DNA of 64,000 nt. It comes from Anaerolineales bacterium. Its GTDB lineage: Bacteria > Chloroflexota > Anaerolineae > 4572-78 > J111. The stretch's first letter is position 1. Each line of letters opens with the position of its first letter. The notes under the pieces were generated by a model, which was not told the DNA's origin, did not search any database, and saw nothing but the letters and a program-made list of their open reading frames with translations. A program made the position numbers and the translations under genes. Shown piece after piece: positions 1 to 64,000 of this stretch. The stretch covers positions 1-64,000 of the forward strand of contig JABTUW010000006.1 in assembly GCA_015075185.1 (NCBI GenBank), in the 5' to 3' direction.

Positions 1-38
1 CGACCTTGAACATGCCTTGAGAACGCCGGTCCATGTTA

Positions 39-67
39 TTGACAAAGGTTTGGTAATCGTTTACAAT
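39..67 (+). promoter_or_regulatory. sigma70-type promoter with LacI-family operator
   Basis: TTGACA at 39-44 and TACAAT at 62-67 are separated by 17 nt. Between and overlapping them at 53-64 is gtaatcgtttac, which fits the AANCGNTT core of LacI/CcpA-type operators and has symmetric outer quartets (gtaa/ttac). The position suggests that the downstream LacI-type regulator represses its own gene. The boxes are seen directly; autoregulation is inferred. Confidence 0.65.
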
Positions 68-127
68 ATCAATAGATTACAGTCTGTTTTTTAGCAGGAA
101 TAAATCAAGCCGGGAGTCTATTCACCT

Positions 128-1132
128 ATGATCAGTATCAAGGAAGTTGCCGACGCCGCCGGAGTCTCGACGGCAACGGTCTCGCGGGTGTTGGCGGACA
201 AGCCCCATGTCCGGCCCGAAATTCGTGAACGCGTTTTGGCCGTTGTGGAAACGCTGAATTACCGCCCCAATCGGGTGGCGCGCAGTTTAAGAGCGCAAAA
301 GTCACACACGATCGGTTTGATCATGGCCGATATTCAAAATCGTTTCTTTACCTCGGTCAGCCGCGCCGTGGAGGATATGGCCTACGAGCACGGCCTGAGC
401 GTCTTTTTGTGCAATACCGATGAAAACCCGGACAAGGAAGCCATGTACCTCGACCTCATGCGGGATGAAAACGTGGCCGGGGTGATCTTAGCGCCGACGG
501 GCCAAACCGCCGACTCCTTTGCCGCCAGGGTCAAGCTCGATATCCCGATAGTGGTCATTGATCGGCGGGTGCGGGGCGTGGAGGTGGACAGCGTCCTCAT
601 TGACAATGTTGAGGCGGCCTGCAAAATTGTTGAGCACCTGCTTGACGATGGTCATCGGCGCATTGGGGCCTTGTTCGGCCTGGGCAGCACCACCGGACGC
701 GAACGGCGCGAGGGCTTTTTGCAGGCGTTTAAGGCCCGCGGCCTTAAACCGGCGCTGGAGCTGCTCAGCTACATTGATGTTAGAGAAGAGGAGGGCTATA
801 AAGCGACCCAACAGTTATTGGGTTTACCTGAACCGCCGGAGGCCATTTTGGCCAGCAACGGCCTGATGGCCGTAGGCGCTTTCCGCGCGATTCGGGAGAA
901 CAAGCTGTCCATTCCCGACCAGATTGCCTTTGCCAGTTTTGACCGGACCACCTGGAGTTCTCTGGTTGAACCGGCCATTACCCTGATTGAGCAGCCCACT
1001 TACGAGATTGGCCAAACGGCCACGGAACTCCTGCTCAAACGGCTTGAAGAGCCGGCCCGCCCCACCCGCGAGGTCATTCTTAAAGGCAAGTTAATTGTCC
1101 GGCAGTCTTGCGCCAGGCACAACGGAAGCTAG
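128..1132 (+). CDS. LacI/PurR-family transcriptional regulator
   Basis: This is a full-length (334 aa) LacI-family repressor. Residues 2-50 form the N-terminal helix-turn-helix and hinge (IKEVADAAGVSTATVSRVL, then YRPNRVARSLR). The rest is a periplasmic-binding-protein-like effector domain beginning IGLIMADIQNRFFTSV. The ligand, probably a sugar or nucleoside, cannot be told from sequence. The ATG at 128 gives the canonical start directly before the HTH, although the Shine-Dalgarno (gggag) is distant. No transport or catabolic gene follows on this strand, so the target genes probably lie upstream of the window. A promoter with an overlapping operator lies just before it. Confidence 0.93.
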   Translation: MISIKEVADAAGVSTATVSRVLADKPHVRPEIRERVLAVVETLNYRPNRVARSLRAQKSHTIGLIMADIQNRFFTSVSRAVEDMAYEHGLSVFLCNTDENPDKEAMYLDLMRDENVAGVILAPTGQTADSFAARVKLDIPIVVIDRRVRGVEVDSVLIDNVEAACKIVEHLLDDGHRRIGALFGLGSTTGRERREGFLQAFKARGLKPALELLSYIDVREEEGYKATQQLLGLPEPPEAILASNGLMAVGAFRAIRENKLSIPDQIAFASFDRTTWSSLVEPAITLIEQPTYEIGQTATELLLKRLEEPARPTREVILKGKLIVRQSCARHNGS

Positions 1133-1175
1133 ACCCAATACTTTTCAAATAACGCTTTCTGGACATGGAGGAGCG

Positions 1176-1222
1176 GAGCATCCTCAGATGCGGAGCAGCC
1201 CCGTTCGCATCTGAGGATGCTC
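1176..1222. repeat. 17-bp perfect inverted repeat downstream of the lacI-type gene
   Basis: The arms gagcatcctcagatgcg (1176-1192) and its exact reverse complement (1206-1222) enclose a 13-nt loop. Flanking bases (ggagg / cctc) extend the pairing with mismatches. There is no T-tract, so it is not a classical terminator. It resembles the other palindromic elements that occupy gaps in this window. Confidence 0.8.
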
Positions 1223-1278
1223 ACTCCTCAAACATGTCATTTCGTTACCCTACACCTACCTGAAAGTGGCAAAATATG

Positions 1279-1344
1279 GACAGGATTTACAAGATTAACA
1301 GGATAATTTTCAGTAAAAATCTTGTAAATCCTGTTAATCCTGTC
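1279..1344. repeat. word-tandem inverted repeat
   Basis: Each arm is made of the same short words (acaggatt, tacaagatt, aacaggat) in a permuted order, separated by an AT-rich loop, so the two arms pair in more than one register. A related word-built repeat is at 43296-43370. The gap 1133-1399 holds this and the preceding palindrome and no gene. Confidence 0.75.
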
Positions 1345-1399
1345 TAATCTTTTGGGTTGAATTTGCCTTGTGTAGAGTAACGAATAACCTGCTCTGACT

Positions 1400-2371
1400 T
1401 TACGGTAGGGTGATCCGTAGAATATCAAATTGTCCGTCAGGATTGATGACCCGCAAGTCATGGGGGCCGCTCGGCAACTCGTCGCCAGAGGGAAGTTTGG
1501 CTTCAAAGCTGGTGCTCGATCTCAGTTGGCCGAGCACAAGTTGAATCGCACCAGTGCCTCCTCTCAGTTCCACCCTAAAATCATCCTCGTCGGGCCTGAA
1601 ATTCCGACCCGTGACAAAAAGCGTTTTGCGGTCAACCGACGGATCGGCGGTAAAAATTTCCGGGGCGCGGGGGGTCGGCGTAGGCGTGCCGGTTAAAGTG
1701 GGAGTAGCCGTAGGGGTGGTGGGCGTATTGGTCGGGGTGACGCTGGGGGTAGGGGGCGTAAACGGCAAATAGATAGTTTGCCCCGGCTGAAGGGTCAAAT
1801 TGGTGAGACAGTTCACCTGCTGCAAGTCATAAACACTAACGCCGGTTCGCTCTGCCAGTGAATTCATGGTATCGCCGACTTGCGCAACATAAGTCGTCCA
1901 GCCTGAGGGGACCTGGCAAACACCTACCGTTCCAGCCGAGGGAGCGACCGGCGACTCCAGCGAAGCCGGCAAAGGCGTCGGCGTAACGATGACGATGATG
2001 GGGGTCGGGGTAAAAGCCGGTGTTGGCGGAGGCGGCAGCGGGGTATTTGTCGCCGGTGGGGGAGGCGGCAGGGTATCGGTTGGAGCCTGGGTCGGCACTT
2101 GGGTTGGCACGGGGGAGGGCGATGGACTCGGCGTGGCGGAGGGCGTGTTCGTCGGGAGCGAGAGTGGCGTAGATGTTAGCGAGGGAGCTATCGCTGCCAC
2201 CGTTGGGGTGGAGATAGGCGTCCCGCTGACGGAACTCTCCGGGTTGCGTACCGCTAAAAGAATAGCGGCCACCACGGTGAGCGCCACTACAATTAATGTC
2301 CCCACGGCAATGAGCAGACGCTGGACAGGTGAGGCCGAACTGCCATTCGATGAAGGTTCTGGAAAAGACAC
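1400..2371 (-). CDS. membrane-anchored LysM-domain surface protein
   Basis: The 323-aa protein has a short cytoplasmic N-terminus, one membrane segment at about residues 19-41, a Pro/Thr/Ser-rich spacer to about residue 150, a single LysM module (about 155-205, YVAQVGDTMNSLAERTG through PGQTIYLP), a second TP-rich linker, and a C-terminal domain of about 85 residues that reads like an IPT/TIG-type beta sandwich (ending PSGPHDLRVINPDGQF). LysM modules bind peptidoglycan or similar glycans, so a cell-envelope role is likely. The GTG at 2371 is chosen because TAAGG lies 7-10 nt upstream. The exact function is unknown. Confidence 0.82.
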   Translation of the reverse strand: MSFPEPSSNGSSASPVQRLLIAVGTLIVVALTVVAAILLAVRNPESSVSGTPISTPTVAAIAPSLTSTPLSLPTNTPSATPSPSPSPVPTQVPTQAPTDTLPPPPPATNTPLPPPPTPAFTPTPIIVIVTPTPLPASLESPVAPSAGTVGVCQVPSGWTTYVAQVGDTMNSLAERTGVSVYDLQQVNCLTNLTLQPGQTIYLPFTPPTPSVTPTNTPTTPTATPTLTGTPTPTPRAPEIFTADPSVDRKTLFVTGRNFRPDEDDFRVELRGGTGAIQLVLGQLRSSTSFEAKLPSGDELPSGPHDLRVINPDGQFDILRITLP

Positions 2372-2409
2372 GGTTTTTACCTTAGTCCTTAATTATTTTA
2401 TACCTATGC

Positions 2410-5280
2410 TTAAAACGAGTCCGATTGATCGGAATTCAGGTCAAGGGGAGGAATGTCTACTTCCAACCAGGGATCGTTAAATTGGTTGCTGATAGGTAAG
2501 ATGAAGTGAAAGGTAGAACCCTCTCCGATTTCGCTTTCTACCCAGACTCGCCCACCGTGAGCCTCAATCAGCGATTTGACAATTGCCAGGCCCACCCCAG
2601 TTTCACCCAGCCCTTCAATGAGGGGACGTTCAGCCCGGTAGAATCTTTCAAACACCCGTTCCAGATCCTTTTCGGCAACACCCCCCCCGGAGTCACGGAT
2701 GGAGACTTTGAGAAAGGAAGGACCTTCTTCCTGGGGAGAGGGGGCGCTGCTTTCAATTGAGGTAGATATATCAATCGCTCTACCGGCTGGTGTTGATTTA
2801 ATGGCATTGCTCAACAAATTACTCATTATCTGCCGCATCGAATCCGGGTCTGCTGCTATCGGGGGCATATCTTCCAGCAGATTCATGGTCAGCGTAATCT
2901 CATTTTCTTCAAGCTGGGCTCTGGCCCCAATAATCGTGTCCTCAATTACTTCGGCCATATCCACAATGCCGGGCCGGATTTCCAATTGACCGGCATCTAT
3001 GGCGGTGACGCCAATCAGATCATTCAGCATACTGCCCATGCGCTCGATGTTAGCCTTGATCCGCTGCAAAAACTTGCGCTGCATCTCGCCAATCATGCCC
3101 ACCGACTCGCCCAGCAATAAATCGGTATAGCCGGTGATAGAGGTCATCGGGGTGCGCAACTCCTGGGAAAGCGAAGCCACGAACTCGTTGTGGGCCTGCT
3201 GGCTTTCCGCTTCGGCAGTAATGTCGTACAAGATAGTGACTGTGCCTTCACGCCCATTGCCATCAGAAGAGGCCATGGGGCTGATGGTAGCCCGCAGCAC
3301 GTTGTCGCCCACTTTCAAGGTGGTTGAAACCATCGGTTCGTTCCTGGATCTGAGCTGTTCCAGAGCCTTCTGCCAGCGCTCATCCTCAAAAATCGAAGCC
3401 AGCTCGCTGCCGATCAAGTTGTTATTGGGCCGGACCAACAGTTGGCTGGCGACGGCATTGACCCGGTTGATCTTGTAGTTGGCATCGCCGATGATGACCC
3501 CACAGCTCAAATCTTCCAACTCGGCGCTCACTTCGGCGCTGGATAGAGCCGCCGGCACCGGCGCAGCTTGTTGGGTAGCCGTGCGGGCAGTCTTTAATGC
3601 GCGAGCCAGTTTGCGAGCGCGGTCATTCGCGGCAATTAACGCCTCTTTGGCGTGGACTGCCTCCACTGCTTCCTGCTCTAGCTGCTCGATCTTTTCCTGG
3701 AGAACCTGTTGTTCAGCCTCCATCTCCGCCAGACGTTTTTTCTGAGTTTCAGTCTCCACGGAGAGGGCAGCCACTTGCTTGTCTTTCTGCCCCGCTTTTT
3801 CAACCTCGACTTTAGCCCGTTCGATGGCCTTCTCCAGCTTGGTAGCGCGCTCGCGGGCCTGGCGTAAGGCTTCTTCATTGACTTTCTCAGCTTTTTCATA
3901 CTCATAGAGACGCTGAGCAAAAAGAGCTACTTCTTCGCGGCTCTTTTTGAGTTCGGTTTCCATAGCTGCCCGGCGCTTACCCGATTCTAATTCCTGGTTG
4001 CGCAGGGTCCAGGCAAGTTGTTGGGCTTTGGCCGACACGCCGGCATATTCCCTGGCATGCTTAATGGATACAGAAATTTGATCGGCCAGAGTTTTGCAGA
4101 GTTGGGCTTCGGTGGCGGTGAAAACACGCTTGGAGTTGGCATTACCCAGAATCAACACGCCCAACGGCTCACTATTCTGCTGCAACAACGGCTGGATAAT
4201 CAACGGGCCGACATCGTGCGCGCCCATCAAGGTAAAGAGGATGCGAATCTGGTTGTTATCCTGGTACTCGTCAATTTGAACCTGATATTTGCGCTTAAGG
4301 GCATGTTTGATCGCTTGCTGGTCGTTCAGGGGAAAAGTGACCGACTCGCCCCGGCCTTTACGGCTTGGATTGTAGATCGAAACCAGGCGAAGCTGTGAGA
4401 GATCATCAGAATTATCTTCTGGGAGGGCGATAGCGCATTGATCGGCCGCAATCGCATCGGCCACGCTGCGGGTAGCCCCATCCAACAAATGGGACAAGTC
4501 AAGCGAGGACGTAATTTCGCGGGTCGCTTCAAAAAGGCTGATCAACCCTTTGATTTGATCCAGCGAGATTTGGCTTAAATTCTGAAATTCTTCGGTTCGC
4601 GCCCGCAGCGATTGAATCGCGCCCTGGTACACAGCCACGGCAAAGACCGGATAGACAAACATTTCTACCAGACGAACCCAAATCGGGTTGTGCGGCAGGG
4701 GATACCTGGAGAGAAAGAAAAGATGCAGAACCAGGCCGGCCGTCAGCGCGCCAAAACTGGAGAGGGCATAAGCTCGTTCGTCGTCCAGTTTCGAGGCGCA
4801 GTTGACCGCCCCAAACAGGGCCAGCAAAATCTGCCAGCCGACAAAGTAAAGCTCCCAGCCGGTCCGGTTGAAATCAGTTCCTCGCCAGAATGAAGCCGCC
4901 AGAAAGAAAAAGATGAAGGCAAAGGTGGTATTGATAGCCAGCAAGACCGTACCACTGAACCCTCTTTCGCGCATAAACGGGGTAAAGCCCCAGACCAAAA
5001 ACCCCAAACTGGCTACACCGACCGCTCGCTCAAAAGGAGGCAGCCAGAAGTTGGCAATCTCGGCTGAACTGCGTCCCATCAGCGCCAACACAAAGAGCAT
5101 CACCCGCAGCAAGGTTAAACTGCCAAAAACAACGGTCAGCCGGCGTGCTCTAAACGAGTCGCTGCGCTGCCACTGTCCCCAGGCAATCACCAGGGCTGCT
5201 TCGATGGCAAAAAAGGTGAACAGGTAGTAGGCTAAAGTTACCGCTGGGCTGCCAAATGCATCAAGCAGAGAGTTAAGCAC
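2410..5280 (-). CDS. membrane sensor histidine-kinase-like protein lacking the phospho-acceptor His
   Basis: The 956-aa protein has an N-terminal block of about seven hydrophobic segments (residues 12-220), a GAF domain (about 255-410), a long charged coiled coil (about 415-560), a PAS domain (about 570-690), a HisKA-like dimerisation region (about 695-765) and a HATPase_c domain (about 810-930). The HATPase N box (NLLSNAIKS) and G boxes (DSGGG, GVGLAI) are intact. In the H box the expected SHELRTP reads SQELRTP, with Gln at residue 706 (codon at 3163-3165 is CAG). It may therefore be a pseudokinase, a phosphatase, or phosphorylate elsewhere. The start is GTG with AGGA 8 nt upstream. No response regulator is adjacent. 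Confidence 0.85.
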   Translation of the reverse strand: MLNSLLDAFGSPAVTLAYYLFTFFAIEAALVIAWGQWQRSDSFRARRLTVVFGSLTLLRVMLFVLALMGRSSAEIANFWLPPFERAVGVASLGFLVWGFTPFMRERGFSGTVLLAINTTFAFIFFFLAASFWRGTDFNRTGWELYFVGWQILLALFGAVNCASKLDDERAYALSSFGALTAGLVLHLFFLSRYPLPHNPIWVRLVEMFVYPVFAVAVYQGAIQSLRARTEEFQNLSQISLDQIKGLISLFEATREITSSLDLSHLLDGATRSVADAIAADQCAIALPEDNSDDLSQLRLVSIYNPSRKGRGESVTFPLNDQQAIKHALKRKYQVQIDEYQDNNQIRILFTLMGAHDVGPLIIQPLLQQNSEPLGVLILGNANSKRVFTATEAQLCKTLADQISVSIKHAREYAGVSAKAQQLAWTLRNQELESGKRRAAMETELKKSREEVALFAQRLYEYEKAEKVNEEALRQARERATKLEKAIERAKVEVEKAGQKDKQVAALSVETETQKKRLAEMEAEQQVLQEKIEQLEQEAVEAVHAKEALIAANDRARKLARALKTARTATQQAAPVPAALSSAEVSAELEDLSCGVIIGDANYKINRVNAVASQLLVRPNNNLIGSELASIFEDERWQKALEQLRSRNEPMVSTTLKVGDNVLRATISPMASSDGNGREGTVTILYDITAEAESQQAHNEFVASLSQELRTPMTSITGYTDLLLGESVGMIGEMQRKFLQRIKANIERMGSMLNDLIGVTAIDAGQLEIRPGIVDMAEVIEDTIIGARAQLEENEITLTMNLLEDMPPIAADPDSMRQIMSNLLSNAIKSTPAGRAIDISTSIESSAPSPQEEGPSFLKVSIRDSGGGVAEKDLERVFERFYRAERPLIEGLGETGVGLAIVKSLIEAHGGRVWVESEIGEGSTFHFILPISNQFNDPWLEVDIPPLDLNSDQSDSF

Positions 5281-5432
5281 AGTGAGTATCCTGCTGAATT
5301 AGATCCGAATTTGGTTTAACAGAGAGTGCCACCTTTAATTATACCATGACTGACATGGATACGACAATAAGATTTCGAGACTATAATATTGGAAGCAGGG
5401 AGGATTGGAAGGCTGGCAGAATGATCCACTTT

Positions 5433-5473
5433 TCTCTCGTTCCCACGCTTCGCGTCAGTTTAGGAACGAGAGA
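5433..5473. repeat. palindromic repeat between the transglycosylase and kinase genes
   Basis: The arms tctctcgttcc (5433-5443) and ggaacgagaga (5463-5473) pair perfectly around a GC-rich loop that can itself form acgc/gcgt. It lies downstream of the transglycosylase stop codon (minus strand), where it could end or stabilise that transcript. There is no clear T-tract. Confidence 0.7.
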
Positions 5474-5499
5474 AGGTGCGAGAAAACCCGATCTTGTTT

Positions 5500-8145
5500 T
5501 TAATCGCTGGTAGTTACTGGGGCGGGAGGACCGTACAGGCGGCGGTAAGCGGCCAAATTGACGTAGATATTCCTGATATAAACTCTGGACTCACGGTAAG
5601 GTATCCGCTCAACAAAAATATCCAGGTCATCCGAGGTTTTAATCCATTCTAAGACATTGCCCGGCCCGGCATTATAGGCAGCCAGGGCGGCAAATTGATT
5701 GCCATCGAACATCCCCAACTGCTGGCTAATATACCAGGCCCCAAATTTAACACTGATATAGGGCAGCCAGAGTTGATCCGGGTGATATTCGCGCTCAAAA
5801 GCGCTGCGCTCGGCCACATAATCCCCGGTGGCCGGCATAACCTGCATCAAGCCGCGCGCGCCGGCAATGGATTCCGCCGATTCCTCAAACAGGCTTTCCT
5901 GGCGCATAATGGCCAGCAGTAAAGCCGGGTCAACCTCGTGCTGTTCAGCCTCGATAAAAATGAGATCGTCAAATAGGATGGGATAAAAGAGGCGTTGAAT
6001 AAAAATCGGCGCATTTTCTGGATCGCTGGCGGGTGAAAGCACAATCAGGCGGGCGGCTGTCTCGATGCTCAACTTGCCCATGCGCTGATCGCGACAATAA
6101 AGGGAAAGCTGGTACATCGCCAGGGCATTATTCCACCAATCGTCCTTAACCCTGGTAAACTCGGTCAGGCTTTCAGCTCGCAGCCCCAGGTACAGTAGCA
6201 CCTCGCCTCGCCGGAAGGCGGGATCGCCTCTGATCTCATCATTGAGACTGGCTAGATTTTGGGCATCTTCCAATCCCAGCCACTCGGCCAGCCAGGTCTC
6301 CGCTTCGGCCTGTTCTTGCCTTAGTTCGCTCGGCGTCGGCAAAATGAGCGGAACGGTGTGGGGCTGCATCCCGGTCAGCAGGTCGTGCGCCCGCAGGCTG
6401 TAGTAATCGAGCGAGTTTGCGGCGATATGCTTTAACACTGCCTGGGCTTCGTCATCTCGCCCTAACACCAGGAGTGATTTGGCCTGCCAGTAGCCGCCAA
6501 AATTGGCCAGATCGCTGCTGGAAAATTTGTTTACCAAGGTAGCCCAGGGCAGGATCGCCTTTTCATAATCACCCGCCTTAAAGGCAGCGTAGCCGGCCCA
6601 ATAAAGAGCATCGTCGGCATAATCGTTGACGGGATATTTGTCAGCCAGTTCACGCAGATGGGTATAAGCTTCGTCCAGCAAATCGCCATCCAGGTCCAGG
6701 CGACCTGCCCGCCACAGCGCCTCCCCGGCCAAGGGGTGGGTCGGATTTTCGGCGGCAAAGCTCCGAAAAGCGGCCTTAGCCTGGCTCACGTTATCTTGAC
6801 CGGCCAGGGCCTTGCCGATTTCAAGATGGGCCTTGCCCCAGTTGGGGTCATTTGGATACTCGTCAATCAATCGTTGGAAGGTGTTGATAGCCGCATTATA
6901 ACGTCCCCAGCCCTGGTACGAGAGACCCAGCAGCCACAGCGCTTCAGCCGCCTTGGGGGGCCGCCCTTCTTTTTGTTTCCCCTCGTCAGCAGAAGGAAGA
7001 GGCGTGGGGAGGGGGCTTGCCTGAGTCACGATAGTGGTGGAAGTTAGACGCGCTGTTGGGGTCAGGGGAGGAGTCGGGTGGGGAGGTTCTGCGGTCACCG
7101 TATCCGTTACCGGTTCAGGTGGATTCAGATACCGTTCAAAAACGAAAGCAGCCGGCTCGTAAGCGCCGGCGTAGTAATCAACCAGGCCGCGCTGAAAATC
7201 GTCTACTGCCACACCGGCATTGACCAGCTCGACCAGAGCCAGGTAACTGTCGCGGGCCTGGGGATGGTTATTGACTGCTTCCAGGTAACGGTCGTAGGCC
7301 GCCTGGGTGTCGCCGGCCGCCAGATGCGCTTCGCCTAGCAGCCGCAGAATCTTGGCCCGATATGCCTCAATTTTGGCTACGCTCAAAATAGTCTCGTATT
7401 GGGCGATAGCTCCCGCCGGGTTATCTCGAATCAACTCGGCCTGGGCGATGCTTTCCCGCAGGTGAACTTTAAAGCTCAGATCAGTCGTCGCCTTGATGCC
7501 GGTTTCATAGGCCGCAATGGTGTCGGTGTAAGCCTGGCTGCGCAAGGCCACATCGCCGATGCGTTCATAAATATAAACGTTGGCCGGATCATCGGGGACG
7601 ATACTGCCGCGCAGGGCCACGATAGCTTCGGCAAGCTGCCCGGCCTGCTCATAGGCCAGCCCCAGATTAAATTGGGCGGCGCGGGTCAGTTCATCGCTGG
7701 GATACTGTTCGACAAACATTTTGAGGCTGGCCACAGCGGCCGAGGCATCGCCCAGTTGCAGTTCACTGCGGCCCCGCCAGTGGAGGGCCAGGCGCCGCTC
7801 GTGGGCATCCGCGCCGGGGTCAGCCAGCAAGGCATCGAATTCAAAGCGAGCGGTTTCGTAGTCGCCGTTGGCATAAGCCTGCTGCGCTTTCTCCAGGCGG
7901 TCACTGGGAATGGGGGTGGCCGTTGGGGTAGGGGTGTTGGTTGGGGTGAAGGTAGGCGTAGGGGTATCCGTCGGTATGGAGGTGGCCGTGGATGTAGGTG
8001 TAGGGGTATGAGTCAAGGTAACGGTAGGCGTGGGGGTGTCAGTTTGCCAGGAAATGAAGGAAAAACGCCGCTCGGCATCAAGCTGGCAGCCAGCCAAACT
8101 AAAAATTGTCAGCCCCAGCATGGCTAAGGTTAACTGTCGCCACAT
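5500..8145 (-). CDS. TPR-containing soluble lytic transglycosylase lipoprotein (SLT family)
   Basis: The 881-aa protein has a lipoprotein signal ending LAGC with Cys20, a Thr-Pro-rich spacer (about 35-85), and a long array of TPR-like helices (about 85-640) interrupted by a second Pro/Thr-rich, low-complexity stretch (about 345-400). A C-terminal goose-lysozyme-like SLT domain follows, with the catalytic Glu in MRQES, then GLMQVMPATG and AYNAGP. It should cleave peptidoglycan glycan strands at the cell surface. The architecture follows E. coli Slt70 (superhelical helices plus C-terminal SLT) but is longer and lipid-anchored. The ATG start gives an intact lipobox; its ribosome-binding site is weak. 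Confidence 0.88.
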   Translation of the reverse strand: MWRQLTLAMLGLTIFSLAGCQLDAERRFSFISWQTDTPTPTVTLTHTPTPTSTATSIPTDTPTPTFTPTNTPTPTATPIPSDRLEKAQQAYANGDYETARFEFDALLADPGADAHERRLALHWRGRSELQLGDASAAVASLKMFVEQYPSDELTRAAQFNLGLAYEQAGQLAEAIVALRGSIVPDDPANVYIYERIGDVALRSQAYTDTIAAYETGIKATTDLSFKVHLRESIAQAELIRDNPAGAIAQYETILSVAKIEAYRAKILRLLGEAHLAAGDTQAAYDRYLEAVNNHPQARDSYLALVELVNAGVAVDDFQRGLVDYYAGAYEPAAFVFERYLNPPEPVTDTVTAEPPHPTPPLTPTARLTSTTIVTQASPLPTPLPSADEGKQKEGRPPKAAEALWLLGLSYQGWGRYNAAINTFQRLIDEYPNDPNWGKAHLEIGKALAGQDNVSQAKAAFRSFAAENPTHPLAGEALWRAGRLDLDGDLLDEAYTHLRELADKYPVNDYADDALYWAGYAAFKAGDYEKAILPWATLVNKFSSSDLANFGGYWQAKSLLVLGRDDEAQAVLKHIAANSLDYYSLRAHDLLTGMQPHTVPLILPTPSELRQEQAEAETWLAEWLGLEDAQNLASLNDEIRGDPAFRRGEVLLYLGLRAESLTEFTRVKDDWWNNALAMYQLSLYCRDQRMGKLSIETAARLIVLSPASDPENAPIFIQRLFYPILFDDLIFIEAEQHEVDPALLLAIMRQESLFEESAESIAGARGLMQVMPATGDYVAERSAFEREYHPDQLWLPYISVKFGAWYISQQLGMFDGNQFAALAAYNAGPGNVLEWIKTSDDLDIFVERIPYRESRVYIRNIYVNLAAYRRLYGPPAPVTTSD

Positions 8146-8314
8146 AGGCAGGTATTATGCCATGAGACGGGCGAAGCGCAAAAGGCGTGAGACGTGAAGG
8201 GGAGTGTGCCAAATTTTAGGAGACGTGTCAGGTTTGATTATCAAAAAAATAGGGATACACCCGACGTGAAGCGTTCCAAAGAGAGGCTTCACCCTGAATT
8301 GTGAGGTTTTCAAT

Positions 8315-8376
8315 TTGATAAATTATTCTTCCTGGATTATAATGCGCCCAACTTGTTGGGTTGTACCAACAAGTTG
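8315..8376 (+). promoter_or_regulatory. promoter and palindromic operator of the gntR-type gene
   Basis: TTGATA (8315-8320) and a perfect TATAAT (8338-8343) are 17 nt apart. Starting 5 nt after the -10 box, caacttgttgg (8349-8359) and ccaacaagttg (8366-8376) form a perfect 11-bp inverted repeat around the expected transcription start. This geometry is typical of a repressor operator, most simply for the GntR protein encoded next. Confidence 0.75.
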
Positions 8377-8418
8377 TGCCTCACACTAGCCAACAATTTA
8401 CTACAGGCGGAAACCTTT

Positions 8419-9165
8419 ATGTCCCCGCATAATCCGCTCGATCACCGGAGTTACGTCCCGCTTTATTACCAACTGAGGGACAAGCTGCGTCTCTTGATTG
8501 ATGAAAATCTCGCTGCCGGCGACCAGATTCCCTCTGAAAACGAACTTGTCCAGCGTTATCGCGTTAGCCGTAATACCGTCCGGCTGGCGATTGAGTCTTT
8601 GATCAAAGAAGGTGTGGTCTACCGCATCCAGGGAAAGGGCACGTTTGTTTCCCCTCAACACATGCGTTATGACCTGCAAAGACTGGTCAGCTTTACCGAG
8701 GACATGCGCCGGCGAGGGCTAAAACCGGATACTCGCTTGTTGGGATTCACCCGGAAGCCGCCTCCCTTTCATGTCGCGAACCGCCTGGGTTTGCCCCCGG
8801 AAAGTGAGAGTTACGAGATCAGACGCTTGCGTCTAGCTGACGGCGAACCTATGGCTGTCAGCACGGCCTATATGCCCTGCGACCTTGTTCCCGAACTGAC
8901 GGAAGGAGACCTGGTTTCCGGTTCTGTCTTTAAGACCATCGAGGGCAGGCTCCGCTTGAAGATTGGTTATGCGGATCGAATATTAAAAGCAGCCAGCGCC
9001 GATGACGACCAGGCAGAATTATTAAAGGTCGAGCCGGGTTTCCCGTTGATGCTTGTCGAAGGCGCAACTTACCTTGATAATGAGACGCCTATTGAGTATG
9101 TGGTCATTTATTATCGCGCCGATCGTTACGATTTTGCCTACCGGGCGGTGCGCCCGCCAAAATAG
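8419..9165 (+). CDS. GntR/HutC-family transcriptional regulator (UTRA effector domain)
   Basis: The 248-aa protein has a winged-helix GntR DNA-binding domain at about residues 10-78 (YYQLRDKLRLLIDENL, SENELVQRYRVSRNTV, GKGTFV) followed by a UTRA ligand-binding domain. Such HutC-subgroup regulators respond to small metabolites. The ATG at 8419 is chosen over upstream in-frame codons because AGGCGG lies 8 nt before it and because upstream codons would overlap the operator. It heads a co-directional run of hydrolases and an amino-acid ABC transporter, with a 22-nt gap to the next gene, so it probably controls that set. Confidence 0.9.
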   Translation: MSPHNPLDHRSYVPLYYQLRDKLRLLIDENLAAGDQIPSENELVQRYRVSRNTVRLAIESLIKEGVVYRIQGKGTFVSPQHMRYDLQRLVSFTEDMRRRGLKPDTRLLGFTRKPPPFHVANRLGLPPESESYEIRRLRLADGEPMAVSTAYMPCDLVPELTEGDLVSGSVFKTIEGRLRLKIGYADRILKAASADDDQAELLKVEPGFPLMLVEGATYLDNETPIEYVVIYYRADRYDFAYRAVRPPK

Positions 9166-9187
9166 TCAACTTTGAAAGGAACCACTT

Positions 9188-10555
9188 ATGAAAATCGAGC
9201 TTCGCCAAATTCCACCCCCCACCTTTTCATTTCCCCAAGACGATATTCCCTTGATTCCGAAGGCTGAATATGAGAGACGTTTGAAGACCCTGTACCAAAC
9301 CGCCGGCTGCGATTGGGTAGCAATCTATGGCGACCGCGAGCATTTTGCCAACCTGGCCTTCCTGGTCAATTATGACCCGCGCTTTGAGGAAGGGTTGTTG
9401 CTCCTGGGGCCGGGTGAAACCCGCTTCCTGCTGGTTGGCAATGAAGGGCTGGGCTACACCCCGATTGTGCCGGTGGCGGTCCAGGTGATGTTGTGCCAGA
9501 CCTTCAGCCTGCCGGGACAACAGCGGGACACCGCTCCGCGACTGTTGGATGTGCTCCGGGAAGCGGGTATCAAGGCAGGCGAACGTATCGGTGTGGTGGG
9601 CTGGAAATATCTTGAAGCTGACGAAACCGATGATACTGTCACTCCAGCCTTTGTTCCCGCTTTTCTGGTGGACACCCTGCGCCGGCTGGCCGGCAGAGAA
9701 GGCGCAGTGCTGGATGTGACGGCGGCTATGCTTCACCCGGAAAAGGGCCTGCGGGCGCGGAATACGGCAGACCAGATTGCGGCCTTTGAATGGGCAGCGC
9801 GCGCCTGTTCGGCGGCTGTGTTCAACGTACTGCGGTATGCGCGCCCGGGGCTGAGCGAAGGCGAGGCCATCAACCGGATCAATTTTACCGGCGCTCCTTT
9901 TAGCATGCACCCCATCATGGTCTCCGGTAAAGGCGAAGTTCTGGGATTGCGCAGCGCCGGGACGCGCCGCCTGGAATATGGGGACGCGGTCTCAACGGCG
10001 GTTGGTTATTGGGGCAGCCTGTGCTGTCGAGCGGGTATGCTGCTGGGCGAGGTGGATGATAATTTCTTCCAGAAAATTGTCGAACCCTACTACCGGGTGA
10101 TTGCCACCTGGTATCGCAATATGTCCATTGGCGCGAAGGGAGGAGACATTTTTGGAGCCGTATCTGAGGCTTTTGCCGGTTCTTCCATGCGTTCTGCCCT
10201 CAACCCCGGGCATCTAACCTCCCTGGATGAATGGCTGCACAGCCCCATCCGGTCCGGCAGCAGCGAACAGATTGCCTCCGGCATGGTTTTTCAGGCCGAC
10301 ATTATTCCGACCCCGCTGCCAACCAGCTATCTGTTGAACTGCGAGGATACGGTCGCTATCGGCGATGCCGAGCTAAGGGCCGACATCCAGGCCAGATTCC
10401 CCGCTTTGTGGCAGCGGATCGAGACACGCCGCGGTATGATGATTGAAGACCTGGGGCTGCAACTGGCGGCTGAGATTCTTCCGCTTTCGGACGGCGCTGC
10501 CTATTTGCCGCCGTTCTGGTTGGCTCCTGAATTGGTTTGCACCGTAGCCCATTAG
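9188..10555 (+). CDS. M24/creatinase-fold hydrolase homolog without the usual metal ligands
   Basis: The 455-aa protein has the two-domain layout of prolidase, Xaa-Pro aminopeptidase and creatinase: an N-terminal creatinase-like domain (about 25-190) and a C-terminal pita-bread domain (about 200-440). Of the five metal-ligand positions in M24 peptidases, the two Asp sites appear lost (GDAVSTAVGYWGSLCCR, where Ala and Cys stand in the expected places), a His remains in NPGHLTS, the first Glu reads Asp (VFQADIIP) and the last Glu is kept in NCEDTVAI. It is therefore unlikely to be a normal dimetal aminopeptidase and may be a metal-free creatinase-type amidinohydrolase. RBS AAAGGA precedes the ATG. 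It lies between the regulator and an isoaspartyl peptidase. Confidence 0.78.
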   Translation: MKIELRQIPPPTFSFPQDDIPLIPKAEYERRLKTLYQTAGCDWVAIYGDREHFANLAFLVNYDPRFEEGLLLLGPGETRFLLVGNEGLGYTPIVPVAVQVMLCQTFSLPGQQRDTAPRLLDVLREAGIKAGERIGVVGWKYLEADETDDTVTPAFVPAFLVDTLRRLAGREGAVLDVTAAMLHPEKGLRARNTADQIAAFEWAARACSAAVFNVLRYARPGLSEGEAINRINFTGAPFSMHPIMVSGKGEVLGLRSAGTRRLEYGDAVSTAVGYWGSLCCRAGMLLGEVDDNFFQKIVEPYYRVIATWYRNMSIGAKGGDIFGAVSEAFAGSSMRSALNPGHLTSLDEWLHSPIRSGSSEQIASGMVFQADIIPTPLPTSYLLNCEDTVAIGDAELRADIQARFPALWQRIETRRGMMIEDLGLQLAAEILPLSDGAAYLPPFWLAPELVCTVAH

Positions 10556-10572
10556 TAAAGGATGAGGCGAGC

Positions 10573-11451
10573 ATGGGGATTTCGTTAATTGTTCACAGCG
10601 GCGCGGGTGATGATATTCATGACGGCCTGGTCGAGCCGTTCCGCCGGGGAGTTATCGAGGCGGCCAAAGCTGGCTGGTCGGTGCTACAAAATGGTGGGTC
10701 AGCCCTTGACGCGGTGGAGATGGCGGTGCGTGTTATGGAAGATAATCCCACCTTTGACGCTGGGCGCGGTTCTTTTCCTAACCAGGCCGGCGAGATCGAG
10801 ATGGATGCCATCTTGATGGACGGAGCGACGCTCAATAACGGCGCGGTCGCCGCCATTCAACGGGTGGCCCATCCCATCAGCGTGGCCCGCCTGGTGATGG
10901 AGCGAACGCCCCATACCCTGCTGGTTGGGGCTGGGGCGGAAGCATTTGCCCGCTCGATGGGTGTCCCCCTGGTTCCCACCGAGGCGCTGTTGGTGGAAAG
11001 AAATGATGCCCCGCCAACAGCCGGCGTATCAGGATCATTCCTGCCGGTCCAGGATACAGTTGGCGCGCTGGCGCTGGATGCGCAAGGGCATCTGGCCGCC
11101 GCCACCTCGACCGGCGGGATGCGCGATAAAATGCCGGGACGCGTCGGCGACAGCCCGATCATTGGCTGCGGCGCGTATGCCGATGACAGCATCGGTGCCG
11201 CTTCAGCCACCGGGCGCGGAGAAGACATCATGAAAGTTATTCTCTGCAAATCGGCCTGTGACTTGATGGCCGGCGGGTTATTCCCCCAGCAGGCGGCTGA
11301 GTCTATCATCCAATATTTGGCCCGACGGGTTAATGGTCAGGGCGGGATTATTTTAATGAATCCTCAAGGTGAAGTCGGCTGTGCGTATAACAGCCTACGG
11401 ATGGGGCGGGCCTGGGTTAACCCGGATGGAGAGATTGTTGCTTTTGTTTAG
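10573..11451 (+). CDS. isoaspartyl peptidase / L-asparaginase (Ntn hydrolase)
   Basis: The 292-aa protein belongs to the plant-type asparaginase/isoaspartyl dipeptidase family. These are made as one chain and self-cleave before a Thr that becomes the nucleophile. Here that is Thr162 in VQDTVGALALD, followed by the conserved TSTGG and the GCGAYAD substrate region. The N-terminal family motif HGGAG reads HSGAG. It should hydrolyse L-asparagine or beta-aspartyl dipeptides. The ATG at 10573 is preferred to an upstream in-frame codon at 10537, which overlaps the previous gene; GGATGAGG precedes it. The gap from the previous gene is only 17 nt, so the two are probably co-transcribed. Confidence 0.9.
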   Translation: MGISLIVHSGAGDDIHDGLVEPFRRGVIEAAKAGWSVLQNGGSALDAVEMAVRVMEDNPTFDAGRGSFPNQAGEIEMDAILMDGATLNNGAVAAIQRVAHPISVARLVMERTPHTLLVGAGAEAFARSMGVPLVPTEALLVERNDAPPTAGVSGSFLPVQDTVGALALDAQGHLAAATSTGGMRDKMPGRVGDSPIIGCGAYADDSIGAASATGRGEDIMKVILCKSACDLMAGGLFPQQAAESIIQYLARRVNGQGGIILMNPQGEVGCAYNSLRMGRAWVNPDGEIVAFV

Positions 11452-11562
11452 GGGCAAAATCATGGGGGGCAAGGAGGTGTTTTACCGAAAATCGCACCGG
11501 ATATGTTCATTCTAATCATTGAATAGTCGAATCAAATTTAACAATGTGTGAGGAGAAAATCC

Positions 11563-12666
11563 ATGATATACAGAGTAGTATTGACCACGCTTTTGGTAGC
11601 TTTGTTGGCAGTAGCCTACAGCACCACCCCCCCGGTCTCAGCGACAACGCAAGCGCCGGCAGTTCAAGCCGAGCTTCCTGCCCTGCAAGCCACCCCGGTA
11701 GCCACCGGTTTTGGCGACATTCTCAAAGCGGTGCAGGAACGGGGTAACGTTAAATGTGGGGTGAACACGGCCAACCCCGGCTTTTCCTTCCTGGATCCAA
11801 GCGGCAAGTGGTCCGGTTTGGATACCGAATTGTGCGCGGCAATTGCCCTCGCTATCTTCAATGACCCCACCAAAGTGGAATTCACCCCGACCACGGGCGA
11901 AACCCGCTTTACCATGGTGCAAAATGGCGATATTGACGTCTTGATCCGCTCGACGACCCATACCTTCACCCGTGATATCGAACTGGCCCTGAATTTCACC
12001 GACCCCTATTTCTACGATGGCCAGGGTATCATGGTCACCGCGGAGAGCGGGATCACGCAATTGGAAGACCTGGATGGAGGCTCCATCTGCATGGGCCGGG
12101 GGGCGACCACGGAGCTGAATATTGCCGATGCGATGAATGAGAAAGGGCTGACCTATACGCCCGTTCTGTTTGATGACCCGAACGATGTGATCGCCACTTA
12201 TGAGCAGGGCCGCTGCGATGCCATGACCAACGACAAGTCTGGCCTGATGGCTCAACGCAGCATCACCCAAAATCCCGACGATCACGTCATCCTGGATGCC
12301 ACTCTTTCCAAAGAACCGCTGGCTGCCGCCGTTCGCCACGGTGATGACCAGTGGCGCGACTTGGTGCAGTGGGTGATTTATGTCACCTGGATTGCCGAGG
12401 AGAAGGGGATTACCCAGGCGAATGTTGACGAGATTAAAGGCTCGACCGAAGATGCGGAGATTCGCCGGCTGTTGGGCCTGGAAGAGGAGATGGGCAAAAA
12501 GTTGGGCCTGTCTAATGACTACGCCTACAATATCATCAAGGGCGTCGGCAACTTTGGCGAGATTTACGACCGCAACCTAGGCCCCGATACCCCGACCTAC
12601 ATCCCGCGCGCAAATAATAACCTGTGGACCAATGGCGGCCTGTTATACGCTCCACCGTATCGCTAA
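11563..12666 (+). CDS. aapJ: amino-acid ABC transporter substrate-binding protein, AapJ/BztA type
   Basis: The 367-aa secreted solute-binding protein begins with a hydrophobic signal segment (residues 5-20) and a Pro/Thr/Ala-rich stretch to about residue 50, followed by a type-II periplasmic-binding fold. The start of the mature domain (DILKAVQERGNVKCGVN), WSGLDTELCAAIA and the C-terminal part (RRLLGLEEEMGKKLGLSNDYAYNIIK) are characteristic of the general L-amino-acid-binding AapJ/BztA group. The ATG at 11563 has AGGAG 7 nt upstream; an in-frame GTG at 11548 is less likely. It feeds the permease pair and ATPase downstream, after a 209-nt repeat-bearing gap. Confidence 0.9.
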   Translation: MIYRVVLTTLLVALLAVAYSTTPPVSATTQAPAVQAELPALQATPVATGFGDILKAVQERGNVKCGVNTANPGFSFLDPSGKWSGLDTELCAAIALAIFNDPTKVEFTPTTGETRFTMVQNGDIDVLIRSTTHTFTRDIELALNFTDPYFYDGQGIMVTAESGITQLEDLDGGSICMGRGATTELNIADAMNEKGLTYTPVLFDDPNDVIATYEQGRCDAMTNDKSGLMAQRSITQNPDDHVILDATLSKEPLAAAVRHGDDQWRDLVQWVIYVTWIAEEKGITQANVDEIKGSTEDAEIRRLLGLEEEMGKKLGLSNDYAYNIIKGVGNFGEIYDRNLGPDTPTYIPRANNNLWTNGGLLYAPPYR

Positions 12667-12696
12667 GGCGTTTATAGTTTGAGGATCGTCGTTTTT

Positions 12697-12729
12697 AGAC
12701 CCTAAAGGTCTTCAAGACCTTTAGGGTCT
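12697..12729. repeat. 16-bp perfect hairpin between aapJ and aapQ
   Basis: agaccctaaaggtctt (12697-12712), one base, and its exact reverse complement (12714-12729) follow the binding-protein gene. A stable hairpin here could protect the aapJ message or reduce read-through into the permease genes, a common way to make more binding protein than permease. The function is inferred. Confidence 0.8.
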
Positions 12730-12734
12730 GGCAC

Positions 12735-12829
12735 GGCATCCTGAATAGGCCAAAGGCCGTATCGAAGGATGCCAAAATTAGCTGGTTCATTGCATCCTGA
12801 GTAGCGCGAAGCGCGTATTGAAGGGTGCG
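12735..12829. repeat. two copies of the gcatcctgag...cgaaggatgc palindromic repeat
   Basis: 12735-12773 and 12792-12829 share the frame (g)gcatcctga-tag ... cgtat(c/t)gaagg(a/g)tgc(c), each with its own small internal palindrome (ggccaaaggcc; gcgcgaagcgcg). Further copies occur at 25157-25205, 25216-25263 and, shortened, at 28765-28790. They look like a dispersed family of non-coding elements. Confidence 0.8.
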
Positions 12830-12875
12830 GCTACTATCTTATAACAGTAAACCCTTGTAGAACTGGATATTTGTT

Positions 12876-14075
12876 ATGGCCGAACAGACCTTAACCTATG
12901 AGATGTTGCCTCCCCCTCCTCCACCCAGGAGCGCCTGGTGGCGTGACGAGCGTTTCCTGCAATTTCTGGCCCAGGCTGTTTTTGTGATAATTGTGGCGGG
13001 TATTGGTTACTTTTTATTTCAAAACATGGTCCAGTCACTGGCGAAACAAGGCATGGTGCTGGGTTATGAATTTTTAGAATCTCCCACCGGGTTTGATATC
13101 AGCACCAGCCTGATTGAACATGCCCGCGAAAGCTCCAACCTGCGCTCAATTGCGGTGGGAGTGATCAATACCATTGTCGCTTCCCTATTGGGTATTGTCC
13201 TGGCGACCATCCTGGGAGTCCTGGTGGGTATTGCCAGCCTTTCGCGTAACTATTTGGTTAATCGCTTCGCCTGGAGTTACATCGAAATTTTTCGTAATAT
13301 CCCGCTGCTGCTGGTCATTTTCTTTACCTATACGCTCGTCATCTTTAACCTGCCGGCGGTTAGAAAATCGTTTCACCTGCCAGGGGAAATCTTCTTGAGT
13401 AACCGCGGTTTGTATATGCCCAAACCGTTGGCCACAGCGACCACCGGGTTATACCTGATCATTGGCGTAGTTCTCCTGATCGGGACCTTCATCTTGGTGG
13501 TTAAGTTTGGCAGACGACGTAAGCTGGATTATTTCCAGATGAGCCTGATTACTCTGGGTATCTGGCTGCTTGGGCTGCTGGCAGCCTGGCTTGTTTTGCC
13601 GGAGGCCCCCTTTCAGTTCGAGTTGCCGAGGTTAAAAGGCCTGAATTATGTAGGTGGCGCTGAATTTACCCCGGAGTTTGTGGCGATTGTACTGGGCCTG
13701 GTCCTGGGCAGCGCGCCTTTTATTGCCGATACTGTCCGGGCCGGCATCCAGAGTGTTTCCAAGGGGCAGGTGGACGCGGCCCGAGCTTTGGGCATGAGCG
13801 GCTACCTGACCATGCGCCTGATTATCTTCCCCCAAGCATTGCGGGTCATCATCCCGCCTATGACCAGCAATTATCTGAGCCTGACCAAGAATTCAACCCT
13901 GGCCGCCGCTGTCGGCTACCCCGAACTGCTGCACGTATCCAGTTCGATCACCAGCCAGACCGGCCGGGCGGTCGAGATGATGTCAATTTTGATGGCCATT
14001 TACCTGGCGCTGAGCCTGCTGACCAGCCTGGTAATGAACTGGTACAACAAGCGGGTTCAACTTGTGGAGCGTTAA
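12876..14075 (+). CDS. aapQ: amino-acid ABC transporter permease, AapQ/BztB type
   Basis: The 399-aa membrane protein has an early transmembrane helix (about 28-50) and several further helices. The C-terminal half carries the HisM-type binding-protein-dependent transport domain, with the ATPase-contacting EAA loop around DAARALGMSGYLTMRLIIFPQALR. Length and the large loop before the last helices match AapQ/BztB rather than short HisQ/HisM permeases. It pairs with the next gene, 2 nt away, to form the membrane channel of the amino-acid importer. The first residues after the start are Pro-rich. Confidence 0.9.
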   Translation: MAEQTLTYEMLPPPPPPRSAWWRDERFLQFLAQAVFVIIVAGIGYFLFQNMVQSLAKQGMVLGYEFLESPTGFDISTSLIEHARESSNLRSIAVGVINTIVASLLGIVLATILGVLVGIASLSRNYLVNRFAWSYIEIFRNIPLLLVIFFTYTLVIFNLPAVRKSFHLPGEIFLSNRGLYMPKPLATATTGLYLIIGVVLLIGTFILVVKFGRRRKLDYFQMSLITLGIWLLGLLAAWLVLPEAPFQFELPRLKGLNYVGGAEFTPEFVAIVLGLVLGSAPFIADTVRAGIQSVSKGQVDAARALGMSGYLTMRLIIFPQALRVIIPPMTSNYLSLTKNSTLAAAVGYPELLHVSSSITSQTGRAVEMMSILMAIYLALSLLTSLVMNWYNKRVQLVER

Positions 14076-14077
14076 CC

Positions 14078-15286
14078 ATGACCACCCAGGACAATGTTCT
14101 CCCGCCCCCCACTGAACGTTACACCACCCTCGGCTGGCTGAAGAAAAACCTGTTCCCCGATTGGATTAGCAGTCTGGTCACGCTCATTATGCTGGTGGTC
14201 ATCGTGCTGCTGGTCCAGGCCGTACTGGGTTGGGTAATTGCCGAGGCAGATTGGGAAGTCATTGGGGTCAATCTGCGCGTCCTAATGACCGGACAGTACC
14301 CGGTGGGCTCCCTTTGGCGCGTCTTCCTCTGTCTGGATATTCTGGGCCTGCTGATCGGCCTGACCTGGGGGACGTGGATGCATCGCAATACCAGGGAGAC
14401 GATGATCGCCTTTGCCGTCCCCTTCCTGCTGGTCTTTCTGCCCGCCGAGGACACCACCCGCCTGGGGTTTACCCTGATGGCACTGGTCAGCCTGGTTGGC
14501 CTGGGCATCGGGCTGAAGCTGGGCCGGGCCAATTCACGTCTTTTCCGGCGTATCCTGATAGTTGGCTGGCTGCTATACTTGCCCATAGCCCTCCTATTGA
14601 TCAGCGGCTGGGCCAAAGATGGCGGCCCGATGGCTCTAATCCCTACCAACCTGTGGGGCGGGTTGATGTTGACCTTTTTACTGGCGGGAGTGGGCCTGGT
14701 TGTGTCTTTCCCGTTGGGCATCCTTCTGGCCTTGGGCCGCCAATCCAGCTACCCGGTCATTCGCGGCTTCTGCATCGCTTATATCGAACTGGTGCGGGCG
14801 GTCCCCCTGATCACCGTTCTCTTTATGGCGCAGACCATGCTGCCCTTATTACTGCCCGAAAGAGCTGTGCCGGACCGGGTTCTCCGGGCGATGACCGCTT
14901 TTACCTTGTTTAGCGCGGCTTATATGGCCGAGAATGTGCGCGGCGGCCTGCAAGGAATTAGCAAAGGCCAGTACGAAGCCGCCAAAGCGGTGGGCTTAAA
15001 TCCTTTCTTGACGATGTATCTGGTCATCTTGCCCCAGGCTTTACGGGCGATTATCCCCATCCTGACCTACTCCGCGATTGGCGCTTTTCGCGATACCTCG
15101 CTGGTCATCATTGTCGGCCTGTTGGATTTCCTGGGCATTGCCAAATCGGTCCTGGCCCAGCCGTCTTATATTGGCCGGCATGTTGAGATGTATGTCTTTC
15201 TGGCGGCAGTCTATTGGATTTTTAGTTTCCTGATGTCGTATGTCGGCAAGCGAGTGGAAGCAGCCACCGGTGTCTCCAGCTCATAG
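14078..15286 (+). CDS. aapM: amino-acid ABC transporter permease, AapM/BztC type
   Basis: The 402-aa polytopic permease is the partner of the preceding one. An N-terminal multi-helix region (about 20-210) is followed by the conserved permease domain with EAA loop EAAKAVGLNPFLTMYLVILPQALR, then GAFRDTSLVIIVGLLDFLG, which is typical of the AapM/BztC group. It begins 2 nt after aapQ and is followed by the ATPase gene after 24 nt, so the three should be one transcript. Confidence 0.9.
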   Translation: MTTQDNVLPPPTERYTTLGWLKKNLFPDWISSLVTLIMLVVIVLLVQAVLGWVIAEADWEVIGVNLRVLMTGQYPVGSLWRVFLCLDILGLLIGLTWGTWMHRNTRETMIAFAVPFLLVFLPAEDTTRLGFTLMALVSLVGLGIGLKLGRANSRLFRRILIVGWLLYLPIALLLISGWAKDGGPMALIPTNLWGGLMLTFLLAGVGLVVSFPLGILLALGRQSSYPVIRGFCIAYIELVRAVPLITVLFMAQTMLPLLLPERAVPDRVLRAMTAFTLFSAAYMAENVRGGLQGISKGQYEAAKAVGLNPFLTMYLVILPQALRAIIPILTYSAIGAFRDTSLVIIVGLLDFLGIAKSVLAQPSYIGRHVEMYVFLAAVYWIFSFLMSYVGKRVEAATGVSSS

Positions 15287-15310
15287 GCTTGTAAGCGTTA
15301 GTGGGAGGTC

Positions 15311-16069
15311 ATGATGAACGAAACGAGTGTGGAGCAGCCCATCATTATCTGTCGGGATGTCCACAAATGGTACGGCCAATACCATGCCCTGCGCGGGATC
15401 AATATGGACGTTTACAGGGGAGAAGTCGGCGTTATCTTTGGCCCGTCCGGCTCAGGCAAGTCAACCTTTATTCGCACCCTGAACCGGCTGGAGGAACACC
15501 AGCGCGGCCGGATCATCGTTGACGGCATCGAGCTGACCCACGATGTGCGCAACATCGAGCAGGTACGTATGGAGACCGGCATGGTTTTTCAATCGTTCAA
15601 CCTGTTTCCCCACCTGACCGTGCTCGATAATATCACCCTGGCCCCGCTGTGGGTACGCAAATGGGACCGGGAAAAGGCGGAAGAGGTAGCCGTGCAGTTG
15701 CTGGACCGGGTGGGTATTCCGGAACAGGCCAAAAAGTACCCCGGCCAATTATCAGGCGGCCAGCAGCAGCGGGTGGCGATTGCCCGCGCCCTGGCCATGC
15801 AGCCAAAGGTTATGCTCTTCGACGAGCCGACCTCGGCGCTTGACCCGGAAATGATTAAAGAAGTCCTCGACGTGATGATCGAGCTAGCCCGGAGCGGCAT
15901 GACCATGCTCGTCGTCACCCACGAAATGGGCTTTGCCAGGGCTGTCGCCAGCCGGATGTACTTTTTCGACCAGGGCCAGATCGTCGAAGCCGGCACGCCG
16001 GCCTCCATCTTCAGCCAGCCCAAAGAAGAACGGACCAAGGAGTTTTTGTCCCAGGTGTTGGAGCATTGA
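15311..16069 (+). CDS. aapP: amino-acid ABC transporter ATP-binding protein, AapP/GlnQ type
   Basis: The 252-aa ATPase powers the AapJQM importer. Walker A is GPSGSGKST (44-52), the ABC signature LSGGQQQ (147-153) and Walker B VMLFDEP (167-173), followed by the D loop SALD and switch His in VTHEMGF. GGAGG lies just upstream of two successive ATG codons (15311 and 15314); either may be used. It is the last gene of the transporter set and converges on trpA across 24 nt with no evident terminator. Confidence 0.93.
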
Positions 16070-16093
16070 GCTATTCCCCTGGCGGGTGTATTT

Positions 16094-16867
16094 TTATAAC
16101 GCCGCCCGTAGCTCCACCGCCAACTCCCGCACCTTCTCCGGCGACTCGGCGGCGCGTTTGACGAGGGCGCTGCCAACGATAACGCCATCCGCCAGTTGCC
16201 CCACTGCACGGGCTTGTTCACCGTTGCCAATGCCAAAACCGACCGCCAGCGGCGTATTGGTTTGCACCCGCACGCGGGCCACAAATTCGGCCAGGTCCGG
16301 TGGCAGTTTATTGCGCGCGCCGGTTACGCCGGTCAGCGAAACCAGGTAAATGAAACCCCGCGACTTTTCCGCTGCCAGTTTAATCCGCTCCGGCGTGCTG
16401 GTCGGGGCGAGCAGGTAGACCAAGGCCAGGCCATGGTCGTTACAGGCGGCCTCCAATTCTCCGGCCTCTTCCGGGGGTAAATCGGGCACAATCAGGCCAT
16501 CCACCCCCACCGCAGCCGCATCGGCCGCAAATTCTTCGAGGCCATAAGCTAGAATCGGGTTGATGTAGCCCATCAGCAGCGCTGGAGTCTCAATCCCCTG
16601 CGTGCGCAACTCACGCACTTGAGCCAAGCAGTCTTTGACCGTGGTCCCATTTTCCAGCGATTTTTGGGTAGCTACCTGAATGGTTGGGCCATCGGCCAGG
16701 GGATCAGAGAAGGGCACCCCCAGTTCTAACAGGTCAGCCCCGGCCTCGACCAGGATTTTAATCGTTGCCAACCCGCCTGCCCGGTCAGGATAACCCAACA
16801 CCGAGTAGGGCATGAAGGCAGGATGATCTTTGGTAAAAGCATTTTTAATCCGTTCAATTCCGGTCAT
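16094..16867 (-). CDS. trpA: tryptophan synthase alpha chain
   Basis: The 257-aa TIM barrel cleaves indole-3-glycerol phosphate to indole and glyceraldehyde 3-phosphate and passes indole to TrpB. The catalytic Glu and Asp lie in [16 protein letters not shown]; the phosphate-binding turn GFGIGNGEQ and the IVGSALVK strand near the C-terminus are present. AGAGGA precedes the ATG. It is the last gene of the trpF-trpB-trpS-trpA block, starting 8 nt after trpS, and is separated from trpB by trpS. Confidence 0.96.
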
Positions 16868-16875
16868 TATATCCT

Positions 16876-17889
16876 CTATTCCTCGGATTTTCTCAGCCCC
16901 AGTCGTTCCTGGGCCACACGCAGCCGGTGCTCGGCAAGGGGCCGGACTCGATCCGCCCCTTCTTGGAGCACCTGCTCGATGGTGGCCGGATCTTCGGCCA
17001 TCTCGTAGTAGCGAGCCTGAATTGGCTCCAGGGTGGCAATCACTACCTCGGCGACCTGTTTTTTGAGGTTGCCGTAGCCCTTGCCCTCAAATTCGGCCAG
17101 AATCTCTTCTTCGCTCTTGTGGGTAATTGCCTGGTAAATATTGAGCAGGTTGTAGACGCCGGGCTGGTTCTCTTGATCAAAAGCAATCCGGTTAAGCGAG
17201 TCGGTGGTGGCCCGCATGATGGACTTGCGCAGCACATCGGGCGGGTCGAGCAGGCGCAGTGCGTGGCCCTGAGTGGTGCTGCTCTTGCTCATCTTGGCTG
17301 TCGGATCGTCCAAGCCCTTGACCCGCGCTCCGGCTTTAGGAATAAGAACTTCGGGCACGACAAAGGTTTCACCGTAGAGATTATTGAAGCGGATCGCAAT
17401 GTCGCGGGTAAGTTCGACGTGCTGTTTCTGGTCTTCGCCCACCGGCACGTAGTGGGAGTCGTAAAGAATGATATCGGCAGCCATCAGCACCGGGTAATCA
17501 ATTAACCCCGTGCTGACGCTCTCCTGCTTGGCGGCTTTATCTTTATATTGGGTCATCCGCTCCAGCCAGCCGAGGGGGGTGACGCAGTTGAGCAGCCAGG
17601 TCAGTTCGGAGTGGGCCGGGATGTGGCTCTGAGCGAAGATGGCGCAGTGCTCCAGGGAGATGCCGCAGGCCAGGTAGAGCATGGCCACCTCCCGCGTTTT
17701 TTGGTATAGTTCCGCCGGGTCTTGCGGCACGGTCAGGGCATGCAGATCAACAATACAAAAGACGTTGTGGTATTTGTGCTGCTCCGCCACCCAGTTTTTG
17801 ATCGCTCCCAGGTAATTGCCAATATGCAAATTCCCCGAAGGCTGGATGCCGGAGAAGACGCGTTTTTTGTCAGATTGAGTATTGTTCAT
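16876..17889 (-). CDS. trpS: tryptophanyl-tRNA synthetase
   Basis: This 337-aa class I synthetase charges tRNA-Trp. The HIGH-type motif is HIGN (22-25) after SGIQPSGNL and the KMSKS motif is exact ([10 protein letters not shown]). The ATG at 17889 is chosen because AGGAG lies 8 nt before it; a longer in-frame start at 17931 would add residues encoded by an intergenic repeat (gatacgtgatgcgtgatgc). Its location between trpB and trpA is unusual and links tRNA charging to tryptophan synthesis in one transcript. Confidence 0.96.
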
Positions 17890-17952
17890 AAAAGACTCCT
17901 CAGAATGAATGATACGTGATGCGTGATGCATAAGATTTCCAGATGTCGCGCA

Positions 17953-19209
17953 TCACGAATTATCTTTTCCTAACTCCCTCATAATCGTATCCAAATCTTT
18001 ATCCCCCCGGCCCGACAGGTTGACGATGATAACGCTGTTTTTAGACATGGTTGGGGCGCGTTTGATCACTTCGGCGATGGCATGGGCCGACTCCAGGGCC
18101 GGGATAATACCTTCCATTTCGCTGAGGACTTTGACCGCAGCGAGCGCTTCGGCGTCGGTGGCGTAAGTATAACCCGCCCGTTCCTGATCACGCAACCAGG
18201 CATGTTCCGGCCCCACCGAGGGATAATCCAGCCCGGCGCTGATCGAATGGGTTTCGGCAATTTGCCCATCGGGGGTTTGCAGCACAAAGGATTTGGTGCC
18301 GTGTAAAACTCCCAAACGCGCCTCGACGAGAGAACGACCCTCCCCCCCCTCTCCCCACTGGGGAGAGGGGCCGGGGGTGAGGGGAGGTGTAGCAAACCTG
18401 GCCGCATGCTTCCCGGTCTCGATTCCGCTGCCCCCCGCTTCGACCCCCAGCATATCCACCGATTTGTCTTCCAAAAAGGGATAAAAGAGGCCCATGGCGT
18501 TTGATCCACCCCCCACGCAGGCCAGTAGTAAATCGGGCAAACGACCTTCGGCCTCCAAAATTTGGACGCGAGCCTCCTGCCCAATCACGCTCTGGAAGTC
18601 GCGCACCATCGTCGGGTAGGGGTGCGGTCCCAGCACGGAGCCGAGCAGGTAGTGGGTCGTCCGCACGTTGGTCACCCAATCGCGGATGGCCTCGTTGATG
18701 GCGTCCTTCAAGGTGCGGCTGCCGCTGCTGACCGGCCGCACTTCCGTTCCGGTCAGGCGCATGCGAAAGACATTGGGCTGCTGGCGGGCCATATCCACTT
18801 CGCCCATGTAAACAATACACTCCAGCCCCAGCAGCGCGCAAGCCGTCGCACTGCCGACGCCATGCTGCCCAGCCCCGGTTTCGGCCACGATGCGTCGCTT
18901 GCCCATGCGCTTGGCCAACAGGGCCTGGCCCAAAGCATTGTTGATTTTGTGCGCCCCAGTGTGGGTCAAATCCTCGCGCTTGAGGTAAATTTTGGCCCCA
19001 CCTAAATGTGCCGTCAGCCGCCCGGCATAGGTCAGCGGCGTTGGCCGGCCGACGTAGGTTTTAAGTAAATGTTGAAATTCGGCCTGGAACTTCGGATCAT
19101 TTTTAACCGCTTCATATGCAGTTTCCAGTTCGGCCAGGGCCGGCATCAGCGTTTCCGGCACAAACTGGCCGCCATAAGGGCCGAATTTGCCTTTAGATAA
19201 TGGATTCAT
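17953..19209 (-). CDS. trpB: tryptophan synthase beta chain with an in-frame repeat insertion
   Basis: The 418-aa PLP enzyme condenses indole with serine to give tryptophan. The PLP lysine is Lys88 in HTGAHKINN, and the phosphate-binding GGGSNAMG and C-terminal NLSGRGDKD are intact. Residues about 272-296 ([19 protein letters not shown] and following) have no counterpart in normal TrpB, where GKHAA is soon followed by the VLHG strand. They are encoded by a GC-rich palindromic repeat inserted in frame. The ATG at 19209 follows GAGAGGAG. All catalytic motifs remain, so the enzyme may still work. Confidence 0.94.
18341..18384. repeat. GC-rich palindromic repeat inside trpB
   Basis: cccctctcccc (18346-18356), act, and ggggagagggg (18360-18370) form a perfect 11-bp hairpin followed by ccgggggtgagggga. 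Read on the minus strand it encodes [13 protein letters not shown]. It keeps the trpB frame and adds roughly 20-25 residues to the protein. Confidence 0.85.
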
Positions 19210-19250
19210 TGAAACTCCTCTCAATCAAGACGATGGTTATTACTTGCTCA

Positions 19251-19988
19251 TTACGTTTTACGTTTTACGCTTTTCACTATCTCTATAAACGACCGCACCT
19301 TCTCGTGATCCTTCTTCCCCTTCTCCTTTTCCACCCCGCTGCTGACATCTACCCCCCACGGTTGGACCACCTGCGCCGCCTCGGCTACATTCTCCGGGGT
19401 CAGACTCCCCGCCAGCATGATCGGATAATGCCGGGCAATAGTGGCCGCCATGCTCCAGTCGGTGACGTGGCCGGTGCCGCCGTAGAGGTGAGGGTGGTAA
19501 GCGTCGAGAAGCAGACAGGGGAGCAGAGGGGCAGGGGGGCAGGGGAGATATTTTTCAACGTATCTTTCGGCTTCTTGTATTGATTGGGGCCGCAGGGCTT
19601 TGAAGGCCCGGCCTGGGAATTGGGCGACAAACCCCGGCGGCTCCTCCCCATGCAACTGAGCCGCATCGAGTTGGCAAAAGTCGAGAATGTGAGCAACGGT
19701 GTCGAGAGGCGAGTTGACAAAGACGCCGACGAAAAGAGGAGAGACGTATTGCGTATGGTGTGTTGCGTCATACCCCCCAGTCAGTTTCCAATCCCCAGCC
19801 CCAGCCCCCTGACCCTTAACCCCTGCGACCTGCGACCTGCAACCTGCCACGATCTCTCGCACTACCTCCGGCCTCACATAGCGCGGACTCGGCTCATAAA
19901 AGATGAAGCCCAGCAAGTTTGCCCCGGCTTCGACCGCCACAAGCGCATCCTCTAAATTGGTGATTCCACAAATTTTAACTTTAACCAC
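19251..19988 (-). CDS. trpF: phosphoribosylanthranilate isomerase with in-frame repeat insertions
   Basis: The 245-aa TIM barrel isomerises phosphoribosylanthranilate. The catalytic Cys7 (KICGIT) and Asp162 (LLLDAY) are present, as are LLGFIF, AAQLHGEE and the phosphate-binding LAGSLTPENV. The protein is about 35-40 residues longer than usual. The excess lies in residues 49-82, encoded by tandem acctgcg/acctgca words and other low-complexity DNA, in 148-158 (LPCPPAPLLPC), encoded by a gggcagggggg-type word repeat, and at the C-terminus (VKRKT), encoded by tandem acgtttt words. The start is GTG at 19988 with AAGGAA upstream. Confidence 0.93.
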   Translation of the reverse strand: MVKVKICGITNLEDALVAVEAGANLLGFIFYEPSPRYVRPEVVREIVAGCRSQVAGVKGQGAGAGDWKLTGGYDATHHTQYVSPLFVGVFVNSPLDTVAHILDFCQLDAAQLHGEEPPGFVAQFPGRAFKALRPQSIQEAERYVEKYLPCPPAPLLPCLLLDAYHPHLYGGTGHVTDWSMAATIARHYPIMLAGSLTPENVAEAAQVVQPWGVDVSSGVEKEKGKKDHEKVRSFIEIVKSVKRKT

Positions 19989-20064
19989 GACTCATTTCCT
20001 TGTCACACCTCCCAACTACTGCTCCTCAAAAGCTGTCATATCAACCCCTTACACATCACGTTTC

Positions 20065-20094
20065 AGTATACTAAACTATTGTCCTATTGAACAA
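20065..20094 (-). promoter_or_regulatory. candidate promoter of trpFBSA
   Basis: On the minus strand TTGTTC (20094-20089) and TATACT (20070-20065) are 18 nt apart, giving a transcript start about 70 nt before trpF. No T-box or leader-peptide signal is visible in this short leader, so this block appears to be controlled separately from trpE. Confidence 0.45.
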
Positions 20095-20170
20095 ATGCCC
20101 CGACTCGCGGCATTAATATTCTTAACAACCTTAAGAATCAACCCCCTCAAACTGGATTTCTACTTTTTTG

Positions 20171-20179
20171 TGTTAAAAT
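20171..20179 (+). promoter_or_regulatory. candidate extended -10 element before the cyclase gene
   Basis: TG-t-TAAAAT (20171-20179) matches an extended -10 element about 42 nt upstream of the GTG start at 20221. No convincing -35 box is seen. GGGGGAG lies directly before the GTG. Confidence 0.35.
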
Positions 20180-20220
20180 AGTACCCAGGGACTAGCCATT
20201 AGTCTTGGGGGAGACCGATT

Positions 20221-22254
20221 GTGACCATTGCTGAACAACTGCATACGTTAAGTATTTACGCGCCGCCGCCAGTCACCCGCTTAATCCTCCAAAACCCCCA
20301 CCGCAAACTGGGCGGCACCTGGCAGCGCTTTCACGCGGCTACCGCTTTTGCCGACATCTCCGGTTTTACCCACCTGGCCGAGGTGCTGGCTTCCGCCGGC
20401 GTGCGCGGGGCTGAGGAACTGACCGCCATCCTCAACCAGGTGTTTGAGGCGCTCATTACGACCGTCGAGTCTCATGGTGGCCAGGTGGTCAAATTTGGCG
20501 GCGACGCTCTGAGCCTGGTCTGGCCGTGTGAGACCGACCAGTTACCTGAAGCTGTGGGTCAGGCGGCGCGAGCCGCTTTTGCCATGCAGGCGGCAATGAG
20601 CCGCTTTGCAACCCTTTCCACCCGCCACGGCGCTGTCGAATTGAAAATGAAGATCGGTCTCAGCGTCGGTGAAGTGCTGGAAATACACGCCGGCGGCGAA
20701 TTCGGCCGCTGGGAGTACGTTCTGGCCGGTGCACCGATGGCCTCAATGAGCCACGCCGAAAACCAGGCCCAGGCGGGTCAAATTGTGGCCGATGCCGCCG
20801 CCTGGCGACTCCTGGCCGAACAGTCGGCCCAGGCTGACGAGCTTGCCCCTGGCTTCTACCTGCTCACTCACCCCGGTCATGAACTGCCGCCCACGCCGCT
20901 TGCTGCCCCGGACTGGCTCACCCTCGACAGCGCCGCCGTGACCCATGTAGCGGCTGTCCTGCGCAGCTACATCCCCGGCGCTATTTCCAGCAGCCTGGAA
21001 ACCGGCTACAAAGGGATGCTGGCCGAACTCAAGCCGATGACCGTCTGCTTTGTCGGCTTTGATGGCATTGACTTTGACCACGACCCCGAAGCCGGCCTGC
21101 GCCTGGTTAATTTTATGCGCGACGCCCAGAAAATGATCTATCATTACGAAGGCAGCGTCAACAAGCTGGCCGTCGGCGATAAAGGCAACGTGCTGTTGGT
21201 TCTCTTCGGCGCGCCGCCTTTTTTCCACGAAGACGACGAAGTACGGGCCGTTGCCTGCGCCCTGGCCCTGGTCAAGGTTGCCGCCCGCCATCGCCTGGAG
21301 GCGAGCATCGGCCTGGCGGCCGGGCCGCTCTTTGCCGGGCCGCTGGGCGCACCGCAGCGCCGCGAGTACACCGTCATCGGCGATACGGTCAACCTGGCCG
21401 CCCGGCTGATGCAAAAGGCCGGCCCCGGCCAGGTTTGGGTGGACCGTTCGGTGCAGAACCAGGCTCGCCGTTTTTTTGAGTACCAGGATTTGAGCGAAAT
21501 CCAGGTTAAGGGCAAAACCGAGCCGCGCCGTGTTTACCTGGCCCTGCACGAAAAAGAGCAGGACCAGGAAGAATTGGTCCTCAGCTATCTCCAGAGCAGC
21601 CAGGAACTGACCGGCCGGGACAGGGAACTGACCCTCATTGACTCCCTGGCCGACCAGGTTTGGCGCAGCGCCGGTCAGGTCTTGCTGCTCAGCGGTGAAG
21701 CGGGTGTGGGCAAAAGCCGCCTGGCTGCCGAACTCATCCGCCGCTGGATGGAGCGAGGCGGCGCATCTTACGGCGGCGATTGTGTCAGTTACGGTCAAAA
21801 AACGCCTTACTTACCCTGGCGCGGCATCCTTTCGACCATTGCCGGCCTCTCGCCGCGCCTGCCGGTGCCGGAACGACTGGCTCGCCTGGAACGCCTGCTG
21901 CACCGCCTGCCCGTTCCCGCCACCGCAGCCGGCGCGGGCGAGTTGTACTGGCTGGACCGCCTGCCCTTGCTGGCCGACCTCCTCGGCCTGGAAGCACCTG
22001 AAACTAGTCTGAGCCGCAGCTTGAGCGATGATTTGCGCCGCGATAACATTTTCGCCGCCATCCGGGCCATCATTCTGGCCGAGGCTCGCCTGCGCCCACG
22101 CTTATCCTGCTTGAAGATACTCACTGGAGCGATGAGCTGTCGCTGGAACTGGCGGTCAACCTGGCCAACGAACTGGGCAGCCATCCCTTATGGCTGGTGC
22201 TGGCGCATCGGCCACTGGGCAACCCCGTCCCCCTGGCCTACCAACGCCTGCTGA
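20221..22254 (+). CDS. tandem class III adenylate/guanylate cyclase plus AAA-ATPase, N-terminal part (frameshifted)
   Basis: This reading frame (677 aa) holds two class III cyclase domains, one at about residues 38-190 (FADISGFTHLAE, VVKFGGDAL) and one at about 270-440 (KPMTVCFVGFDG, SVNKLAVGDKGN, YTVIGDTVNLAARL). An AAA-type ATPase begins at about 485 (Walker A GEAGVGKS). Coding quality stops near 22098; the remaining roughly 50 residues are out-of-frame translation. The true continuation (LILLEDTHWSDELSLELAV) resumes in another frame at 22101. The GTG start follows GGGGGAG. A complete protein would be a large cyclase-STAND/AAA-TPR signalling enzyme. The second cyclase domain looks more divergent at the metal-binding positions than the first. 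Confidence 0.85.
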   Translation: MTIAEQLHTLSIYAPPPVTRLILQNPHRKLGGTWQRFHAATAFADISGFTHLAEVLASAGVRGAEELTAILNQVFEALITTVESHGGQVVKFGGDALSLVWPCETDQLPEAVGQAARAAFAMQAAMSRFATLSTRHGAVELKMKIGLSVGEVLEIHAGGEFGRWEYVLAGAPMASMSHAENQAQAGQIVADAAAWRLLAEQSAQADELAPGFYLLTHPGHELPPTPLAAPDWLTLDSAAVTHVAAVLRSYIPGAISSSLETGYKGMLAELKPMTVCFVGFDGIDFDHDPEAGLRLVNFMRDAQKMIYHYEGSVNKLAVGDKGNVLLVLFGAPPFFHEDDEVRAVACALALVKVAARHRLEASIGLAAGPLFAGPLGAPQRREYTVIGDTVNLAARLMQKAGPGQVWVDRSVQNQARRFFEYQDLSEIQVKGKTEPRRVYLALHEKEQDQEELVLSYLQSSQELTGRDRELTLIDSLADQVWRSAGQVLLLSGEAGVGKSRLAAELIRRWMERGGASYGGDCVSYGQKTPYLPWRGILSTIAGLSPRLPVPERLARLERLLHRLPVPATAAGAGELYWLDRLPLLADLLGLEAPETSLSRSLSDDLRRDNIFAAIRAIILAEARLRPRLSCLKILTGAMSCRWNWRSTWPTNWAAIPYGWCWRIGHWATPSPWPTNAC

Positions 22255-24191
22255 GTTTACCCTACACGAACCTGCTGCCCGTCGAAGAGTTGGAGCCGGA
22301 AGCCGGGGTTAAACTGGCGCAGGCCAAGTTGGGCGTCAAAAATCTGCCGCCAGCCCTGGCTGAACTGATCAGCCGCAAGGGACAGGGCAACCCGCTTTTC
22401 ATCGAGGAGTTGATCAACTCATTGCTCAGCCTGGACACCCTCCAGATCGAAAACGGCGAGTGCCGGATCACCGGCGACCTGGACCGGCTGGAACTGCCGG
22501 ACACGGTGCAGAAGGTCGTCCTGGCCCGGATTGACCGGCTGCCGGAGGCCGAAAAAATCACCCTGAAAGTTGCCGCGGCAATTGGCCGGACGTTCCAGCG
22601 CGACCTGTTGGAAGCGGTCCATCCCTGGGTTACGGCCAGCACCACCCTCAACGAGCATTTGGACCGCTTGCAGGCCGAAGATTTCACCCGCCAGGAGGCC
22701 AAAGAAAGCAACCTCGACTTTCTCTTCAAGCACGTTATCACCCAGGAAGTGGCCTACGAAACGATGCTCTACTCGCAGCGGCGCGACCTGCACGCCACCA
22801 TTGGCGCCGTCCTGGAGAGTCGCTATGCTCACAATGAGGGCGAGATTATTGACCTGCTGGCCTACCACTACGCCCGCAGCAACCGGCCCGATCAGGCCCT
22901 GAAATATTTGCGCCTGGCCGGACAAAAGGCGCTCGACGGCTATGCCAACGAGGCCGCCATCGCCTACTTTAGCGACGCCCTGGCAGTGGCCGGAGAGTTA
23001 GAACTTGTTAAAGTACAGTACGACCTGCTGGCCGGTCGAGAGCAGGCTTACAGTCGCCTCGGCAACCGCATGGCCCAGGTTGAGGACCTGACCCGCATGA
23101 AACAACTGGCCCTGGCCGAGGGCAATTTGACCCAGCAGTTAGAGACCGGCAACCGGCGGCTGCTCCTGGCGGCCAACCTGGGCGACTATTATGAGGCCAT
23201 CCGGATTGCCCAGAAAACGCTGGCTCTGGCCCAGCAGCACGGACACCAGGTCTGGGCCGCCCGGACGCTGGTCAACCTGGGCATCGCCGAATGGCGGCAG
23301 GGCAGGTACGATAGGGCGCGAGCCGCCTTCCAACAAGCTCTGGATATTGACGGTGCAGCCGCCGATGACCAGCTCAAGGCAACCAGCCTCAATTACCTGG
23401 GCCTGATCCACACCCAAATGTCTGACTACGAACAGGCCCGCCAGGATTACCAGCAAGCCCTGGAACTCTATCGCGCCGCCGGCGACCGCGGCGGCGAGGC
23501 CGGCTGCGCCAACAACCTGGGGCTGCTCGAAGCCAGCCTGGGCCGCTACGAGCAGGCGCAGCGCTACTATGCCCAGGCGCTCTCGACCAGCCAGACCATC
23601 GGCGACCGCCTGCGCGAAGGCATTAGCCTGAATACGCTTGGCCAGGTCCAGACCCTCCTGGGGGATTACCGTCTGGCCCAGGAGAATTTAGAGCGTTCAC
23701 TCAACCTGCGCAACACCATCGGCGACCGGCGCGGCGCGGCCTTTTGCCTGCACGATTTGGGTCACCTTTACCTTGCTCGCGACCAAGCCGACGAAGCCGT
23801 ACGCCACTTCCATGCTGCCTGCGACTTACGGAAAGAACTGGGCGAAACCGGTAACTATGTCGCCAGCTTAGCGGCCAAAGGCCAGGCCAGCCTCGCCGCC
23901 GGCGACATTGTACTGGCCTATCAATGCCTGCGCGAGGCGCTCGACTCGCTGCAAAACGGCTCCGGCAGCGGCGAATACCCGCCTCAAGCCATCTGGTGGA
24001 TTTATGCCCAGCTCTGCCGCGCTCGCGGCGATGACGCCGAAGCCCACCAGGCGTTGCGTCAAGCCTATACGCTCATTACCGCCAAAGCCGATCTCATCCA
24101 TCATCCCGAACTCCGGCGCAGTTATCTGGAAAACGTGCGTGTCAACGCCACCATTCTGGCCGAGATGACCCAGGTTAATAGTGAATTGTGA
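22101..24191 (+). CDS. C-terminal part of the cyclase/ATPase/TPR protein (ATPase end and TPR array)
   Basis: This frame continues the AAA-ATPase of the upstream reading frame from 22101 (Walker-B-like LILLED) and then encodes a winged-helix-like segment and a long TPR array (repeats such as LNYLGLIHTQMSDYEQARQDY and LGLLEASLGRYEQAQRYYAQ), to a stop at 24191. An independent start could be used at 22197, but the protein logic is one gene split by a one-base deficit between about 22090 and 22101. A sequencing or assembly error, a pseudogene or real frameshifting are all possible. The last codons (NSEL-stop) come from an intergenic repeat. Confidence 0.8.
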   Translation, partial: LILLEDTHWSDELSLELAVNLANELGSHPLWLVLAHRPLGNPVPLAYQRLLSLPYTNLLPVEELEPEAGVKLAQAKLGVKNLPPALAELISRKGQGNPLFIEELINSLLSLDTLQIENGECRITGDLDRLELPDTVQKVVLARIDRLPEAEKITLKVAAAIGRTFQRDLLEAVHPWVTASTTLNEHLDRLQAEDFTRQEAKESNLDFLFKHVITQEVAYETMLYSQRRDLHATIGAVLESRYAHNEGEIIDLLAYHYARSNRPDQALKYLRLAGQKALDGYANEAAIAYFSDALAVAGELELVKVQYDLLAGREQAYSRLGNRMAQVEDLTRMKQLALAEGNLTQQLETGNRRLLLAANLGDYYEAIRIAQKTLALAQQHGHQVWAARTLVNLGIAEWRQGRYDRARAAFQQALDIDGAAADDQLKATSLNYLGLIHTQMSDYEQARQDYQQALELYRAAGDRGGEAGCANNLGLLEASLGRYEQAQRYYAQALSTSQTIGDRLREGISLNTLGQVQTLLGDYRLAQENLERSLNLRNTIGDRRGAAFCLHDLGHLYLARDQADEAVRHFHAACDLRKELGETGNYVASLAAKGQASLAAGDIVLAYQCLREALDSLQNGSGSGEYPPQAIWWIYAQLCRARGDDAEAHQALRQAYTLITAKADLIHHPELRRSYLENVRVNATILAEMTQVNSEL

Positions 24192-24250
24192 ATTATTAAC
24201 GAAAAAGTTTTAGTTCACAATTCGCAATTGACAATTCACAATTCATAATT
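24179..24250. repeat. aattgtgaatt-word repeat between convergent genes
   Basis: Words such as gaattgtgaatt, cacaattcgcaattg and acaattcacaattcataattg are arranged as an inverted repeat between the cyclase gene and trpC. Each strand supplies the stop codon of one gene from the same word (GAA TTG TGA). Confidence 0.8.
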
Positions 24251-25042
24251 GACTAGCTCCCTCACCTTCTTCCCCACATCCTTGGCTTTGACCAGCGCCT
24301 CGCCGACCAGGATGGCGTCAATGCCCTCGTTCGCCAGGCGAGCGACATCCGCGGCGGTGTGGATGCCGCTTTCGGCCACAAAGCAGGTATCGGCAGGGAC
24401 ATGCCGGCGCAGTTCGATACAGGTATCCAAATTCACCGAAAAGTCACGCAAATCCCGGTTGTTTACTCCGATGAGGCGAGGCTGCAAGGGCAGGATACGC
24501 TCCAACTCAGCCTGGTCGTGGACTTCAATCAGGGCGGTCATCCCTAACTCGCGGGTCAGGGCCAGCAGATCCGCCATCTCCTTGTCCTTGAGTACGGCGG
24601 CGATGAGCAGCAGGGCATCGGCTCCGGCGGCGCGGGCTTCGTAGACCTGGTAGGGGTGGAAGATGAAGTCTTTGCGAAGCACCGGAGTAGGGGAAGAGGA
24701 CAGTTTTTGCAAGTGGTTTCGGATTTGGGTGAGATATTCTAATTTGCCCTGGAAATACTTGGCATCGGTCAGCACCGAGATGGCGGACGCGCCGTTAGTG
24801 GCGTAAGTTTGAGCCAGTTCGATGGGGTCGAAGTTGTGCCGGAGCAGGCCCTTGCTCGGCGACGCTTTCTTGACCTCGGCAATGAGAGCGACCCGACCAG
24901 CGGCTCGCAGAGTAGCCACAAAGTCTCTCGGCCTGGGAGCCAGGGCTGCCTCGGCCCGTACCAGCGCCGGTTCGCGGGCCTGCATCTGCTTGGGCAGTTC
25001 TTCGATGCGTTTGTATTTGATGATGTCGTCAAGAATGGTCAT
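24236..25042 (-). CDS. trpC: indole-3-glycerol-phosphate synthase
   Basis: The 268-aa TIM barrel closes the indole ring of carboxyphenylaminodeoxyribulose phosphate. Recognisable elements are the N-terminal ILDDIIKYKRIEE, catalytic Lys motif EVKKASPSKG, VLRKDFIF, IGVNNRDL and VAESGIHTAAD, followed by VGEALVKA. Length is normal. The C-terminal residues NYEL and the stop codon fall in an intergenic repeat. It is last in the trpE-trpGD-trpC block and is separated from trpGD by a 241-nt gap filled with three palindromes. Confidence 0.95.
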   Translation of the reverse strand: MTILDDIIKYKRIEELPKQMQAREPALVRAEAALAPRPRDFVATLRAAGRVALIAEVKKASPSKGLLRHNFDPIELAQTYATNGASAISVLTDAKYFQGKLEYLTQIRNHLQKLSSSPTPVLRKDFIFHPYQVYEARAAGADALLLIAAVLKDKEMADLLALTRELGMTALIEVHDQAELERILPLQPRLIGVNNRDLRDFSVNLDTCIELRRHVPADTCFVAESGIHTAADVARLANEGIDAILVGEALVKAKDVGKKVRELVNYEL

Positions 25043-25061
25043 TGTTTAATCCAAAAAGGAG

Positions 25062-25121
25062 TAGCCGGGATTAGGGGATTTCTAGACCCTTAAAAATCTC
25101 CTTATCCCCTAATCCCGGCTA
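25062..25121. repeat. 18-bp perfect hairpin between trpGD and trpC
   Basis: tagccgggattaggggat (25062-25079) and its exact reverse complement (25104-25121) flank a 24-nt loop. On the plus strand it is followed by attttttatt, so it could terminate plus-strand transcripts. On the trp message (minus strand) it would be a stable intercistronic hairpin just before trpC. Confidence 0.85.
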
Positions 25122-25156
25122 ATTTTTTATTAGCCCGAATTCGGAGTTTCTCTAAT

Positions 25157-25263
25157 CGCATCCTGAGTAGCCTTGAACGTAGTGAAAGGCGTATCGAAGG
25201 ATGCGATCATTTGCCGAAAATCATCCTGAGTAGGGCGTTAGCCCGTATCGAAGGGTGATTTTC
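25157..25263. repeat. two gcatcctgag...cgaaggatgc-type palindromes
   Basis: 25157-25205 (cgcatcctgagtag ... gtatcgaaggatgcg) and 25216-25263 (gaaaatcatcctgagtag ... gtatcgaagggtgattttc) are members of the same dispersed family as the elements at 12735-12829. Each has a variable central palindrome and element-specific outer arm ends. Confidence 0.85.
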
Positions 25264-25283
25264 GAGCTAATGAACTGAGGTTA

Positions 25284-26954
25284 TTAGCCCCCAATCTTCT
25301 TAGTGAACTCGATAAACCTCTCCAACACCACCAGGGCCGCGCCGCTGTCGAGGCTCTCGTTGGCCTGTTTGATTCCGGCCGGAAGATCATCAGCCCGGCC
25401 GGCGGCGACAAGGGCGGCGGCAGCGTTGAGGAGTACCACATCGCGGCGAGCACCGTTTTCTCGCCCGGCCAGGATACTCCGGGTGATTTCGGCATTTTCC
25501 TCGGCTGTGCCGCCCAGAAGGTCAGCTAAAGAGGCTCTGGCAAAGCCCAGGTCTGCCGGGTCAAGCATTTCCGTCGTAACACTACCTTCCTGCAGCCGGC
25601 TGACCCGATTCGGGCCGGTGGTGGTCAATTCATCCAGGCCGCCGTGGCCATGCACCACAAAAGCTCCCCGGCTGCCCAGCTCGCCCAGCACTTGCGCCAG
25701 CGGTTCGGTCAGCCGCTCATCGTACACGCCGATGATCTGCGCCCGCGCTCCGGCAGGATTGGTCAGCGGGCCAAGCACGTTGAAGATAGTCCGCACCCCC
25801 AACTCGCGGCGCGGGCCGATGGCGTGCTTCATGGCCGGGTGGAGTTTGGGGGCAAAAAGAAAGCCGATTCCGATCTCGTCTATGGCCTGGGCGACCTGCT
25901 GCGGGGTCAGGTCCAAATTGACCCCCAGGGCGGCCAGCACGTCGGCGCTGCCGCTCTTACTGCTGACCGAGCGATTGCCATGCTTGGCCACCTTTTGGCC
26001 CGTTCCGGCAACGACAAAGGCGGCGGTGGTGCTGATATTGAAGGTTCCGGCACTGTCGCCGCCGGTGCCGCAGGTATCCACTAACTCTGCCGCGGCCGTG
26101 TTGGGCCGCACCGGTGCGGCCAGCGAGCGCATCGCCCGGGCGCTGCCGGTAATCTCCTCGACCGTCTCCCCCTTCATGCGCAGCGCGGTCAGATACGCGC
26201 CAATTTGAGCCGGGGTGGCCTCGCCGGCCATAATTTGCGACATCACCTCTTCGGCTTCTTCAATGTTGAGCGAGTCGCCGTTCATCACCTTGTTGATGGC
26301 GGTTTTGATAGGGAAGATAATAACCGGGGCGGGGCGTGTCTCTGTTTCAGCTACCGGTTCAGGAGCGGGCTTGGCCGGGCCGAAATCGCCGGCTTCGACC
26401 TGCAAAAAGTTGCGCAGCATTTCGTGGCCATATTCGGTTAAAATTGACTCCGGGTGGAATTGCACCCCGACCACCGGATATTCCTTATGCCGCAGGGCCA
26501 TCACCTCGGCGTCTTTGCCCCGCGCCGTGATTTCCAGGCAGTCAGGCAGCGGCTCCTGCACAATCAAGGAATGGTAGCGGGTGGCGGTCAAGGGACTGGG
26601 CAGATTCTGAAAAATGCCCTGCTGGTTGTGCTCGATGGGCGAAACTTTGCCATGCATGATCTGGTGCGCTCGCACGACCTTTCCCCCAAAAGCCTGGCCA
26701 ATAGCCTGGTGCCCCAGGCAGACGCCCAGGATGGGTATCTCTTGATAAAAGCGTTCGATCAGGTCGAGCGAAATGCCCGCATCATCGGGCGTGCCCGGCC
26801 CTGGTGAAATCACAATTTGGTGGGGGCGCATTGCCGCAATTTCGTCCAGGGTAATGGCGTCGTTGCGCCGCACCTCCACTTGATAGCCTAACTCGCCCAG
26901 GTATTGGGCCAGGTTGTAGGTAAATGAGTCATAATTATCAATGAGTAAAATCAC
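25284..26954 (-). CDS. trpGD: fused anthranilate synthase glutaminase (TrpG) and anthranilate phosphoribosyltransferase (TrpD)
   Basis: The 556-aa fusion has a class I glutamine amidotransferase at 1-195, with nucleophile Cys79 in [10 protein letters not shown] and the His/Glu pair in VQFHPES, which supplies ammonia to TrpE. From about residue 218 there is a phosphoribosyltransferase (glycine-rich [41 protein letters not shown]) that joins anthranilate to PRPP. A Pro/Glu/Thr-rich linker separates them. TrpGD fusions are known in enterobacteria. The GTG at 26954 is chosen because GGAGGA lies 7 nt upstream. It begins 42 nt after trpE. Confidence 0.95.
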
Positions 26955-26996
26955 GAGAGTCCTCCAGTATTCGTTGAAATTAACTTCTTACTCGTT

Positions 26997-28493
26997 TCAC
27001 CGCGTCTTCTCGGCATAGGTCACGGCCTCGGACATGGCTTTGGCTTTGTTCCAGCTTTCTTCATATTCCCGCTGCGGGTCGCTGTCGGCGACGATGCCGC
27101 CGCCAGCCTGGATATAGACCGTCTCGCCCTGCATTACAGCGGTGCGGATGGCAATACAGGAGTCCATCGTGCCGTCGTAGCCGATGTAGCCGATGACCCC
27201 GGCGTAAATCCCCCGCCGGGTCGGTTCCAACTCGTCAATGATCTCCATCGCTCGCACCTTGGGCGCCCCGCTGACCGTACCGGCGGGGAAGGTGGCTCGC
27301 AGCAGATCAAAGGCATCGTAGCCTTCTTTGAGTTTACCGCGCACATCGGAGACTATGTGCATCACATGGGAATAGCGTTCGACCACCATCAACTCCTCAA
27401 CCTGGACTGTGCCGTAGTCGCATACACGCCCCAAATCGTTGCGGCCCAAATCAACCAGCATAATGTGTTCGGCCCGCTCTTTTTCATCCTCAAGCAGTTC
27501 TTCGGCCAGGGCCACGTCTTCTTCGACGGTCAAGCCCCGCCAGCGCGTCCCGGCGATGGGCCGCAATTCGGCCATGCCCTCTTCCAGGCGGACGTGCATC
27601 TCCGGGCTGGCCGAGATGATATGCAGCGGCGGGCTGCCCACCCCGCCGGGGAAGCGCATAAAAACCATGTAGGGTGAGGGGTTGTGCATGCGCAGGGCGC
27701 GGTAGATGGCAAAGGGATGGGCCGTTGTCCGGCGCGAGAGGCGCTGCGAGAGCACGACCTGGAAAATGTCGCCGGCGGCAATGTATTCTTTGGCTTTTTC
27801 CACGGTGGCTCTGTACTCGTCCTGAGAAAAATTGGAAACCAGTCCGTTATGGCTGATGTCGCCGGGGGGCGGCACTTCCGGCAGGGGCGCGTTCAGGCGG
27901 GCCACCACTTCGTCTATGCGCGAGATGGCTCGCTGGTAGGCGGTGCGGACATCACCGCGAGTCAAATCGGCGTTGGCGACCACTTGCAGCCGCTGGCGGG
28001 CATGGTCAAACACGACCAGGGTGTGGGCAATCATAAAGGCTGCTTCGGGTACGTGGAGTTCGTCAGGGTTGTTGTCGGGCAGGCGCTCAAAGCGGCGCAC
28101 GGCGTCGTAGCTGAGGAAGCCCACCGCGCCGCCGATAAAGCGGGGCAAATCGGCCAGGCGCACGGGTTTATACTTGGACATTTCCTTTTTCAGCACCTCC
28201 AGCGGGTCCAGCCCTTTTTCTAAGGGGATGGAGCGGCCGTATCCTTCACTGGCAATATAAACCTCGTTGCCAAAAGTGGTCAGCAGGCCGCGCGGGCGCA
28301 CCCCAATGAAGGAGTAGCGGGCCACCTGCTCGCCGCCCGAAACCGACTCCAGCAGAAAACTGGAACCCTCGTCCTGCAATTTGAGATAAATGCTGACCGG
28401 CGTTTCCATATCTGCCGGCAAATCCCGGTGGATGGGGATAAGATTGCCCTTATCGGCCATCGCTTCAACTTGTTCCAAGGTTGGTTGATACAT
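26997..28493 (-). CDS. trpE: anthranilate synthase component I
   Basis: The 498-aa chorismate-utilising enzyme makes anthranilate with ammonia from TrpG. The tryptophan feedback motif LLES is present near residue 50, and the catalytic domain has AGDIFQVVLSQRLSR, GRNDLGRV, AGTVSGAPKVRAME and GIYAGVIGYI. The ATG at 28493 is chosen because AGGAGGG lies immediately upstream; an in-frame extension to 28586 would be encoded by an intergenic gaccgccgacc-type repeat and is rejected. It is the first gene after the tryptophan T-box. Confidence 0.96.
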   Translation of the reverse strand: MYQPTLEQVEAMADKGNLIPIHRDLPADMETPVSIYLKLQDEGSSFLLESVSGGEQVARYSFIGVRPRGLLTTFGNEVYIASEGYGRSIPLEKGLDPLEVLKKEMSKYKPVRLADLPRFIGGAVGFLSYDAVRRFERLPDNNPDELHVPEAAFMIAHTLVVFDHARQRLQVVANADLTRGDVRTAYQRAISRIDEVVARLNAPLPEVPPPGDISHNGLVSNFSQDEYRATVEKAKEYIAAGDIFQVVLSQRLSRRTTAHPFAIYRALRMHNPSPYMVFMRFPGGVGSPPLHIISASPEMHVRLEEGMAELRPIAGTRWRGLTVEEDVALAEELLEDEKERAEHIMLVDLGRNDLGRVCDYGTVQVEELMVVERYSHVMHIVSDVRGKLKEGYDAFDLLRATFPAGTVSGAPKVRAMEIIDELEPTRRGIYAGVIGYIGYDGTMDSCIAIRTAVMQGETVYIQAGGGIVADSDPQREYEESWNKAKAMSEAVTYAEKTR

Positions 28494-28499
28494 ACTGCC

Positions 28500-28600
28500 C
28501 TCCTGCCTGTTAAGTTGTGACCGCCGACCACCGACGGCTGACTGCCTGTTATGACAAAGCTCGTCTTTGCGGCGGTCGGCGGTCATTGGTCTGCGGTCGG
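28500..28600. repeat. gaccgccgaccaccgacg-type inverted repeat before trpE
   Basis: Words gaccgccgaccaccgacgg and ggcggtcggcggtcattgg face each other around an AT-rich loop between the T-box terminator and the trpE ribosome-binding site. The element keeps one frame open upstream of trpE, producing a spurious N-terminal extension. Confidence 0.7.
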
Positions 28601-28605
28601 TTCAA

Positions 28606-28660
28606 ATAAAAAACCTCCCATCCTCGCCGAATCGAACAGACTCGACGGGGACGAGAGGTT
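28606..28660 (-). terminator. T-box terminator hairpin
   Basis: On the minus strand AACCTCTCGTCC ... GGATGGGAGG is followed by TTTTTT (28613-28608). The 5' side overlaps the sequence just after the T-box core, as expected for terminator/antiterminator competition. Confidence 0.85.
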
Positions 28661-28700
28661 GATTTCCCGTGGTGCCACCCCACTTAAACCGGTCTATAAC

Positions 28701-28729
28701 AAAAAACCTTGCGTGAAACACACAAGGTT
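28701..28729 (-). terminator. second hairpin with T-tract inside the T-box leader
   Basis: On the minus strand AACCTTGTGTG (28729-28719) pairs with CACGCAAGGTT (28715-28705) around a 3-nt loop and runs directly into T6 (28706-28701). It stands where stem III of a T-box belongs but has the form of an intrinsic terminator. Confidence 0.6.
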
Positions 28730-29019
28730 TGGTGATAAAGCCAGTTTCACTCAGTAGATACGCAGCCACCCTGAGCGTATCGAAGGTAGCTTGAATATCC
28801 GTCTCCCTGGTAACGGTGGAGTCTCCGGCGCAGCCTACTTGTCAGACGTTTTAACGTCAAACGTTCGGAGCGCAACTCGCAGTCCCATTCACTACCCGCG
28901 CTCGTACCGGCCTCACACCGAGTGACCGGCTCTCTGAACGCCGCTTGAGCAGTTACTCTTCCTGGTCAACGTTTTTAGAATTTTACCTTGCGGGCAAATG
29001 TATCATATCTGGAGAAATT

Positions 29020-29025
29020 TGTCAA
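29020..29025 (-). promoter_or_regulatory. -35 box of the trpE T-box transcript
   Basis: A consensus TTGACA on the minus strand (29025-29020) is followed 17 nt later by TACATT, or 15 nt later by GATACA, giving a transcription start close to 28990, just before the T-box stem I. Confidence 0.55.
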
Positions 29026-29078
29026 TAGAACGGTTGGTCTTGCGGGAAAATGTTGTCCAGATTTTACCTATTGCTCGT

Positions 29079-29107
29079 TTGACCTAGTTTTGGATTGATG
29101 GTATATT
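29079..29107 (+). promoter_or_regulatory. sigma70-type promoter of the glycosyltransferase gene
   Basis: TTGACC (29079-29084) and TATATT (29102-29107) are 17 nt apart, oriented away from the trpE promoter. Transcription would begin near 29114 and produce an 80-nt leader before the first glycosyltransferase start. Confidence 0.65.
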
Positions 29108-29129
29108 ACAGGGGTTATTAGGATCAAGG

Positions 29130-29176
29130 ATGCTCCCTGAAATACCGGCCAGGCCGGGTGGGGAGCATTGTTTTTT
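29130..29176 (+). terminator. terminator-like leader hairpin before the glycosyltransferase gene
   Basis: tgctccc (29131-29137) pairs with gggagca (29161-29167), with an inner ccggcc/ggccgg stem, and is followed by ttgtttttta. It lies between promoter and gene in the leader, so it is either an attenuator or a terminator for transcripts starting at 29114. Confidence 0.6.
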
Positions 29177-29194
29177 AGGAAGGTGGAAAGAGGT

Positions 29195-30307
29195 ATGCGG
29201 ATTGGCATAGATGCGCGGTTGGTCTTTTATAACCGCGCAGGGATTGGTCAATATATTTTGCAGCTAACCGAGGCATTGGCCAGTCTTAAGCCTCATGAAG
29301 ATACCTTTCTGCTGTTGCAAAGCCGCAAAGACAGAGGCTCAATTGTCAAGAGCAACGGCTTTCTGCGCAAATCGTTGTGGACTCCCAGCCATAATCGGTT
29401 TGAGCAGACGGCGTTAAGTTTCGAAGTTTCACGTTTGGGGCTGGACTTGCTGCACAGCCCCGATTTTATTCCTCCCTTCAGACGCAATTACAAATCGGTT
29501 ATTACGATACATGATTTAGCCTTTTTATTGTATCCCCATTTTCTGACCAAAGAGAGCGCCCGTTACTACGGGCAAATTGACCAGGCCTGGCGCAAAACTG
29601 ATCATATTATCGCCGTATCAGAGGCGACCAAACACGACAGCATCAAAATGCTGGGAGTGCCGGAAAAGAAAATTACCGTTATCCACGAAGCCGCCAATCC
29701 AATTTATCGCCCGCTGCCAAAAGAGGAAGCCCGGCAGGTCGCCAAAGAGAAGTACAAACTTGACCAGGATTTCATCCTGTTTGTCAGCACGATTGAACCG
29801 CGCAAAAATTTACCCGGCCTGCTGCAAGCGTACCGCCGCTTGCGGGATGATTATAAACGTGAAGAAACGCTGGTTTTGGCCGGTTCAAATGGCTGGCTCT
29901 GGGAAGAAGTCTATGAGACCGTGGCCAAGCTGAACCTGGAAAAACACGTTGCCTTCCTGGGGCGGGTGCCTTCTGAGGATTTGGTTTACCTGTACAATGC
30001 CTCCCAGTTATTGGTTCACCCCTCGTTTTACGAAGGTTTTGGCCTGACTCCTCTTGAAGCCATGACCTGCGGTACGCCGGTCATTGTTTCCAACACCTCT
30101 TCGTTGCCTGAAGTTGTCGGCGATGCCGCCATGCTGATAAATCCTCACGACATTGAGGGTCTCACGGTAGCAATTTGGCGCGTGCTGACCGAACCAGATC
30201 TGCGCAAAGATTTAACCTGCAAGGGCCTCAAACGCGCCAAGAAATTCTCCTGGAAACATGCAGCTGAAAAAACACTGGAAGTTTATCATAAAGTAGGCAA
30301 AGGGTAG
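29195..30307 (+). CDS. GT4-family glycosyltransferase
   Basis: The 370-aa GT-B fold enzyme has an N-terminal acceptor domain (MRIGIDARLVFYNRAGIG) and a C-terminal nucleotide-sugar-binding domain with VSTIEPRKNLPGLLQAY and the EX7E region YEGFGLTPLEAMTCGTPVI. This matches retaining GT4 mannosyl- or glucosyltransferases of exopolysaccharide or glycolipid synthesis; donor and acceptor are unknown. The ATG at 29195 has AAAGAGG just upstream and starts at the conserved MRIGIDAR; an in-frame codon at 29168 overlaps the leader hairpin. It is followed by a repeat gap and a second GT4 gene. Confidence 0.9.
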   Translation: MRIGIDARLVFYNRAGIGQYILQLTEALASLKPHEDTFLLLQSRKDRGSIVKSNGFLRKSLWTPSHNRFEQTALSFEVSRLGLDLLHSPDFIPPFRRNYKSVITIHDLAFLLYPHFLTKESARYYGQIDQAWRKTDHIIAVSEATKHDSIKMLGVPEKKITVIHEAANPIYRPLPKEEARQVAKEKYKLDQDFILFVSTIEPRKNLPGLLQAYRRLRDDYKREETLVLAGSNGWLWEEVYETVAKLNLEKHVAFLGRVPSEDLVYLYNASQLLVHPSFYEGFGLTPLEAMTCGTPVIVSNTSSLPEVVGDAAMLINPHDIEGLTVAIWRVLTEPDLRKDLTCKGLKRAKKFSWKHAAEKTLEVYHKVGKG

Positions 30308-30413
30308 GGGATAGTAGATGGTGAATAGAAGATGGTAGTATAGAAGGAAGATAGAAAATACAATTCTCTATCTTCCATTCTCTATCTTCCATTCTCTATC
30401 TTCCATTCTCTAC
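30308..30413. repeat. gatagaagatag-word repeat between two glycosyltransferases
   Basis: gatagtagatggtgaatagaag-type words run in one direction and tctatcttccattc words (at least three tandem copies, 14-nt period) run back, forming a long imperfect hairpin. Related words occur at 46321-46378 and 60080-60198. Confidence 0.85.
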
Positions 30414-30421
30414 AAGTGGTG

Positions 30422-31663
30422 ATGCGAATTTTGCTGTTGACTCCCCAGCGGCCCTATCCCCCGCACCAGGGCACGACGCTGCGGAATTTTAATCTAGTGA
30501 AAGAGCTAGCCAAGCGCCACACTGTTTGTGTGCTGACGTTTCTGGAGCCAGACCAAAATCCCCACGATGCCGGCCCCCTGCTTAACCTGTGTGAATGGGT
30601 TGAAACAGTTCCCGTACCTCAACGCAGTACCAACCTGCGCCTGCGCCAAATGCTGACCACGGGTCGTCCTGACATGAGCCTGCGCCTTTGGTCGCCGGAG
30701 TTGAACGCCCAGCTTGCCAATAAACTCCGTGAGCAGCCGTTTGATGTAGTCGAAATCGAGGGCATTGAGATGAGTCCCTACCTGCCCACCCTCGAGGCGG
30801 CCCAGCCCCGTCCCCTAATTATTTACGATGCCCACAATGCCGAGTGGGTTTTACAGAAACGCGCCTGCCTGGCCGACCTCAAGAACCCGACTCGTTGGCC
30901 TGCTGCTGTCTACAGTTGGGTCCAGTGGCACCGCCTGCGGCGATATGAGGCTGAATTGCTGCGGCGGGTAGATCACACTATTGCGATGTCTCATCCTGAT
31001 AAGGTGGCTCTGCGCGATGTTGCCCCTGATGTACCCATCACCGTTGTGCCCAATGGCGTGGATTTGACCGCTTACGATAAAGTGGACCGGACTATTGCCT
31101 GCGATTTATTGTTTACCGGCAAAATGGATTTTCGGCCCAATATTGATGCCGTGCTTTGGTTTGGGAAGTATGTATGGCCGCTGATTCAGGCTCAACGTCC
31201 CGGCACAAGTTTTGCGATTGTCGGGCAGCGGCCTCACCCCCGGCTGGATGTTTTGCGCACTTTGCCCGGTGTGACCATCACCGGTTACGTGGACGACGTG
31301 CGGCCTTACCTGGCCGGAGCGAAGGTCTACGTGGCCCCGCTTCGAGTGGGCGGGGGCACCCGGCTGAAACTGTTGGAAGCCATGATGATGGGTAAACCGA
31401 TTGTCGCGACCACCCTAGGGGCAGAGGGCTTTCCGGTAGTTCACGGGCAGGAGTTGGTTTTAGCCGATGAGGCCGAGCATTTTGCCAGAGAGGTACTCGA
31501 TTTGCTGGACAACCCGGCTCGCCGGGCCAGGCTGGGGGTGGCGGGTCGAGCTTTTGCCCAGGCCAACTATGGTTGGGATGCGCTGATCCCCCAACTTGAA
31601 AAAATTTACCACGACCGCCGGCCCTTGAACGCAAGGCCTCCCTTTGGGTCGGCTGGCCGCTGA
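30422..31663 (+). CDS. GT4-family glycosyltransferase
   Basis: The 413-aa GT-B enzyme begins MRILLLTPQRPYPPHQG, has VVPNGVDLTAY at the start of its second domain, LLFTGKMDFRPNIDAVLWF, and the donor-site region RVGGGTRLKLLEAMMMGKPIV. It resembles PelF/Stp2-like sugar transferases that act on lipid or polysaccharide acceptors. The ATG at 30422 is chosen; GTG codons at 30416 and 30419 are alternatives. The DNA directly before the start is repeat sequence and carries no clear Shine-Dalgarno. It converges on the large SLATT-type gene. Confidence 0.87.
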   Translation: MRILLLTPQRPYPPHQGTTLRNFNLVKELAKRHTVCVLTFLEPDQNPHDAGPLLNLCEWVETVPVPQRSTNLRLRQMLTTGRPDMSLRLWSPELNAQLANKLREQPFDVVEIEGIEMSPYLPTLEAAQPRPLIIYDAHNAEWVLQKRACLADLKNPTRWPAAVYSWVQWHRLRRYEAELLRRVDHTIAMSHPDKVALRDVAPDVPITVVPNGVDLTAYDKVDRTIACDLLFTGKMDFRPNIDAVLWFGKYVWPLIQAQRPGTSFAIVGQRPHPRLDVLRTLPGVTITGYVDDVRPYLAGAKVYVAPLRVGGGTRLKLLEAMMMGKPIVATTLGAEGFPVVHGQELVLADEAEHFAREVLDLLDNPARRARLGVAGRAFAQANYGWDALIPQLEKIYHDRRPLNARPPFGSAGR

Positions 31664-31721
31664 CCATTCATCACTTGACGAAGTAAAAAGGTTACTGAAC
31701 GGGCAGGTGGTATTGTAGATC

Positions 31722-34700
31722 CTACTGGCCGTGGGCCAGCCCATCCAGCACCTGAGCAACTTTGCCTTTGGCCTGCCAGTAATCAAATTTGGTAATATCC
31801 AGGTGTTCGACGATGCCGCCCAGACGGCGGACTTCTTTCATCATGTGGCCGGTGCCGCCCGGTCCATCGCCACCCTGACCGTTCCACAGGGCAATAAAGC
31901 GGACGTGCTCGATGCCATAAATGAGGGCCGAGTAGAGCGCCCAGCGGTTGTTGCGCTCAAAGGGGTTGTCTCCCTCTTTCAGCGGTCCAAGCCGGTCAAG
32001 CTGGAATTCAAAAGTAACCCTGGGGTTATTACGGATATTATAGAAGCGTTCCACCCAAGCATCCCCGGCAAAGCTGACCGACCTCTCGATAAATTCCGCT
32101 TCAGAAAAAGGAAGCAAAATCTCTACCCGCATATCGCGTTTGAGGCAGGCTTCGATAAAGAGAATATCGCCGCCGCAGGCCGCGCCGGGGGCAATCGCCA
32201 TATCATTATGATCCGCCCCCAGCTTATCCAGGGCTTTGTCAAGGCGGTCGGCGGCTTCTGGTTCCATCTCTGGCGGGAAGCGCGGCTCCGGCCGGCCTGG
32301 CCGGTCAATCATGTGGCCGGAGAAAAGGAAAACGTCCCGAGTTTCCCGTCCAACATGGGCCGCTTGAATTTCTTGCTCAACCTTGACCACTTCTTCACGC
32401 AGAACGGCAATCCCGGCCTCGACATAGTCAGGGCGAAAGTTTAACGAATGTAACAGCTCCAGTTGAGACAAGGCGGATTTCAAGGCAAAACGATTTTGAC
32501 CGGCCAGCGTCAGGGCCTTCTGATAAGCCCGTGTCACCATTTTTGGGTCTTCGGCGGTACAGACGGCCAAATCCCCCAGCGAGAGAAAAATCCAAAAATT
32601 ACTACTTTGTTTTTGCGCTTGACTCTCCAGGCTAAACTGGACGGCTCCTTTAAGCAAATTTATTTGCTGCCGCAGGGCCAAAATTTCAGGATCATCATCG
32701 TCGGCAAAGTGGTGGGCCAGATTGTCCAGCAGCAGCGACAGGCTCAGCGCGTTGATCCCAGAGTAATAATGATTTTGATTCAGGCGATAGCCGGATAAAT
32801 AGGTATCAATCGCTTTCTTGAGCCAGTAAGCAGTGTTGTAGGCTTTTTTCTGGCGTTCCTGCGCATCCTCAATACTTTCCCACTCATTGGCCCACATTTC
32901 TTTGAAAATACGGCCCAGGTAGGAGATGGCCTCGATGTTGGCCGGCTCCTCCTGCAACAGCCGTTCCAGTTTGACCACGGCCTCGTCGGCGCGGCCCAGC
33001 CGGGCCAGGTGAAAGGCCTCCTCGCGGCGGAACTCAGAGTTGTAGGGATTGAGTTTTAAGCCCTCCTGGTACTGCCGCCGGGCCAGTTCGGGGCGGCTCA
33101 GACTCTTAAGGGCACGCCCGGCCTCGGCAATGGCCTCCTCTTTGATCAGCGGGTTGGTCACCTCTTCGGTCAGCAATAATACGTCGCCGATGCGCTTTTG
33201 GCGTTGGGCAATAGTGACCCGCTCTTCCCATTCTTTATACTCGCGCCAATAGCCCGTAGCCAGGGGAGTGCGCAGCGATCTACGGCTCGGCTCCTCCAAG
33301 CCATCCAGCAGATTAAAGATGGGGCTGTGAATCCGGTCCTGGCTGGAAGCCCAGGTTTCGCGGGTGATTTTGACAATAGCCTGCTTATCTTTTTCCAAAT
33401 ATTCCGGGTCGGGCCGGCCGTTTTTGTCAATACGATAGGGTACGGTGCGGACGTTAAAAATGTCGAACGGCAAGTAGGAGCGGCCCGACTGAATATGGAC
33501 CAAGCCGCGCTTGCGGATGGCGTGCCGCACGCCCAGCTCGTAGAAAACATTGGCATTGTCAATGCTCAAATCGGCAATAACCAGATCAGCCAATAGCAAC
33601 TCCTGAAACATATCGGTCAAAATGTCGCCGCTGACGCTCTCTTCGTCGGCGCGGAACGGCTCAAAGCCGGCCTCTTCGAGGGCAGGCTTGATCAAATCCT
33701 GGTAAATGGTGTTAAAATCTATCCACCGCCCATCCGGCCCTTGCTTGCGGCCGAACGGCATTACGACAAAGGCATGAGGCAAGCCCCTGAGCTTTTTAGG
33801 GGGAGCTGGGGGTTGAGGAGAGGCTGCCGTGGCCACTTGGGGGGCTTCGGCCTGGCTGGCTGGCGTTGTTGGCTTGTCTTGAGCGCCGTTCACTCCTGCT
33901 GCCTCTTTGGCGGCAGCGGCTTGGACCAAATTTTCGACAGCATCTTCCGCTGTTGAAATAACCTCCTCAGGAACGCCCAGCTTGGGTAATATTTTACCCG
34001 CGACAGCCAGGGCTTTTTGAGCTTGCTCCAGCAGGGCTGCGTCAATCATCGGCGAGCTAGGCGCGTTCATGGCCTTGGCGATCAAGTCGCCCTCCTTACC
34101 TTTGAGGTCGGCTACGGCCTGGCGCATTTCGCTGATGTATTGGTTGTGCTGGCTCCACAAGACTCGCTCGGTAGCGGTGACCATCTTGAAAAACTCATCG
34201 CTGGTTCTTTGGGATGGAGTTAAACTGAACCAATGATCGCGAATAATCTTTAACTCAAGAGTGAGCTGGCTGTAGTTGTTAATTGTTGAGTCCAGCCGGC
34301 GCAATTCCAGCCAGGCGGTGAAAGCAGCGGCGATGGAGGTAGTCAGGGCGACCCAGATGCTGAAGCTACCCCCCAATGCCGCCAGGAATGTTCCTAACCC
34401 GCCAAAAATAAAAATGGCGATTTGCAGGCGGGTGCGGTCGGTCTGAAGCTGGACAATTTTATTGGCGTGATAATTGAGCTGGTTATCCAGCCGAAAGTGG
34501 ATGTACTCCTCGGCCAGCAGGTTAGAAAAGCCAGGGTCGCTGTCGGGGTCGCCGGGGGAATAGTAAGGGGGAATGACGCCGGTATAAGGTTTCAAAACTA
34601 GGCCGCCGCCGACGCCCTCAAACACCTGGCGCTGGATAGCGGCCACGCGCTCGGTGAGCCACTGGTCCCGCTCGTCTTGCTGCTGCAAGAGGGTGCGGTA

Positions 34701-35036
34701 AAAGTAAATCTCTTTTTTAATTTCCTCGGCGCCGGTGCGAAACGCCAGCCAGCGCTCGCCCTGCTGCATCTTGTTAGCAAAAGCCAGAATCACCGAACTG
34801 ATGATGGGCACCAGAATCAAGCCAATCTTGAGCGCCTGTCCCAGCATTGTTTCTGGACTTCCATAAAGTTGGGTGAGAATGGCTAATAGAGTTGCTATCA
34901 CCGCCAAAATAAGCACTGCCCGGCGCAAGGTCAGGTGATGTTTGGAAGCGGCCTGGGCGCTGGTATCAAACTCGGCGTAACGGCTCCAGGCATTTTGCAG
35001 CGCGATGGAGTTTTCGTTAACGGGTTGTTGGCTCAT
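31722..35036 (-). CDS. multidomain SLATT/DUF4231-like - NDT-like - TPR - SLOG-like membrane protein
   Basis: The 1104-aa protein has predicted membrane pairs at about residues 38-58 and 68-88 and again at 204-245, in a context resembling DUF4231/SLATT modules. A linker rich in Ala/Pro follows (375-415). Residues 420-540 match nucleoside 2-deoxyribosyltransferase/TIR-like folds (FVVMPFG, ADLVIADLSIDNANVFYELG with Glu500). A TPR/DUF4071-like region spans about 560-900. Residues about 925-1104 look like a Rossmann SLOG/LOG-type nucleotide-binding domain (SGHMID, CGGDILFIEACL, VEILLPF). Such parts occur separately in nucleotide-sensing conflict systems; here they are joined. The ATG at 35036 follows GAGGGG. 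The function is unproven. Confidence 0.75.
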   Translation of the reverse strand: MSQQPVNENSIALQNAWSRYAEFDTSAQAASKHHLTLRRAVLILAVIATLLAILTQLYGSPETMLGQALKIGLILVPIISSVILAFANKMQQGERWLAFRTGAEEIKKEIYFYRTLLQQQDERDQWLTERVAAIQRQVFEGVGGGLVLKPYTGVIPPYYSPGDPDSDPGFSNLLAEEYIHFRLDNQLNYHANKIVQLQTDRTRLQIAIFIFGGLGTFLAALGGSFSIWVALTTSIAAAFTAWLELRRLDSTINNYSQLTLELKIIRDHWFSLTPSQRTSDEFFKMVTATERVLWSQHNQYISEMRQAVADLKGKEGDLIAKAMNAPSSPMIDAALLEQAQKALAVAGKILPKLGVPEEVISTAEDAVENLVQAAAAKEAAGVNGAQDKPTTPASQAEAPQVATAASPQPPAPPKKLRGLPHAFVVMPFGRKQGPDGRWIDFNTIYQDLIKPALEEAGFEPFRADEESVSGDILTDMFQELLLADLVIADLSIDNANVFYELGVRHAIRKRGLVHIQSGRSYLPFDIFNVRTVPYRIDKNGRPDPEYLEKDKQAIVKITRETWASSQDRIHSPIFNLLDGLEEPSRRSLRTPLATGYWREYKEWEERVTIAQRQKRIGDVLLLTEEVTNPLIKEEAIAEAGRALKSLSRPELARRQYQEGLKLNPYNSEFRREEAFHLARLGRADEAVVKLERLLQEEPANIEAISYLGRIFKEMWANEWESIEDAQERQKKAYNTAYWLKKAIDTYLSGYRLNQNHYYSGINALSLSLLLDNLAHHFADDDDPEILALRQQINLLKGAVQFSLESQAQKQSSNFWIFLSLGDLAVCTAEDPKMVTRAYQKALTLAGQNRFALKSALSQLELLHSLNFRPDYVEAGIAVLREEVVKVEQEIQAAHVGRETRDVFLFSGHMIDRPGRPEPRFPPEMEPEAADRLDKALDKLGADHNDMAIAPGAACGGDILFIEACLKRDMRVEILLPFSEAEFIERSVSFAGDAWVERFYNIRNNPRVTFEFQLDRLGPLKEGDNPFERNNRWALYSALIYGIEHVRFIALWNGQGGDGPGGTGHMMKEVRRLGGIVEHLDITKFDYWQAKGKVAQVLDGLAHGQ

Positions 35037-35055
35037 GGTGAATCCCCTCTTTACA

Positions 35056-35091
35056 TTACCCTATTATCGGGTAACAATTCTTAAATGTCAA
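35056..35091 (-). promoter_or_regulatory. promoter with palindrome over the -10 box for the SLATT/SLOG gene
   Basis: On the minus strand TTGACA (35091-35086) and GATAAT (35068-35063) are 17 nt apart. The -10 box is flanked by TTACCC and GGGTAA (35074-35069 and 35061-35056), a 6-bp dyad with a 7-nt centre. A repressor bound there would block the promoter directly. Confidence 0.7.
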
Positions 35092-35115
35092 TACCAAATT
35101 TAGCCGCACCCCGGT

Positions 35116-35144
35116 TTGACAAGGTTGGTGTGTTCGGTTAGAGT
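35116..35144 (+). promoter_or_regulatory. promoter of the PH-domain gene
   Basis: TTGACA (35116-35121) and TAGAGT (35139-35144) are 17 nt apart and diverge from the promoter of the SLATT/SLOG gene. The leader to the ATG at 35234 is about 83 nt. Confidence 0.55.
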
Positions 35145-35233
35145 CAGAGGATAGTAGGGTGAGTGGATTCAATTTTTGAGGAATAGTAGAACTTCGTTAA
35201 GTGGCAACCAAGTAGTGAAAAGGAGATAATCCA

Positions 35234-35782
35234 ATGTCTTTACCTGAAATGCGGGCCAAAGTAAAGGCCAGTATCTGGCAAGCGGTAGCCCAAAGCGGCG
35301 TGACTCTATCCGGCATCCCTCAGGCCGATATGGATCGCCTAGTTGGGGCTATCACCGATGGTGTTTTAAAGGAAATGGATGATTTCCTGAGCCAGGCCAC
35401 GGGCCAACCGGCAGGGGTGTCGAAAGGGCCAGTGGACGAGGGAGATAATGAAGCGGAAACGATCCTCTGGGAAGGCCGTCCCTTCTTATCACTCAGCGTT
35501 CGTTACCAGATTACCAGTGAACGGGTCCGTATTACCGAGGGGATGGTAGGCAAAGATCGGGAAGACATCGAATTGGTGCGTGTTCAGGATATTGACGTAA
35601 GCCAGGGCATCAGCGAGCGAATGCTGGGGATTGGCGATCTCCACATTCGCAGTCACGATCCGAGCCACCCCACCGCTGTCCTCAATAACATTTCGAATCC
35701 TACGGAAGTCCATGAGATTTTGCGGCGAGCTGTATTAAAGGCCCGCAAAAAGTATAATGTGAGTTTTCGGGAACAAATGTAG
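35234..35782 (+). CDS. small bacterial PH-domain (DUF304/bPH2-like) protein
   Basis: The 182-aa protein has an alpha-helical N-terminus (1-60), a short acidic linker, and from about residue 75 a domain starting LWEGRPFLSLSVRYQITSERVRI that matches the bacterial PH-like (YdbS/DUF304) fold, ending in a charged helix with RRAVLKARKKY. There is no membrane segment, unlike most YdbS proteins. AGGAG precedes the ATG. It is divergent from the large SLATT/SLOG gene with about 200 nt of shared regulatory DNA, so the two may be functionally linked, but this is inference. Confidence 0.78.
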   Translation: MSLPEMRAKVKASIWQAVAQSGVTLSGIPQADMDRLVGAITDGVLKEMDDFLSQATGQPAGVSKGPVDEGDNEAETILWEGRPFLSLSVRYQITSERVRITEGMVGKDREDIELVRVQDIDVSQGISERMLGIGDLHIRSHDPSHPTAVLNNISNPTEVHEILRRAVLKARKKYNVSFREQM

Positions 35783-35865
35783 CTCTCCGTAGAGAGTAGT
35801 CAGTAGCCAGTAATCAGTAGTCAGATAAGAAAAACCTCTGGCTACTGGCTACTGTCCACTTCTCC
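35783..35865. repeat. gtagtcagtagccag-word inverted repeat
   Basis: Tandem words agtagtcagtagccagtaatcagtagtcag are followed after an AT-rich loop by ctggctactggctactg, forming an imperfect hairpin between two convergent genes. It overlaps the last codons of the methyltransferase gene. Confidence 0.8.
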
Positions 35866-36624
35866 ATCTTTCCTCGCTACAAAAATCATCTTCTGGCTGT
35901 GGCTGTGGAACGGCTCAAGGTCATAGCTGCCATAGATTGCTTCCACGCTAAAGCCGCTTGCGCGTAACAGTAGTTCCATTTCATAGCGGTACACAAAGCG
36001 CAGTGAAAAGGGCAGTTGCACCCGGCGGACCAACCCCTCTTCGTCAATCTCATCTAAAATATAAGTCAGGTGGCGCATCTGTTCGGCCAGATCAATCTCG
36101 TGCCGCCAGTACCACTGCACGGTGCGCCCGGTTAAGTCGTCAACGGTTTCGCTTTCAAAGTAGAGGCGACCGTCAGCTTCGGCCAGCAGGGCCGGGTCAG
36201 GGTAAAAAATGTCAATGATAAGCCGGCCGGCCGGCTGCAAATGGCGTCGAAGCGCGCGCAGGGTCGCAAGCTGGTCGTCTACGGTATGATTGTGCAGAAA
36301 AGTGTTGAGGGGAATAAAAGCCAGGGCAAAATTCTTCTGAGGCAGGTCAAAGTCGCGCATATCGGCCTGGTGCAGGCTGACTCGGCGAGTCAAGCCGGCC
36401 GATTTTATTTTGGCGCGGGCGGCGTCGAGCGCGACGGGGGACAAATCAAGGCCGGTGAGGGTATGCCCGGCTTCGGCCAGGGGCACTAATAACCGCCCCG
36501 TGCCACAACCCACCTCTAAAATCGGCCCCGCTGTTGTCTCGGTCAAGGTTTGCCACATGGGCCAATCCTCGTCCAGGGCGCCATAGAGCAGGTCGTAATA
36601 CCTGGCGATTAAATCCAGGCTCAT
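35842..36624 (-). CDS. class I SAM-dependent methyltransferase
   Basis: The 260-aa Rossmann methyltransferase has motif I LEVGCGTGRLLVPLAEAG, an acidic residue at the end of strand 2 (LDLSPVALDAAR), motif VSLHQADMRDFDLP and LAFIPLNTFLH. It closely follows the methyltransferase-25 type that acts on small molecules. The substrate is unknown. Its ATG overlaps the stop of the upstream histidine kinase gene by 4 nt (ATGA), so the two are translationally coupled. The last residues (VDSSQ) are encoded by the following repeat. Confidence 0.88.
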   Translation of the reverse strand: MSLDLIARYYDLLYGALDEDWPMWQTLTETTAGPILEVGCGTGRLLVPLAEAGHTLTGLDLSPVALDAARAKIKSAGLTRRVSLHQADMRDFDLPQKNFALAFIPLNTFLHNHTVDDQLATLRALRRHLQPAGRLIIDIFYPDPALLAEADGRLYFESETVDDLTGRTVQWYWRHEIDLAEQMRHLTYILDEIDEEGLVRRVQLPFSLRFVYRYEMELLLRASGFSVEAIYGSYDLEPFHSHSQKMIFVARKDGEVDSSQ

Positions 36625-38723
36625 TCTTCTGGTTCTGCGGGGGGCGAGATAAGGGGAATGGTGAGATAGAAGGTGCTGCCCAGGCCGGCAACGCCTTCAC
36701 TGTGGACGGAGATAGAGCCGCCATGCGCTTCGGCGGCCAGCTTACAAAAGGCCAGGCCCAGGCCGACCCCGGTCGGCGCATTCAGGGAGTGATCCACCCG
36801 GGAAAATTTATTGAAAATGTGGGCCTGGTCGGCTTTGCTAATGCCCGCACCGTTATCTTTAACGGCAAAACGGAGGGTCTCCCCCTTGAGCGTGGTAGTG
36901 AGAGAAACCTGACCCTGAATGGGAGTGTATTTGATGGCATTATCAACCAGATTGATCAGGACGCGCCGGATCATGCTCCGGTCAATCCAGACTTCGGGGA
37001 GGTTTTCCGGGAGGGGTTTAAAAATAAGCTCCATTTCCTTGGACTGGGCGCGGGGCGCCACTTGGTCTTTGACAGCTTGAAGGGTTTCTTCCAGGTTGAC
37101 CATGCTGCGCTGCAAGTAAATTTCACCCGCTTCCAGGCGACCCACGTCCAGCATCGAGTCGATTAAATCCCGGACTTCTTGGCCGCTGCGCTGGGCCAGG
37201 GTCAAAAAATTGCGAAGCCTGGGATTTTCCTCAAGAGAGGTGACGAGCATGGGCAGCAGTTCAATCATATTGATGAGATTACCCACCGGCCCGCGTAGGT
37301 CGTGCACCAGCATGGCGATTAAATCCTGGCGCATGCGCTCGCTTTCTTTGCGGGTTGAAATATCCCGGCCAACCCATTGGACACATTCCTTGCCAGCATA
37401 CTGGACATGCCGGGCATTTATTTCTAATGAAAGAGGCTGGCGGTAAGCGTCGAGTATGTCTAATTCCAGCAATACTTCTCGCCAGGCTCGTAAGCGCCGG
37501 GTATTTTCCAGCAAGCAGTCTCGCAACTGGCGGTCAATCAACAAAATATTGCTGCCGATCAATGCTTCTTTTGCCCGCCGCAGCATCTGGCAAGCTTTCC
37601 GGTTAACGCTGAGAATTTGGCCCTGATAGTCGGTAATCACAATCATATCCGCACTATCTTCAAAAAGGATGGTATAACTATCCTCCAGGTTGCGCAAAAG
37701 GGTGACGGCCTGAGCATTAGCTACTGCCGTAGCGGCCTGGTCGGCAAAAGCGGCGACCTCGCTCACATTTTCTTCGGTATAATTGTTCACGGTATAGCTA
37801 TCCACGGTTAGCATGCCAATAACTTCATCATGCGCAATTAAGGGCGCGCCAATCCAACTGCGTACTTTTTTGGAGGAGGAACTTTTTTTCCAACTCGGCT
37901 CGGCGTCAACATCGCTGATCAAGACGGGCCTTTTCTGCACGACCGCGCGGTAGTTAGGTCCGTCTTGGCCCAAGGGCACGGTAACTTTAAGCGCATCTCT
38001 CATATCCTCAAACCCGCGCGCGGCTCGAACAGAAAGAACCTCACCTTCCAGCAACATGATGGCGCTGCTATCATAATCAACCACCAGGGCCAACTGTTCT
38101 AAAACGAGATCAAGCGCTTCCTTTAAGTCAAGTGTGGAATTGATAGTTCGGGCGACGGAGACCAACGTGTCGGCCAAGCGATGACGATGCTGTTCAATTT
38201 TAAAGAGGCGGGCATTGGCAATGGCAAAGGCGGCCTGATCGGCAATAATGCGGAGCATGGCCAGGTCGTCCTCGTCAAAGTAATTGGGCTGAGTCGCCGT
38301 AACGGTGAGCACCCCAATAAGCTGTTCCGGCAGTCGAATAGGCACGGAAATAGCGCTGCCTGATCTGGAGAGGATGGAAGCCTCGTCATCTTTATACCAA
38401 CGTTCGTCAGCCTCAGTGTCTTTAATCAGGACATCTTCTTGGTGTTTTATGACCCAGGCGACCAAGCCCCGATCCAGGATAGCCTCCAGGACTGGCCGGC
38501 TGCGCTGCTGAACGCTAAAGTTATCCTGGATAGAAAATAAGTTTTCAACCCTGCCCTGGGCATCAAGCAGGAAGAGACTGGCATTATGAGCGCCAACGGA
38601 GGCGACAGTGGCAGAGAGAACTCGCTGCAATACCTGGTCAATTTCAAGCCGAGCACTGAACTCGCGCGTAACCAGATATAAAAGGTCTAGCCGTGAACGA
38701 ATTCGAGGCGTATCAAGCCGCAT
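36621..38723 (-). CDS. GAF-GAF-PAS sensor histidine kinase (cytoplasmic)
   Basis: The 700-aa kinase has no membrane segment. Domains in order are GAF (about 20-165), GAF (about 185-335), PAS (about 345-450), HisKA (about 465-530, acceptor His in MLVHDLRGP) and HATPase_c (about 575-690, N box NLVDNAIKYTP, G boxes DNGAGIS and GVGLGLAF). It should sense a small ligand or redox signal and autophosphorylate on His. No response regulator is adjacent; the receiver protein at 62161 is a remote candidate. It is coupled to a methyltransferase gene through an ATGA overlap. Confidence 0.9.
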   Translation of the reverse strand: MRLDTPRIRSRLDLLYLVTREFSARLEIDQVLQRVLSATVASVGAHNASLFLLDAQGRVENLFSIQDNFSVQQRSRPVLEAILDRGLVAWVIKHQEDVLIKDTEADERWYKDDEASILSRSGSAISVPIRLPEQLIGVLTVTATQPNYFDEDDLAMLRIIADQAAFAIANARLFKIEQHRHRLADTLVSVARTINSTLDLKEALDLVLEQLALVVDYDSSAIMLLEGEVLSVRAARGFEDMRDALKVTVPLGQDGPNYRAVVQKRPVLISDVDAEPSWKKSSSSKKVRSWIGAPLIAHDEVIGMLTVDSYTVNNYTEENVSEVAAFADQAATAVANAQAVTLLRNLEDSYTILFEDSADMIVITDYQGQILSVNRKACQMLRRAKEALIGSNILLIDRQLRDCLLENTRRLRAWREVLLELDILDAYRQPLSLEINARHVQYAGKECVQWVGRDISTRKESERMRQDLIAMLVHDLRGPVGNLINMIELLPMLVTSLEENPRLRNFLTLAQRSGQEVRDLIDSMLDVGRLEAGEIYLQRSMVNLEETLQAVKDQVAPRAQSKEMELIFKPLPENLPEVWIDRSMIRRVLINLVDNAIKYTPIQGQVSLTTTLKGETLRFAVKDNGAGISKADQAHIFNKFSRVDHSLNAPTGVGLGLAFCKLAAEAHGGSISVHSEGVAGLGSTFYLTIPLISPPAEPEE

Positions 38724-38874
38724 AACTTTGCCTTGAGGTAAAATTTGTTAATGTGTCAGGGTGGATAAAAGCCTATTTGAAAACAGGAGTCACAGTTCCT
38801 TTGCCATTGGCGTGGCCGGTCTAAGAATCCCCACATGACCTTTCGCTAATGTTCTAAAGCGCTGAAACGCTGCT

Positions 38875-40320
38875 TTACTTAAAGCTGCTCGCTTTCATGA
38901 ACATCGTCGCCGGCAGATTAAAGCCGTGATTTCTCAAAGTAGGCTCACACTTGGGGCGCAAGCCAGCCGGTTCATGCTCCCCGATAACTTTGCCCTCTTC
39001 TTCGCCTTTTTCCACAAACTTAAAGATATCGGTCAAAACAGGCGTATCGCCTTCAATACCCTGGACTTCCGTGATATAGGTGATTTTGCGCGAGCCATCC
39101 CGCAGCCGGTTGACCTGAACAATCAAATTAATGGCTTTGGCAATCTGGGTGCGGACAACCGTCAGCGGGAGATCAACCCCGGCCATCAACACCAGCGTTT
39201 CCAGGCGAGAAATACAATCGCGGGGGCTGTTGGAGTGGACGGTTGTCATACTGCCGTCATGGCCGGTGTTCATCGCTTGCAGCATGTCCAGTGTTTCGCC
39301 GCTGCGGCACTCGCCGACGACAATGCGTTCGGGCCGCATGCGCAAGGCATTGACCACGCAGTCACGGACGGTAATAATGCCAGGGCTATCCGGGGTAGGC
39401 TTTTTAGTTTCCAGGCGGATCACATTTCGCTGCTTAAATTGCAGCTCAGCCGCATCTTCGATGGTCACGGTCCGCTCGCCATCGGGAATATAGCCGGAAA
39501 GGCAGTTGATCAATGTTGTTTTACCAGAGCCGGTGCCGCCCGACACAATAATGTTCATCCGGGAAACCACGCACGCCTGCAAAAAGTCCGCCATAGATGA
39601 GGTGAGCGAGCCAAAACTGATCAGGTTGTCCATCGTCAACCTCTCTTTGGCAAATTTGCGGATGGTGATGTTCGGGCCGTCAATAGCACAAGGCCGCAGA
39701 ACTGCATTTACCCGCGAGCCATCAGGCAGGCGAGCATCAACCAGGGGATGGTCGGCGTCGGCCATGCGCCCCAGGGGTTTGACAATCCGCTTGATGACCC
39801 GTTCCACATGGTCATCATCTAGAAATTTGTAGCCGGACTCAACCAGCCCTTTGCCTTTGAGTTCGACAAAAACAATAAAAGGGCTGTTGACCATAATTTC
39901 GCTGATGGCATCTGATCTGACAAATACTTCAAGCGGCCCATAACCAAAGATTTCGTCCAGGACATTGTTGTAAAATTGCTCCTCGGTGACATCAGAGGGA
40001 ATTTTAATATTGGCCCGCTGCAGCGCTTGCTGATAACGCTCCCGAATAACCTGCTCCCGTTCAGCCGTGCGAGGCAGCGGCAGGTCTAACGGCACATCCG
40101 GGGCGATAGATTTGCGTAGATTGTCGGCCAGCCATAATTGCAGCCGCAGCCGTTCGGCTCGTCCGGCGCTAATAAAACCACGCTGCATGGGCGTGTCGGG
40201 CGGTGTCGGCTGTTCCAGCGGAATAATCAGGTTACCCGGCGCGGGGGCCGGTTTGACTTCTTCTTTAGGCTGGCTTTCTTTGACCCGCTTCAGGCTGGAT
40301 AGAGAAGAAACGTTGCTCAT
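38875..40320 (-). CDS. CpaF/TadA-type secretion ATPase
   Basis: The 481-aa hexameric ATPase of the type II/IV secretion superfamily powers Tad/Flp-type pili. It has an N-terminal region with EEQFYNNVLDEIFGYGPLE, a Walker A GGTGSGKTT (261-269), an Asp box EDAAEL, Walker B-like RPERIVVGE and a His box HDGSMTTVHSNSP. RBS AAGGAG lies 8 nt before the ATG. No other tad/cpa genes are in the window, so it is either an orphan or serves a machine encoded elsewhere. The C-terminal 40 residues beyond the core are specific to this protein. Confidence 0.9.
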   Translation of the reverse strand: MSNVSSLSSLKRVKESQPKEEVKPAPAPGNLIIPLEQPTPPDTPMQRGFISAGRAERLRLQLWLADNLRKSIAPDVPLDLPLPRTAEREQVIRERYQQALQRANIKIPSDVTEEQFYNNVLDEIFGYGPLEVFVRSDAISEIMVNSPFIVFVELKGKGLVESGYKFLDDDHVERVIKRIVKPLGRMADADHPLVDARLPDGSRVNAVLRPCAIDGPNITIRKFAKERLTMDNLISFGSLTSSMADFLQACVVSRMNIIVSGGTGSGKTTLINCLSGYIPDGERTVTIEDAAELQFKQRNVIRLETKKPTPDSPGIITVRDCVVNALRMRPERIVVGECRSGETLDMLQAMNTGHDGSMTTVHSNSPRDCISRLETLVLMAGVDLPLTVVRTQIAKAINLIVQVNRLRDGSRKITYITEVQGIEGDTPVLTDIFKFVEKGEEEGKVIGEHEPAGLRPKCEPTLRNHGFNLPATMFMKASSFK

Positions 40321-40540
40321 TAGGTGACTCCTTGTAGATGTTGGCAGAAATGAATTTCGGTGATGGGGTCTGCCCCTACCGGGCTAGGTAACTCCTGAAC
40401 ACGTTAATTATAGCATGACTCGTCAAGGGGACATAGTAGCTTAAGGTACTAATTTTGCCTCGGCGGTGAGGTCCACTTTAGTATAAAAATTTGGTAATCC
40501 CGGCCTGGAAAAATGCGTCGCGCCCGGATAGTTGCCCATT

Positions 40541-42220
40541 TTATTTTTGCAGCCAGGTTTCGACCAGTGGTTCAACACCCCGGCCCGAAACCTGTTCGAT
40601 CACGGCAAATAAGTCATCAGGCTGGGCAATTTTGTACTTGTGCTCGGCAAAATAGGTCTGCATAATCTTAAAGTAAGTCTCATCGCCCACCTCCTGGCGC
40701 AGGGCATTAAAAAAAAGCGGCCCCTTGCCATAGACAATCGCTCCGTACTGGCCCTCTGAAAAATCGGCCACTGGCCCCATCACGGCCCGATCTAGCCCCT
40801 GGCTTTTGGCCTGCTCATACGGCCCCGAAAAGAATGCTCTCACGATCTCTTTCGCAGGTTCCGCTCCCGCAATCGCCTCCCAGTAAATCAGGGTGCTGTA
40901 ATTAGTCAACGACTCGTCGAGCCAGGGGGTATCCACCTGATCGTTGCCGACCATACTGTACCACCACTGGTGAGCCACTTCATGGGCCGTTGCATGCTCA
41001 AAAAAACCGCCTGTATCATCATACATCCACTGTGATACGACCACCACTCCCGGATACTCCACCCCGCCGGCCCTCGTCGGCGTGGCCGCCACATCGAACT
41101 CGGCGTAGGGGTAGCGGCCAAACCGCTCGTTGAACACCCGCAGCGAGTCGGCGGCGTAGCGCAGGGCTAATTTGCCCCCCTCCGCCATTTCAGGCGGGTA
41201 GTAGCTGTTAACCACGGTACCTTCCACCGTCTGGCTGATCACGGCGAAGTCGGCCCGGGCCACGATATAAAAATCGCGCATCGGCCCGGAGACCAGGGAA
41301 AGGGTTTGGCTGCCGTCGGAGTTAGACCTGTTTTGTAACAAACTGCCCGAAGCGGCAACTACCAGCGGCTGCGGCGTGGTCAGTTCGACCTGGTAGAGCG
41401 AAGTATCCAGGTAGGTGGCGTCGCCATAGGACGGTGGGATCTCGATATTCCAGCCCGTTTCGTCGTATACGGCAATTGCCGGGTAAAATCCGGCCAGGGC
41501 AATCGTATTTTCGCTGGCAGAAAAGATATTGTAGCCCTGTTGGGTTTGCCCAGGCACATCAGCCTGAAAACTCAAAGTGATGTCGGCAGCCGCACCAGGC
41601 CGCAGTGGTTGTCTCAACGGGATCCGCAAAGCTGAATTTTTTGCCTTCAGTTCGGGCCGGACTGGTTGGCCGTCAACGACAACGGTACCAATGCTCATTT
41701 TGCCGTCGTAACCGGGCAGGTTGGGGTAAAGGCGAAAGTAGACTTCGGAGAGGGGCACATTTTCCGTATTGGTATAGCGGACCTGCTCCAGACCCTTTAA
41801 GTGTAGACTCTCCTCGCTCAGCGGCCTATCTTTAGGCCATTCCAGTTCAACTTCCAGATAATAGCGGCTGGCTCCCGCCGCAGCAACACTCTCTACATCG
41901 GCGGCAAACTCCGGCAGCATAGCCTGCCGGTAGGGAGCTAAATCGGCAAAATCGAATGCGACCGGCGCAGCAAGATCAGCCTCCACAGTAACCGGCGGGT
42001 TGGTGGCTGGCGGTGGTGATGATGGTGAGGGGGTTGGGAGTACAGAGGTCGGAGATGTAGTGGGAGAGAGCAAGGGAGTCGGGGAAGGCTGGCGGGTTGG
42101 TGCGGGCGTTGCCGTTGGTTCAGACACATTGGCGACAAGTGTGCAGGCCAACATACCCAGTGAGAAAACAATAATAATGAGAAGAAGCGCTTTAACAGAC
42201 TTACTGAATGGATTGTGCAT
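40541..42220 (-). CDS. M1-like zinc metallopeptidase lipoprotein
   Basis: The 559-aa lipoprotein has a signal peptide ending in the lipobox LGMLAC, a Pro/Thr-rich linker (about 35-75), a beta-rich N-terminal domain and a gluzincin catalytic domain with His413-Glu-x-x-His417 and Glu436 (HEVAHQWW, then WLDES 19 residues after the second His). M1 family aminopeptidases carry the GAMEN exopeptidase motif before the zinc site; here the matching stretch reads AGGVEYPG, so the specificity may differ. It is exported and anchored to the membrane. A paralogue lies at 44875-46422 in the same orientation. Confidence 0.88.
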   Translation of the reverse strand: MHNPFSKSVKALLLIIIVFSLGMLACTLVANVSEPTATPAPTRQPSPTPLLSPTTSPTSVLPTPSPSSPPPATNPPVTVEADLAAPVAFDFADLAPYRQAMLPEFAADVESVAAAGASRYYLEVELEWPKDRPLSEESLHLKGLEQVRYTNTENVPLSEVYFRLYPNLPGYDGKMSIGTVVVDGQPVRPELKAKNSALRIPLRQPLRPGAAADITLSFQADVPGQTQQGYNIFSASENTIALAGFYPAIAVYDETGWNIEIPPSYGDATYLDTSLYQVELTTPQPLVVAASGSLLQNRSNSDGSQTLSLVSGPMRDFYIVARADFAVISQTVEGTVVNSYYPPEMAEGGKLALRYAADSLRVFNERFGRYPYAEFDVAATPTRAGGVEYPGVVVVSQWMYDDTGGFFEHATAHEVAHQWWYSMVGNDQVDTPWLDESLTNYSTLIYWEAIAGAEPAKEIVRAFFSGPYEQAKSQGLDRAVMGPVADFSEGQYGAIVYGKGPLFFNALRQEVGDETYFKIMQTYFAEHKYKIAQPDDLFAVIEQVSGRGVEPLVETWLQK

Positions 42221-42372
42221 AGCGTATCATTATAGCCAATCTCCCCAAAGCTCGAAATGACCCCGGCTGTGTTGGGGTTTCCATTCCTGCGCTTGTGATT
42301 TGTTCTTCAGGATGTTAAAATGTCCGGCATTATTGTCTGAACTTTGATATCTTGTTTAGTTTGGAGGAATGG

Positions 42373-43215
42373 ATGACGCTTGAGCGTGATGAAAGTGGAC
42401 GCCTGCACATTGTTTCGCCGCTGATGGGCGAGTCGCTAATGGACAAATCGCTGCTGGCCAGCACCGACACCGGCCCGGTTTACCGCCCCCTGCCCGACCT
42501 GACGGTAGTTAAAGTAGGCGGGCAGAGTGTCATTGATCGCGGGCGCAGCGCCCTGCTGCCCATTTTGGATGAATTGGTCGCTGCCCGGCAGTCGCATAAA
42601 ATTGTTATCACCACAGGAGGTGGCACTCGCGCCCGTCACGCCTACGCCATAGCGATGGATTTGGGTATGCCGACCGGGGTGATGGCCCGCCTGGGTTCCA
42701 GCATCAGCGAGCAAAATGCGCTGATGGTGGCGGTGTTGTTGAGCCAGCGCGGTGGCATCAAAATTGGGCATGACGATTTGCCCAAGCTGGCCCAATACCT
42801 GACCCTGGGCTGCCTGCCGGTGGTCCATGCCATGCCGCCCTACGGCCTGTTCGAGCGGCCCCCGGCTTTGGGCCGCATCCCCCCCCACCGTACCGACGCC
42901 GGGGCTTTCCTGTTGGCTGAGGTTATGGGCGCGCGGCGCTGCATTTTAATTAAAGATGAGCATGGACTTTACACCGCCGACCCTAAAAAGGATCCGGCGG
43001 CCCACTTCATCCCGGAGATAGAGGTCAACGAGCTGCTGGCCCGCGATCTGGAAGATTTGGCTGTGGAGCGCAGCATGCTCGAAGCGTTGCGCGATGCCCG
43101 CAGCCTGCATGAAGTTTTCATTGTCAACGGCCTGGAAAACGGCAACATCACCCGCGCCATCGCCGGGGAGCAGGTTGGCACACGAATTTATAAAAAGGTA
43201 GACGGTAGTCGGTAG
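42373..43215 (+). CDS. molybdenum storage protein-like amino-acid-kinase-fold protein
   Basis: The 280-aa protein has the UMP-kinase-like fold. Its motifs KVGGQSVIDRGRSA (47-60), ITTGGGTRARHAYAIA, RLGSSISEQNA, IPPHRTDAGAFLLAE, IKDEHGLYTADPKKDP and VNGLENGNITRAIAGEQVGT closely follow the subunits of the Azotobacter Mo/W-storage protein, which packs polyoxomolybdate clusters in an ATP-dependent cage. Azotobacter uses two subunits; only one gene is seen here. The ATG at 42373 is chosen because GGAGG lies 5 nt upstream; a TTG at 42352 is rejected. A DUF134 regulator lies close by. An ordinary kinase role cannot be excluded. Confidence 0.82.
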   Translation: MTLERDESGRLHIVSPLMGESLMDKSLLASTDTGPVYRPLPDLTVVKVGGQSVIDRGRSALLPILDELVAARQSHKIVITTGGGTRARHAYAIAMDLGMPTGVMARLGSSISEQNALMVAVLLSQRGGIKIGHDDLPKLAQYLTLGCLPVVHAMPPYGLFERPPALGRIPPHRTDAGAFLLAEVMGARRCILIKDEHGLYTADPKKDPAAHFIPEIEVNELLARDLEDLAVERSMLEALRDARSLHEVFIVNGLENGNITRAIAGEQVGTRIYKKVDGSR

Positions 43216-43245
43216 ACAGTAGACGGGGGGTACCGTTCATTGTCT
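43197..43245. repeat. gtagacagtagacgg-word repeat
   Basis: gtagacggtagtcggtagacagtagacgg is followed by the partly complementary attgtctacta. It begins at the 3' end of the Mo-storage-like gene and supplies its last residues (VDGSR). The same words appear at 56474-56565 between nuoK and nuoL. Confidence 0.75.
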
Positions 43246-43295
43246 ACTAGATAACGCTCATGATAAGGGTTTGAGTGATTGAAGTCCCACTATTG

Positions 43296-43370
43296 GACGC
43301 GGATTAAACGGATAAAACGGATTTTAAGTCATTTTTATCCGAAAAATCCGTCGAATCCGCGTCCATTCCC
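43296..43370. repeat. ggacgcggattaaacggat-word inverted repeat
   Basis: ggacgcggattaaacggataaaacgg faces ccgaaaaatccgtcgaatccgcgtcc around an AT-rich loop. The outer ggacgcggatt / aatccgcgtcc arms are a perfect 11-bp pair. It lies between the convergent Mo-storage-like and DUF134 genes and could act as a bidirectional terminator. Confidence 0.8.
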
Positions 43371-43401
43371 CTCGAGTCTTATTGCGAAGATTATCTACCG
43401 T

Positions 43402-43809
43402 CTACTTTTCCCGGATAGTTGGACTGCCGCACTGGGGACAGGTTTGTGGCTGGCCCTGGCCGCTGCCGTGAACAATGTCCCAGTCATAGCCGCACCCGGC
43501 GCAGTGCCAGCGGACGACCATCACCCGAAAGGTGCCGCCTTCGATGTGCAGGGCCGCCCCGTTGACCAGAGCCAGGGTGACTTTGCGTCGGGCCTCAGTC
43601 ACCAGGCGTTGGAAGGTGGAGCGGGAGACGCTCATTTGCGCGGCGGCCTCGGCCTGGTGCTGACCTTCCAGGTCGGCCAGGCGCAGCGCCTCCAACTCCT
43701 CGTGCAGCAGCACGACCTGCTCCAATGTTTCCAGCGGCAGGCCGACAGGTTTAAAAATGGCCGGCTGGGGTTCGCGGTGCAGGCGACGCCACTTGCGCGG
43801 GCGGGGCAT
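43402..43809 (-). CDS. DUF134-family helix-turn-helix protein with C-terminal zinc ribbon
   Basis: The 135-aa protein starts MPRPRKWRRL, the hallmark of the DUF134 family, and has a sigma-like HTH (about 45-80, LEALRLADLEGQHQAEAAAQM, VSRSTFQRLV). A C-terminal extension carries two Cys pairs (CAGC and CPQC) likely to bind zinc. DUF134 proteins are often encoded beside dinitrogenase iron-molybdenum-cofactor (NifX-like) proteins. Here it is 5 nt after a small gene of unknown function and near a Mo-storage-like gene. It is probably the regulator that acts at the dyad at 44085-44114. Confidence 0.87.
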   Translation of the reverse strand: MPRPRKWRRLHREPQPAIFKPVGLPLETLEQVVLLHEELEALRLADLEGQHQAEAAAQMSVSRSTFQRLVTEARRKVTLALVNGAALHIEGGTFRVMVVRWHCAGCGYDWDIVHGSGQGQPQTCPQCGSPTIREK

Positions 43810-43814
43810 GGGGG

Positions 43815-44060
43815 TTAGTCCCCGGACTGGTGTCTGCGGCGACGGCGCTCGCCCTTACCCTGGCCTTTGGTTTCGTCGCCGCCTTGGGGTAGAATTACAA
43901 CTTCAGCGCCAACACTTTGAGCAATCGCTTCCAACTCGCTGCGGCGCACGTGGGGCTTGAAAACTTTCAGGTCGCTGCCTTCAACGCCAATAATCGCAAA
44001 GCGAGGACGACCGGCTAACTCACCAACATGATGGCGCTCGCGGACAAAAATCTTAGCCAT
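43815..44060 (-). CDS. small protein of unknown function upstream of the DUF134 gene
   Basis: The 81-aa protein is not recognised. The first 60 residues (MAKIFVRERHHVGELAGRP through EVVILPQGG) alternate strands and a helix and look folded. The tail is very basic (GQGKGERRRRRHQ), possibly for nucleic acid or anion binding. AAGGA lies upstream of the ATG, and the gene is followed after 5 nt by DUF134, so they should share a transcript. It diverges from a TiaS-like gene across a 12-bp dyad. Confidence 0.7.
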   Translation of the reverse strand: MAKIFVRERHHVGELAGRPRFAIIGVEGSDLKVFKPHVRRSELEAIAQSVGAEVVILPQGGDETKGQGKGERRRRRHQSGD

Positions 44061-44084
44061 GTTTGATTTTTCCTTTTTTCCAAA

Positions 44085-44114
44085 AATAGTTTTGGGTATA
44101 TGCCCAAAACTATT
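44085..44114. promoter_or_regulatory. perfect 12-bp dyad between divergent genes, likely operator
   Basis: aatagttttggg (44085-44096), tatatg, and cccaaaactatt (44103-44114) form an exact inverted repeat midway between the start codons at 44060 (minus) and 44134 (plus). With only 73 nt between the genes, it must overlap the transcription or translation start signals of both. The DUF134 HTH protein is the obvious candidate to bind it; this is an inference. Confidence 0.75.
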
Positions 44115-44133
44115 ATACCGGAGGATTTAATTG

Positions 44134-44832
44134 ATGTCAAGACTTTATGTCGGAATAGATGATACTGATATTTTGGACTCGCCGGGCACCGGCCACCTGG
44201 CCCGTGAGATTGCCGCAACGCTGGCGGAGCGCTGGCCGCTGATTGGGATCACCCGCCACCAATTGCTCAATGACCCCCGCGTGCCGATGACCGCCCGAAA
44301 CAGCGCCAATGTTATTCATTTGAAAGTCGGCGCAAATGCCCTGGATTTGAACCATGTCGCCGACGAAGTGGCGGCGCTGATGCTGGCCCGCTTCCAGCCG
44401 GGCAGCGATCCGGGCTTGTGCGTGGCGCTCGACCTGCCCCTGCCGGCCATCGAGTTTGGCTACCGCACCAAAACCACCCTGGTGACTCAGGAAGAAGCCC
44501 GCCGCCTGGCCGATACCCACCAGCTTATTCTGCGGGCGCTGGGCGGAACCGGTGGCGGCATTATCGGCGCGTTGGCTGCGACCGCTCTGGCCTCAACGGG
44601 CGAGGATGGGCGTTTCATCTCGGTGGGGCAGATTCGTGAGCTGCGCGGCATACAACCGGTCGAGGCCATTACGGCAGCAGGCATCAGCGGTGTGCGGACC
44701 CTGGCCGGTCAAGTGGTGAGCAGCGGCTTTATTGAAACTGACGATAAAATCCGGCCGGCCCTGATCGGCGGGGAGGCTGTGCTGCTGGTCGAACCTGCCG
44801 GGCAGCAGTGGCGGGCTATCCGGCGGGATTGA
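44134..44832 (+). CDS. TiaS-like ferredoxin-fold protein (tRNA agmatinylcytidine synthetase-related)
   Basis: The 232-aa protein begins MSRLYVGIDDTDILDSPGTG and later has GGTGGGIIGALAATALA, both reminiscent of archaeal TiaS (tRNA-Ile2 2-agmatinylcytidine synthetase), but it lacks the OB-fold and zinc ribbon of TiaS that bind tRNA. It is thus a stand-alone catalytic-type domain whose substrate is unknown. GGAGG lies 8 nt before the ATG at 44134, which is chosen over the TTG at 44131. It is divergent from the small protein/DUF134 pair. Confidence 0.68.
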   Translation: MSRLYVGIDDTDILDSPGTGHLAREIAATLAERWPLIGITRHQLLNDPRVPMTARNSANVIHLKVGANALDLNHVADEVAALMLARFQPGSDPGLCVALDLPLPAIEFGYRTKTTLVTQEEARRLADTHQLILRALGGTGGGIIGALAATALASTGEDGRFISVGQIRELRGIQPVEAITAAGISGVRTLAGQVVSSGFIETDDKIRPALIGGEAVLLVEPAGQQWRAIRRD

Positions 44833-44874
44833 ATTAAAGCAGCCTTTTGAGGTGTTTAATATCTCAAAGTTTTT

Positions 44875-46422
44875 TTACCTCAACCACTCCTCCACCAAGG
44901 GATTCAAATTCTGACCGGACACACGCTGCGCCGTAACTAAAAAAGTCTGCGGGGTGACGATTTTATAGCGGTTTTCGAGGTAGTAGGTTTGCAGCACCTG
45001 CCGGTACATTACCTCGCCCAACTGCTCGCGCAGGGCATTAAAAAAGAGAGCGGCTTTGGCGTAAACCAGCAACTCGTAGCTGGCCGGATCGAAAGCGGCG
45101 GCCGGACGGTCAACGCTGCCGTCCAGGCTGCCGGCGGCGCTGTCAAAGGGAATAAGCCAGCGGCCGGTCATGAGCCGCTCGGCCTCGCCCTCGCCCAAGA
45201 TGCCACGGTAATACTCAAAGGCGCTGTATTCGGCCAGACCTTCGTCCAGCCAGGGATGTTGGTACGGATTATTGCCCAGGGCGGCGTACCACCATTGATG
45301 GGCCACTTCATGAGCGACCAGAAACGCCTGCTGTGAGCGGGTCGCCGGATCACTATTTTGGTACAAATCTTCCCCGATTAAAACCAGCCCGGTGTATTCC
45401 ATCCCCCGGAAATTGAGCGGCGCTTCGACTACGTCAAGCTCCGTATAAGGGTAGAGACCGTAAATGTCACTGTAGAAACGCAGCGAGGCGGTAGCGTGGG
45501 CCAAAACGGTCTTGGCTGCGGCTTCGTGGCCGGGTAAGTAATAGGAAGTGACCGTCGCTCCGGCGGCGCTCTCGCTGACCGCCTGGAACGGTCCGGCGAT
45601 GACGGTCATATCCCGCAGCGGACCGCCGACGATTTGCCAGGTGCGGCTGCTATCGGGGTTGTCAATAACGTTCAAGGTGACGCTGCTGGCAACGACGACT
45701 AAATCGCGGGGAAGGGTCAGGTCAAGCTGGTACAGGGCAACTTCGTTATAGAGGACATCCCCATGGGACGGGGGGTTATCCAGGATCCACTCCCCATCCT
45801 GCCGGACTGCCAGGGTAGGGTAAAAGCCGGACAGGCTGAGAATTGGGCCATCCCAACCAAAGAGAGTATAATTGCCCGCATCTAAACCCGGCTGGCTGCT
45901 CAATTCGGTGACAAAGGCTAAATCTACGGTGACAAATCCGGAGGATGAGTTAACGACCGGTAAGGCCAAACGAATGGCTGCCTCGTCGGCAATAGAAGTA
46001 ATATTAACCGGAGTGCTGTTGACCAACGCTGTCGTAACCCGGCTGATTCCGTCATAATTTTGCAAGTTGGGATAGAGGCGAAAAACCAGCTCCGAGCCAG
46101 GAGCGGGTACAATCACCTGGGCGACACCCTGCAAAGCCTGATTGGCTTGATCCAGCCGGGCGGTGATGTGATAACTCGGTAATGGACCGGCGGCCTCAAT
46201 GTCCCGCTGCGCCCAGGGCTGCAGCGCGGCCCGGTAATGAAAAAAAGGGTCAGGGGTGGGTGTCGGGGTAATGAGGCCGGTTTCAACTAAGAAGGTTTCG
46301 GGATCGAAGGCGCAGCCGGTCAAGAGGATAGAGGATTGAAGATAGAGGATTGAAGATAGAAGATAGAAGATAGAAGTTGGGAGACGGCGAAGGGCAGAGG
46401 AGTGGGTTAGACGGTTGCACAT
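44875..46422 (-). CDS. M1-like zinc metallopeptidase lipoprotein with repeat-derived signal peptide
   Basis: The 515-aa paralogue of the lipoprotein at 40541-42220 has the zinc site His371-Glu-x-x-His375 with Glu394 (HEVAHQWWYAALG, WLDEGLAEYS), preceded by LNFRGMEYTGLVL in place of the M1 GAMEN stretch. The signal peptide core (SIFYLLSSILYLQSSILLTGC) ends in an acceptable lipobox, but its DNA (46321-46378) is the gatagaagatag word repeat found in intergenic gaps. A short Thr-Pro linker follows. It should be an exported, lipid-anchored peptidase. The ATG at 46422 is the only start that gives n-, h- and c-regions. Confidence 0.87.
   Translation of the reverse strand: MCNRLTHSSALRRLPTSIFYLLSSILYLQSSILLTGCAFDPETFLVETGLITPTPTPDPFFHYRAALQPWAQRDIEAAGPLPSYHITARLDQANQALQGVAQVIVPAPGSELVFRLYPNLQNYDGISRVTTALVNSTPVNITSIADEAAIRLALPVVNSSSGFVTVDLAFVTELSSQPGLDAGNYTLFGWDGPILSLSGFYPTLAVRQDGEWILDNPPSHGDVLYNEVALYQLDLTLPRDLVVVASSVTLNVIDNPDSSRTWQIVGGPLRDMTVIAGPFQAVSESAAGATVTSYYLPGHEAAAKTVLAHATASLRFYSDIYGLYPYTELDVVEAPLNFRGMEYTGLVLIGEDLYQNSDPATRSQQAFLVAHEVAHQWWYAALGNNPYQHPWLDEGLAEYSAFEYYRGILGEGEAERLMTGRWLIPFDSAAGSLDGSVDRPAAAFDPASYELLVYAKAALFFNALREQLGEVMYRQVLQTYYLENRYKIVTPQTFLVTAQRVSGQNLNPLVEEWLR
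46321..46378. repeat. gatagaggattgaagatag-word repeat encoding a signal peptide
   Basis: Tandem words gatagaggattgaa and gatagaagatagaag occupy this stretch. Read on the minus strand they give a run of Leu, Ile, Ser, Phe and Tyr that forms the hydrophobic core of the lipoprotein signal. Confidence 0.85.
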
Positions 46423-46483
46423 ACGCGGATTATACCATAGAGATAAGCAACTTCATTATATACACTTGCGCAAATTTATCCTT

Positions 46484-46512
46484 TTGACAAGTTAAAGTCC
46501 TTGTGATAAACT
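46484..46512 (+). promoter_or_regulatory. promoter of the nuo operon
   Basis: TTGACA (46484-46489) and TAAACT (46507-46512) are 17 nt apart, and TG one base upstream of the -10 box makes it an extended -10 element. It lies about 60 nt before nuoA. Confidence 0.6.
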
Positions 46513-46573
46513 TAACGAATGCCACGCTACAAAAAAGCATAGCCTCAACGATGCTGCAAGAAAGAGACTCACT

Positions 46574-46930
46574 ATGCCGTCAGATTATCTGCCTGTATTG
46601 ATATTTATTTTGGTCTGCACCTTTATTGCTTCTGTTTCCTTGATTGTCCCCCATTTTTTAGGACCACGCCGGCCCAATAAGGCCAAATCAGAAGTCATCG
46701 AATCGGGGAAGTTAAATTATGGCGATGCTCGCCGCCGGGTGCCGATTCAATATTATATGATTGCCATGCTTTTCATCCTGTTTGATATCGAGGTGCTGTT
46801 TTTCTATCCGTGGGCGGTATTGTTTTGGGATTTGAAGTGGTATGGCTTGGCCCAAATTGGAATATTTGCCCTGCTTTTGGTTGAAAGTTACATCTACGTG
46901 TGGAAGAAAGGAGCGCTGGAATGGGAGTAG
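46574..46930 (+). CDS. nuoA: NADH-quinone oxidoreductase subunit A
   Basis: The 118-aa membrane subunit of complex I has three helices (about 8-30, 60-80, 88-108). The signature acidic loop [13 protein letters not shown] and the second-helix [22 protein letters not shown] are present. It is the first gene of the operon and overlaps nuoB by 10 nt. Confidence 0.96.
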
Positions 46931-47451
46931 CGGTTGGAGTTCCAACTCCTCAAGAACTTGGCGCGGCTGAAGCCGAAGGAAAAACCGGCAGCCTGGGTAT
47001 TGCCCTGGCCCGGCTGGAAGACGCCGTCAATTGGGGGCGCTCAAACTCGGTTTGGCCGCTGTTGTTTGGTTTGGCCTGCTGCGCAATTGAACAAATCGCC
47101 GCCGGCATGCCTCGTTTTGATATCGCTCGTTTTGGCTCTGAAGTGTTTCGGGCCTCGCCCCGGCAGGCGGACTTGTTGATTGTCTCTGGCCGGGTGTCGA
47201 ACAAAATGGCCCCGGTCATCAAGCGCATTTACGACCAGATGTCGTACCCCAAGTGGGTCATTGCCATGGGCGACTGCGCGTCGTGTGGCGGGCCGTTCAA
47301 TAATTACGCCATCATTCAAGGGGTAGATAAAATTCTGCCGGTTGACGTGTATGTGCCCGGCTGCCCCCCTCGCCCGGAGGCCCTGCTTTTTGCCTTGACG
47401 CAGTTGCAAAAGAAAATCAGGGCCGAGGAAAAGTTGGGGATTAGAGAATAA
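46921..47451 (+). CDS. nuoB: NADH-quinone oxidoreductase subunit B
   Basis: The 176-aa subunit carries [4Fe-4S] cluster N2, the last electron carrier before quinone. Its four ligands are the tandem Cys of LACCAIE, one Cys in GDCASCGG and one in PGCPPRPEA. The ATG at 46921 is chosen because AAGGAG lies 9 nt upstream inside nuoA; it overlaps the nuoA end by 10 nt, indicating translational coupling. The following gap is 85 nt and holds an inverted repeat. Confidence 0.96.
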
Positions 47452-47454
47452 GAA

Positions 47455-47522
47455 GATTAGGAACTGAGGGAAACTCATAGTAACTGTGGGATTTTTGAGT
47501 TCCCTGAGTTCCGTTCTTCTAG
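47455..47522. repeat. inverted repeat in the nuoB-nuoCD gap
   Basis: agaagattaggaactgaggg faces tgagttccctgagttccgttcttct, with the word ggaact(c/g)ag appearing in both arms. The hairpin occupies almost the entire gap before the nuoCD start. Confidence 0.75.
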
Positions 47523-47536
47523 ATGGATTTTGTGAT

Positions 47537-49321
47537 ATGGCCGACATCACTGTTGAAAAATTAGAAGCGGTTTTTCTGTCTGGGGTAAAGGGGCACGCGG
47601 GGTTTCGGGATACAATGACCATTCAGGTTGATTCCGATCAGTGGCACGACGTGGCCCTTTTTTTGCGGGACGATAAAGAGCTGCAATATAACCTCCTGGT
47701 TGACGTTTACGGAACCGACCGGCTCAAACTGGGACAGACCCCCCGCTTTGCCGCCAATTATGAGCTGTACTCGATCCCCAGAAACAAGTTTCTGCGGGTC
47801 ATTGTGGCTGCGCCCGACCGTCCTGGCGAGAGCAGCGCTTACGGCATCAGTAACGGTAAGCAAGGTGACCTGCCGGTCCTGCCCAGCGTGACCGATATTT
47901 GGCCGGGCGCTAACTGGCTGGAGCGCGAAACTTACGATCTCATGGGCATTGAATTCAGCGGCCATCCCTGGATGCACCGCATTCTGATGCCCGATAACTG
48001 GGTGGGCCATCCCCTGCGCAAGGATTACCCCCTGGGCGGCGAGCCGGTCTACTTTGAGCACGACCGCAAAAATCCGCGCTTTGCTCATCTGGGCAAGCAG
48101 ATTATGGTTGGGCCGTCATACCTGACCGAGCTGCCGGAAGACATGGACACCGAAGAGCATATGGTCCTTAACCTGGGGCCGCACCACCCGGCGACCCACG
48201 GCGTGCTGCGCCTGGCAGTCGAATTGGACGGCGAAATTGTGCTTAAGGTTAGCCCGGAATTGGGCTATCTCCACTCCGGTTTTGAGAAAACCGGCGAGAA
48301 CAAGCGGTACGAAAAATACATTCCCTACTGTGACCGTATGGATTACGCCGCGCCCATGAATAACAACCTGGCTTATGTGCTGACGGTTGAAAAGCTGCTG
48401 GGTGCGGAGATACCGGAGTACGCCCAATATGTCCGTGTCATCTGCTCAGAATTGCAGCGGATTGCCAGCCACTTGATCTGGCTGGGCACTCATGCGATGG
48501 ATGTCAGCGGCACCGGCCATGCCCTGGTCATGTACTGCTTCCAGATGCGCGAGCGCATTTTGGATATTTTTGAAATGGTCTGCGGCGCGCGCATGACCAC
48601 CAGCTACTTCAGCGTCGGCGGGCTGCGCTGGCCGCTGCCCGGCGCCTTTAATGATGCGGTCAAAGCTTTCCTGGGCGAGTTTAAAGAGTATTTGGAAGAT
48701 TACGAAGCCATGCTGACCGACAATCCCATCTGGTTGAGCCGGACCAAGGGTATTGGCTACCTATCGGCAGAAGAGGCGATTGCCCTCAGCGTGACCGGGC
48801 CAATGCTGCGGGCTGCCGGGGTGCCGCTGGATTTGCGCAAAGCACAGCCTTACTCCTGCTACGATCACTTCGATTTTGATGTGCCGACCTCGACCGGCGC
48901 CGACTGCTACGCCCGCTACGAAGTGCGTGTCAACGAACTGCGCCAGAGCACCCGCATCGTCGAGCAGGCCATCAACAAGATTCAGCCCGGCCCCTTCCGC
49001 ACGGCAGACCGCAAAGTGGCGCTCCCGCCGCGAGAAGAGATTTCCACCAGCATGGAGTCGCTCATTCACCACTTTAAATTGGTTACGGAAGGCTACCGCC
49101 CGCCCGATGGACAGATCTACTATGTGGGCGAGAACCCAAAGGGCTGGCTGGGCTTTGGCCTCATCAGCGATGGCACAGCCATACCTCACCGGCTGCGCGT
49201 GCGCGGGCCGTCGTTTGTTAACCTGCAAGCTACCCATACCATGGCCAAAGGCGGCTTTGTATCAGATTTGATTGCCATCATTGGCTCAATAGACATTGTG
49301 TTGGGTGAGGTGGACCGGTAA
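47537..49321 (+). CDS. nuoCD: fused NADH-quinone oxidoreductase subunits C and D
   Basis: The 594-aa fusion has a NuoC (30-kDa) domain at about residues 1-175 ([30 protein letters not shown]) and a NuoD (49-kDa) domain from about 190 to the end ([40 protein letters not shown]-type region replaced by [11 protein letters not shown] at the C-terminus). The quinone-site His and Tyr-containing HPATHG segment is present. NuoCD fusions are known in enterobacteria. The ATG at 47537 is preferred because it begins at the conserved NuoC sequence; upstream in-frame codons lie in the repeat. Confidence 0.95.
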
Positions 49322-49390
49322 CAGGGTAGCAAAGTAGCAAGGTCACAGAATTGCAGGCTGCAAATAGCAAGTAATAAATTCTTTACGTAT
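49322..49390. repeat. gtagcaaagtagcaagg word repeat in the nuoCD-nuoE gap
   Basis: acagggtagcaaagtagcaagg and gcaaatagcaagtaata share words but form only a weak hairpin with ccttg at 49396-49400. It is less ordered than the other gap repeats. Confidence 0.5.
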
Positions 49391-49431
49391 CACGCCTTGT
49401 CTGCTAACAGAAAAAATGTAAGGACACTTTT

Positions 49432-49926
49432 ATGTGGTCTGAAAAAGAACAACAGGAACTCGACGAAATTTTGAAAAAATATCCGCCCGACCGGAAGCTG
49501 TCGGCGGTGCTGCCGGCGCTGTACCTGGCCCAGCGGGAGAAAAATTGGCTGGACGACGACGATATCGCCGCTGTCGCCGAGGCGCTGGATATACCGGTCA
49601 CGCACGTTCATTCGATCATCGGTTTTTACACTCTTTTCCGCAAAGAGCCGACCGGCAAATATATGGTCCAGGTTTGCACCGACCTGCCCTGCGCCCTGCG
49701 CGGCGCGGAAGATTTCTACAAACGGCTGTGCCAACGGATGGGGTTGGGGCCGAACGGCGGCACGGCCGAGGATGGCTTGTTCACGGTCGAATCGGTTGTC
49801 TGCATCGCCGCCTGCGATAAAGCGCCCTGCCTGCAAATTAACCTGGAGTACTACGAGAACTTAACGGACGAGCAGATTGACGAGGTCATTGACCGGCTGC
49901 GAGCGGCGGAAAAGGTCGCTCTTTAA
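49432..49926 (+). CDS. nuoE: NADH-quinone oxidoreductase subunit E
   Basis: The 164-aa thioredoxin-like subunit carries the [2Fe-2S] cluster N1a. The four Cys ligands lie in CTDLPC and CIAACDKAP. AAGGA precedes the ATG. It is followed by nuoF after 11 nt, so the NADH-oxidising module is co-translated. Confidence 0.96.
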   Translation: MWSEKEQQELDEILKKYPPDRKLSAVLPALYLAQREKNWLDDDDIAAVAEALDIPVTHVHSIIGFYTLFRKEPTGKYMVQVCTDLPCALRGAEDFYKRLCQRMGLGPNGGTAEDGLFTVESVVCIAACDKAPCLQINLEYYENLTDEQIDEVIDRLRAAEKVAL

Positions 49927-49937
49927 GGAGAGCATTT

Positions 49938-51257
49938 ATGGCGAGCAACCTCCTGGAAAAACATGTTTTACTACGCCATCGCGACGTGGAAAACATTCGT
50001 GATATTGAAGTCTATACGGCCAATGGCGGCTATGAGGGCTTGAAAAAGGCTCTCAAAGAAATGACCCCCGAAGCGGTGATGAATGAAGTCAAGGCGTCGG
50101 GGCTGCGGGGACGCGGCGGGGCGGGTTTCCCTGCCGGAGTGAAGTGGAGCTTCATCCCCAAGAATATCTTCCCCAAATACATCGTGGTCAATGCCGACGA
50201 GAGCGAACCCGGCACGTTCAAAGACCGGGAGATTATGACTTTCAACCCGCACCAGTTTATCGAAGGGGTTATTCTGTGCGCCTATGCCGTTGGGGCGGAG
50301 ACAGCCTACATCTACGGCCGTGGCGAGTTCATGCCTGTCTTCAACGGCCCTGATGGGCTGCAAAAAGCAGTGGACGATGCCTACGCTCAGGGTTTCCTGG
50401 GCAAAAATATTCTGGGCAGCGACTTCTCCTTAAACATCTACCTGCACCTGGGCGCTGGGGCGTATATCTGCGGCGAGGAAACGGCGCTGCTTAACAGCCT
50501 GGAAGGGCTGATGGGCCAGCCGCGCAGCCGGCCTCCCTTCCCGGCGGTCGAGGGGTTGTATGCCAAGCCGACCGTCATCAACAACGTCGAGACCTTGGCC
50601 AACGTGCCGCCAATTATTGCCAATGGAGCTACCTGGTATCGCCAGTTCGGCACCGAAAAAAGCCCCGGTACCAAAATCTTTTCCTTAAGCGGGCGGGTCA
50701 ACCGGCCGGGTAATTACGAACTGCCCCTGGGCACGCCTATCCGCTACCTGATTGAGGAGTGCGGCGGCGGTATCATTGATGGCAAGGCGGTCAAGGGAAT
50801 TTTACCGGCCGGCGCTTCGTCGGCCATTATCGGGCCGGACAAGCTCGATACGACGATGGATTACGAAGCGATGGCGGCTGCCGGGACTATGTTAGGCTCG
50901 GCTTCGTTCATCATTTTAGACGAGACGGTGGACGCGGTCTGGGCGGCTGAGAAAAACGTCAAATTCTTTAAGCACGAAAGCTGCGGCAAATGCAGTCCCT
51001 GCCGGGAAGGCACTTATTGGTTGGTCCATGTTTATGAAAAGCTGCGCGAGGGACGGGGCAGCAAAAAGGATATTGAGCTGCTCAGTAGCATCATTGACCA
51101 AATGGAAGGCAACTGCTTCTGCCTGCTGGGCGAGTTTGTCATCCCCGGCGTGCGCACCAGCCTGAAATTGTTTGGCCCGGAGTACGAAGCTTTGGCGGTG
51201 AACGAGGAAAGCGAAAACGGCCAGCCGCAAAAGAATTTGGTGCATCTGTATTTGTAG
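49938..51257 (+). CDS. nuoF: NADH-quinone oxidoreductase subunit F
   Basis: The 439-aa flavoprotein binds NADH and FMN and cluster N3. The nucleotide loop GLRGRGGAGFPAGVKW, NADESEPGTFKDR, the FMN region GAGAYICGEETALLNSLEG and the cluster motif ESCGKCSPCREGTYW with the fourth Cys in NCFCLLGE are intact. It starts 11 nt after nuoE with AAGGAGAG upstream. Confidence 0.97.
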   Translation: MASNLLEKHVLLRHRDVENIRDIEVYTANGGYEGLKKALKEMTPEAVMNEVKASGLRGRGGAGFPAGVKWSFIPKNIFPKYIVVNADESEPGTFKDREIMTFNPHQFIEGVILCAYAVGAETAYIYGRGEFMPVFNGPDGLQKAVDDAYAQGFLGKNILGSDFSLNIYLHLGAGAYICGEETALLNSLEGLMGQPRSRPPFPAVEGLYAKPTVINNVETLANVPPIIANGATWYRQFGTEKSPGTKIFSLSGRVNRPGNYELPLGTPIRYLIEECGGGIIDGKAVKGILPAGASSAIIGPDKLDTTMDYEAMAAAGTMLGSASFIILDETVDAVWAAEKNVKFFKHESCGKCSPCREGTYWLVHVYEKLREGRGSKKDIELLSSIIDQMEGNCFCLLGEFVIPGVRTSLKLFGPEYEALAVNEESENGQPQKNLVHLYL

Positions 51258-51305
51258 GACAAACGGTGAGTTTGTCCGAATCGGACAAGCTAACAGCTTG
51301 CCCTA
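51257..51305. repeat. two small hairpins in the nuoF-nuoG gap
   Basis: ggacaaac/gtttgtcc (51257-51264 and 51270-51277), and a second ggacaagct aac agcttgccc hairpin, fill the 66-nt gap. The first overlaps the nuoF stop codon by one base. Confidence 0.7.
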
Positions 51306-51323
51306 CGGATTAAATGGGGAAAA

Positions 51324-53996
51324 ATGTCAGATCAAGTTACTTTAACGATAGACGGCGTCGAAGTCGCCGTGCCTAAAGGGACGCTCATCGTCGAAGCGGC
51401 TAAACGCATCGCCAATGAGATTCCCGTATTTTGTTACCATGCCAAGCTGGACCCGGTTGGCATGTGCCGCATGTGCCTGGTGGAGGTCGGCACCCCGGCG
51501 ATTGACCCGGCGACCAAACAGCCGCAACTGGACGAAAACGGCCAGCCGGTCATCCGCTTTATGCCCAAGCCGACCACCGCCTGTACCACCCCGGTTTCCG
51601 AGGGCATGGTGGTCAAAGTCAACTCCGAAGCGGCCCTGGCCGACCGCAAGGCCATCCTTGAATTTTTGTTGACCAGCCACCCGCTGGATTGTCCCGTTTG
51701 TGACAAGGGGGGCGAGTGCCCCCTGCAAGACTTGACCATTCGCCACGGGCCGGGCAACAGCCGCTTTGACTACGAAGACAAGCAGCACTTCCCCAAACGC
51801 TACCCGCTGGGCGACCTGATTGTGCTCGATATGGAGCGCTGCATCATCTGCGCTCGCTGTGTCCGCTTCCAGCAGGAAATTGCCTACGATCCGGTGCTGG
51901 CTATCGAGGAGCGGGGCCGCTACGCCCATATCGTCACTTACTCTAACCCGGGTTTCGACAGCCACTACTCCGGCAACACCACCGACATCTGTCCGGTTGG
52001 GGCGCTGACCACCCGCGACTTCCGCTTCCAGGCGCGGGCCTGGGAAATGGCCAATGTGCCGAGCATCTGCAACCATTGCAGCGTCGGCTGCAACACGGTA
52101 TTGGGGACGCGCACCGGCGAGATCAAGCGGGTTATGCCCCGCCAGAATGAAGCGGTCAACGAAATCTGGATTTGCGACAAGGGCCGCTTTGGGCATCACT
52201 TCAACGGCAGCCCCAACCGCCTGACGACCCCCCTGGTGCGCAAGGACGGTGAATTGGTTGAAGCAAGTTGGGGCGAAGCGCTTACCCTTGTCGCCGAAAA
52301 ATTTACGGCGATCAAACAGGCGGGTGGTCCCAACGCTTTGGGCGGCCTGGCCGGGGCGCGGCTGTCCAACGAAGACCTGTACCTGTTCCAGAAACTCTTC
52401 CGTGAAGTTATCGGCACCAACAATATTGATCACCGTATTGGTTTGAGCGCCGCGCTGGAGGATGAAACAGCCTATACGGTCGGCGTTGGCCTGGGCACGG
52501 ATTTAGGCCGGGTTGGCAAGGGTACAACGATCCTGGTTATGGGCTGCGACCTGGACGAAGAAGCGCCCATTCTGTACCTGCGCGTCGCTGCCGCTTCGTG
52601 CAAACGTGGCGCGCATCTAATTAATGCCGGTGGTCGGCGGACCAAGCTCGACGCCCAAGCCCAAACCACGCTGCGTTATCGCTACGGCACGGCGGCGCAT
52701 CTGGCTTTGGGCCTGCTGGCCTCCGTGGTGCGTCAGGAACTGGCCGCCAAAGAATGGATAGAGAGCCATACGAGCGGCTTGGCCGAATTGGAAAAAGCCT
52801 TATCGGATTACACATCCAACTGGGTAGGTAAAATTACCGGCATTGTCCCTGATGAGATCGAAGCCGCGGCTAAAGCCTTTGCCGAGGCGGAAAATGGCAT
52901 CATTTTCTTCGGCCTTGAAGCCGGTAATGATCCGGCCCTGCGCGCTGCTTTGGAGGCGCTGGCGTTGATCACCGGACATGCCGGGAAAGCCAACAATGGG
53001 ATCATCCCAATTTTGCCCCACGCCAACAGCCGGGGCGCGGCGGATATGGGTATCGTGCCTGACCGCCTGCCGGGTTATGTTCCAATAGAGGCGGGGCAGG
53101 CGGGTCTGTCAGCCCAGGAAATGCTGGCCGAAGGCTCGCCGGTTAAGGGGATGCTCATTGCTGCTCTTGATCCGGCAGTCGAAAGCGACGCTTACCGGGC
53201 CGCTCTGGAAAAGCTGGACTTTTTGGTGGTGCAGGAGTTGTTTCTGACCGAAACGGCCAAACTGGCCGATGTCGTTCTGCCCGCCCGCGGCGCCGCCGAG
53301 CGCGATGGTACCTTTACCAATGCCGAGCGCCGGGTGCAGGCATTTGACCTTGCCGTACCGGCTCCGGGCGCGGTCTGGGCCGATTGGCTTATCCTGACCG
53401 CCATTGCCGGGCAGATGGGCGCCGATTGGCCCTATGCTTCGGCGGATGGGGTGATGGCCGAAATTACCCAAGCCGTGCCGCTGTACGCCGGAATGAAGTT
53501 TGAGAATCTGGTCGCGCCGGTGTCGCTGGCCCGCAAAACCTCTCATTACATTTACGAGGGCATGAGCTACACGGCTGATGTGCGCGAGGGGGTGCAGTGG
53601 GCTTCGCTGGCCGAAAATGAGTCAGCCAAGCTGCCGCTGCGCTTTATTGCGCCGAAGGCGGCGGTGGTGGATGAAGACATGGCGCTGACCCTGGTTGCGC
53701 CGCGTGTCCTGTACGACGAGGGGCGGCTGTTTGTCGAGGCTGAATTGATGCACAGCCACATTGTCCCGCCGCAGATGTGGGTTTCACGCGCCGATGCGCA
53801 AAAAATTGGCCTGGTGCATGGAGACATCCTGACCGTGGCCCAAAATGGGACATCGGTGGCGCTGCCGGTGGTGATCAACCGTTCCCTCAGTGAAGGGGTG
53901 GTCGTGGTGCCGCGTAATCTGGCTGGCCGACCGGCGGAGAAACTGTTAGGGCCGGGAGAAGTGTATGGCCCGGTCAGAGTGAAGAGGGATTTATAG
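51324..53996 (+). CDS. nuoG: NADH-quinone oxidoreductase subunit G
   Basis: The 890-aa iron-sulfur subunit has an N-terminal [2Fe-2S] region (PVFCYHAKLDPVGMCRMC), a His/Cys cluster region (HPLDCPVCDKGGECPLQD), a [4Fe-4S] ferredoxin-like part (RCIICARCVRF, TDICPVGALT) and a molybdopterin-oxidoreductase-like body with CNHCSVGCN that in complex I holds no molybdenum. The C-terminal domain ends with a molybdopterin-dinucleotide-binding-like barrel (VLYDEGRLFVEAELMHSHI). GGGGAA precedes the ATG. nuoH follows after 2 nt. Confidence 0.96.
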   Translation: MSDQVTLTIDGVEVAVPKGTLIVEAAKRIANEIPVFCYHAKLDPVGMCRMCLVEVGTPAIDPATKQPQLDENGQPVIRFMPKPTTACTTPVSEGMVVKVNSEAALADRKAILEFLLTSHPLDCPVCDKGGECPLQDLTIRHGPGNSRFDYEDKQHFPKRYPLGDLIVLDMERCIICARCVRFQQEIAYDPVLAIEERGRYAHIVTYSNPGFDSHYSGNTTDICPVGALTTRDFRFQARAWEMANVPSICNHCSVGCNTVLGTRTGEIKRVMPRQNEAVNEIWICDKGRFGHHFNGSPNRLTTPLVRKDGELVEASWGEALTLVAEKFTAIKQAGGPNALGGLAGARLSNEDLYLFQKLFREVIGTNNIDHRIGLSAALEDETAYTVGVGLGTDLGRVGKGTTILVMGCDLDEEAPILYLRVAAASCKRGAHLINAGGRRTKLDAQAQTTLRYRYGTAAHLALGLLASVVRQELAAKEWIESHTSGLAELEKALSDYTSNWVGKITGIVPDEIEAAAKAFAEAENGIIFFGLEAGNDPALRAALEALALITGHAGKANNGIIPILPHANSRGAADMGIVPDRLPGYVPIEAGQAGLSAQEMLAEGSPVKGMLIAALDPAVESDAYRAALEKLDFLVVQELFLTETAKLADVVLPARGAAERDGTFTNAERRVQAFDLAVPAPGAVWADWLILTAIAGQMGADWPYASADGVMAEITQAVPLYAGMKFENLVAPVSLARKTSHYIYEGMSYTADVREGVQWASLAENESAKLPLRFIAPKAAVVDEDMALTLVAPRVLYDEGRLFVEAELMHSHIVPPQMWVSRADAQKIGLVHGDILTVAQNGTSVALPVVINRSLSEGVVVVPRNLAGRPAEKLLGPGEVYGPVRVKRDL

Positions 53997-53998
53997 TT

Positions 53999-55081
53999 AT
54001 GGACGCGCAGACGATTGTCCAGTATGTTGTAATTATTATCCAGGGCTTGATTATTGCCACCGTGCTGATGTTAGGGTTTGGCGGGCTGACGGTGGTCGAG
54101 CGCAAGCTGGTCGGGCGGTTTACCCTGCGCTACGGCCCTAACCGGGTGGGCAAATACGGCTCGCTGCAAATCCTGGCCGACATGCTCAAGATGTTCTTCA
54201 AGGAAGAAGTCATTCCCGGCCACGTGGATCGAACCGTTTACCTGATGGCCCCGGCGCTGTCCCTGGTTCCGGCGTTGATCGCTTTTGCCGTTGTGCCGAT
54301 TGCCAACGAGCCAATCGTGCTGCCGTTTCAGGTTTTTGGAGCGACGATCACCATCAATCCCTGGATTTCCAATATCAACGTCGGCATCCTCTACCTCTTG
54401 GCGATTGGCAGCCTGGGCACATACGGTGTCATTTTGGGCGGCTGGTCGAGCAATAATAAGTATTCATTGCTGGGCGGGCTGCGCACCAGTGCCCAGATGC
54501 TCAGCTACGAGCTGCCGATGGGCGTGGCCCTGTTGAGCGTTATCCTCTTTGCCGGGACGTTAAACTTAAACGAGATGGTCAGGCAGCAGGACTGCTTTTT
54601 TGGGCTGGGCTGTTCGCTCGGCTGGGGCTGGTTTATTTTTGTCCCAACCCTGACCCTTTCTTTCATTATCTTCTTTATCAGCGCCCTGGCTGAGGCGGGG
54701 CGGGCGCCCTTTGACCTGCCGGAAACTGAGAATGAGCTGATCGGCGGGTTTGCCACCGAGTATGGAGCGATGAAATTTGGCCTCTTTTTTGGGGCTGAGT
54801 ACGTCCACATGATTATCATTAGCTGCATTGTGACCACGATTTTCCTGGGCGGCTGGCAGGGACCTTTTGCCATGCAGCTCCCCATCTTGCAGCCTATCTA
54901 TTTTCTGCTCAAAGTAGCGGTGATGATTTTCATGTTCATCTGGATTCGGGCCAGCATCCCCCGCGTGCGCTTTGACAAGATGATGCGCTTTTGCTGGAAG
55001 TTTCTCCTGCCGCTGGGCATGGTTAACCTGGCCGTTACGGCGCTGATTGTGGCCTTTATAAAGTTTGGATCGCCTTTCTAA
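53999..55081 (+). CDS. nuoH: NADH-quinone oxidoreductase subunit H
   Basis: The 360-aa membrane subunit forms part of the quinone chamber at the interface with NuoB/NuoD. It has about eight helices and the conserved loops [21 protein letters not shown] and [20 protein letters not shown], whose acidic residues belong to the E-channel. It is slightly longer in the third loop ([16 protein letters not shown]), which has two Cys not usual for the family. Confidence 0.96.
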
Positions 55082-55095
55082 ATAGGAAGAAGCCT

Positions 55096-55620
55096 ATGAT
55101 TAATGAAGTCAAAGAAGTTGTCGGTGGCTCCGTGGAACTAGCTAAGGCCATGGGCGTCACCCTTAAATATTTTTTCAAAAAACCGGTCACTAACCAGTTC
55201 CCGGACGAGCCGGTAGCGGTCTATCCGCGCTTTCGGGGTCGGCATGTGTTGAAGCGGTATGAAAACGGCCTGGAGCGCTGCATTGGCTGCTCCCTGTGCG
55301 CGGCAGCCTGTCCCACCGATTGTATCTACGTCGAAGCGGCGGAGAACACCGATGAAGACCGCCGTTCGCCGGGGGAGCGCTACGCCAAAACCTACGACAT
55401 CAATATGCTGCGCTGTATTTTCTGCGGCTACTGCGCCGAAGCCTGCCCGACCGAAGCGATTGTGCTGGAGCATGATTTTGCCCTGGCCGAATACAATCGC
55501 TGGGATGCGATTTATACCAAAGAACGGCTGCTGGAACCTCACGATCCGCCGCATGTCGTCGTCCGCAGTGACGAGGTGTATGTTGACACGCCATCGTGGG
55601 GAGGGACTAAAAAGCGGTAA
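55096..55620 (+). CDS. nuoI: NADH-quinone oxidoreductase subunit I
   Basis: The 174-aa ferredoxin-like subunit holds clusters N6a and N6b through two CxxCxxCxxxCP motifs: [12 protein letters not shown] and [12 protein letters not shown]. An amphipathic N-terminal helix binds the membrane arm. RBS AGGAAGAAG precedes the ATG; the gene lies 14 nt after nuoH. Confidence 0.96.
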
Positions 55621-55623
55621 CCT

Positions 55624-56169
55624 ATGTTTGAACAAATACTCTTTCTCATTTTGGCGATTGTGGCGGTTGGGGCCGCCCTGGGGGTCATTTTTAATAAGAA
55701 TCTGGTACACAGCGCCCTGTCGCTGCTGCTCAACTTTTGCACGTTGGCGGTGTTCTACGTGATGCTCAACGCCCAATTTCTGGGTGTGGTGCAGGTTCTG
55801 GTCTATGCCGGGGCCATTGTCGTCCTTTTCCTCTTCGTAGTTATGCTCCTGGGGGCGGAACTGGGCGAGAAAGTGACCACGTGGCTGACTCTGCGCAACA
55901 TTATTTTTGTCGGGTTGAGCCTGGTCCTGCTGACCTTTGTCGGCACTGCTGTTTTTGAAAATTTTATCGGCGGGGAAAAGGGTAACTTTACCCCGGAAGC
56001 AGCGCAGCAGTTTGGCCAGGTGCAGTTGGTTGGGTCCGTCTTGTTCACGGATTATGTTCTATCCTTCCAACTGGTTGGAGTGTTGCTGTCGGTGGGCGTG
56101 CTGGGGGTAATCTGGCTGGCGCAGCATTTTGAGCCAAGTAAAATAATGCGGAGAAACCTCAATGACTGA
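55624..56169 (+). CDS. nuoJ: NADH-quinone oxidoreductase subunit J
   Basis: The 181-aa membrane subunit has five hydrophobic segments; the conserved third helix region is FLGVVQVLVYAGAIVVLFLFVVML. Its 3' end overlaps nuoK by 8 nt, so the two are coupled. Confidence 0.95.
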   Translation: MFEQILFLILAIVAVGAALGVIFNKNLVHSALSLLLNFCTLAVFYVMLNAQFLGVVQVLVYAGAIVVLFLFVVMLLGAELGEKVTTWLTLRNIIFVGLSLVLLTFVGTAVFENFIGGEKGNFTPEAAQQFGQVQLVGSVLFTDYVLSFQLVGVLLSVGVLGVIWLAQHFEPSKIMRRNLND

Positions 56170-56473
56170 CGCGGTCCCGGTGCAGTGGTATCTGCTGTTA
56201 GGCGCAATTCTGTTTGCCATTGGCGCGGGCGGCGTGTTGATCCGGCAAAATGTCATCGTCATCCTCATGTGTGTCGAAATGATGATGAATGCAGTCAACC
56301 TGACTTTTCTGGCCTTCTCCCGTTATCTCGACTCGGCGACCGGCCAAATTTTTGTGTTCATGATTATGGCCGTCGCCGCCGTCGAGGTCGCTATCGGGCT
56401 GGCGTTGCTGGTTGAACTCAATCGCCACAAAACCGCGGTCAATGTGGACGAAATAAACTCGCTAAAAGGGTAA
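56162..56473 (+). CDS. nuoK: NADH-quinone oxidoreductase subunit K
   Basis: The 103-aa membrane subunit has three helices with the conserved Glu residues of the proton path in MCVEMMMNAVNL and AVAAVEVAIGLALLV. GGAGAAACCTC precedes the start inside nuoJ. Confidence 0.95.
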   Translation: MTDAVPVQWYLLLGAILFAIGAGGVLIRQNVIVILMCVEMMMNAVNLTFLAFSRYLDSATGQIFVFMIMAVAAVEVAIGLALLVELNRHKTAVNVDEINSLKG

Positions 56474-56565
56474 GCAAGTAGACAGTAAACGGTAGACAGT
56501 AGACAGGGGAAAAATATCCCTCGACTACCGTCCGCTTTGCGTGTCTACCGTCTACCTCTTCGAGG
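56474..56565. repeat. gtagacagtaaacgg-word inverted repeat in the nuoK-nuoL gap
   Basis: gtagacagtaaacggtagacagtagacagg faces ctaccgtccgctttgcgtgtctaccgtctac around an AT-rich loop. It shares words with the repeat at 43197-43245. Confidence 0.8.
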
Positions 56566-56571
56566 GTATCT

Positions 56572-58584
56572 ATGATTAACCTGATCTGGCTCACAATTGC
56601 CCTGCCGATTGTGGGTGTTCTCTTTAATGGCTTGTTGGGGCGGCGAGTTGGCTACCGCGTGGTCAGCATTGTGGGACCGCTGGTGGTGCTGGCTGCTTTT
56701 CTAGTTGGTTTGGGCGCGTTTTTTGAGCTGTCGGGGCAGGGCGGCGAAGCGGTGATTGTGCCGCTCTGGACCTGGGCCACCGTGGGCGATTTTAATGTCT
56801 CGCTCAATTTGCTGGCCGACCCGCTGTCGCTGCTGATGGTGCTCGTCGTGACCGGGGTCGGCTTCCTGATTCATGTCTACGCTACGACCTACATGGTCCA
56901 CGAGGATCACGACCACAGCCACCCCGACCGGGATTTTGGCCGCTTTTTCACCTTCCTCAACCTCTTCATCGCCTCGATGCTGGTACTGGTACTCGGCGAC
57001 AACTATTTAATGATGTACGTCGGCTGGGAGCTGGTTGGCCTGTGCTCGTACCTGCTCATCGGCTTCTGGTATGACCGGAAAGACGAACCCCAAGCGCCAA
57101 TTGACCTGGGGCCGGGCGTTTCGCCGGTTAAATTAAAGCCGCTGCTCTCGCCGCCTGCCTCCGGGATGAAGGCTTTTATTGTCAACCGGGTCGGCGATGT
57201 CGGCTTTGCCCTGGGCGTCTTTTTGATTTGGAGCACTTTTGGCACGCTGCAATTTTTGGGCGAAAACGGCGTCTTTGCTCAAGCCTCTCACATCGCTGAA
57301 ACCACTCCCCAGATCATCGCCTGGATTACCTTCTTGCTCTTTATCGGAGCGATGGGCAAGAGCGCCCAGCTCCCGCTGCACGTCTGGCTGCCCGATGCCA
57401 TGGCCGGCCCAACCCCGGTTTCGGCCCTCATCCACGCGGCGACCATGGTCACGGCCGGCGTTTACATGATTGTCCGCAGCAATGCGCTCTACTCGCTGGC
57501 TCCGGGCGTGTCCCTGTTTGTCGCCATCATCGGCGCGGTCACGGCCCTGTTTGCGGCGACAATCGCCCTGGTGCAGGTTGACCTCAAGCGGGTGCTGGCT
57601 TACTCGACGGTCAGCCAGCTTGGCTACATGTTTCTGGCTGTCGGCGTGGGTGCGTATACGGCCGGCATGTTCCACCTGACCACCCACGCCTTTTTCAAAG
57701 CCCTGCTCTTTTTGGGCGCTGGCTCGGTGATGCATGCCCTGCACGATGTGATTGATATCCGGCGCATGGGCGGCCTGAAAGCGAAGATGCCGATTACTTA
57801 TTGGACTTTTGTGGTTGGCGGTCTGGCCTTGGCCGGCTTTCCGCTGATGTCCGGCTTCTTCTCCAAAGATGAGATCCTGGCCAAAGCGTTTGAAGCCTCG
57901 CCCATCCTGTGGCTGGTCGGGATCGTCACGGCCGGGCTGACCGCCTTTTACACCTTTCGGGCCATTTACATTGCCTTCCACGGCCAGCCGCGCGACCAGC
58001 ACCTGTACGACCACGCTCACGAAAGTCGCCCGCCGATCACCTTTGCCCTGGTCGTCCTGGCAGTGTTATCACTCTTTGGCGGGCTGTTAGGCTTACCGAC
58101 CTTTTTGGGCCTGCCTCACGCGCTGGAAGGCTGGCTTGAACCAATTTATACCGCCGTCGGACACGCCGCCGAAGGAGTCGAGCACCATCTTGCCTTTGGA
58201 ACAGAAGTAGGTTTGTTAACAACCTCAGCCGTCGTAGCCATTGCCGGGATCGCCCTGGCTTACTTTTTCTATGTGGTGCGTCCCTCAATCCCGCAAAACC
58301 TGGCCCGCAGCCTGCGGCCCCTTTTCAGCCTGCTGGCCAATAAATATTACGTAGACGAACTCTACAACGCCGTTTTTGTCAAACCCGCGCTGCTACTGGC
58401 TGAAGGATTCGCCGTGGGCTGTGACAAACTCTTGATTGACGGCGTGCTGGTAGACGGCCTGGCCCGGGGCGTCGGCTGGCTGGGGCGGCAGGCCAGTTAC
58501 CTGCAAAGCGGCTATCTGCGCCACTACGCTCTGGCGACGTTTATCGGGGTGCTGGTGCTGATTAGTTACTTCTTCTTGAGATGA
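56572..58584 (+). CDS. nuoL: NADH-quinone oxidoreductase subunit L
   Basis: The 670-aa antiporter-like proton-pumping subunit at the far end of the membrane arm has GWELVGLCSYLLIGFWY, the helix with MGKSAQLPLHVWLPDAMAGP and VSQLGYMFLAVGVGAYTAGMFHLTTHAFFKALLF. The C-terminal region contains the long lateral helix typical of NuoL. Its stop overlaps a possible nuoM start (ATGA at 58581). Confidence 0.96.
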   Translation: MINLIWLTIALPIVGVLFNGLLGRRVGYRVVSIVGPLVVLAAFLVGLGAFFELSGQGGEAVIVPLWTWATVGDFNVSLNLLADPLSLLMVLVVTGVGFLIHVYATTYMVHEDHDHSHPDRDFGRFFTFLNLFIASMLVLVLGDNYLMMYVGWELVGLCSYLLIGFWYDRKDEPQAPIDLGPGVSPVKLKPLLSPPASGMKAFIVNRVGDVGFALGVFLIWSTFGTLQFLGENGVFAQASHIAETTPQIIAWITFLLFIGAMGKSAQLPLHVWLPDAMAGPTPVSALIHAATMVTAGVYMIVRSNALYSLAPGVSLFVAIIGAVTALFAATIALVQVDLKRVLAYSTVSQLGYMFLAVGVGAYTAGMFHLTTHAFFKALLFLGAGSVMHALHDVIDIRRMGGLKAKMPITYWTFVVGGLALAGFPLMSGFFSKDEILAKAFEASPILWLVGIVTAGLTAFYTFRAIYIAFHGQPRDQHLYDHAHESRPPITFALVVLAVLSLFGGLLGLPTFLGLPHALEGWLEPIYTAVGHAAEGVEHHLAFGTEVGLLTTSAVVAIAGIALAYFFYVVRPSIPQNLARSLRPLFSLLANKYYVDELYNAVFVKPALLLAEGFAVGCDKLLIDGVLVDGLARGVGWLGRQASYLQSGYLRHYALATFIGVLVLISYFFLR

Positions 58585-58598
58585 ATTTGGAGTATTCA

Positions 58599-60077
58599 AT
58601 GACTCTTTCATTTTTACTCATCATTCCCCTCGTCGGCGCAGTGCTGGTGGTGCTGATTCCCCGCGACCGTGAGGAGTTGAGCAAGTGGCTGGCGCTGGCG
58701 GTGTCGCTGCTGAACCTGCTGGTGTCGCTGCCGCTGTATTTTGGTTTTGAGGCCAGGGCCGGCTACCAATTTGAGGAATTTGCGGCCTGGATTCCCTCGC
58801 TTAACATCAACTACCACGTCGGCATTGACGGCCTGAGCCTTTTCCTGGTTTTGTTGACCACCTTCCTGTCCGTTATCTCCATTCTCAGTTCCTGGACGGC
58901 GATTACCACCCAGATTAAAGAGTACATGGCCTTAATGCTGGTCTTGGAAACGGCCATGCTGGGCGTCTTTACCTCGCTGGACCTGTTCCTCTTTTACCTC
59001 TTCTGGGAAGCCAGCCTGATCCCGATGGCCTTGCTGATCGGCCAATGGGGCGGCGAGCGGCGGATCTATGCCTCGCTCAAATTCATCATTTACACGATGG
59101 CCGGCAGCGCCTTGATGCTGGTGGCCGCCCTGGTTTTGTACTTCTGGGCCGAGCCGAATACATCGGACGTGCCGACGCTGGTGGCTAACGCCAACCTGCC
59201 GGCCACCTTGCAGGTGTGGCTCTTTATTGCCTTTGCCCTGGCCTTTGCGGTCAAAACACCCCTGTTTCCCTTCCATACCTGGCTGCCTGCCGCTCACGTC
59301 GAAGCCCCGACGGCCGGTTCGATCATTCTGGCCGGGGTGCTGCTCAAAATGGGGACGTATGGCTTTCTGCGCTTCGCCATCCCGCTTTTCCCCGCCGCCG
59401 TACCGTTCTGGACGCCGCTCATGGTCGGTCTGGCCGTCATCGGCATTTTGTACGGAGCGCTGGTGGCGCTGATGCAGGAGGATGTCAAGAGTCTGGTGGC
59501 CTATTCCTCGGTAGCGCACATGGGCTACATTGTCCTGGGTATCTTCAGCGGCGGCCAGCAGGGCTTGAGTGGAGCGGTGCTACAGATGATCAATCACGGC
59601 CTCAGCACCGGCATGCTCTTCTTTATGGTCGGCGTGCTGTACGAACAGCGCCACACCCGCCTTTTCAAAGAATATGGCGGCATTTGGGTCAAAGCGCCGG
59701 TCTTTGGCGTCTTCTTTTTACTGGCGGCCTTGTCATCGGTGGGGCTGCCGGGATTGAACGGCTTTGTCGGCGAATTTGTGATCCTGTTAGGGACCTTCAG
59801 GGTCAATTGGGTGGCGGCCACGCTGGGCACCATCGGCATTGTGCTGGCGGCCTGGTATTTGCTGACTGCGGTACGCAAGGTCATGTTTGGCCCGTTTAAC
59901 CCGGCCAACGACCAGCTCAAAGATATGAATCCGCGAGAAATTGTTATTGCCCTGGCCCTGGTCATCTTTTTCTTTGTGATTGGCCTGTACCCCAATCTGC
60001 TGTTCGATAAAATCAACCCGGCCACCGCCGAATTGGCGACGATGATCAATGCCACAACGCTCCTGGCGGAGCGGTAA
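58599..60077 (+). CDS. nuoM: NADH-quinone oxidoreductase subunit M
   Basis: The 492-aa antiporter-like subunit has FLFYLFWEASLIPMALLIG, VKTPLFPFHTWLPAAHVEAPTAGS and SVAHMGYIVLGIF, with the lysine and glutamate residues of the proton channel. The ATG at 58599 is preferred because TTTGGAG lies 6 nt upstream; the alternative ATG at 58581 would overlap nuoL by 4 nt and add six residues. The gap to nuoN is 132 nt and contains repeats. Confidence 0.95.
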   Translation: MTLSFLLIIPLVGAVLVVLIPRDREELSKWLALAVSLLNLLVSLPLYFGFEARAGYQFEEFAAWIPSLNINYHVGIDGLSLFLVLLTTFLSVISILSSWTAITTQIKEYMALMLVLETAMLGVFTSLDLFLFYLFWEASLIPMALLIGQWGGERRIYASLKFIIYTMAGSALMLVAALVLYFWAEPNTSDVPTLVANANLPATLQVWLFIAFALAFAVKTPLFPFHTWLPAAHVEAPTAGSIILAGVLLKMGTYGFLRFAIPLFPAAVPFWTPLMVGLAVIGILYGALVALMQEDVKSLVAYSSVAHMGYIVLGIFSGGQQGLSGAVLQMINHGLSTGMLFFMVGVLYEQRHTRLFKEYGGIWVKAPVFGVFFLLAALSSVGLPGLNGFVGEFVILLGTFRVNWVAATLGTIGIVLAAWYLLTAVRKVMFGPFNPANDQLKDMNPREIVIALALVIFFFVIGLYPNLLFDKINPATAELATMINATTLLAER

Positions 60078-60079
60078 AA

Positions 60080-60198
60080 CAGAGGATAGAAGATAGAGGA
60101 TAGACGCAAAGCGTAGAGGATTGAAGATAGAGGATAGAAGATAGAAATTTTGATGAGTAGTCTATCCGTTATCCACCATCTTCTATCTTCCATCTTGT
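60080..60198. repeat. gatagaggatag-word inverted repeat in the nuoM-nuoN gap
   Basis: agaggatagaagatagaggatagac and following words face tccaccatcttctatcttccatctt. The family is the same as the repeats at 30308-30413 and 46321-46378. Confidence 0.8.
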
Positions 60199-60209
60199 AG
60201 GGAGAAGGT

Positions 60210-61673
60210 ATGCCAATAGAATTTCCAACCTTGAATTTTGCGGCGTTAGCGCCGATACTGACAGTTCTCGGTACGGCGGCGCTGGTGATGATCTGCGATC
60301 TGATCTTCAAAGACAAACGGTTCCTGGGCTATTTGAGTTTGTTTGGGCTGGTTATTGCCGCGGCACCCTGCTTTTTGATGCTGATGGAAGCCCCACCTGC
60401 CCCTTCGTTCCAAAATATGGCGGTCAGCGATGGTTACTCGCTGGTGCTTGACCTGATTTTTATCGTCACCGCCGCTCTGTCGATACTGGTATCTCTCAGT
60501 TATCTCGATCACAAGAACATGCAGCGCGGCGAGTATTACGCCCTGCTGCTCTTTGCCACCAGCGGCATGATGCTGATGGGCGCGGCCACCGATTTGATCA
60601 TCGTCTTTATGGGGCTGGAAGTCATGTCCATCGCCCTGTACATTTTGGCCGCTTTCAACCGGCGGCAGCCTGCTTCGGGTGAGGCCGGGATGAAATATTT
60701 TGTGCTGGGCGCTTTTGCTTCGGCCTTTTTCCTCTACGGTGCGGCCATGCTCTATGGCGCAACCGGTACAACCAATCTCCAGGCTATGGGAGCCTGGTTT
60801 TCGCCGGAGCGAGGGAACCTACGCGATCCCCTGGCCCTGGTTGGCCTGGGATTGCTGCTGGTCGGGTTTTCCTTCAAAGTCGCCGCGGTTCCCTTCCAGT
60901 GGTGGACGCCCGATGTCTACCACGGCGCGCCGACGTCGGTGACGGCTTTTATGTCCGTTGGGGCTAAAGCTGCCGGTTTTGCCGCCCTGGTCCGGGTGCT
61001 GATGGTCTCTTTTAGCAACGCCTTTACCCTGGACTGGCAAATCGCCGTCGCCGTGCTGGCCTTCATCACCATGACCGGCGGTAATATCGCTGCCCTGGCC
61101 CAAAAGGATGTCAAGCGTATGCTGGCTTACTCCAGTATTGCCCATGCCGGATACATTCTGGTGGGGGTAGCCGCGGGCAATACGGCCGGCGTGACCGGAA
61201 TTCTCTTTTACCTGATGGCCTACGCTTTTATGAATATCGGCGCTTTTGCTGCGATCACCGTATTGGAACAACGCAATGCTATCGGCACGGGCTTTAGCGA
61301 TTACGCCGGACTGGGGGTGCGGAAACCCTTGTTAGCCCTGGCCATAACCTTCTTCATGTTCTCGCTGACCGGCATTCCTCCCTTTGTCGGCTTTTGGGGC
61401 AAATTGTATGTCTTCGGGGCGGCGGTTCAGGCTAATTTGAGCTGGCTGGCGGTGGCCGGGATGATCAACAGCGCTATCTCAGCTTTCTATTATTTGGCAG
61501 TGGTGGTGCAAATGTACATGCGCTCCGCACCCGTCGACGGTGGGGAAATAGCGCCGCTCCACTTAAATGGCCCCGTCACCATTACCCTCGCCCTGGCCGC
61601 GCTTGTGACCATCGTCTTGGGCGTCTGGCCTACGCCCCTGGTCAATTTGACGGCTCTAGGATTATTTGGCTAG
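60210..61673 (+). CDS. nuoN: NADH-quinone oxidoreductase subunit N
   Basis: The 487-aa antiporter-like subunit has LLFATSGMMLMGAATDLIIVF, GLEVMSIALYILAAF, FKVAAVPFQWWTPDVYHGAP and KRMLAYSSIAHAGYILVG. GGGAGAAGG lies just upstream of the ATG. It closes the operon in the usual A-N order. No terminator is evident in the 100 nt after it. Confidence 0.96.
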   Translation: MPIEFPTLNFAALAPILTVLGTAALVMICDLIFKDKRFLGYLSLFGLVIAAAPCFLMLMEAPPAPSFQNMAVSDGYSLVLDLIFIVTAALSILVSLSYLDHKNMQRGEYYALLLFATSGMMLMGAATDLIIVFMGLEVMSIALYILAAFNRRQPASGEAGMKYFVLGAFASAFFLYGAAMLYGATGTTNLQAMGAWFSPERGNLRDPLALVGLGLLLVGFSFKVAAVPFQWWTPDVYHGAPTSVTAFMSVGAKAAGFAALVRVLMVSFSNAFTLDWQIAVAVLAFITMTGGNIAALAQKDVKRMLAYSSIAHAGYILVGVAAGNTAGVTGILFYLMAYAFMNIGAFAAITVLEQRNAIGTGFSDYAGLGVRKPLLALAITFFMFSLTGIPPFVGFWGKLYVFGAAVQANLSWLAVAGMINSAISAFYYLAVVVQMYMRSAPVDGGEIAPLHLNGPVTITLALAALVTIVLGVWPTPLVNLTALGLFG

Positions 61674-61776
61674 CCTTAAAACAAGCGAATAAACTAAAAA
61701 GCCTAGTTTGACATGTAGCCCGTTATCAAAATCTGTGCTATTATAAGAGCATGGACTTCAGTTACAGGCGGAAACA

Positions 61777-62115
61777 ATGAGTAAGCTGTCCACAGAATTA
61801 ACGCGTCAGCCCGATGCCTGGATTCTGAAGCTAAATGGCCATGTCAACTCAAGCACAGCCCACCTGATGTGGTCTACTGATGGCAGCACCTCCCTCTTAA
61901 ACGAGATGATGCGGGCTCGGGCCAAAAAACTTTTATTTGACCTGACTAACGTCGAATCTATCGACTCCCATGGCTTAAGAGTTTTGTTAAACGCTCACAA
62001 AGATTTCTCCACCGAAAATATTCAGATTACCTTACAAAATCCCAATCCTCACCTCAAACGATTGCTCAGAATCATGCAGTTTGACCGAGTCTTTGTGGTC
62101 GAGTCAAGTGATTGA
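61777..62115 (+). CDS. STAS-domain (anti-sigma-factor antagonist-like) protein
   Basis: The 112-aa protein is a single STAS domain. The conserved phosphorylatable Ser region reads SIDSHGLRVLLNA, corresponding to DSSGLG in SpoIIAA, so it may be controlled by a serine kinase. It is followed by a receiver-domain protein 45 nt downstream; together they look like a partner-switch or signalling pair. No kinase is adjacent. The start has a weak ribosome-binding site (caggcggaaacaatg). Confidence 0.82.
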   Translation: MSKLSTELTRQPDAWILKLNGHVNSSTAHLMWSTDGSTSLLNEMMRARAKKLLFDLTNVESIDSHGLRVLLNAHKDFSTENIQITLQNPNPHLKRLLRIMQFDRVFVVESSD

Positions 62116-62160
62116 ACTCCTGGCGACGCAGGTGATTTAGTAGACATAAAAGGTTTGCTA

Positions 62161-62598
62161 ATGACCGAACAAGGCCCCCGAAAATTAAAAAAGTTGCAAC
62201 TCAGAGATGAAAACAGCAGGCCGACGCGTATTCTGTACGTTGAAGACGCCGAAGTTATTCGTGACACCATTTCGCGGCTGCTGGAAGTCTATGGCTATAA
62301 AGTCGCCTATGCTAAAAACGGTCAGGAAGGCGTCGAAATGGCGGTTAAGTGGAAGCCCGATTTGGTCTTGATGGATTTACGTATGCCGATTATGGATGGC
62401 TTTAAAGCGATCCAGGAAATCAGGTTCAATCCTGAGACCCGGCATATTCCCGTTTTTGTGGTTTCGGCCTGGAGCAGCAGAAAAGAACGAGATCAGGCCA
62501 AATTAGCCGGCGCCGATGAGTTTTTTGTCAAACCCCCCGATCTCAACCGGCTGATTGAGGCCATTGAACGAGCCGTAGCGGCTTCCTCAAAAAAGTAA
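62161..62598 (+). CDS. single-domain response regulator (CheY-like)
   Basis: The 145-aa protein has a receiver domain at about residues 22-140 with acidic pocket VEDAE, phospho-acceptor Asp72 in LMDLRMP, Ser in VVSAW in place of the usual Thr/Ser switch and the Lys in VKPP. No output domain is present. The ATG at 62161 is chosen because AAAAGG lies 7 nt upstream; a TTG at 62155 is less likely. The first 20 residues are a charged extension. Confidence 0.88.
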   Translation: MTEQGPRKLKKLQLRDENSRPTRILYVEDAEVIRDTISRLLEVYGYKVAYAKNGQEGVEMAVKWKPDLVLMDLRMPIMDGFKAIQEIRFNPETRHIPVFVVSAWSSRKERDQAKLAGADEFFVKPPDLNRLIEAIERAVAASSKK

Positions 62599-62621
62599 AA
62601 ACGTAATTTCAGCAATATCCT

Positions 62622-62657
62622 TAAAAGCTCGACTTGCCCGGTTGAGCTTTTATTTTT
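62622..62657 (+). terminator. intrinsic terminator after the response regulator gene
   Basis: taaaagctc (62622-62630) pairs with gagctttta (62644-62652), with three further pairs inside, followed by a T-run (62653-62657). Confidence 0.8.
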
Positions 62658-62661
62658 GGAC

Positions 62662-62691
62662 TTGACATAGAACACCCGTTCGTGGTATAAT
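62662..62691 (+). promoter_or_regulatory. lexA promoter with LexA box
   Basis: TTGACA (62662-62667) and TATAAT (62686-62691) are 18 nt apart. Between them gaacacccgttc (62670-62681) matches GAAC-N4-GTTC, the Gram-positive-type SOS box. LexA bound there would prevent RNA polymerase binding, giving autoregulation. Confidence 0.82.
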
Positions 62692-62748
62692 TGGCCTAAT
62701 AGCACAAATGGTCCGAACAAATGACCTTTACTCTAAGGAGAATCGAGT

Positions 62749-63387
62749 ATGAGCCTGTCCGAACGACAAAGCAAAATTTTAAGTTTCCTAAAAACCTTCA
62801 CTCTCGATAACGGCTATCCTCCGACCATCCGGGAAATTGGCGAGGCTGTCGGCATCACCTCCACTTCTGTCGTCAATTACAACCTCGATGCTTTGCAGCG
62901 TGGAGGCCATATTTATCGCGACCGTACAGTTTCTCGCGGAATTCGCATGGTCGAAGGGTTGGATGAACTGACCGGCGCGGTTGATTTGGTCAGAGTGCCG
63001 CTCCTGGGGCGTATCGCTGCCGGTGAACCGCTGCGCGTTTTCCCCGATGCCTTTGACAGTGAGACGGATACCATTGAACTCACTCGCGATTTAGTACCTG
63101 ATGACGAAGGCATCTATGCTTTGAAGGTCAAAGGAACCTCCATGATTGATGCCCTCATCAACGACGGCGACATCGTGGTCATGCGCCACACAGAAACGGC
63201 CAGCAACGGCGATATGGTCGCGGCCTGGCTCAGCGACCGTGAAGAAACTACCCTGAAGCGATTTTATCACGAGGGCGACCGCATCCGCTTGCAGCCGGAA
63301 AACCAGACCATGGCCCCTATCTATGTTGACCCGGACAAGGTTGACATCAAAGGCCGGGTGGTGGCGGTCATTCGCCAGTTGAATTAA
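62749..63387 (+). CDS. lexA: LexA repressor
   Basis: The 212-aa SOS repressor has an N-terminal winged helix (about 1-65, ERQSKILSFL, PTIREIGEAVGITSTSVVNY) and a C-terminal S24 peptidase. The self-cleavage site is Ala91-Gly92 (IAAGEP), with catalytic Ser131 (GTSMID) and Lys170 (TTLKRF). DNA damage and RecA should trigger cleavage. It is preceded by an SOS box in its promoter and followed 16 nt later by a Rid-family gene. Confidence 0.96.
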   Translation: MSLSERQSKILSFLKTFTLDNGYPPTIREIGEAVGITSTSVVNYNLDALQRGGHIYRDRTVSRGIRMVEGLDELTGAVDLVRVPLLGRIAAGEPLRVFPDAFDSETDTIELTRDLVPDDEGIYALKVKGTSMIDALINDGDIVVMRHTETASNGDMVAAWLSDREETTLKRFYHEGDRIRLQPENQTMAPIYVDPDKVDIKGRVVAVIRQLN

Positions 63388-63403
63388 GAAAGTGGGACTC
63401 CAA

Positions 63404-63829
63404 GTGTCTGAAAAAGCCTCTGCTGCGGGCTTGATCCAGCACCTCAACCCTGACGGCCTGAACAAGAATCCAGCCTTTACGAACGTGATTGTCGTGAGCG
63501 GCTCGGTAAAAACTGTCTATGTGGGCGGGCAGGATGCCGTTGATGCCTCGGGCGCAATCGTCGGTAAAGGTGACATCAAAGCGCAGACAGAACAAATCTT
63601 CAAGAATTTGCAGACAGCCTTGGCCGCCGCCGGCGCGACGCTGGAACACGTGATCAAGTGGAATATTTATGTGGTCCAGGGTCAGCCCCTCCAACCGGGG
63701 TTTGAAGTCTTTCAGCGCGTTTGGGGCCAGCGGCCCAATCCCCCCGCTATTACCGGGGTCTATGTCGCCGGGTTGGCTAACCCCGACTTTTTATGTGAAA
63801 TGGATGCTGTAGCGGTCGTTCCTCAATAA
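63404..63829 (+). CDS. Rid-family protein lacking the substrate-binding Arg
   Basis: The 141-aa protein has the YjgF/YER057c/UK114 fold: VIVVSGSVKTVYVGGQDAVD, IFKNLQTALAAAGATLEHVIKW and PNPPAITGVYVAGLANPDFLCEMDAVAVV. In RidA the Arg of the PxR motif near the C-terminus holds the imine substrate carboxylate; here the position reads Ile (PPAITG), so it probably belongs to another Rid subgroup without deaminase activity. The GTG at 63404 is chosen by a weak GGGA 6 nt upstream; an in-frame GTG at 63392 is an alternative. It is likely co-transcribed with lexA. Confidence 0.85.
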   Translation: MSEKASAAGLIQHLNPDGLNKNPAFTNVIVVSGSVKTVYVGGQDAVDASGAIVGKGDIKAQTEQIFKNLQTALAAAGATLEHVIKWNIYVVQGQPLQPGFEVFQRVWGQRPNPPAITGVYVAGLANPDFLCEMDAVAVVPQ

Positions 63830-63860
63830 ATCTGATCCGTTTTACCGTCTAAGTGAACCA

Positions 63861-63889
63861 AACACGCTCCATAAGGGCGTGTTTTTTTT
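63861..63889 (+). terminator. intrinsic terminator after the lexA-rid transcript
   Basis: aacacgc (63861-63867) pairs with gcgtgtt (63877-63883), followed by an uninterrupted T-run to 63889. Confidence 0.88.
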
Positions 63890-63921
63890 CTAATTTTTAA
63901 GGCAGATTCGCTTTTTACCTC

Positions 63922-63951
63922 TTGACATTAGAACGTATGTTCTGTTATAAT
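63922..63951 (+). promoter_or_regulatory. second LexA-box promoter at the window edge
   Basis: TTGACA (63922-63927) and TATAAT (63946-63951) are 18 nt apart, with gaacgtatgttc (63931-63942), a perfect GAAC-N4-GTTC box, placed exactly as in the lexA promoter. The controlled gene starts beyond the window. The 49 bases after the promoter hold no complete gene. Confidence 0.8.
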
Positions 63952-64000
63952 AAGGCCCGCTTTCCCACGCGAAGGGGTTTAATTTACCAAACAAATTAGA

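Follow-up and report, generated by a model that had tools for sequence, protein, structure and literature searches.

A SLATT-SLATT-DrHyd-TPR-S-SLOG fusion protein from an Anaerolineales bacterium as a possible one-chain form of predicted NAD+-signal conflict systems

The DNA analyzed here, referred to as the window, is a stretch of 64,000 nucleotides from an Anaerolineales bacterium (contig JABTUW010000006.1, positions 1–64,000). One of its genes combines membrane, enzyme-like, scaffold and sensor modules in a single polypeptide, which raises the question of whether this fusion is genuine and what a protein of such composition might do. The first-pass annotation had reported a single open reading frame holding all modules within 1104 residues, and both its exact coordinates and its location on the minus strand were confirmed (Table 1). 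Its domain reading was right in all four parts (SLATT, TIR/NDT-like, TPR and SLOG), with the SLOG part resting on weaker, sub-threshold profile evidence. Modelled in full length from its own sequence alone, the protein reached a pLDDT of 42.

Table 1. Coordinates of the fusion gene and of its predicted parts in the window.
Feature	Positions	Strand	Details
Whole gene, SLATT-SLATT-DrHyd-TPR-S-SLOG	31722..35036	(-)	1104 aa, ATG start
N-terminal SLATT unit (DUF4231/SLATT_3-like)	34692..34967	(-)	residues 24–115; TM ~40–58 and ~68–86
Second SLATT unit (SLATT_1)	34140..34505	(-)	residues 178–299; TM ~204–222 and ~225–243
Linker, poorly conserved	33795..34076	(-)	residues 321–414; 57% identity to sister orthologue
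DrHyd/TIR-like domain, predicted N-glycosidase fold	33393..33794	(-)	residues 415–548; best conserved portion
Codon of Glu500, putative catalytic residue (NANVFYELG motif)	33537..33539	(-)	aligned to DNPH1 Glu104; invariant
TPR scaffold including TPR-S (652–766)	32367..33131	(-)	residues 636–890
C-terminal SLOG-type domain (YspA/YAcAr type)	31725..32354	(-)	residues 895–1104; motifs SGH...GAACGGD...RNNRW...GGT

The membrane part had been read as one SLATT unit; its SLATT identity holds, and two units were found in tandem. In Pfam, the second unit matches SLATT_1 above the cut-off (E = 5e-26), in agreement with NCBIfam, and the N-terminal unit matches DUF4231 above the cut-off (E = 2e-7), with an overlapping sub-threshold match to SLATT_3 at residues 20–107. 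The four hydrophobic segments are distributed in two pairs, one per unit, and the membrane part is, therefore, a tandem in which both units combine a profile match with two transmembrane helices, as in the SLATT family. A rhizobial DUF4231 protein shares this SLATT_3 plus SLATT_1 arrangement. The SLATT assignment by profiles is strong, and the membrane part is probably a pore. The same tandem is fused in paralogues to LSDAT, a TRPM-type SLOG sensor, in a prokaryotic TRPM-like layout (L076 2800–4680, L077 8916–10727, L081 2187–4142 and L084 9850–11799); these proteins differ from the fusion in that their sensor is N-terminal and that they lack DrHyd and TPR-S.

The DrHyd domain is the slowest-evolving part of the protein, with 85% mean column identity among the orthologues and a dN/dS of 0.04. 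Its sequence-only matches to known families are weak, including that of residues 415–548 to Nuc_deoxyrib_tr; the PADLOC 'TIR' effector model matches residues 420–539 with E = 6e-6. An AlphaFold2 model of the domain, computed from a 14-sequence alignment with phage homologues, has a pLDDT of 77 and a pTM of 0.75. The best PDB matches of this model found by Foldseek include the CMP N-glycosidase MilB (5.8e-4), the TIR domain of SARM1 (7.1e-4), TIR-STING and DNPH1. The structure prediction thus agrees with the NDT/TIR-like character proposed initially, with MilB, SARM1 TIR and DNPH1 as the nearest folds, and places the domain in the TIR/DrHyd N-glycosidase class of Rossmannoid folds. Glu500 aligns, weakly (E ~1), with position 87 of the DNPH1 construct, which is Glu104, the catalytic residue of that enzyme, by an offset fixed from the D80A mutant. 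The glutamate, in the motif FYELG, is invariant in 18 of 18 orthologues and also in the 14-sequence alignment, and is a putative catalytic residue. Single genes for this DrHyd/TIR-like domain, annotated only as hypothetical, occur in phages of Staphylococcus, Streptococcus and Dorea (L108 3010–3657, L109 2959–3735 and L150 1501–2367). Viral contigs scanned with alignments of the family yielded no relative.

Next to this domain, the scaffold initially annotated as TPR is indeed TPR and can be refined to the specific TPR-S family, a strong profile assignment (E = 9e-17; 61.9 bits against a Pfam gathering score of 27.6). The C-terminal part is probably SLOG-like, as first read, with its extent corrected to approximately residues 895–1104. 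The SLOG family YAcAr is matched by 8 of the 18 orthologues, with E = 2e-4 at best and only 0.05 for the window protein, below the Pfam cut-off. When the orthologue profile was aligned with hhalign to 13 YAcAr proteins from Chloroflexota, E was 9e-4 with a probability of only 23%, and the alignment covers the G-x-A-x-G-x-D and RN...WD...GT motifs; 20 column-shuffled control profiles gave E values of 0.16 or worse. No useful match resulted from a PDB search with the SLOG profile. The evidence for a SLOG domain of the YspA/YAcAr type is weaker than for the other modules but consistent.

The order of a DrHyd-like domain followed by TPR-S is shared with animal ASK1 (MAP3K5), in its thioredoxin-binding domain and TPR region, whose output is a kinase. 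A rhizobial DrHyd-TPR-S protein matches human ASK1 structures (8qgy, E = 8e-8; 5ulm, E = 1e-6), and the family profile matches ASK1 at 7.6e-9, with generic TPR designs scoring higher. A second, weak alignment pairs the DrHyd part of the rhizobial relative with ASK1, which has FYHLG where the bacterial proteins have FYELG, so the putative catalytic glutamate appears to have been lost in ASK1. A bacterial origin of parts of the ASK1 signalosome has been stated (PMC8195603), and a bacterial ASK1-like DrHyd-TPR core that keeps the glutamate would make the proposed origin of the ASK1 sensor testable.

Within the family, seven genomes carry the fused gene (G000, G548, G583, G478, G388, G425 and G540). 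The orthologue of G548 is 79% identical, and the copy of G540 is fused but frameshifted. In the gene tree, which includes six fused rows, the fused proteins form one clade with support of 100/100, and dN/dS over the whole gene is about 0.11 against the nearest orthologue. These findings show that the fusion is real and that purifying selection acts along its whole length. The frameshift-broken gene of one relative (L062) might suggest that the fusion is itself a frameshift or assembly artefact; with the fusion shared by seven genomes of one family and selection acting on the full length, this idea is hardly credible and was rejected. The fused orthologue in L062 (9263–12544) is broken in its SLATT part, and is either a decayed gene or the product of an assembly error.

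The modules had been said to occur usually in separate genes, and both split orthologues and plasmid operons bear this out. In two other families of the same class of Chloroflexota (f2 and f8), the protein is split into two adjacent genes, the first encoding SLATT-SLATT (~430–740 aa) and the second DrHyd-TPR-S-SLOG (~750–800 aa). The two genes usually lie ~25 bp or less apart, with ~2.3 kb between them in G608, and the linker at residues 321–414 is the place where the fused form joins them. In eight f2 loci, a gene for a TIR-TM-WD40 protein (~1000 aa) lies directly upstream of the split pair, and in most of them a C39-peptidase-SH3 gene also precedes the pair. One more f2 locus keeps the upstream TIR-WD40 and C39 genes without the adjoining DrHyd gene, and a ninth TIR-linked split locus, from f8, has its TIR-WD40 gene ~0.8 kb from the DrHyd gene. 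Split forms are found in each of the two other families as well as on plasmids, which makes a derived fusion the simplest interpretation; the rooting of the tree is no proof of this order. A conserved convergent gene of ~160 aa follows the split DrHyd-TPR-S-SLOG gene (L034 11347–11814, with counterparts in 11 loci); the member tested had no Pfam match, and a search of six fused-lineage genomes, run without a positive control, gave no match.

More distant relatives show the same association. A plasmid of R. sophoriradicis carries genes for DrHyd-TPR-S, a tandem SLATT (SLATT_3 plus SLATT_1, DUF4231) and TIR together, and on a plasmid of R. leguminosarum SLOG, DrHyd-TPR-S and SLATT are encoded by consecutive genes. 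In the latter (L104 5923–9087), the SLATT is again a tandem and the TPR-S part seems to be broken up between two frames. An Acinetobacter plasmid has the order TIR, DrHyd-TPR-S, TIR, adjoining restriction and toxin-antitoxin genes, and in another Chloroflexota genome (L215) a TIR gene, a DrHyd-TPR-S gene and a SLATT gene follow one another. The linkage does not extend to all TPR-S genes: at several Chloroflexota loci with weaker TPR-S matches, the stretch examined contained neither a SLATT nor a TIR match.

The surroundings of the fused gene are of a different kind. Around it in the window lie trp genes, glycosyltransferases, a bPH_2 gene, a methyltransferase, a GAF-PAS histidine kinase and a TadA-like ATPase, and the fused relatives retain most of this set. 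The bPH_2 (bacterial PH) gene, at 35234–35782, adjoins the fusion in divergent orientation and is kept in L032/L061 and L065. PADLOC found no defence system around the locus, its sole strong match there being a plain methyltransferase that fits part of a model, and no complete known anti-phage system; the protein itself gave only partial matches to TIR and 2TM effector models. The neighbourhood is not rich in defence or mobile genes as a defence island would be. The fused lineage has no linked TIR gene, and a search of the window's genome for a linked TIR-WD40 orthologue returned only repeat-type WD40 matches, with TIR domains elsewhere; the five TIR domains of the host genome are all unlinked. 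As the gene tree follows the host families and the neighbours are kept, inheritance of the gene is vertical, which is not the rule among defence systems. The suggestion of the first-pass annotation that the gene may belong to a defence system is favoured by the relatives, with their repeated TIR and SLATT linkage and their plasmids, and finds no support in the window locus, an ordinary stretch of syntenic chromosome. Proximity of homologues to defence genes was found for the plasmid and split relatives (TIR, SLATT and, in one case, restriction and toxin-antitoxin genes) and not for the fused lineage.

We prefer, at even chances, the reading that the protein belongs to the predicted NAD+-signal conflict systems, as a sensor-effector that is bound to the membrane and contained in one chain. 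Because its relatives carry the parts in genes of their own that lie close together, often with a TIR gene adjacent, the fusion is probably an immune or stress-death system of a kind already predicted in bacteria, complete in itself, and from these relatives we infer that an antiviral role is plausible. The mechanism that we propose follows from published predictions, in which TIR, DrHyd and SLOG are grouped together as producing, cutting or sensing nucleotides derived from NAD+, and SLATT is a membrane effector gated by ADPr signals (PMC9503650, PMC7159879). The DrHyd domain would act on NAD+ or a related nucleotide by cleaving an N-glycosidic bond, and the TPR-S scaffold and SLOG would bind an ADP-ribose-type signal, either the product of this cleavage or one that comes in, thereby setting a threshold. 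Signal binding would cause the paired SLATT 2TM units to assemble into a pore or to open the inner membrane in some other way, and the ensuing arrest or death of the cell would stop phage spread or answer stress. With all parts in one chain, stoichiometry would be guaranteed and a signal diffusing between separate proteins would not be needed. Alternatively, the signal might be left to one of the unlinked TIR proteins of the genome. Since the split relatives have a separate TIR, the DrHyd domain may make, amplify or remove the signal. Counting against this reading are the lack of a defence system at the locus, the vertical inheritance, the absence of a linked TIR gene and the sub-threshold SLOG match. 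A bolder version, which we consider rather unlikely, is a switch for death or immunity made of a single polypeptide, which would generate an NAD+-derived signal, sense it and respond to it by itself. Enzyme, threshold scaffold, sensor and pore would then work in cis, on the basis of a bacterial counterpart to ASK1's sensory half.

The chromosomal and vertical character of the fused lineage keeps alive a role outside antiviral defence. The protein could be an ASK1-like redox or metabolic stress sensor that gates membrane permeability or signalling, encoded by an ordinary chromosomal gene. Its synteny within the family with the GAF-PAS histidine kinase, the TadA-like ATPase and the bPH_2 gene, and the relation of the DrHyd-TPR-S core to human ASK1 seen through the rhizobial relative, are in keeping with such a sensor; the plasmid relatives of the core beside TIR and SLATT genes, in one case with restriction and toxin-antitoxin genes, and the split Chloroflexota orthologues in TIR operons are not, and we regard this role as possible though doubtful. 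Unlikely in our judgement is a variant of the preferred reading with the enzyme step reversed, in which a separate TIR makes the signal and DrHyd destroys it as a threshold or shut-off. The separate TIR protein in the operons of the split orthologues and the TIR domains elsewhere in the host genome would suit that division of labour, against which stand the missing TIR linkage of the fused lineage and the scores of the DrHyd domain with TIR effector models and TIR structures. With MilB and DNPH1 among the nearest folds, DrHyd could also be a membrane-anchored hydrolase that cleans up damaged nucleotides, with TPR and SLOG in regulatory roles and no part in cell death. In such an enzyme, one would not expect TPR-S, TIR linkage or a tandem SLATT whose four transmembrane segments are kept in many genomes, and we deem this reading quite improbable.

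TPR-S systems had reportedly been predicted to read NAD+-derived signals by Burroughs and Aravind in J Bacteriol in 2020. To call the present system undescribed, as had been done, is too strong, because a network of TPR-S, DrHyd, SLOG, SLATT and TIR is already predicted in the literature, with PMC9503650 and PMC7159879 covering TIR, DrHyd, SLOG and SLATT. The fusion has the same domain families and, in its relatives, the same gene linkage on plasmids and elsewhere, and differs in its single chain, two SLATT units, SLOG after TPR-S and unlinked TIR. The DrHyd-TPR-S proteins of rhizobial plasmids, annotated 'TRAFs-binding domain', have the same core and the SLATT_3 plus SLATT_1 tandem in neighbouring genes; by contrast, they are separate genes in a plasmid context, and the R. 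sophoriradicis form is without SLOG. Thoeris (ThsB TIR plus ThsA SLOG effector) resembles the fusion in its logic of TIR-class enzyme, SLOG sensor and effector, whereas here the effector is a membrane one instead of a sirtuin, DrHyd takes the place of a canonical TIR, a TPR scaffold is present and there are not two genes. Pfam and PADLOC gave no sirtuin or ThsA match and no linked TIR gene in the protein and its neighbourhood. As far as the literature consulted shows, novelty lies in the single chain and, among the relatives, in the TIR-WD40/tandem-SLATT/DrHyd-TPR-S-SLOG operon. If the preferred reading is right, the fusion would be the simplest experimental handle on TPR-S/SLATT systems, so far predicted from gene neighbourhoods, offering one gene to clone, a candidate catalytic residue in E500 and two separable halves with natural split versions.

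One further fusion joins RyR, TPR-S, SLOG and adenylate cyclase (L089 2841–5687), and a TIR gene (1620–2816) lies 24 bp away from it. Phage RyR-domain proteins are reported to degrade ADPR-based immune signals (2026 preprint, PMC13232231).

Follow-up and report, generated by a model that had tools for sequence, protein, structure and literature searches.

The hydrophobic core of one lipoprotein's predicted signal peptide is spelled in tandem 7-bp words, and these words appear to belong to a degenerate set of heptanucleotide arrays scattered through the whole genome. It is likely, in our view, that such arrays are inherited, that they lodge where hydrophobic or loop sequence is tolerated and that they then swap words with hydropathy roughly kept. 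The phenomenon is wider than signals: most translated arrays of the GATAGAA word sit in multi-span proteins, and arrays of other words occur in a loop of a soluble enzyme. The window (the whole stretch of DNA analysed, 64,000 nucleotides) is positions 1-64000 of contig C7 of the 9.4-Mb genome G000. Around the lipoprotein gene, P0001, it holds the following features.

44875-46422, minus strand: P0001, an M1-peptidase-like lipoprotein of 515 residues (open reading frame and translation, Pfam, relatives)
46323-46376, no strand assigned: heptamer array of GATAGAA, GATAGAG and GATTGAA words, TTCTATC and so on in the coding sense (Tandem Repeats Finder, lag-7 score 29.5)
46321-46374, minus strand: array-encoded hydrophobic core SIFYLLSSILYLQSSILL (sequence and translation)
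46312-46422, minus strand: predicted lipoprotein signal peptide, residues 1-37, ending LTGC with the lipobox Cys (charge, hydropathy, lipobox pattern)
46429-46434, minus strand: TATAAT box, 6 nt upstream of the P0001 ATG (read by eye; the sister genome G001 keeps the box)

Peptidase family M1 is recognized by a zinc motif, HEXXH, and a downstream Glu. The translation of P0001 contains HEVAH and WLDEGLAE, which would be that signature, and its match to PF01433 (Peptidase_M1) reaches 67.8 bits against the curated Pfam cut-off of 27.7. Relatives are present in 53 of the 61 genomes searched. (A second M1-like gene, 38% identical, lies about 3 kb away in the window, at 40541-41986 on the minus strand.) Sec/SPII lipoprotein signals combine a positively charged n-region, a hydrophobic h-region and a lipobox ending in Cys. 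The P0001 reading frame opens with MCNRLTHSSALRRLPTSIFYLLSSILYLQSSILLTGC, which has three net positive charges ahead of the h-region, a best 12-residue hydropathy of 1.83 and an LTGC that fits the lipobox pattern applied; by inspection of charge, hydropathy and lipobox, the means by which all signals of array hosts were assigned here, this is a predicted Sec/SPII lipoprotein signal peptide. The array, 54 bp of 7-bp words with a period of 7/14 in Tandem Repeats Finder, accounts for residues 17-34 (46374-46321). The initial annotation had proposed that the core was repeat-encoded, and the translation bears this out; it had drawn the feature at 46321-46390, of which the array portion stands and ends at 46376, the remainder to 46390 being ordinary N-terminal region. 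P0001 is thus presumably exported by way of an array-built signal.

The P0001 array is neither chance nor isolated. In 364 kb of G000 (the window plus 15 stretches taken regardless of arrays), 15 arrays appear at lag 7 with the score applied. The same 364 kb gives 0, 0, 2, 2, 1, 0, 1, 2 and 1 at lags 4, 5, 6, 8, 9, 10, 11, 12 and 13, and 10 and 11 at lags 14 and 21, as multiples of 7; a second-order Markov control gives 0 at lag 7. An unbiased 1.164 Mb of the genome holds 52 period-7 arrays, roughly 45 per Mb, with 14 inside called genes and 38 outside. Coding sequence makes up 79% of that sample, a depletion of arrays in genes at p 7e-16, and P0001 is the only signal-peptide array found in it. 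The words are diverse: 693 units from 135 scanned arrays comprise 176 distinct heptamers, counted over rotation and strand. With an exact 7-bp unit, many loci and a mainly intergenic location, these are dispersed heptanucleotide tandem repeats of the STRR-like kind. The other arrays of the window illustrate their range.

19822-19850, no strand assigned: array of another word, translated inside TrpF (gene 19254-19988, minus strand; array scan and orthologue comparison)
24214-24250, no strand assigned: TTCACAA array at the 3' end of the called gene 24236-25042 (Tandem Repeats Finder, lag-7 scan, gene calls)
30311-30412, no strand assigned: intergenic arrays of GATAGAA-type words in two facing (inverted) blocks, between called genes 29195-30307 and 30422-31663 (Tandem Repeats Finder)
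35789-35824, no strand assigned: intergenic array of GTAGTCA type (Tandem Repeats Finder, lag-7 scan, gene calls)
60081-60196, no strand assigned: intergenic arrays of GATAGAA-type words in two facing blocks, between called genes 58599-60077 and 60288-61673 (Tandem Repeats Finder; fold z -2.7)

The two GATAGAA-type sites between genes agree with the earlier report that the P0001 words fill gaps at 30308-30413 and 60080-60198.

A repeat of seven has a peculiar relationship with the genetic code. Because 7 mod 3 is 1, a heptamer array yields one circularly permuted heptapeptide in all three frames; tandem TTCTATC gives FYLLSSI (mean Kyte-Doolittle hydropathy 1.71) in 3 of 3 frames of one strand, just as the initial annotation had held in saying that one strand naturally encodes runs of Leu, Ile, Ser, Phe and Tyr. 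The opposite strand gives KIEDRR-stop in every frame, so that an array leaves the frame open in one orientation only. Reading sense was listed for 21 translated GATAGAA arrays. Nineteen of them encode the hydrophobic peptide, and every one of these 19 lies in a host with five or more spans; the remaining two, one in L068 and one in the C-terminal tail of a 7-span protein, are translated in the hydrophilic sense.

Where do translated arrays reside? The GATAGAA pattern search listed 100 of 106 places at up to two mismatches and 68 places for a degenerate form (a reversed pattern is no valid control for a periodic word). The resulting near-complete census of the GATAGAA family in G000 comprises 53 scored arrays, 23 of them within called genes, in 23 distinct hosts. 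With the array masked, five or more spans are counted in 21 of these 23 hosts, whereas proteins of that class make up 15.4% of coding bases (p 1.5e-15), spans being tallied with a simple gene caller and a hydropathy count. The other two hosts are a cytochrome-c lipoprotein, L098, with the array in its signal, and L068, whose N-terminus, MNKYFWLLPTLLILTAC, is lipoprotein-like. A further four arrays, called extragenic, sit upstream of masked start calls in the signal peptides of P0001, the macroglobulin-like L033, the periplasmic-binding-type L096 and the SCO1-like L098 4019-4056 (Pfam). The initial annotation had raised the prospect of other exported proteins whose signals match the repeat, and the hosts of L033, L096 and L098 are such proteins. 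All told, 27 of the 53 arrays are translated (21 in multi-span proteins, 5 in signal peptides and 1 inside another lipoprotein), and no clearly cytosolic host was seen among the 27. The bias towards membrane proteins rests on this one-word census and on a weaker unbiased sample, the 1.164 Mb, in which proteins with five or more spans account for 6 of 14 gene hosts and for 15.4% of coding bases (p 0.013). A larger tally, which put 64 of 75 arrays in multi-span hosts (five spans or more), we set aside as biased: its stretches had been picked for GATAGAA and many of the genes stand in tandem clusters.

Position within the hosts is also skewed. The 20 residues that follow the 59 interior arrays of multi-span hosts have a hydropathy of 0.92 against 0.32 (sd 0.11) at random, a value reached in 0 of 2000 random draws from the same proteins; the 20 residues ahead of them are lower, at 0.15 against 0.35 (p 0.03). 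Across words, then, arrays in multi-span hosts tend to lie just ahead of a span. The densest translated-array hosts are tandem clusters of large membrane proteins (DUF2079, PMT_2/PTPS-like) with up to four arrays per protein, found in L042, L046, L047 and L091 on contigs C1 and C3 of G000. The GATAGAA word is not a phylum trait: at up to one mismatch it appeared in 3 of 301 genomes of the phylum, in a draw that left out family members such as G001. G175, from another family of the phylum (L315-L320), has 47 + 58 GATAGAA-type matches; in the stretches covered its arrays are long, and 0 of 11 in seven stretches fall within an open reading frame of at least 200 residues.

TrpF takes us to a soluble enzyme. 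Compared at 12 of 14 loci, its relatives in G001, G009, G013, G015, G019 and G004 carry other-word arrays in the same loop or in a second loop, and those of G007, G005 and G011 have no array marked at those loops. In the predicted structure (mean pLDDT 84.5), the array starts towards the end of helix 40-58; the insert that follows, residues 59-81, is disordered or of low confidence between that helix and strand 85-90. Array and insert lie away from the conserved core of the alignment. The insert runs to about 30 residues, and across the order the two TrpF loops hold arrays of different words. The 1011-residue membrane protein of L091, compared at 7 of 14 loci, has arrays in matching loops in several species with differing words, and short, array-free loops in others.

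The history of the P0001 signal is best read from its orthologues, whose N-termini were compared at 14 of 30 loci. G001 is the sister and the one same-genus relative compared; G010 is of the same family. The G001 protein, 79% identical, begins with MFNRPTHPATSFRLASCILRLLVTGYWLLTTGFLTAC, and where G000 has TTCTATC its array has TTGCATC and TGGCTAC, with the length to the Cys unchanged. Aligned with each other, the arrays of G000 and G001 need no gap and share a register, at an identity of 0.50, compared with 0.15-0.44 at shifts of 1-6, 0.29 after shuffling and 0.62-0.75 in the flanks. From this shared register we conclude that the P0001 array is old and has had its words exchanged. Orthologues from other genera start with a hydrophobic stretch of lipoprotein type that ends in Cys and is spelled without these words; the signal therefore predates its present spelling. 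The initial annotation had proposed comparing orthologues to see whether their signals are unrelated; signals without the words exist in other genera, and the sister keeps an array made of other words.

Word changes or array-free forms across species recur in five lipoprotein families. The binding protein of the L096 family (6 of 12 loci compared) has three kinds of array words in G000, G001 and G013 and none in G005. For the macroglobulin-like protein (6 of 10 loci), arrays occur in G000 and G001, and the G006 and G007 forms are array-free; the GH10-like protein (4 of 10 loci) carries arrays in G000, G001 and G006 but not in G005, with a TTTACG stretch common to both sisters, some of the arrays in these two families falling below the scoring threshold and being read by eye. 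Among the 12 of 14 loci compared for the cytochrome-c lipoprotein, only G000 has an array, directly before ICLLLLTGCWYDMR, and G001 has TCLLLLTGCWYDMR with no array; here the array was evidently inserted into a pre-existing signal, upstream of the LLLLTGC lipobox. Across 26 signals, the 11 with arrays reach the Cys after 34.8 residues on average and have a mean best-window hydropathy of 2.35; the 15 without need 23.3 residues and average 2.75. Signals built from arrays thus tend to be longer and less strongly hydrophobic; they may simply be tolerated, a view that fits at least as well as improvement. The macroglobulin-like L033 also has, at 3979-4017, a second array of TCAACAG type in its n-region, ahead of the TTCTATC array, and P0001 and the macroglobulin-like protein match one another through their signal regions.

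How might all this come about? The P0001 signal core would be one translated member of the genome-wide array set. An array that lands or grows in a gene would keep the frame open in one orientation only, and would survive where the encoded peptide suits the site, TTCTATC-type words in signal peptides and within or next to membrane spans, hydrophilic words in loops and tails. Selection on hydropathy presumably does this sorting. A resident array would then be inherited in register while its words are replaced, leaving sister signals alike and differently spelled. Replacement may proceed by slippage or recombination; polymerase slippage at 7 nt is proposed for heptamer abundance in the accessible text of PMC4679880, and recombination between arrays is a possible route.

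The alternative that survives best has each species gaining its arrays independently, at sites that tolerate insertion, with no old array to inherit. It would fit the differing words at shared sites and the scatter of array-free species among the others, but we consider it unlikely in view of the register common to G000 and G001 in P0001 and of sites where the two sisters share words. It is very improbable that the array is a phase-variable contingency locus, in which gain or loss of a 7-bp unit toggles the lipoprotein by shifting its frame. Since seven does not divide by three, gaining or losing a single unit would throw everything downstream out of frame, and 7-bp repeats do switch genes elsewhere (PMC8262952, in the part accessible). 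Yet the P0001 units are degenerate, with only about three perfect ones in a row, the array is gapless against that of the sister, and arrays are equally found inside housekeeping and membrane proteins.

The initial annotation raised another origin, that repeats may create export signals de novo; on this view an unexported ancestor would have gained export once the array became translated. The P0001 h-region does consist wholly of repeat words, and stop-free heptamers with a mean hydropathy of at least 1.6 are not rare (994 of 11256). This proposal has nevertheless fared badly, and we now hold it to be highly improbable: array-free orthologues already begin with lipoprotein-type N-termini, the sister array is in register with other words, and the cytochrome-c array joined a signal whose LLLLTGC lipobox, downstream of the array, is conserved in species that have no array there.

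The last alternative concerns the start codon. The P0001 ATG (at 46422) and the TATAAT box are both conserved in G001, and a TATAAT 6 nt before the ATG suggests a leaderless mRNA beginning at that codon. (A consensus promoter scan returned a plus-strand site only, the minus-strand box at 46429-46434 being absent from its list.) The only later start codon ahead of the Cys in G000 is a TTG at codon 33, counting from 0; G001 has no TTG there, and past its ATG the in-frame start codons are numbers 18, 45 and 49. It is extremely improbable that the array is an untranslated leader with translation beginning downstream of it, for although a codon-based gene caller run with the array masked chose the TTG of LTGC, that start would strip P0001 of its signal, the sister lacks a start codon at the position, and the ATG, the box and a distance of exactly 37 codons from ATG to Cys are all kept between the two genomes.

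The reading we prefer, inherited arrays that swap words, has a bolder extension: an active process in this lineage that lays down and rewrites period-7 DNA with changing words in a constant register, and so keeps rebuilding export signals, span boundaries and surface loops, each in a new spelling. We offer this tentatively, as rather doubtful for now. If true, period-7 rewriting would supply new segments for membranes and secretion whatever the reading frame.

Repetitive coding DNA has a long history. Ohno reportedly argued, in a theory of early genes, that oligomeric repeats give the same reading in every frame when the unit length is not divisible by three; unlike that theory, the G000 case would be a present-day bacterial process. 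Rickettsia palindromic elements (RPE) are repeats translated within unrelated proteins, palindromes of one conserved sequence. The P0001 array differs from them in that its words vary, and no exact inverted repeat of at least 8 bp was found in the array and 60 bp on each side. PARCELs, as their report describes them in its accessible part (PMC2996958), resemble our case in tying repeat coding sequence to membrane-targeted proteins and differ in being a 25-residue motif with dyad symmetry, spread by transfer, and not a heptanucleotide. Closest of all are the TAACTGA heptanucleotide arrays of Beggiatoaceae and some cyanobacteria (PMC4679880, accessible text): dispersed 7-bp arrays, mostly intergenic with some inside open reading frames, one strand having stops in all frames and the other open, with the heptapeptide LSVISYQ. 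That system has a single word, found within reading frames mostly at protein ends or in hypothetical proteins, and a proposed regulatory role. G000, unlike it, has many words, located inside known membrane and exported proteins and turning over at orthologous sites. In cyanobacteria and Xanthomonas, the short tandemly repeated repetitive (STRR) and heptameric simple sequence repeats (PMC4692102) are likewise degenerate, genome-wide and over-represented in non-coding DNA; the accessible part of that report has them under-represented in coding regions and does not treat signals or membrane segments. Heptamer arrays, their stop and open strands and their occasional presence in reading frames are thus already known, as far as the accessible texts of PMC4679880 and PMC4692102 go. 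What looks new is the scale, the location in export signals and the turnover of words. The open-access literature yielded no report of repeat-built signal peptides, of heptamer arrays in Anaerolineae, or of arrays as signal peptides or neighbors of membrane spans with orthologous word turnover; subscription journals lay mostly outside the search, which makes this weak evidence of absence.

These arrays matter to us as natural cases, comparable between species, of repetitive DNA supplying working protein parts, with hydropathy seemingly kept while the sequence is rewritten. With them one could test directly the least information on which a signal peptide or membrane segment can work, as well as the long-standing proposal that repeats whose unit length is no multiple of three make frame-proof coding DNA. 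They also carry a warning for annotation, since similarity between the signals or loops of unrelated proteins here can stem from a common repeat.

Two further observations concern the arrays themselves. A complete switch of word can occur inside one array with the 7-bp register held, as from GATAGAA to CGTTGAA; such switches are seen in L042 4009-4072, L046 4024-4089 and L065 3192-3263. Facing (inverted) blocks are frequent in intergenic arrays and could form hairpins: beyond the two sites in the window (30311-30412 and 60081-60196), they occur in L293 4918-4995, L295 9536-9602, L303 13941-14010 and L313 5612-5717. A fold z below -2 is found at 12 of 21 intergenic array sites, compared with 3 of 14 sites within genes and 1 of 60 randomly drawn pieces.
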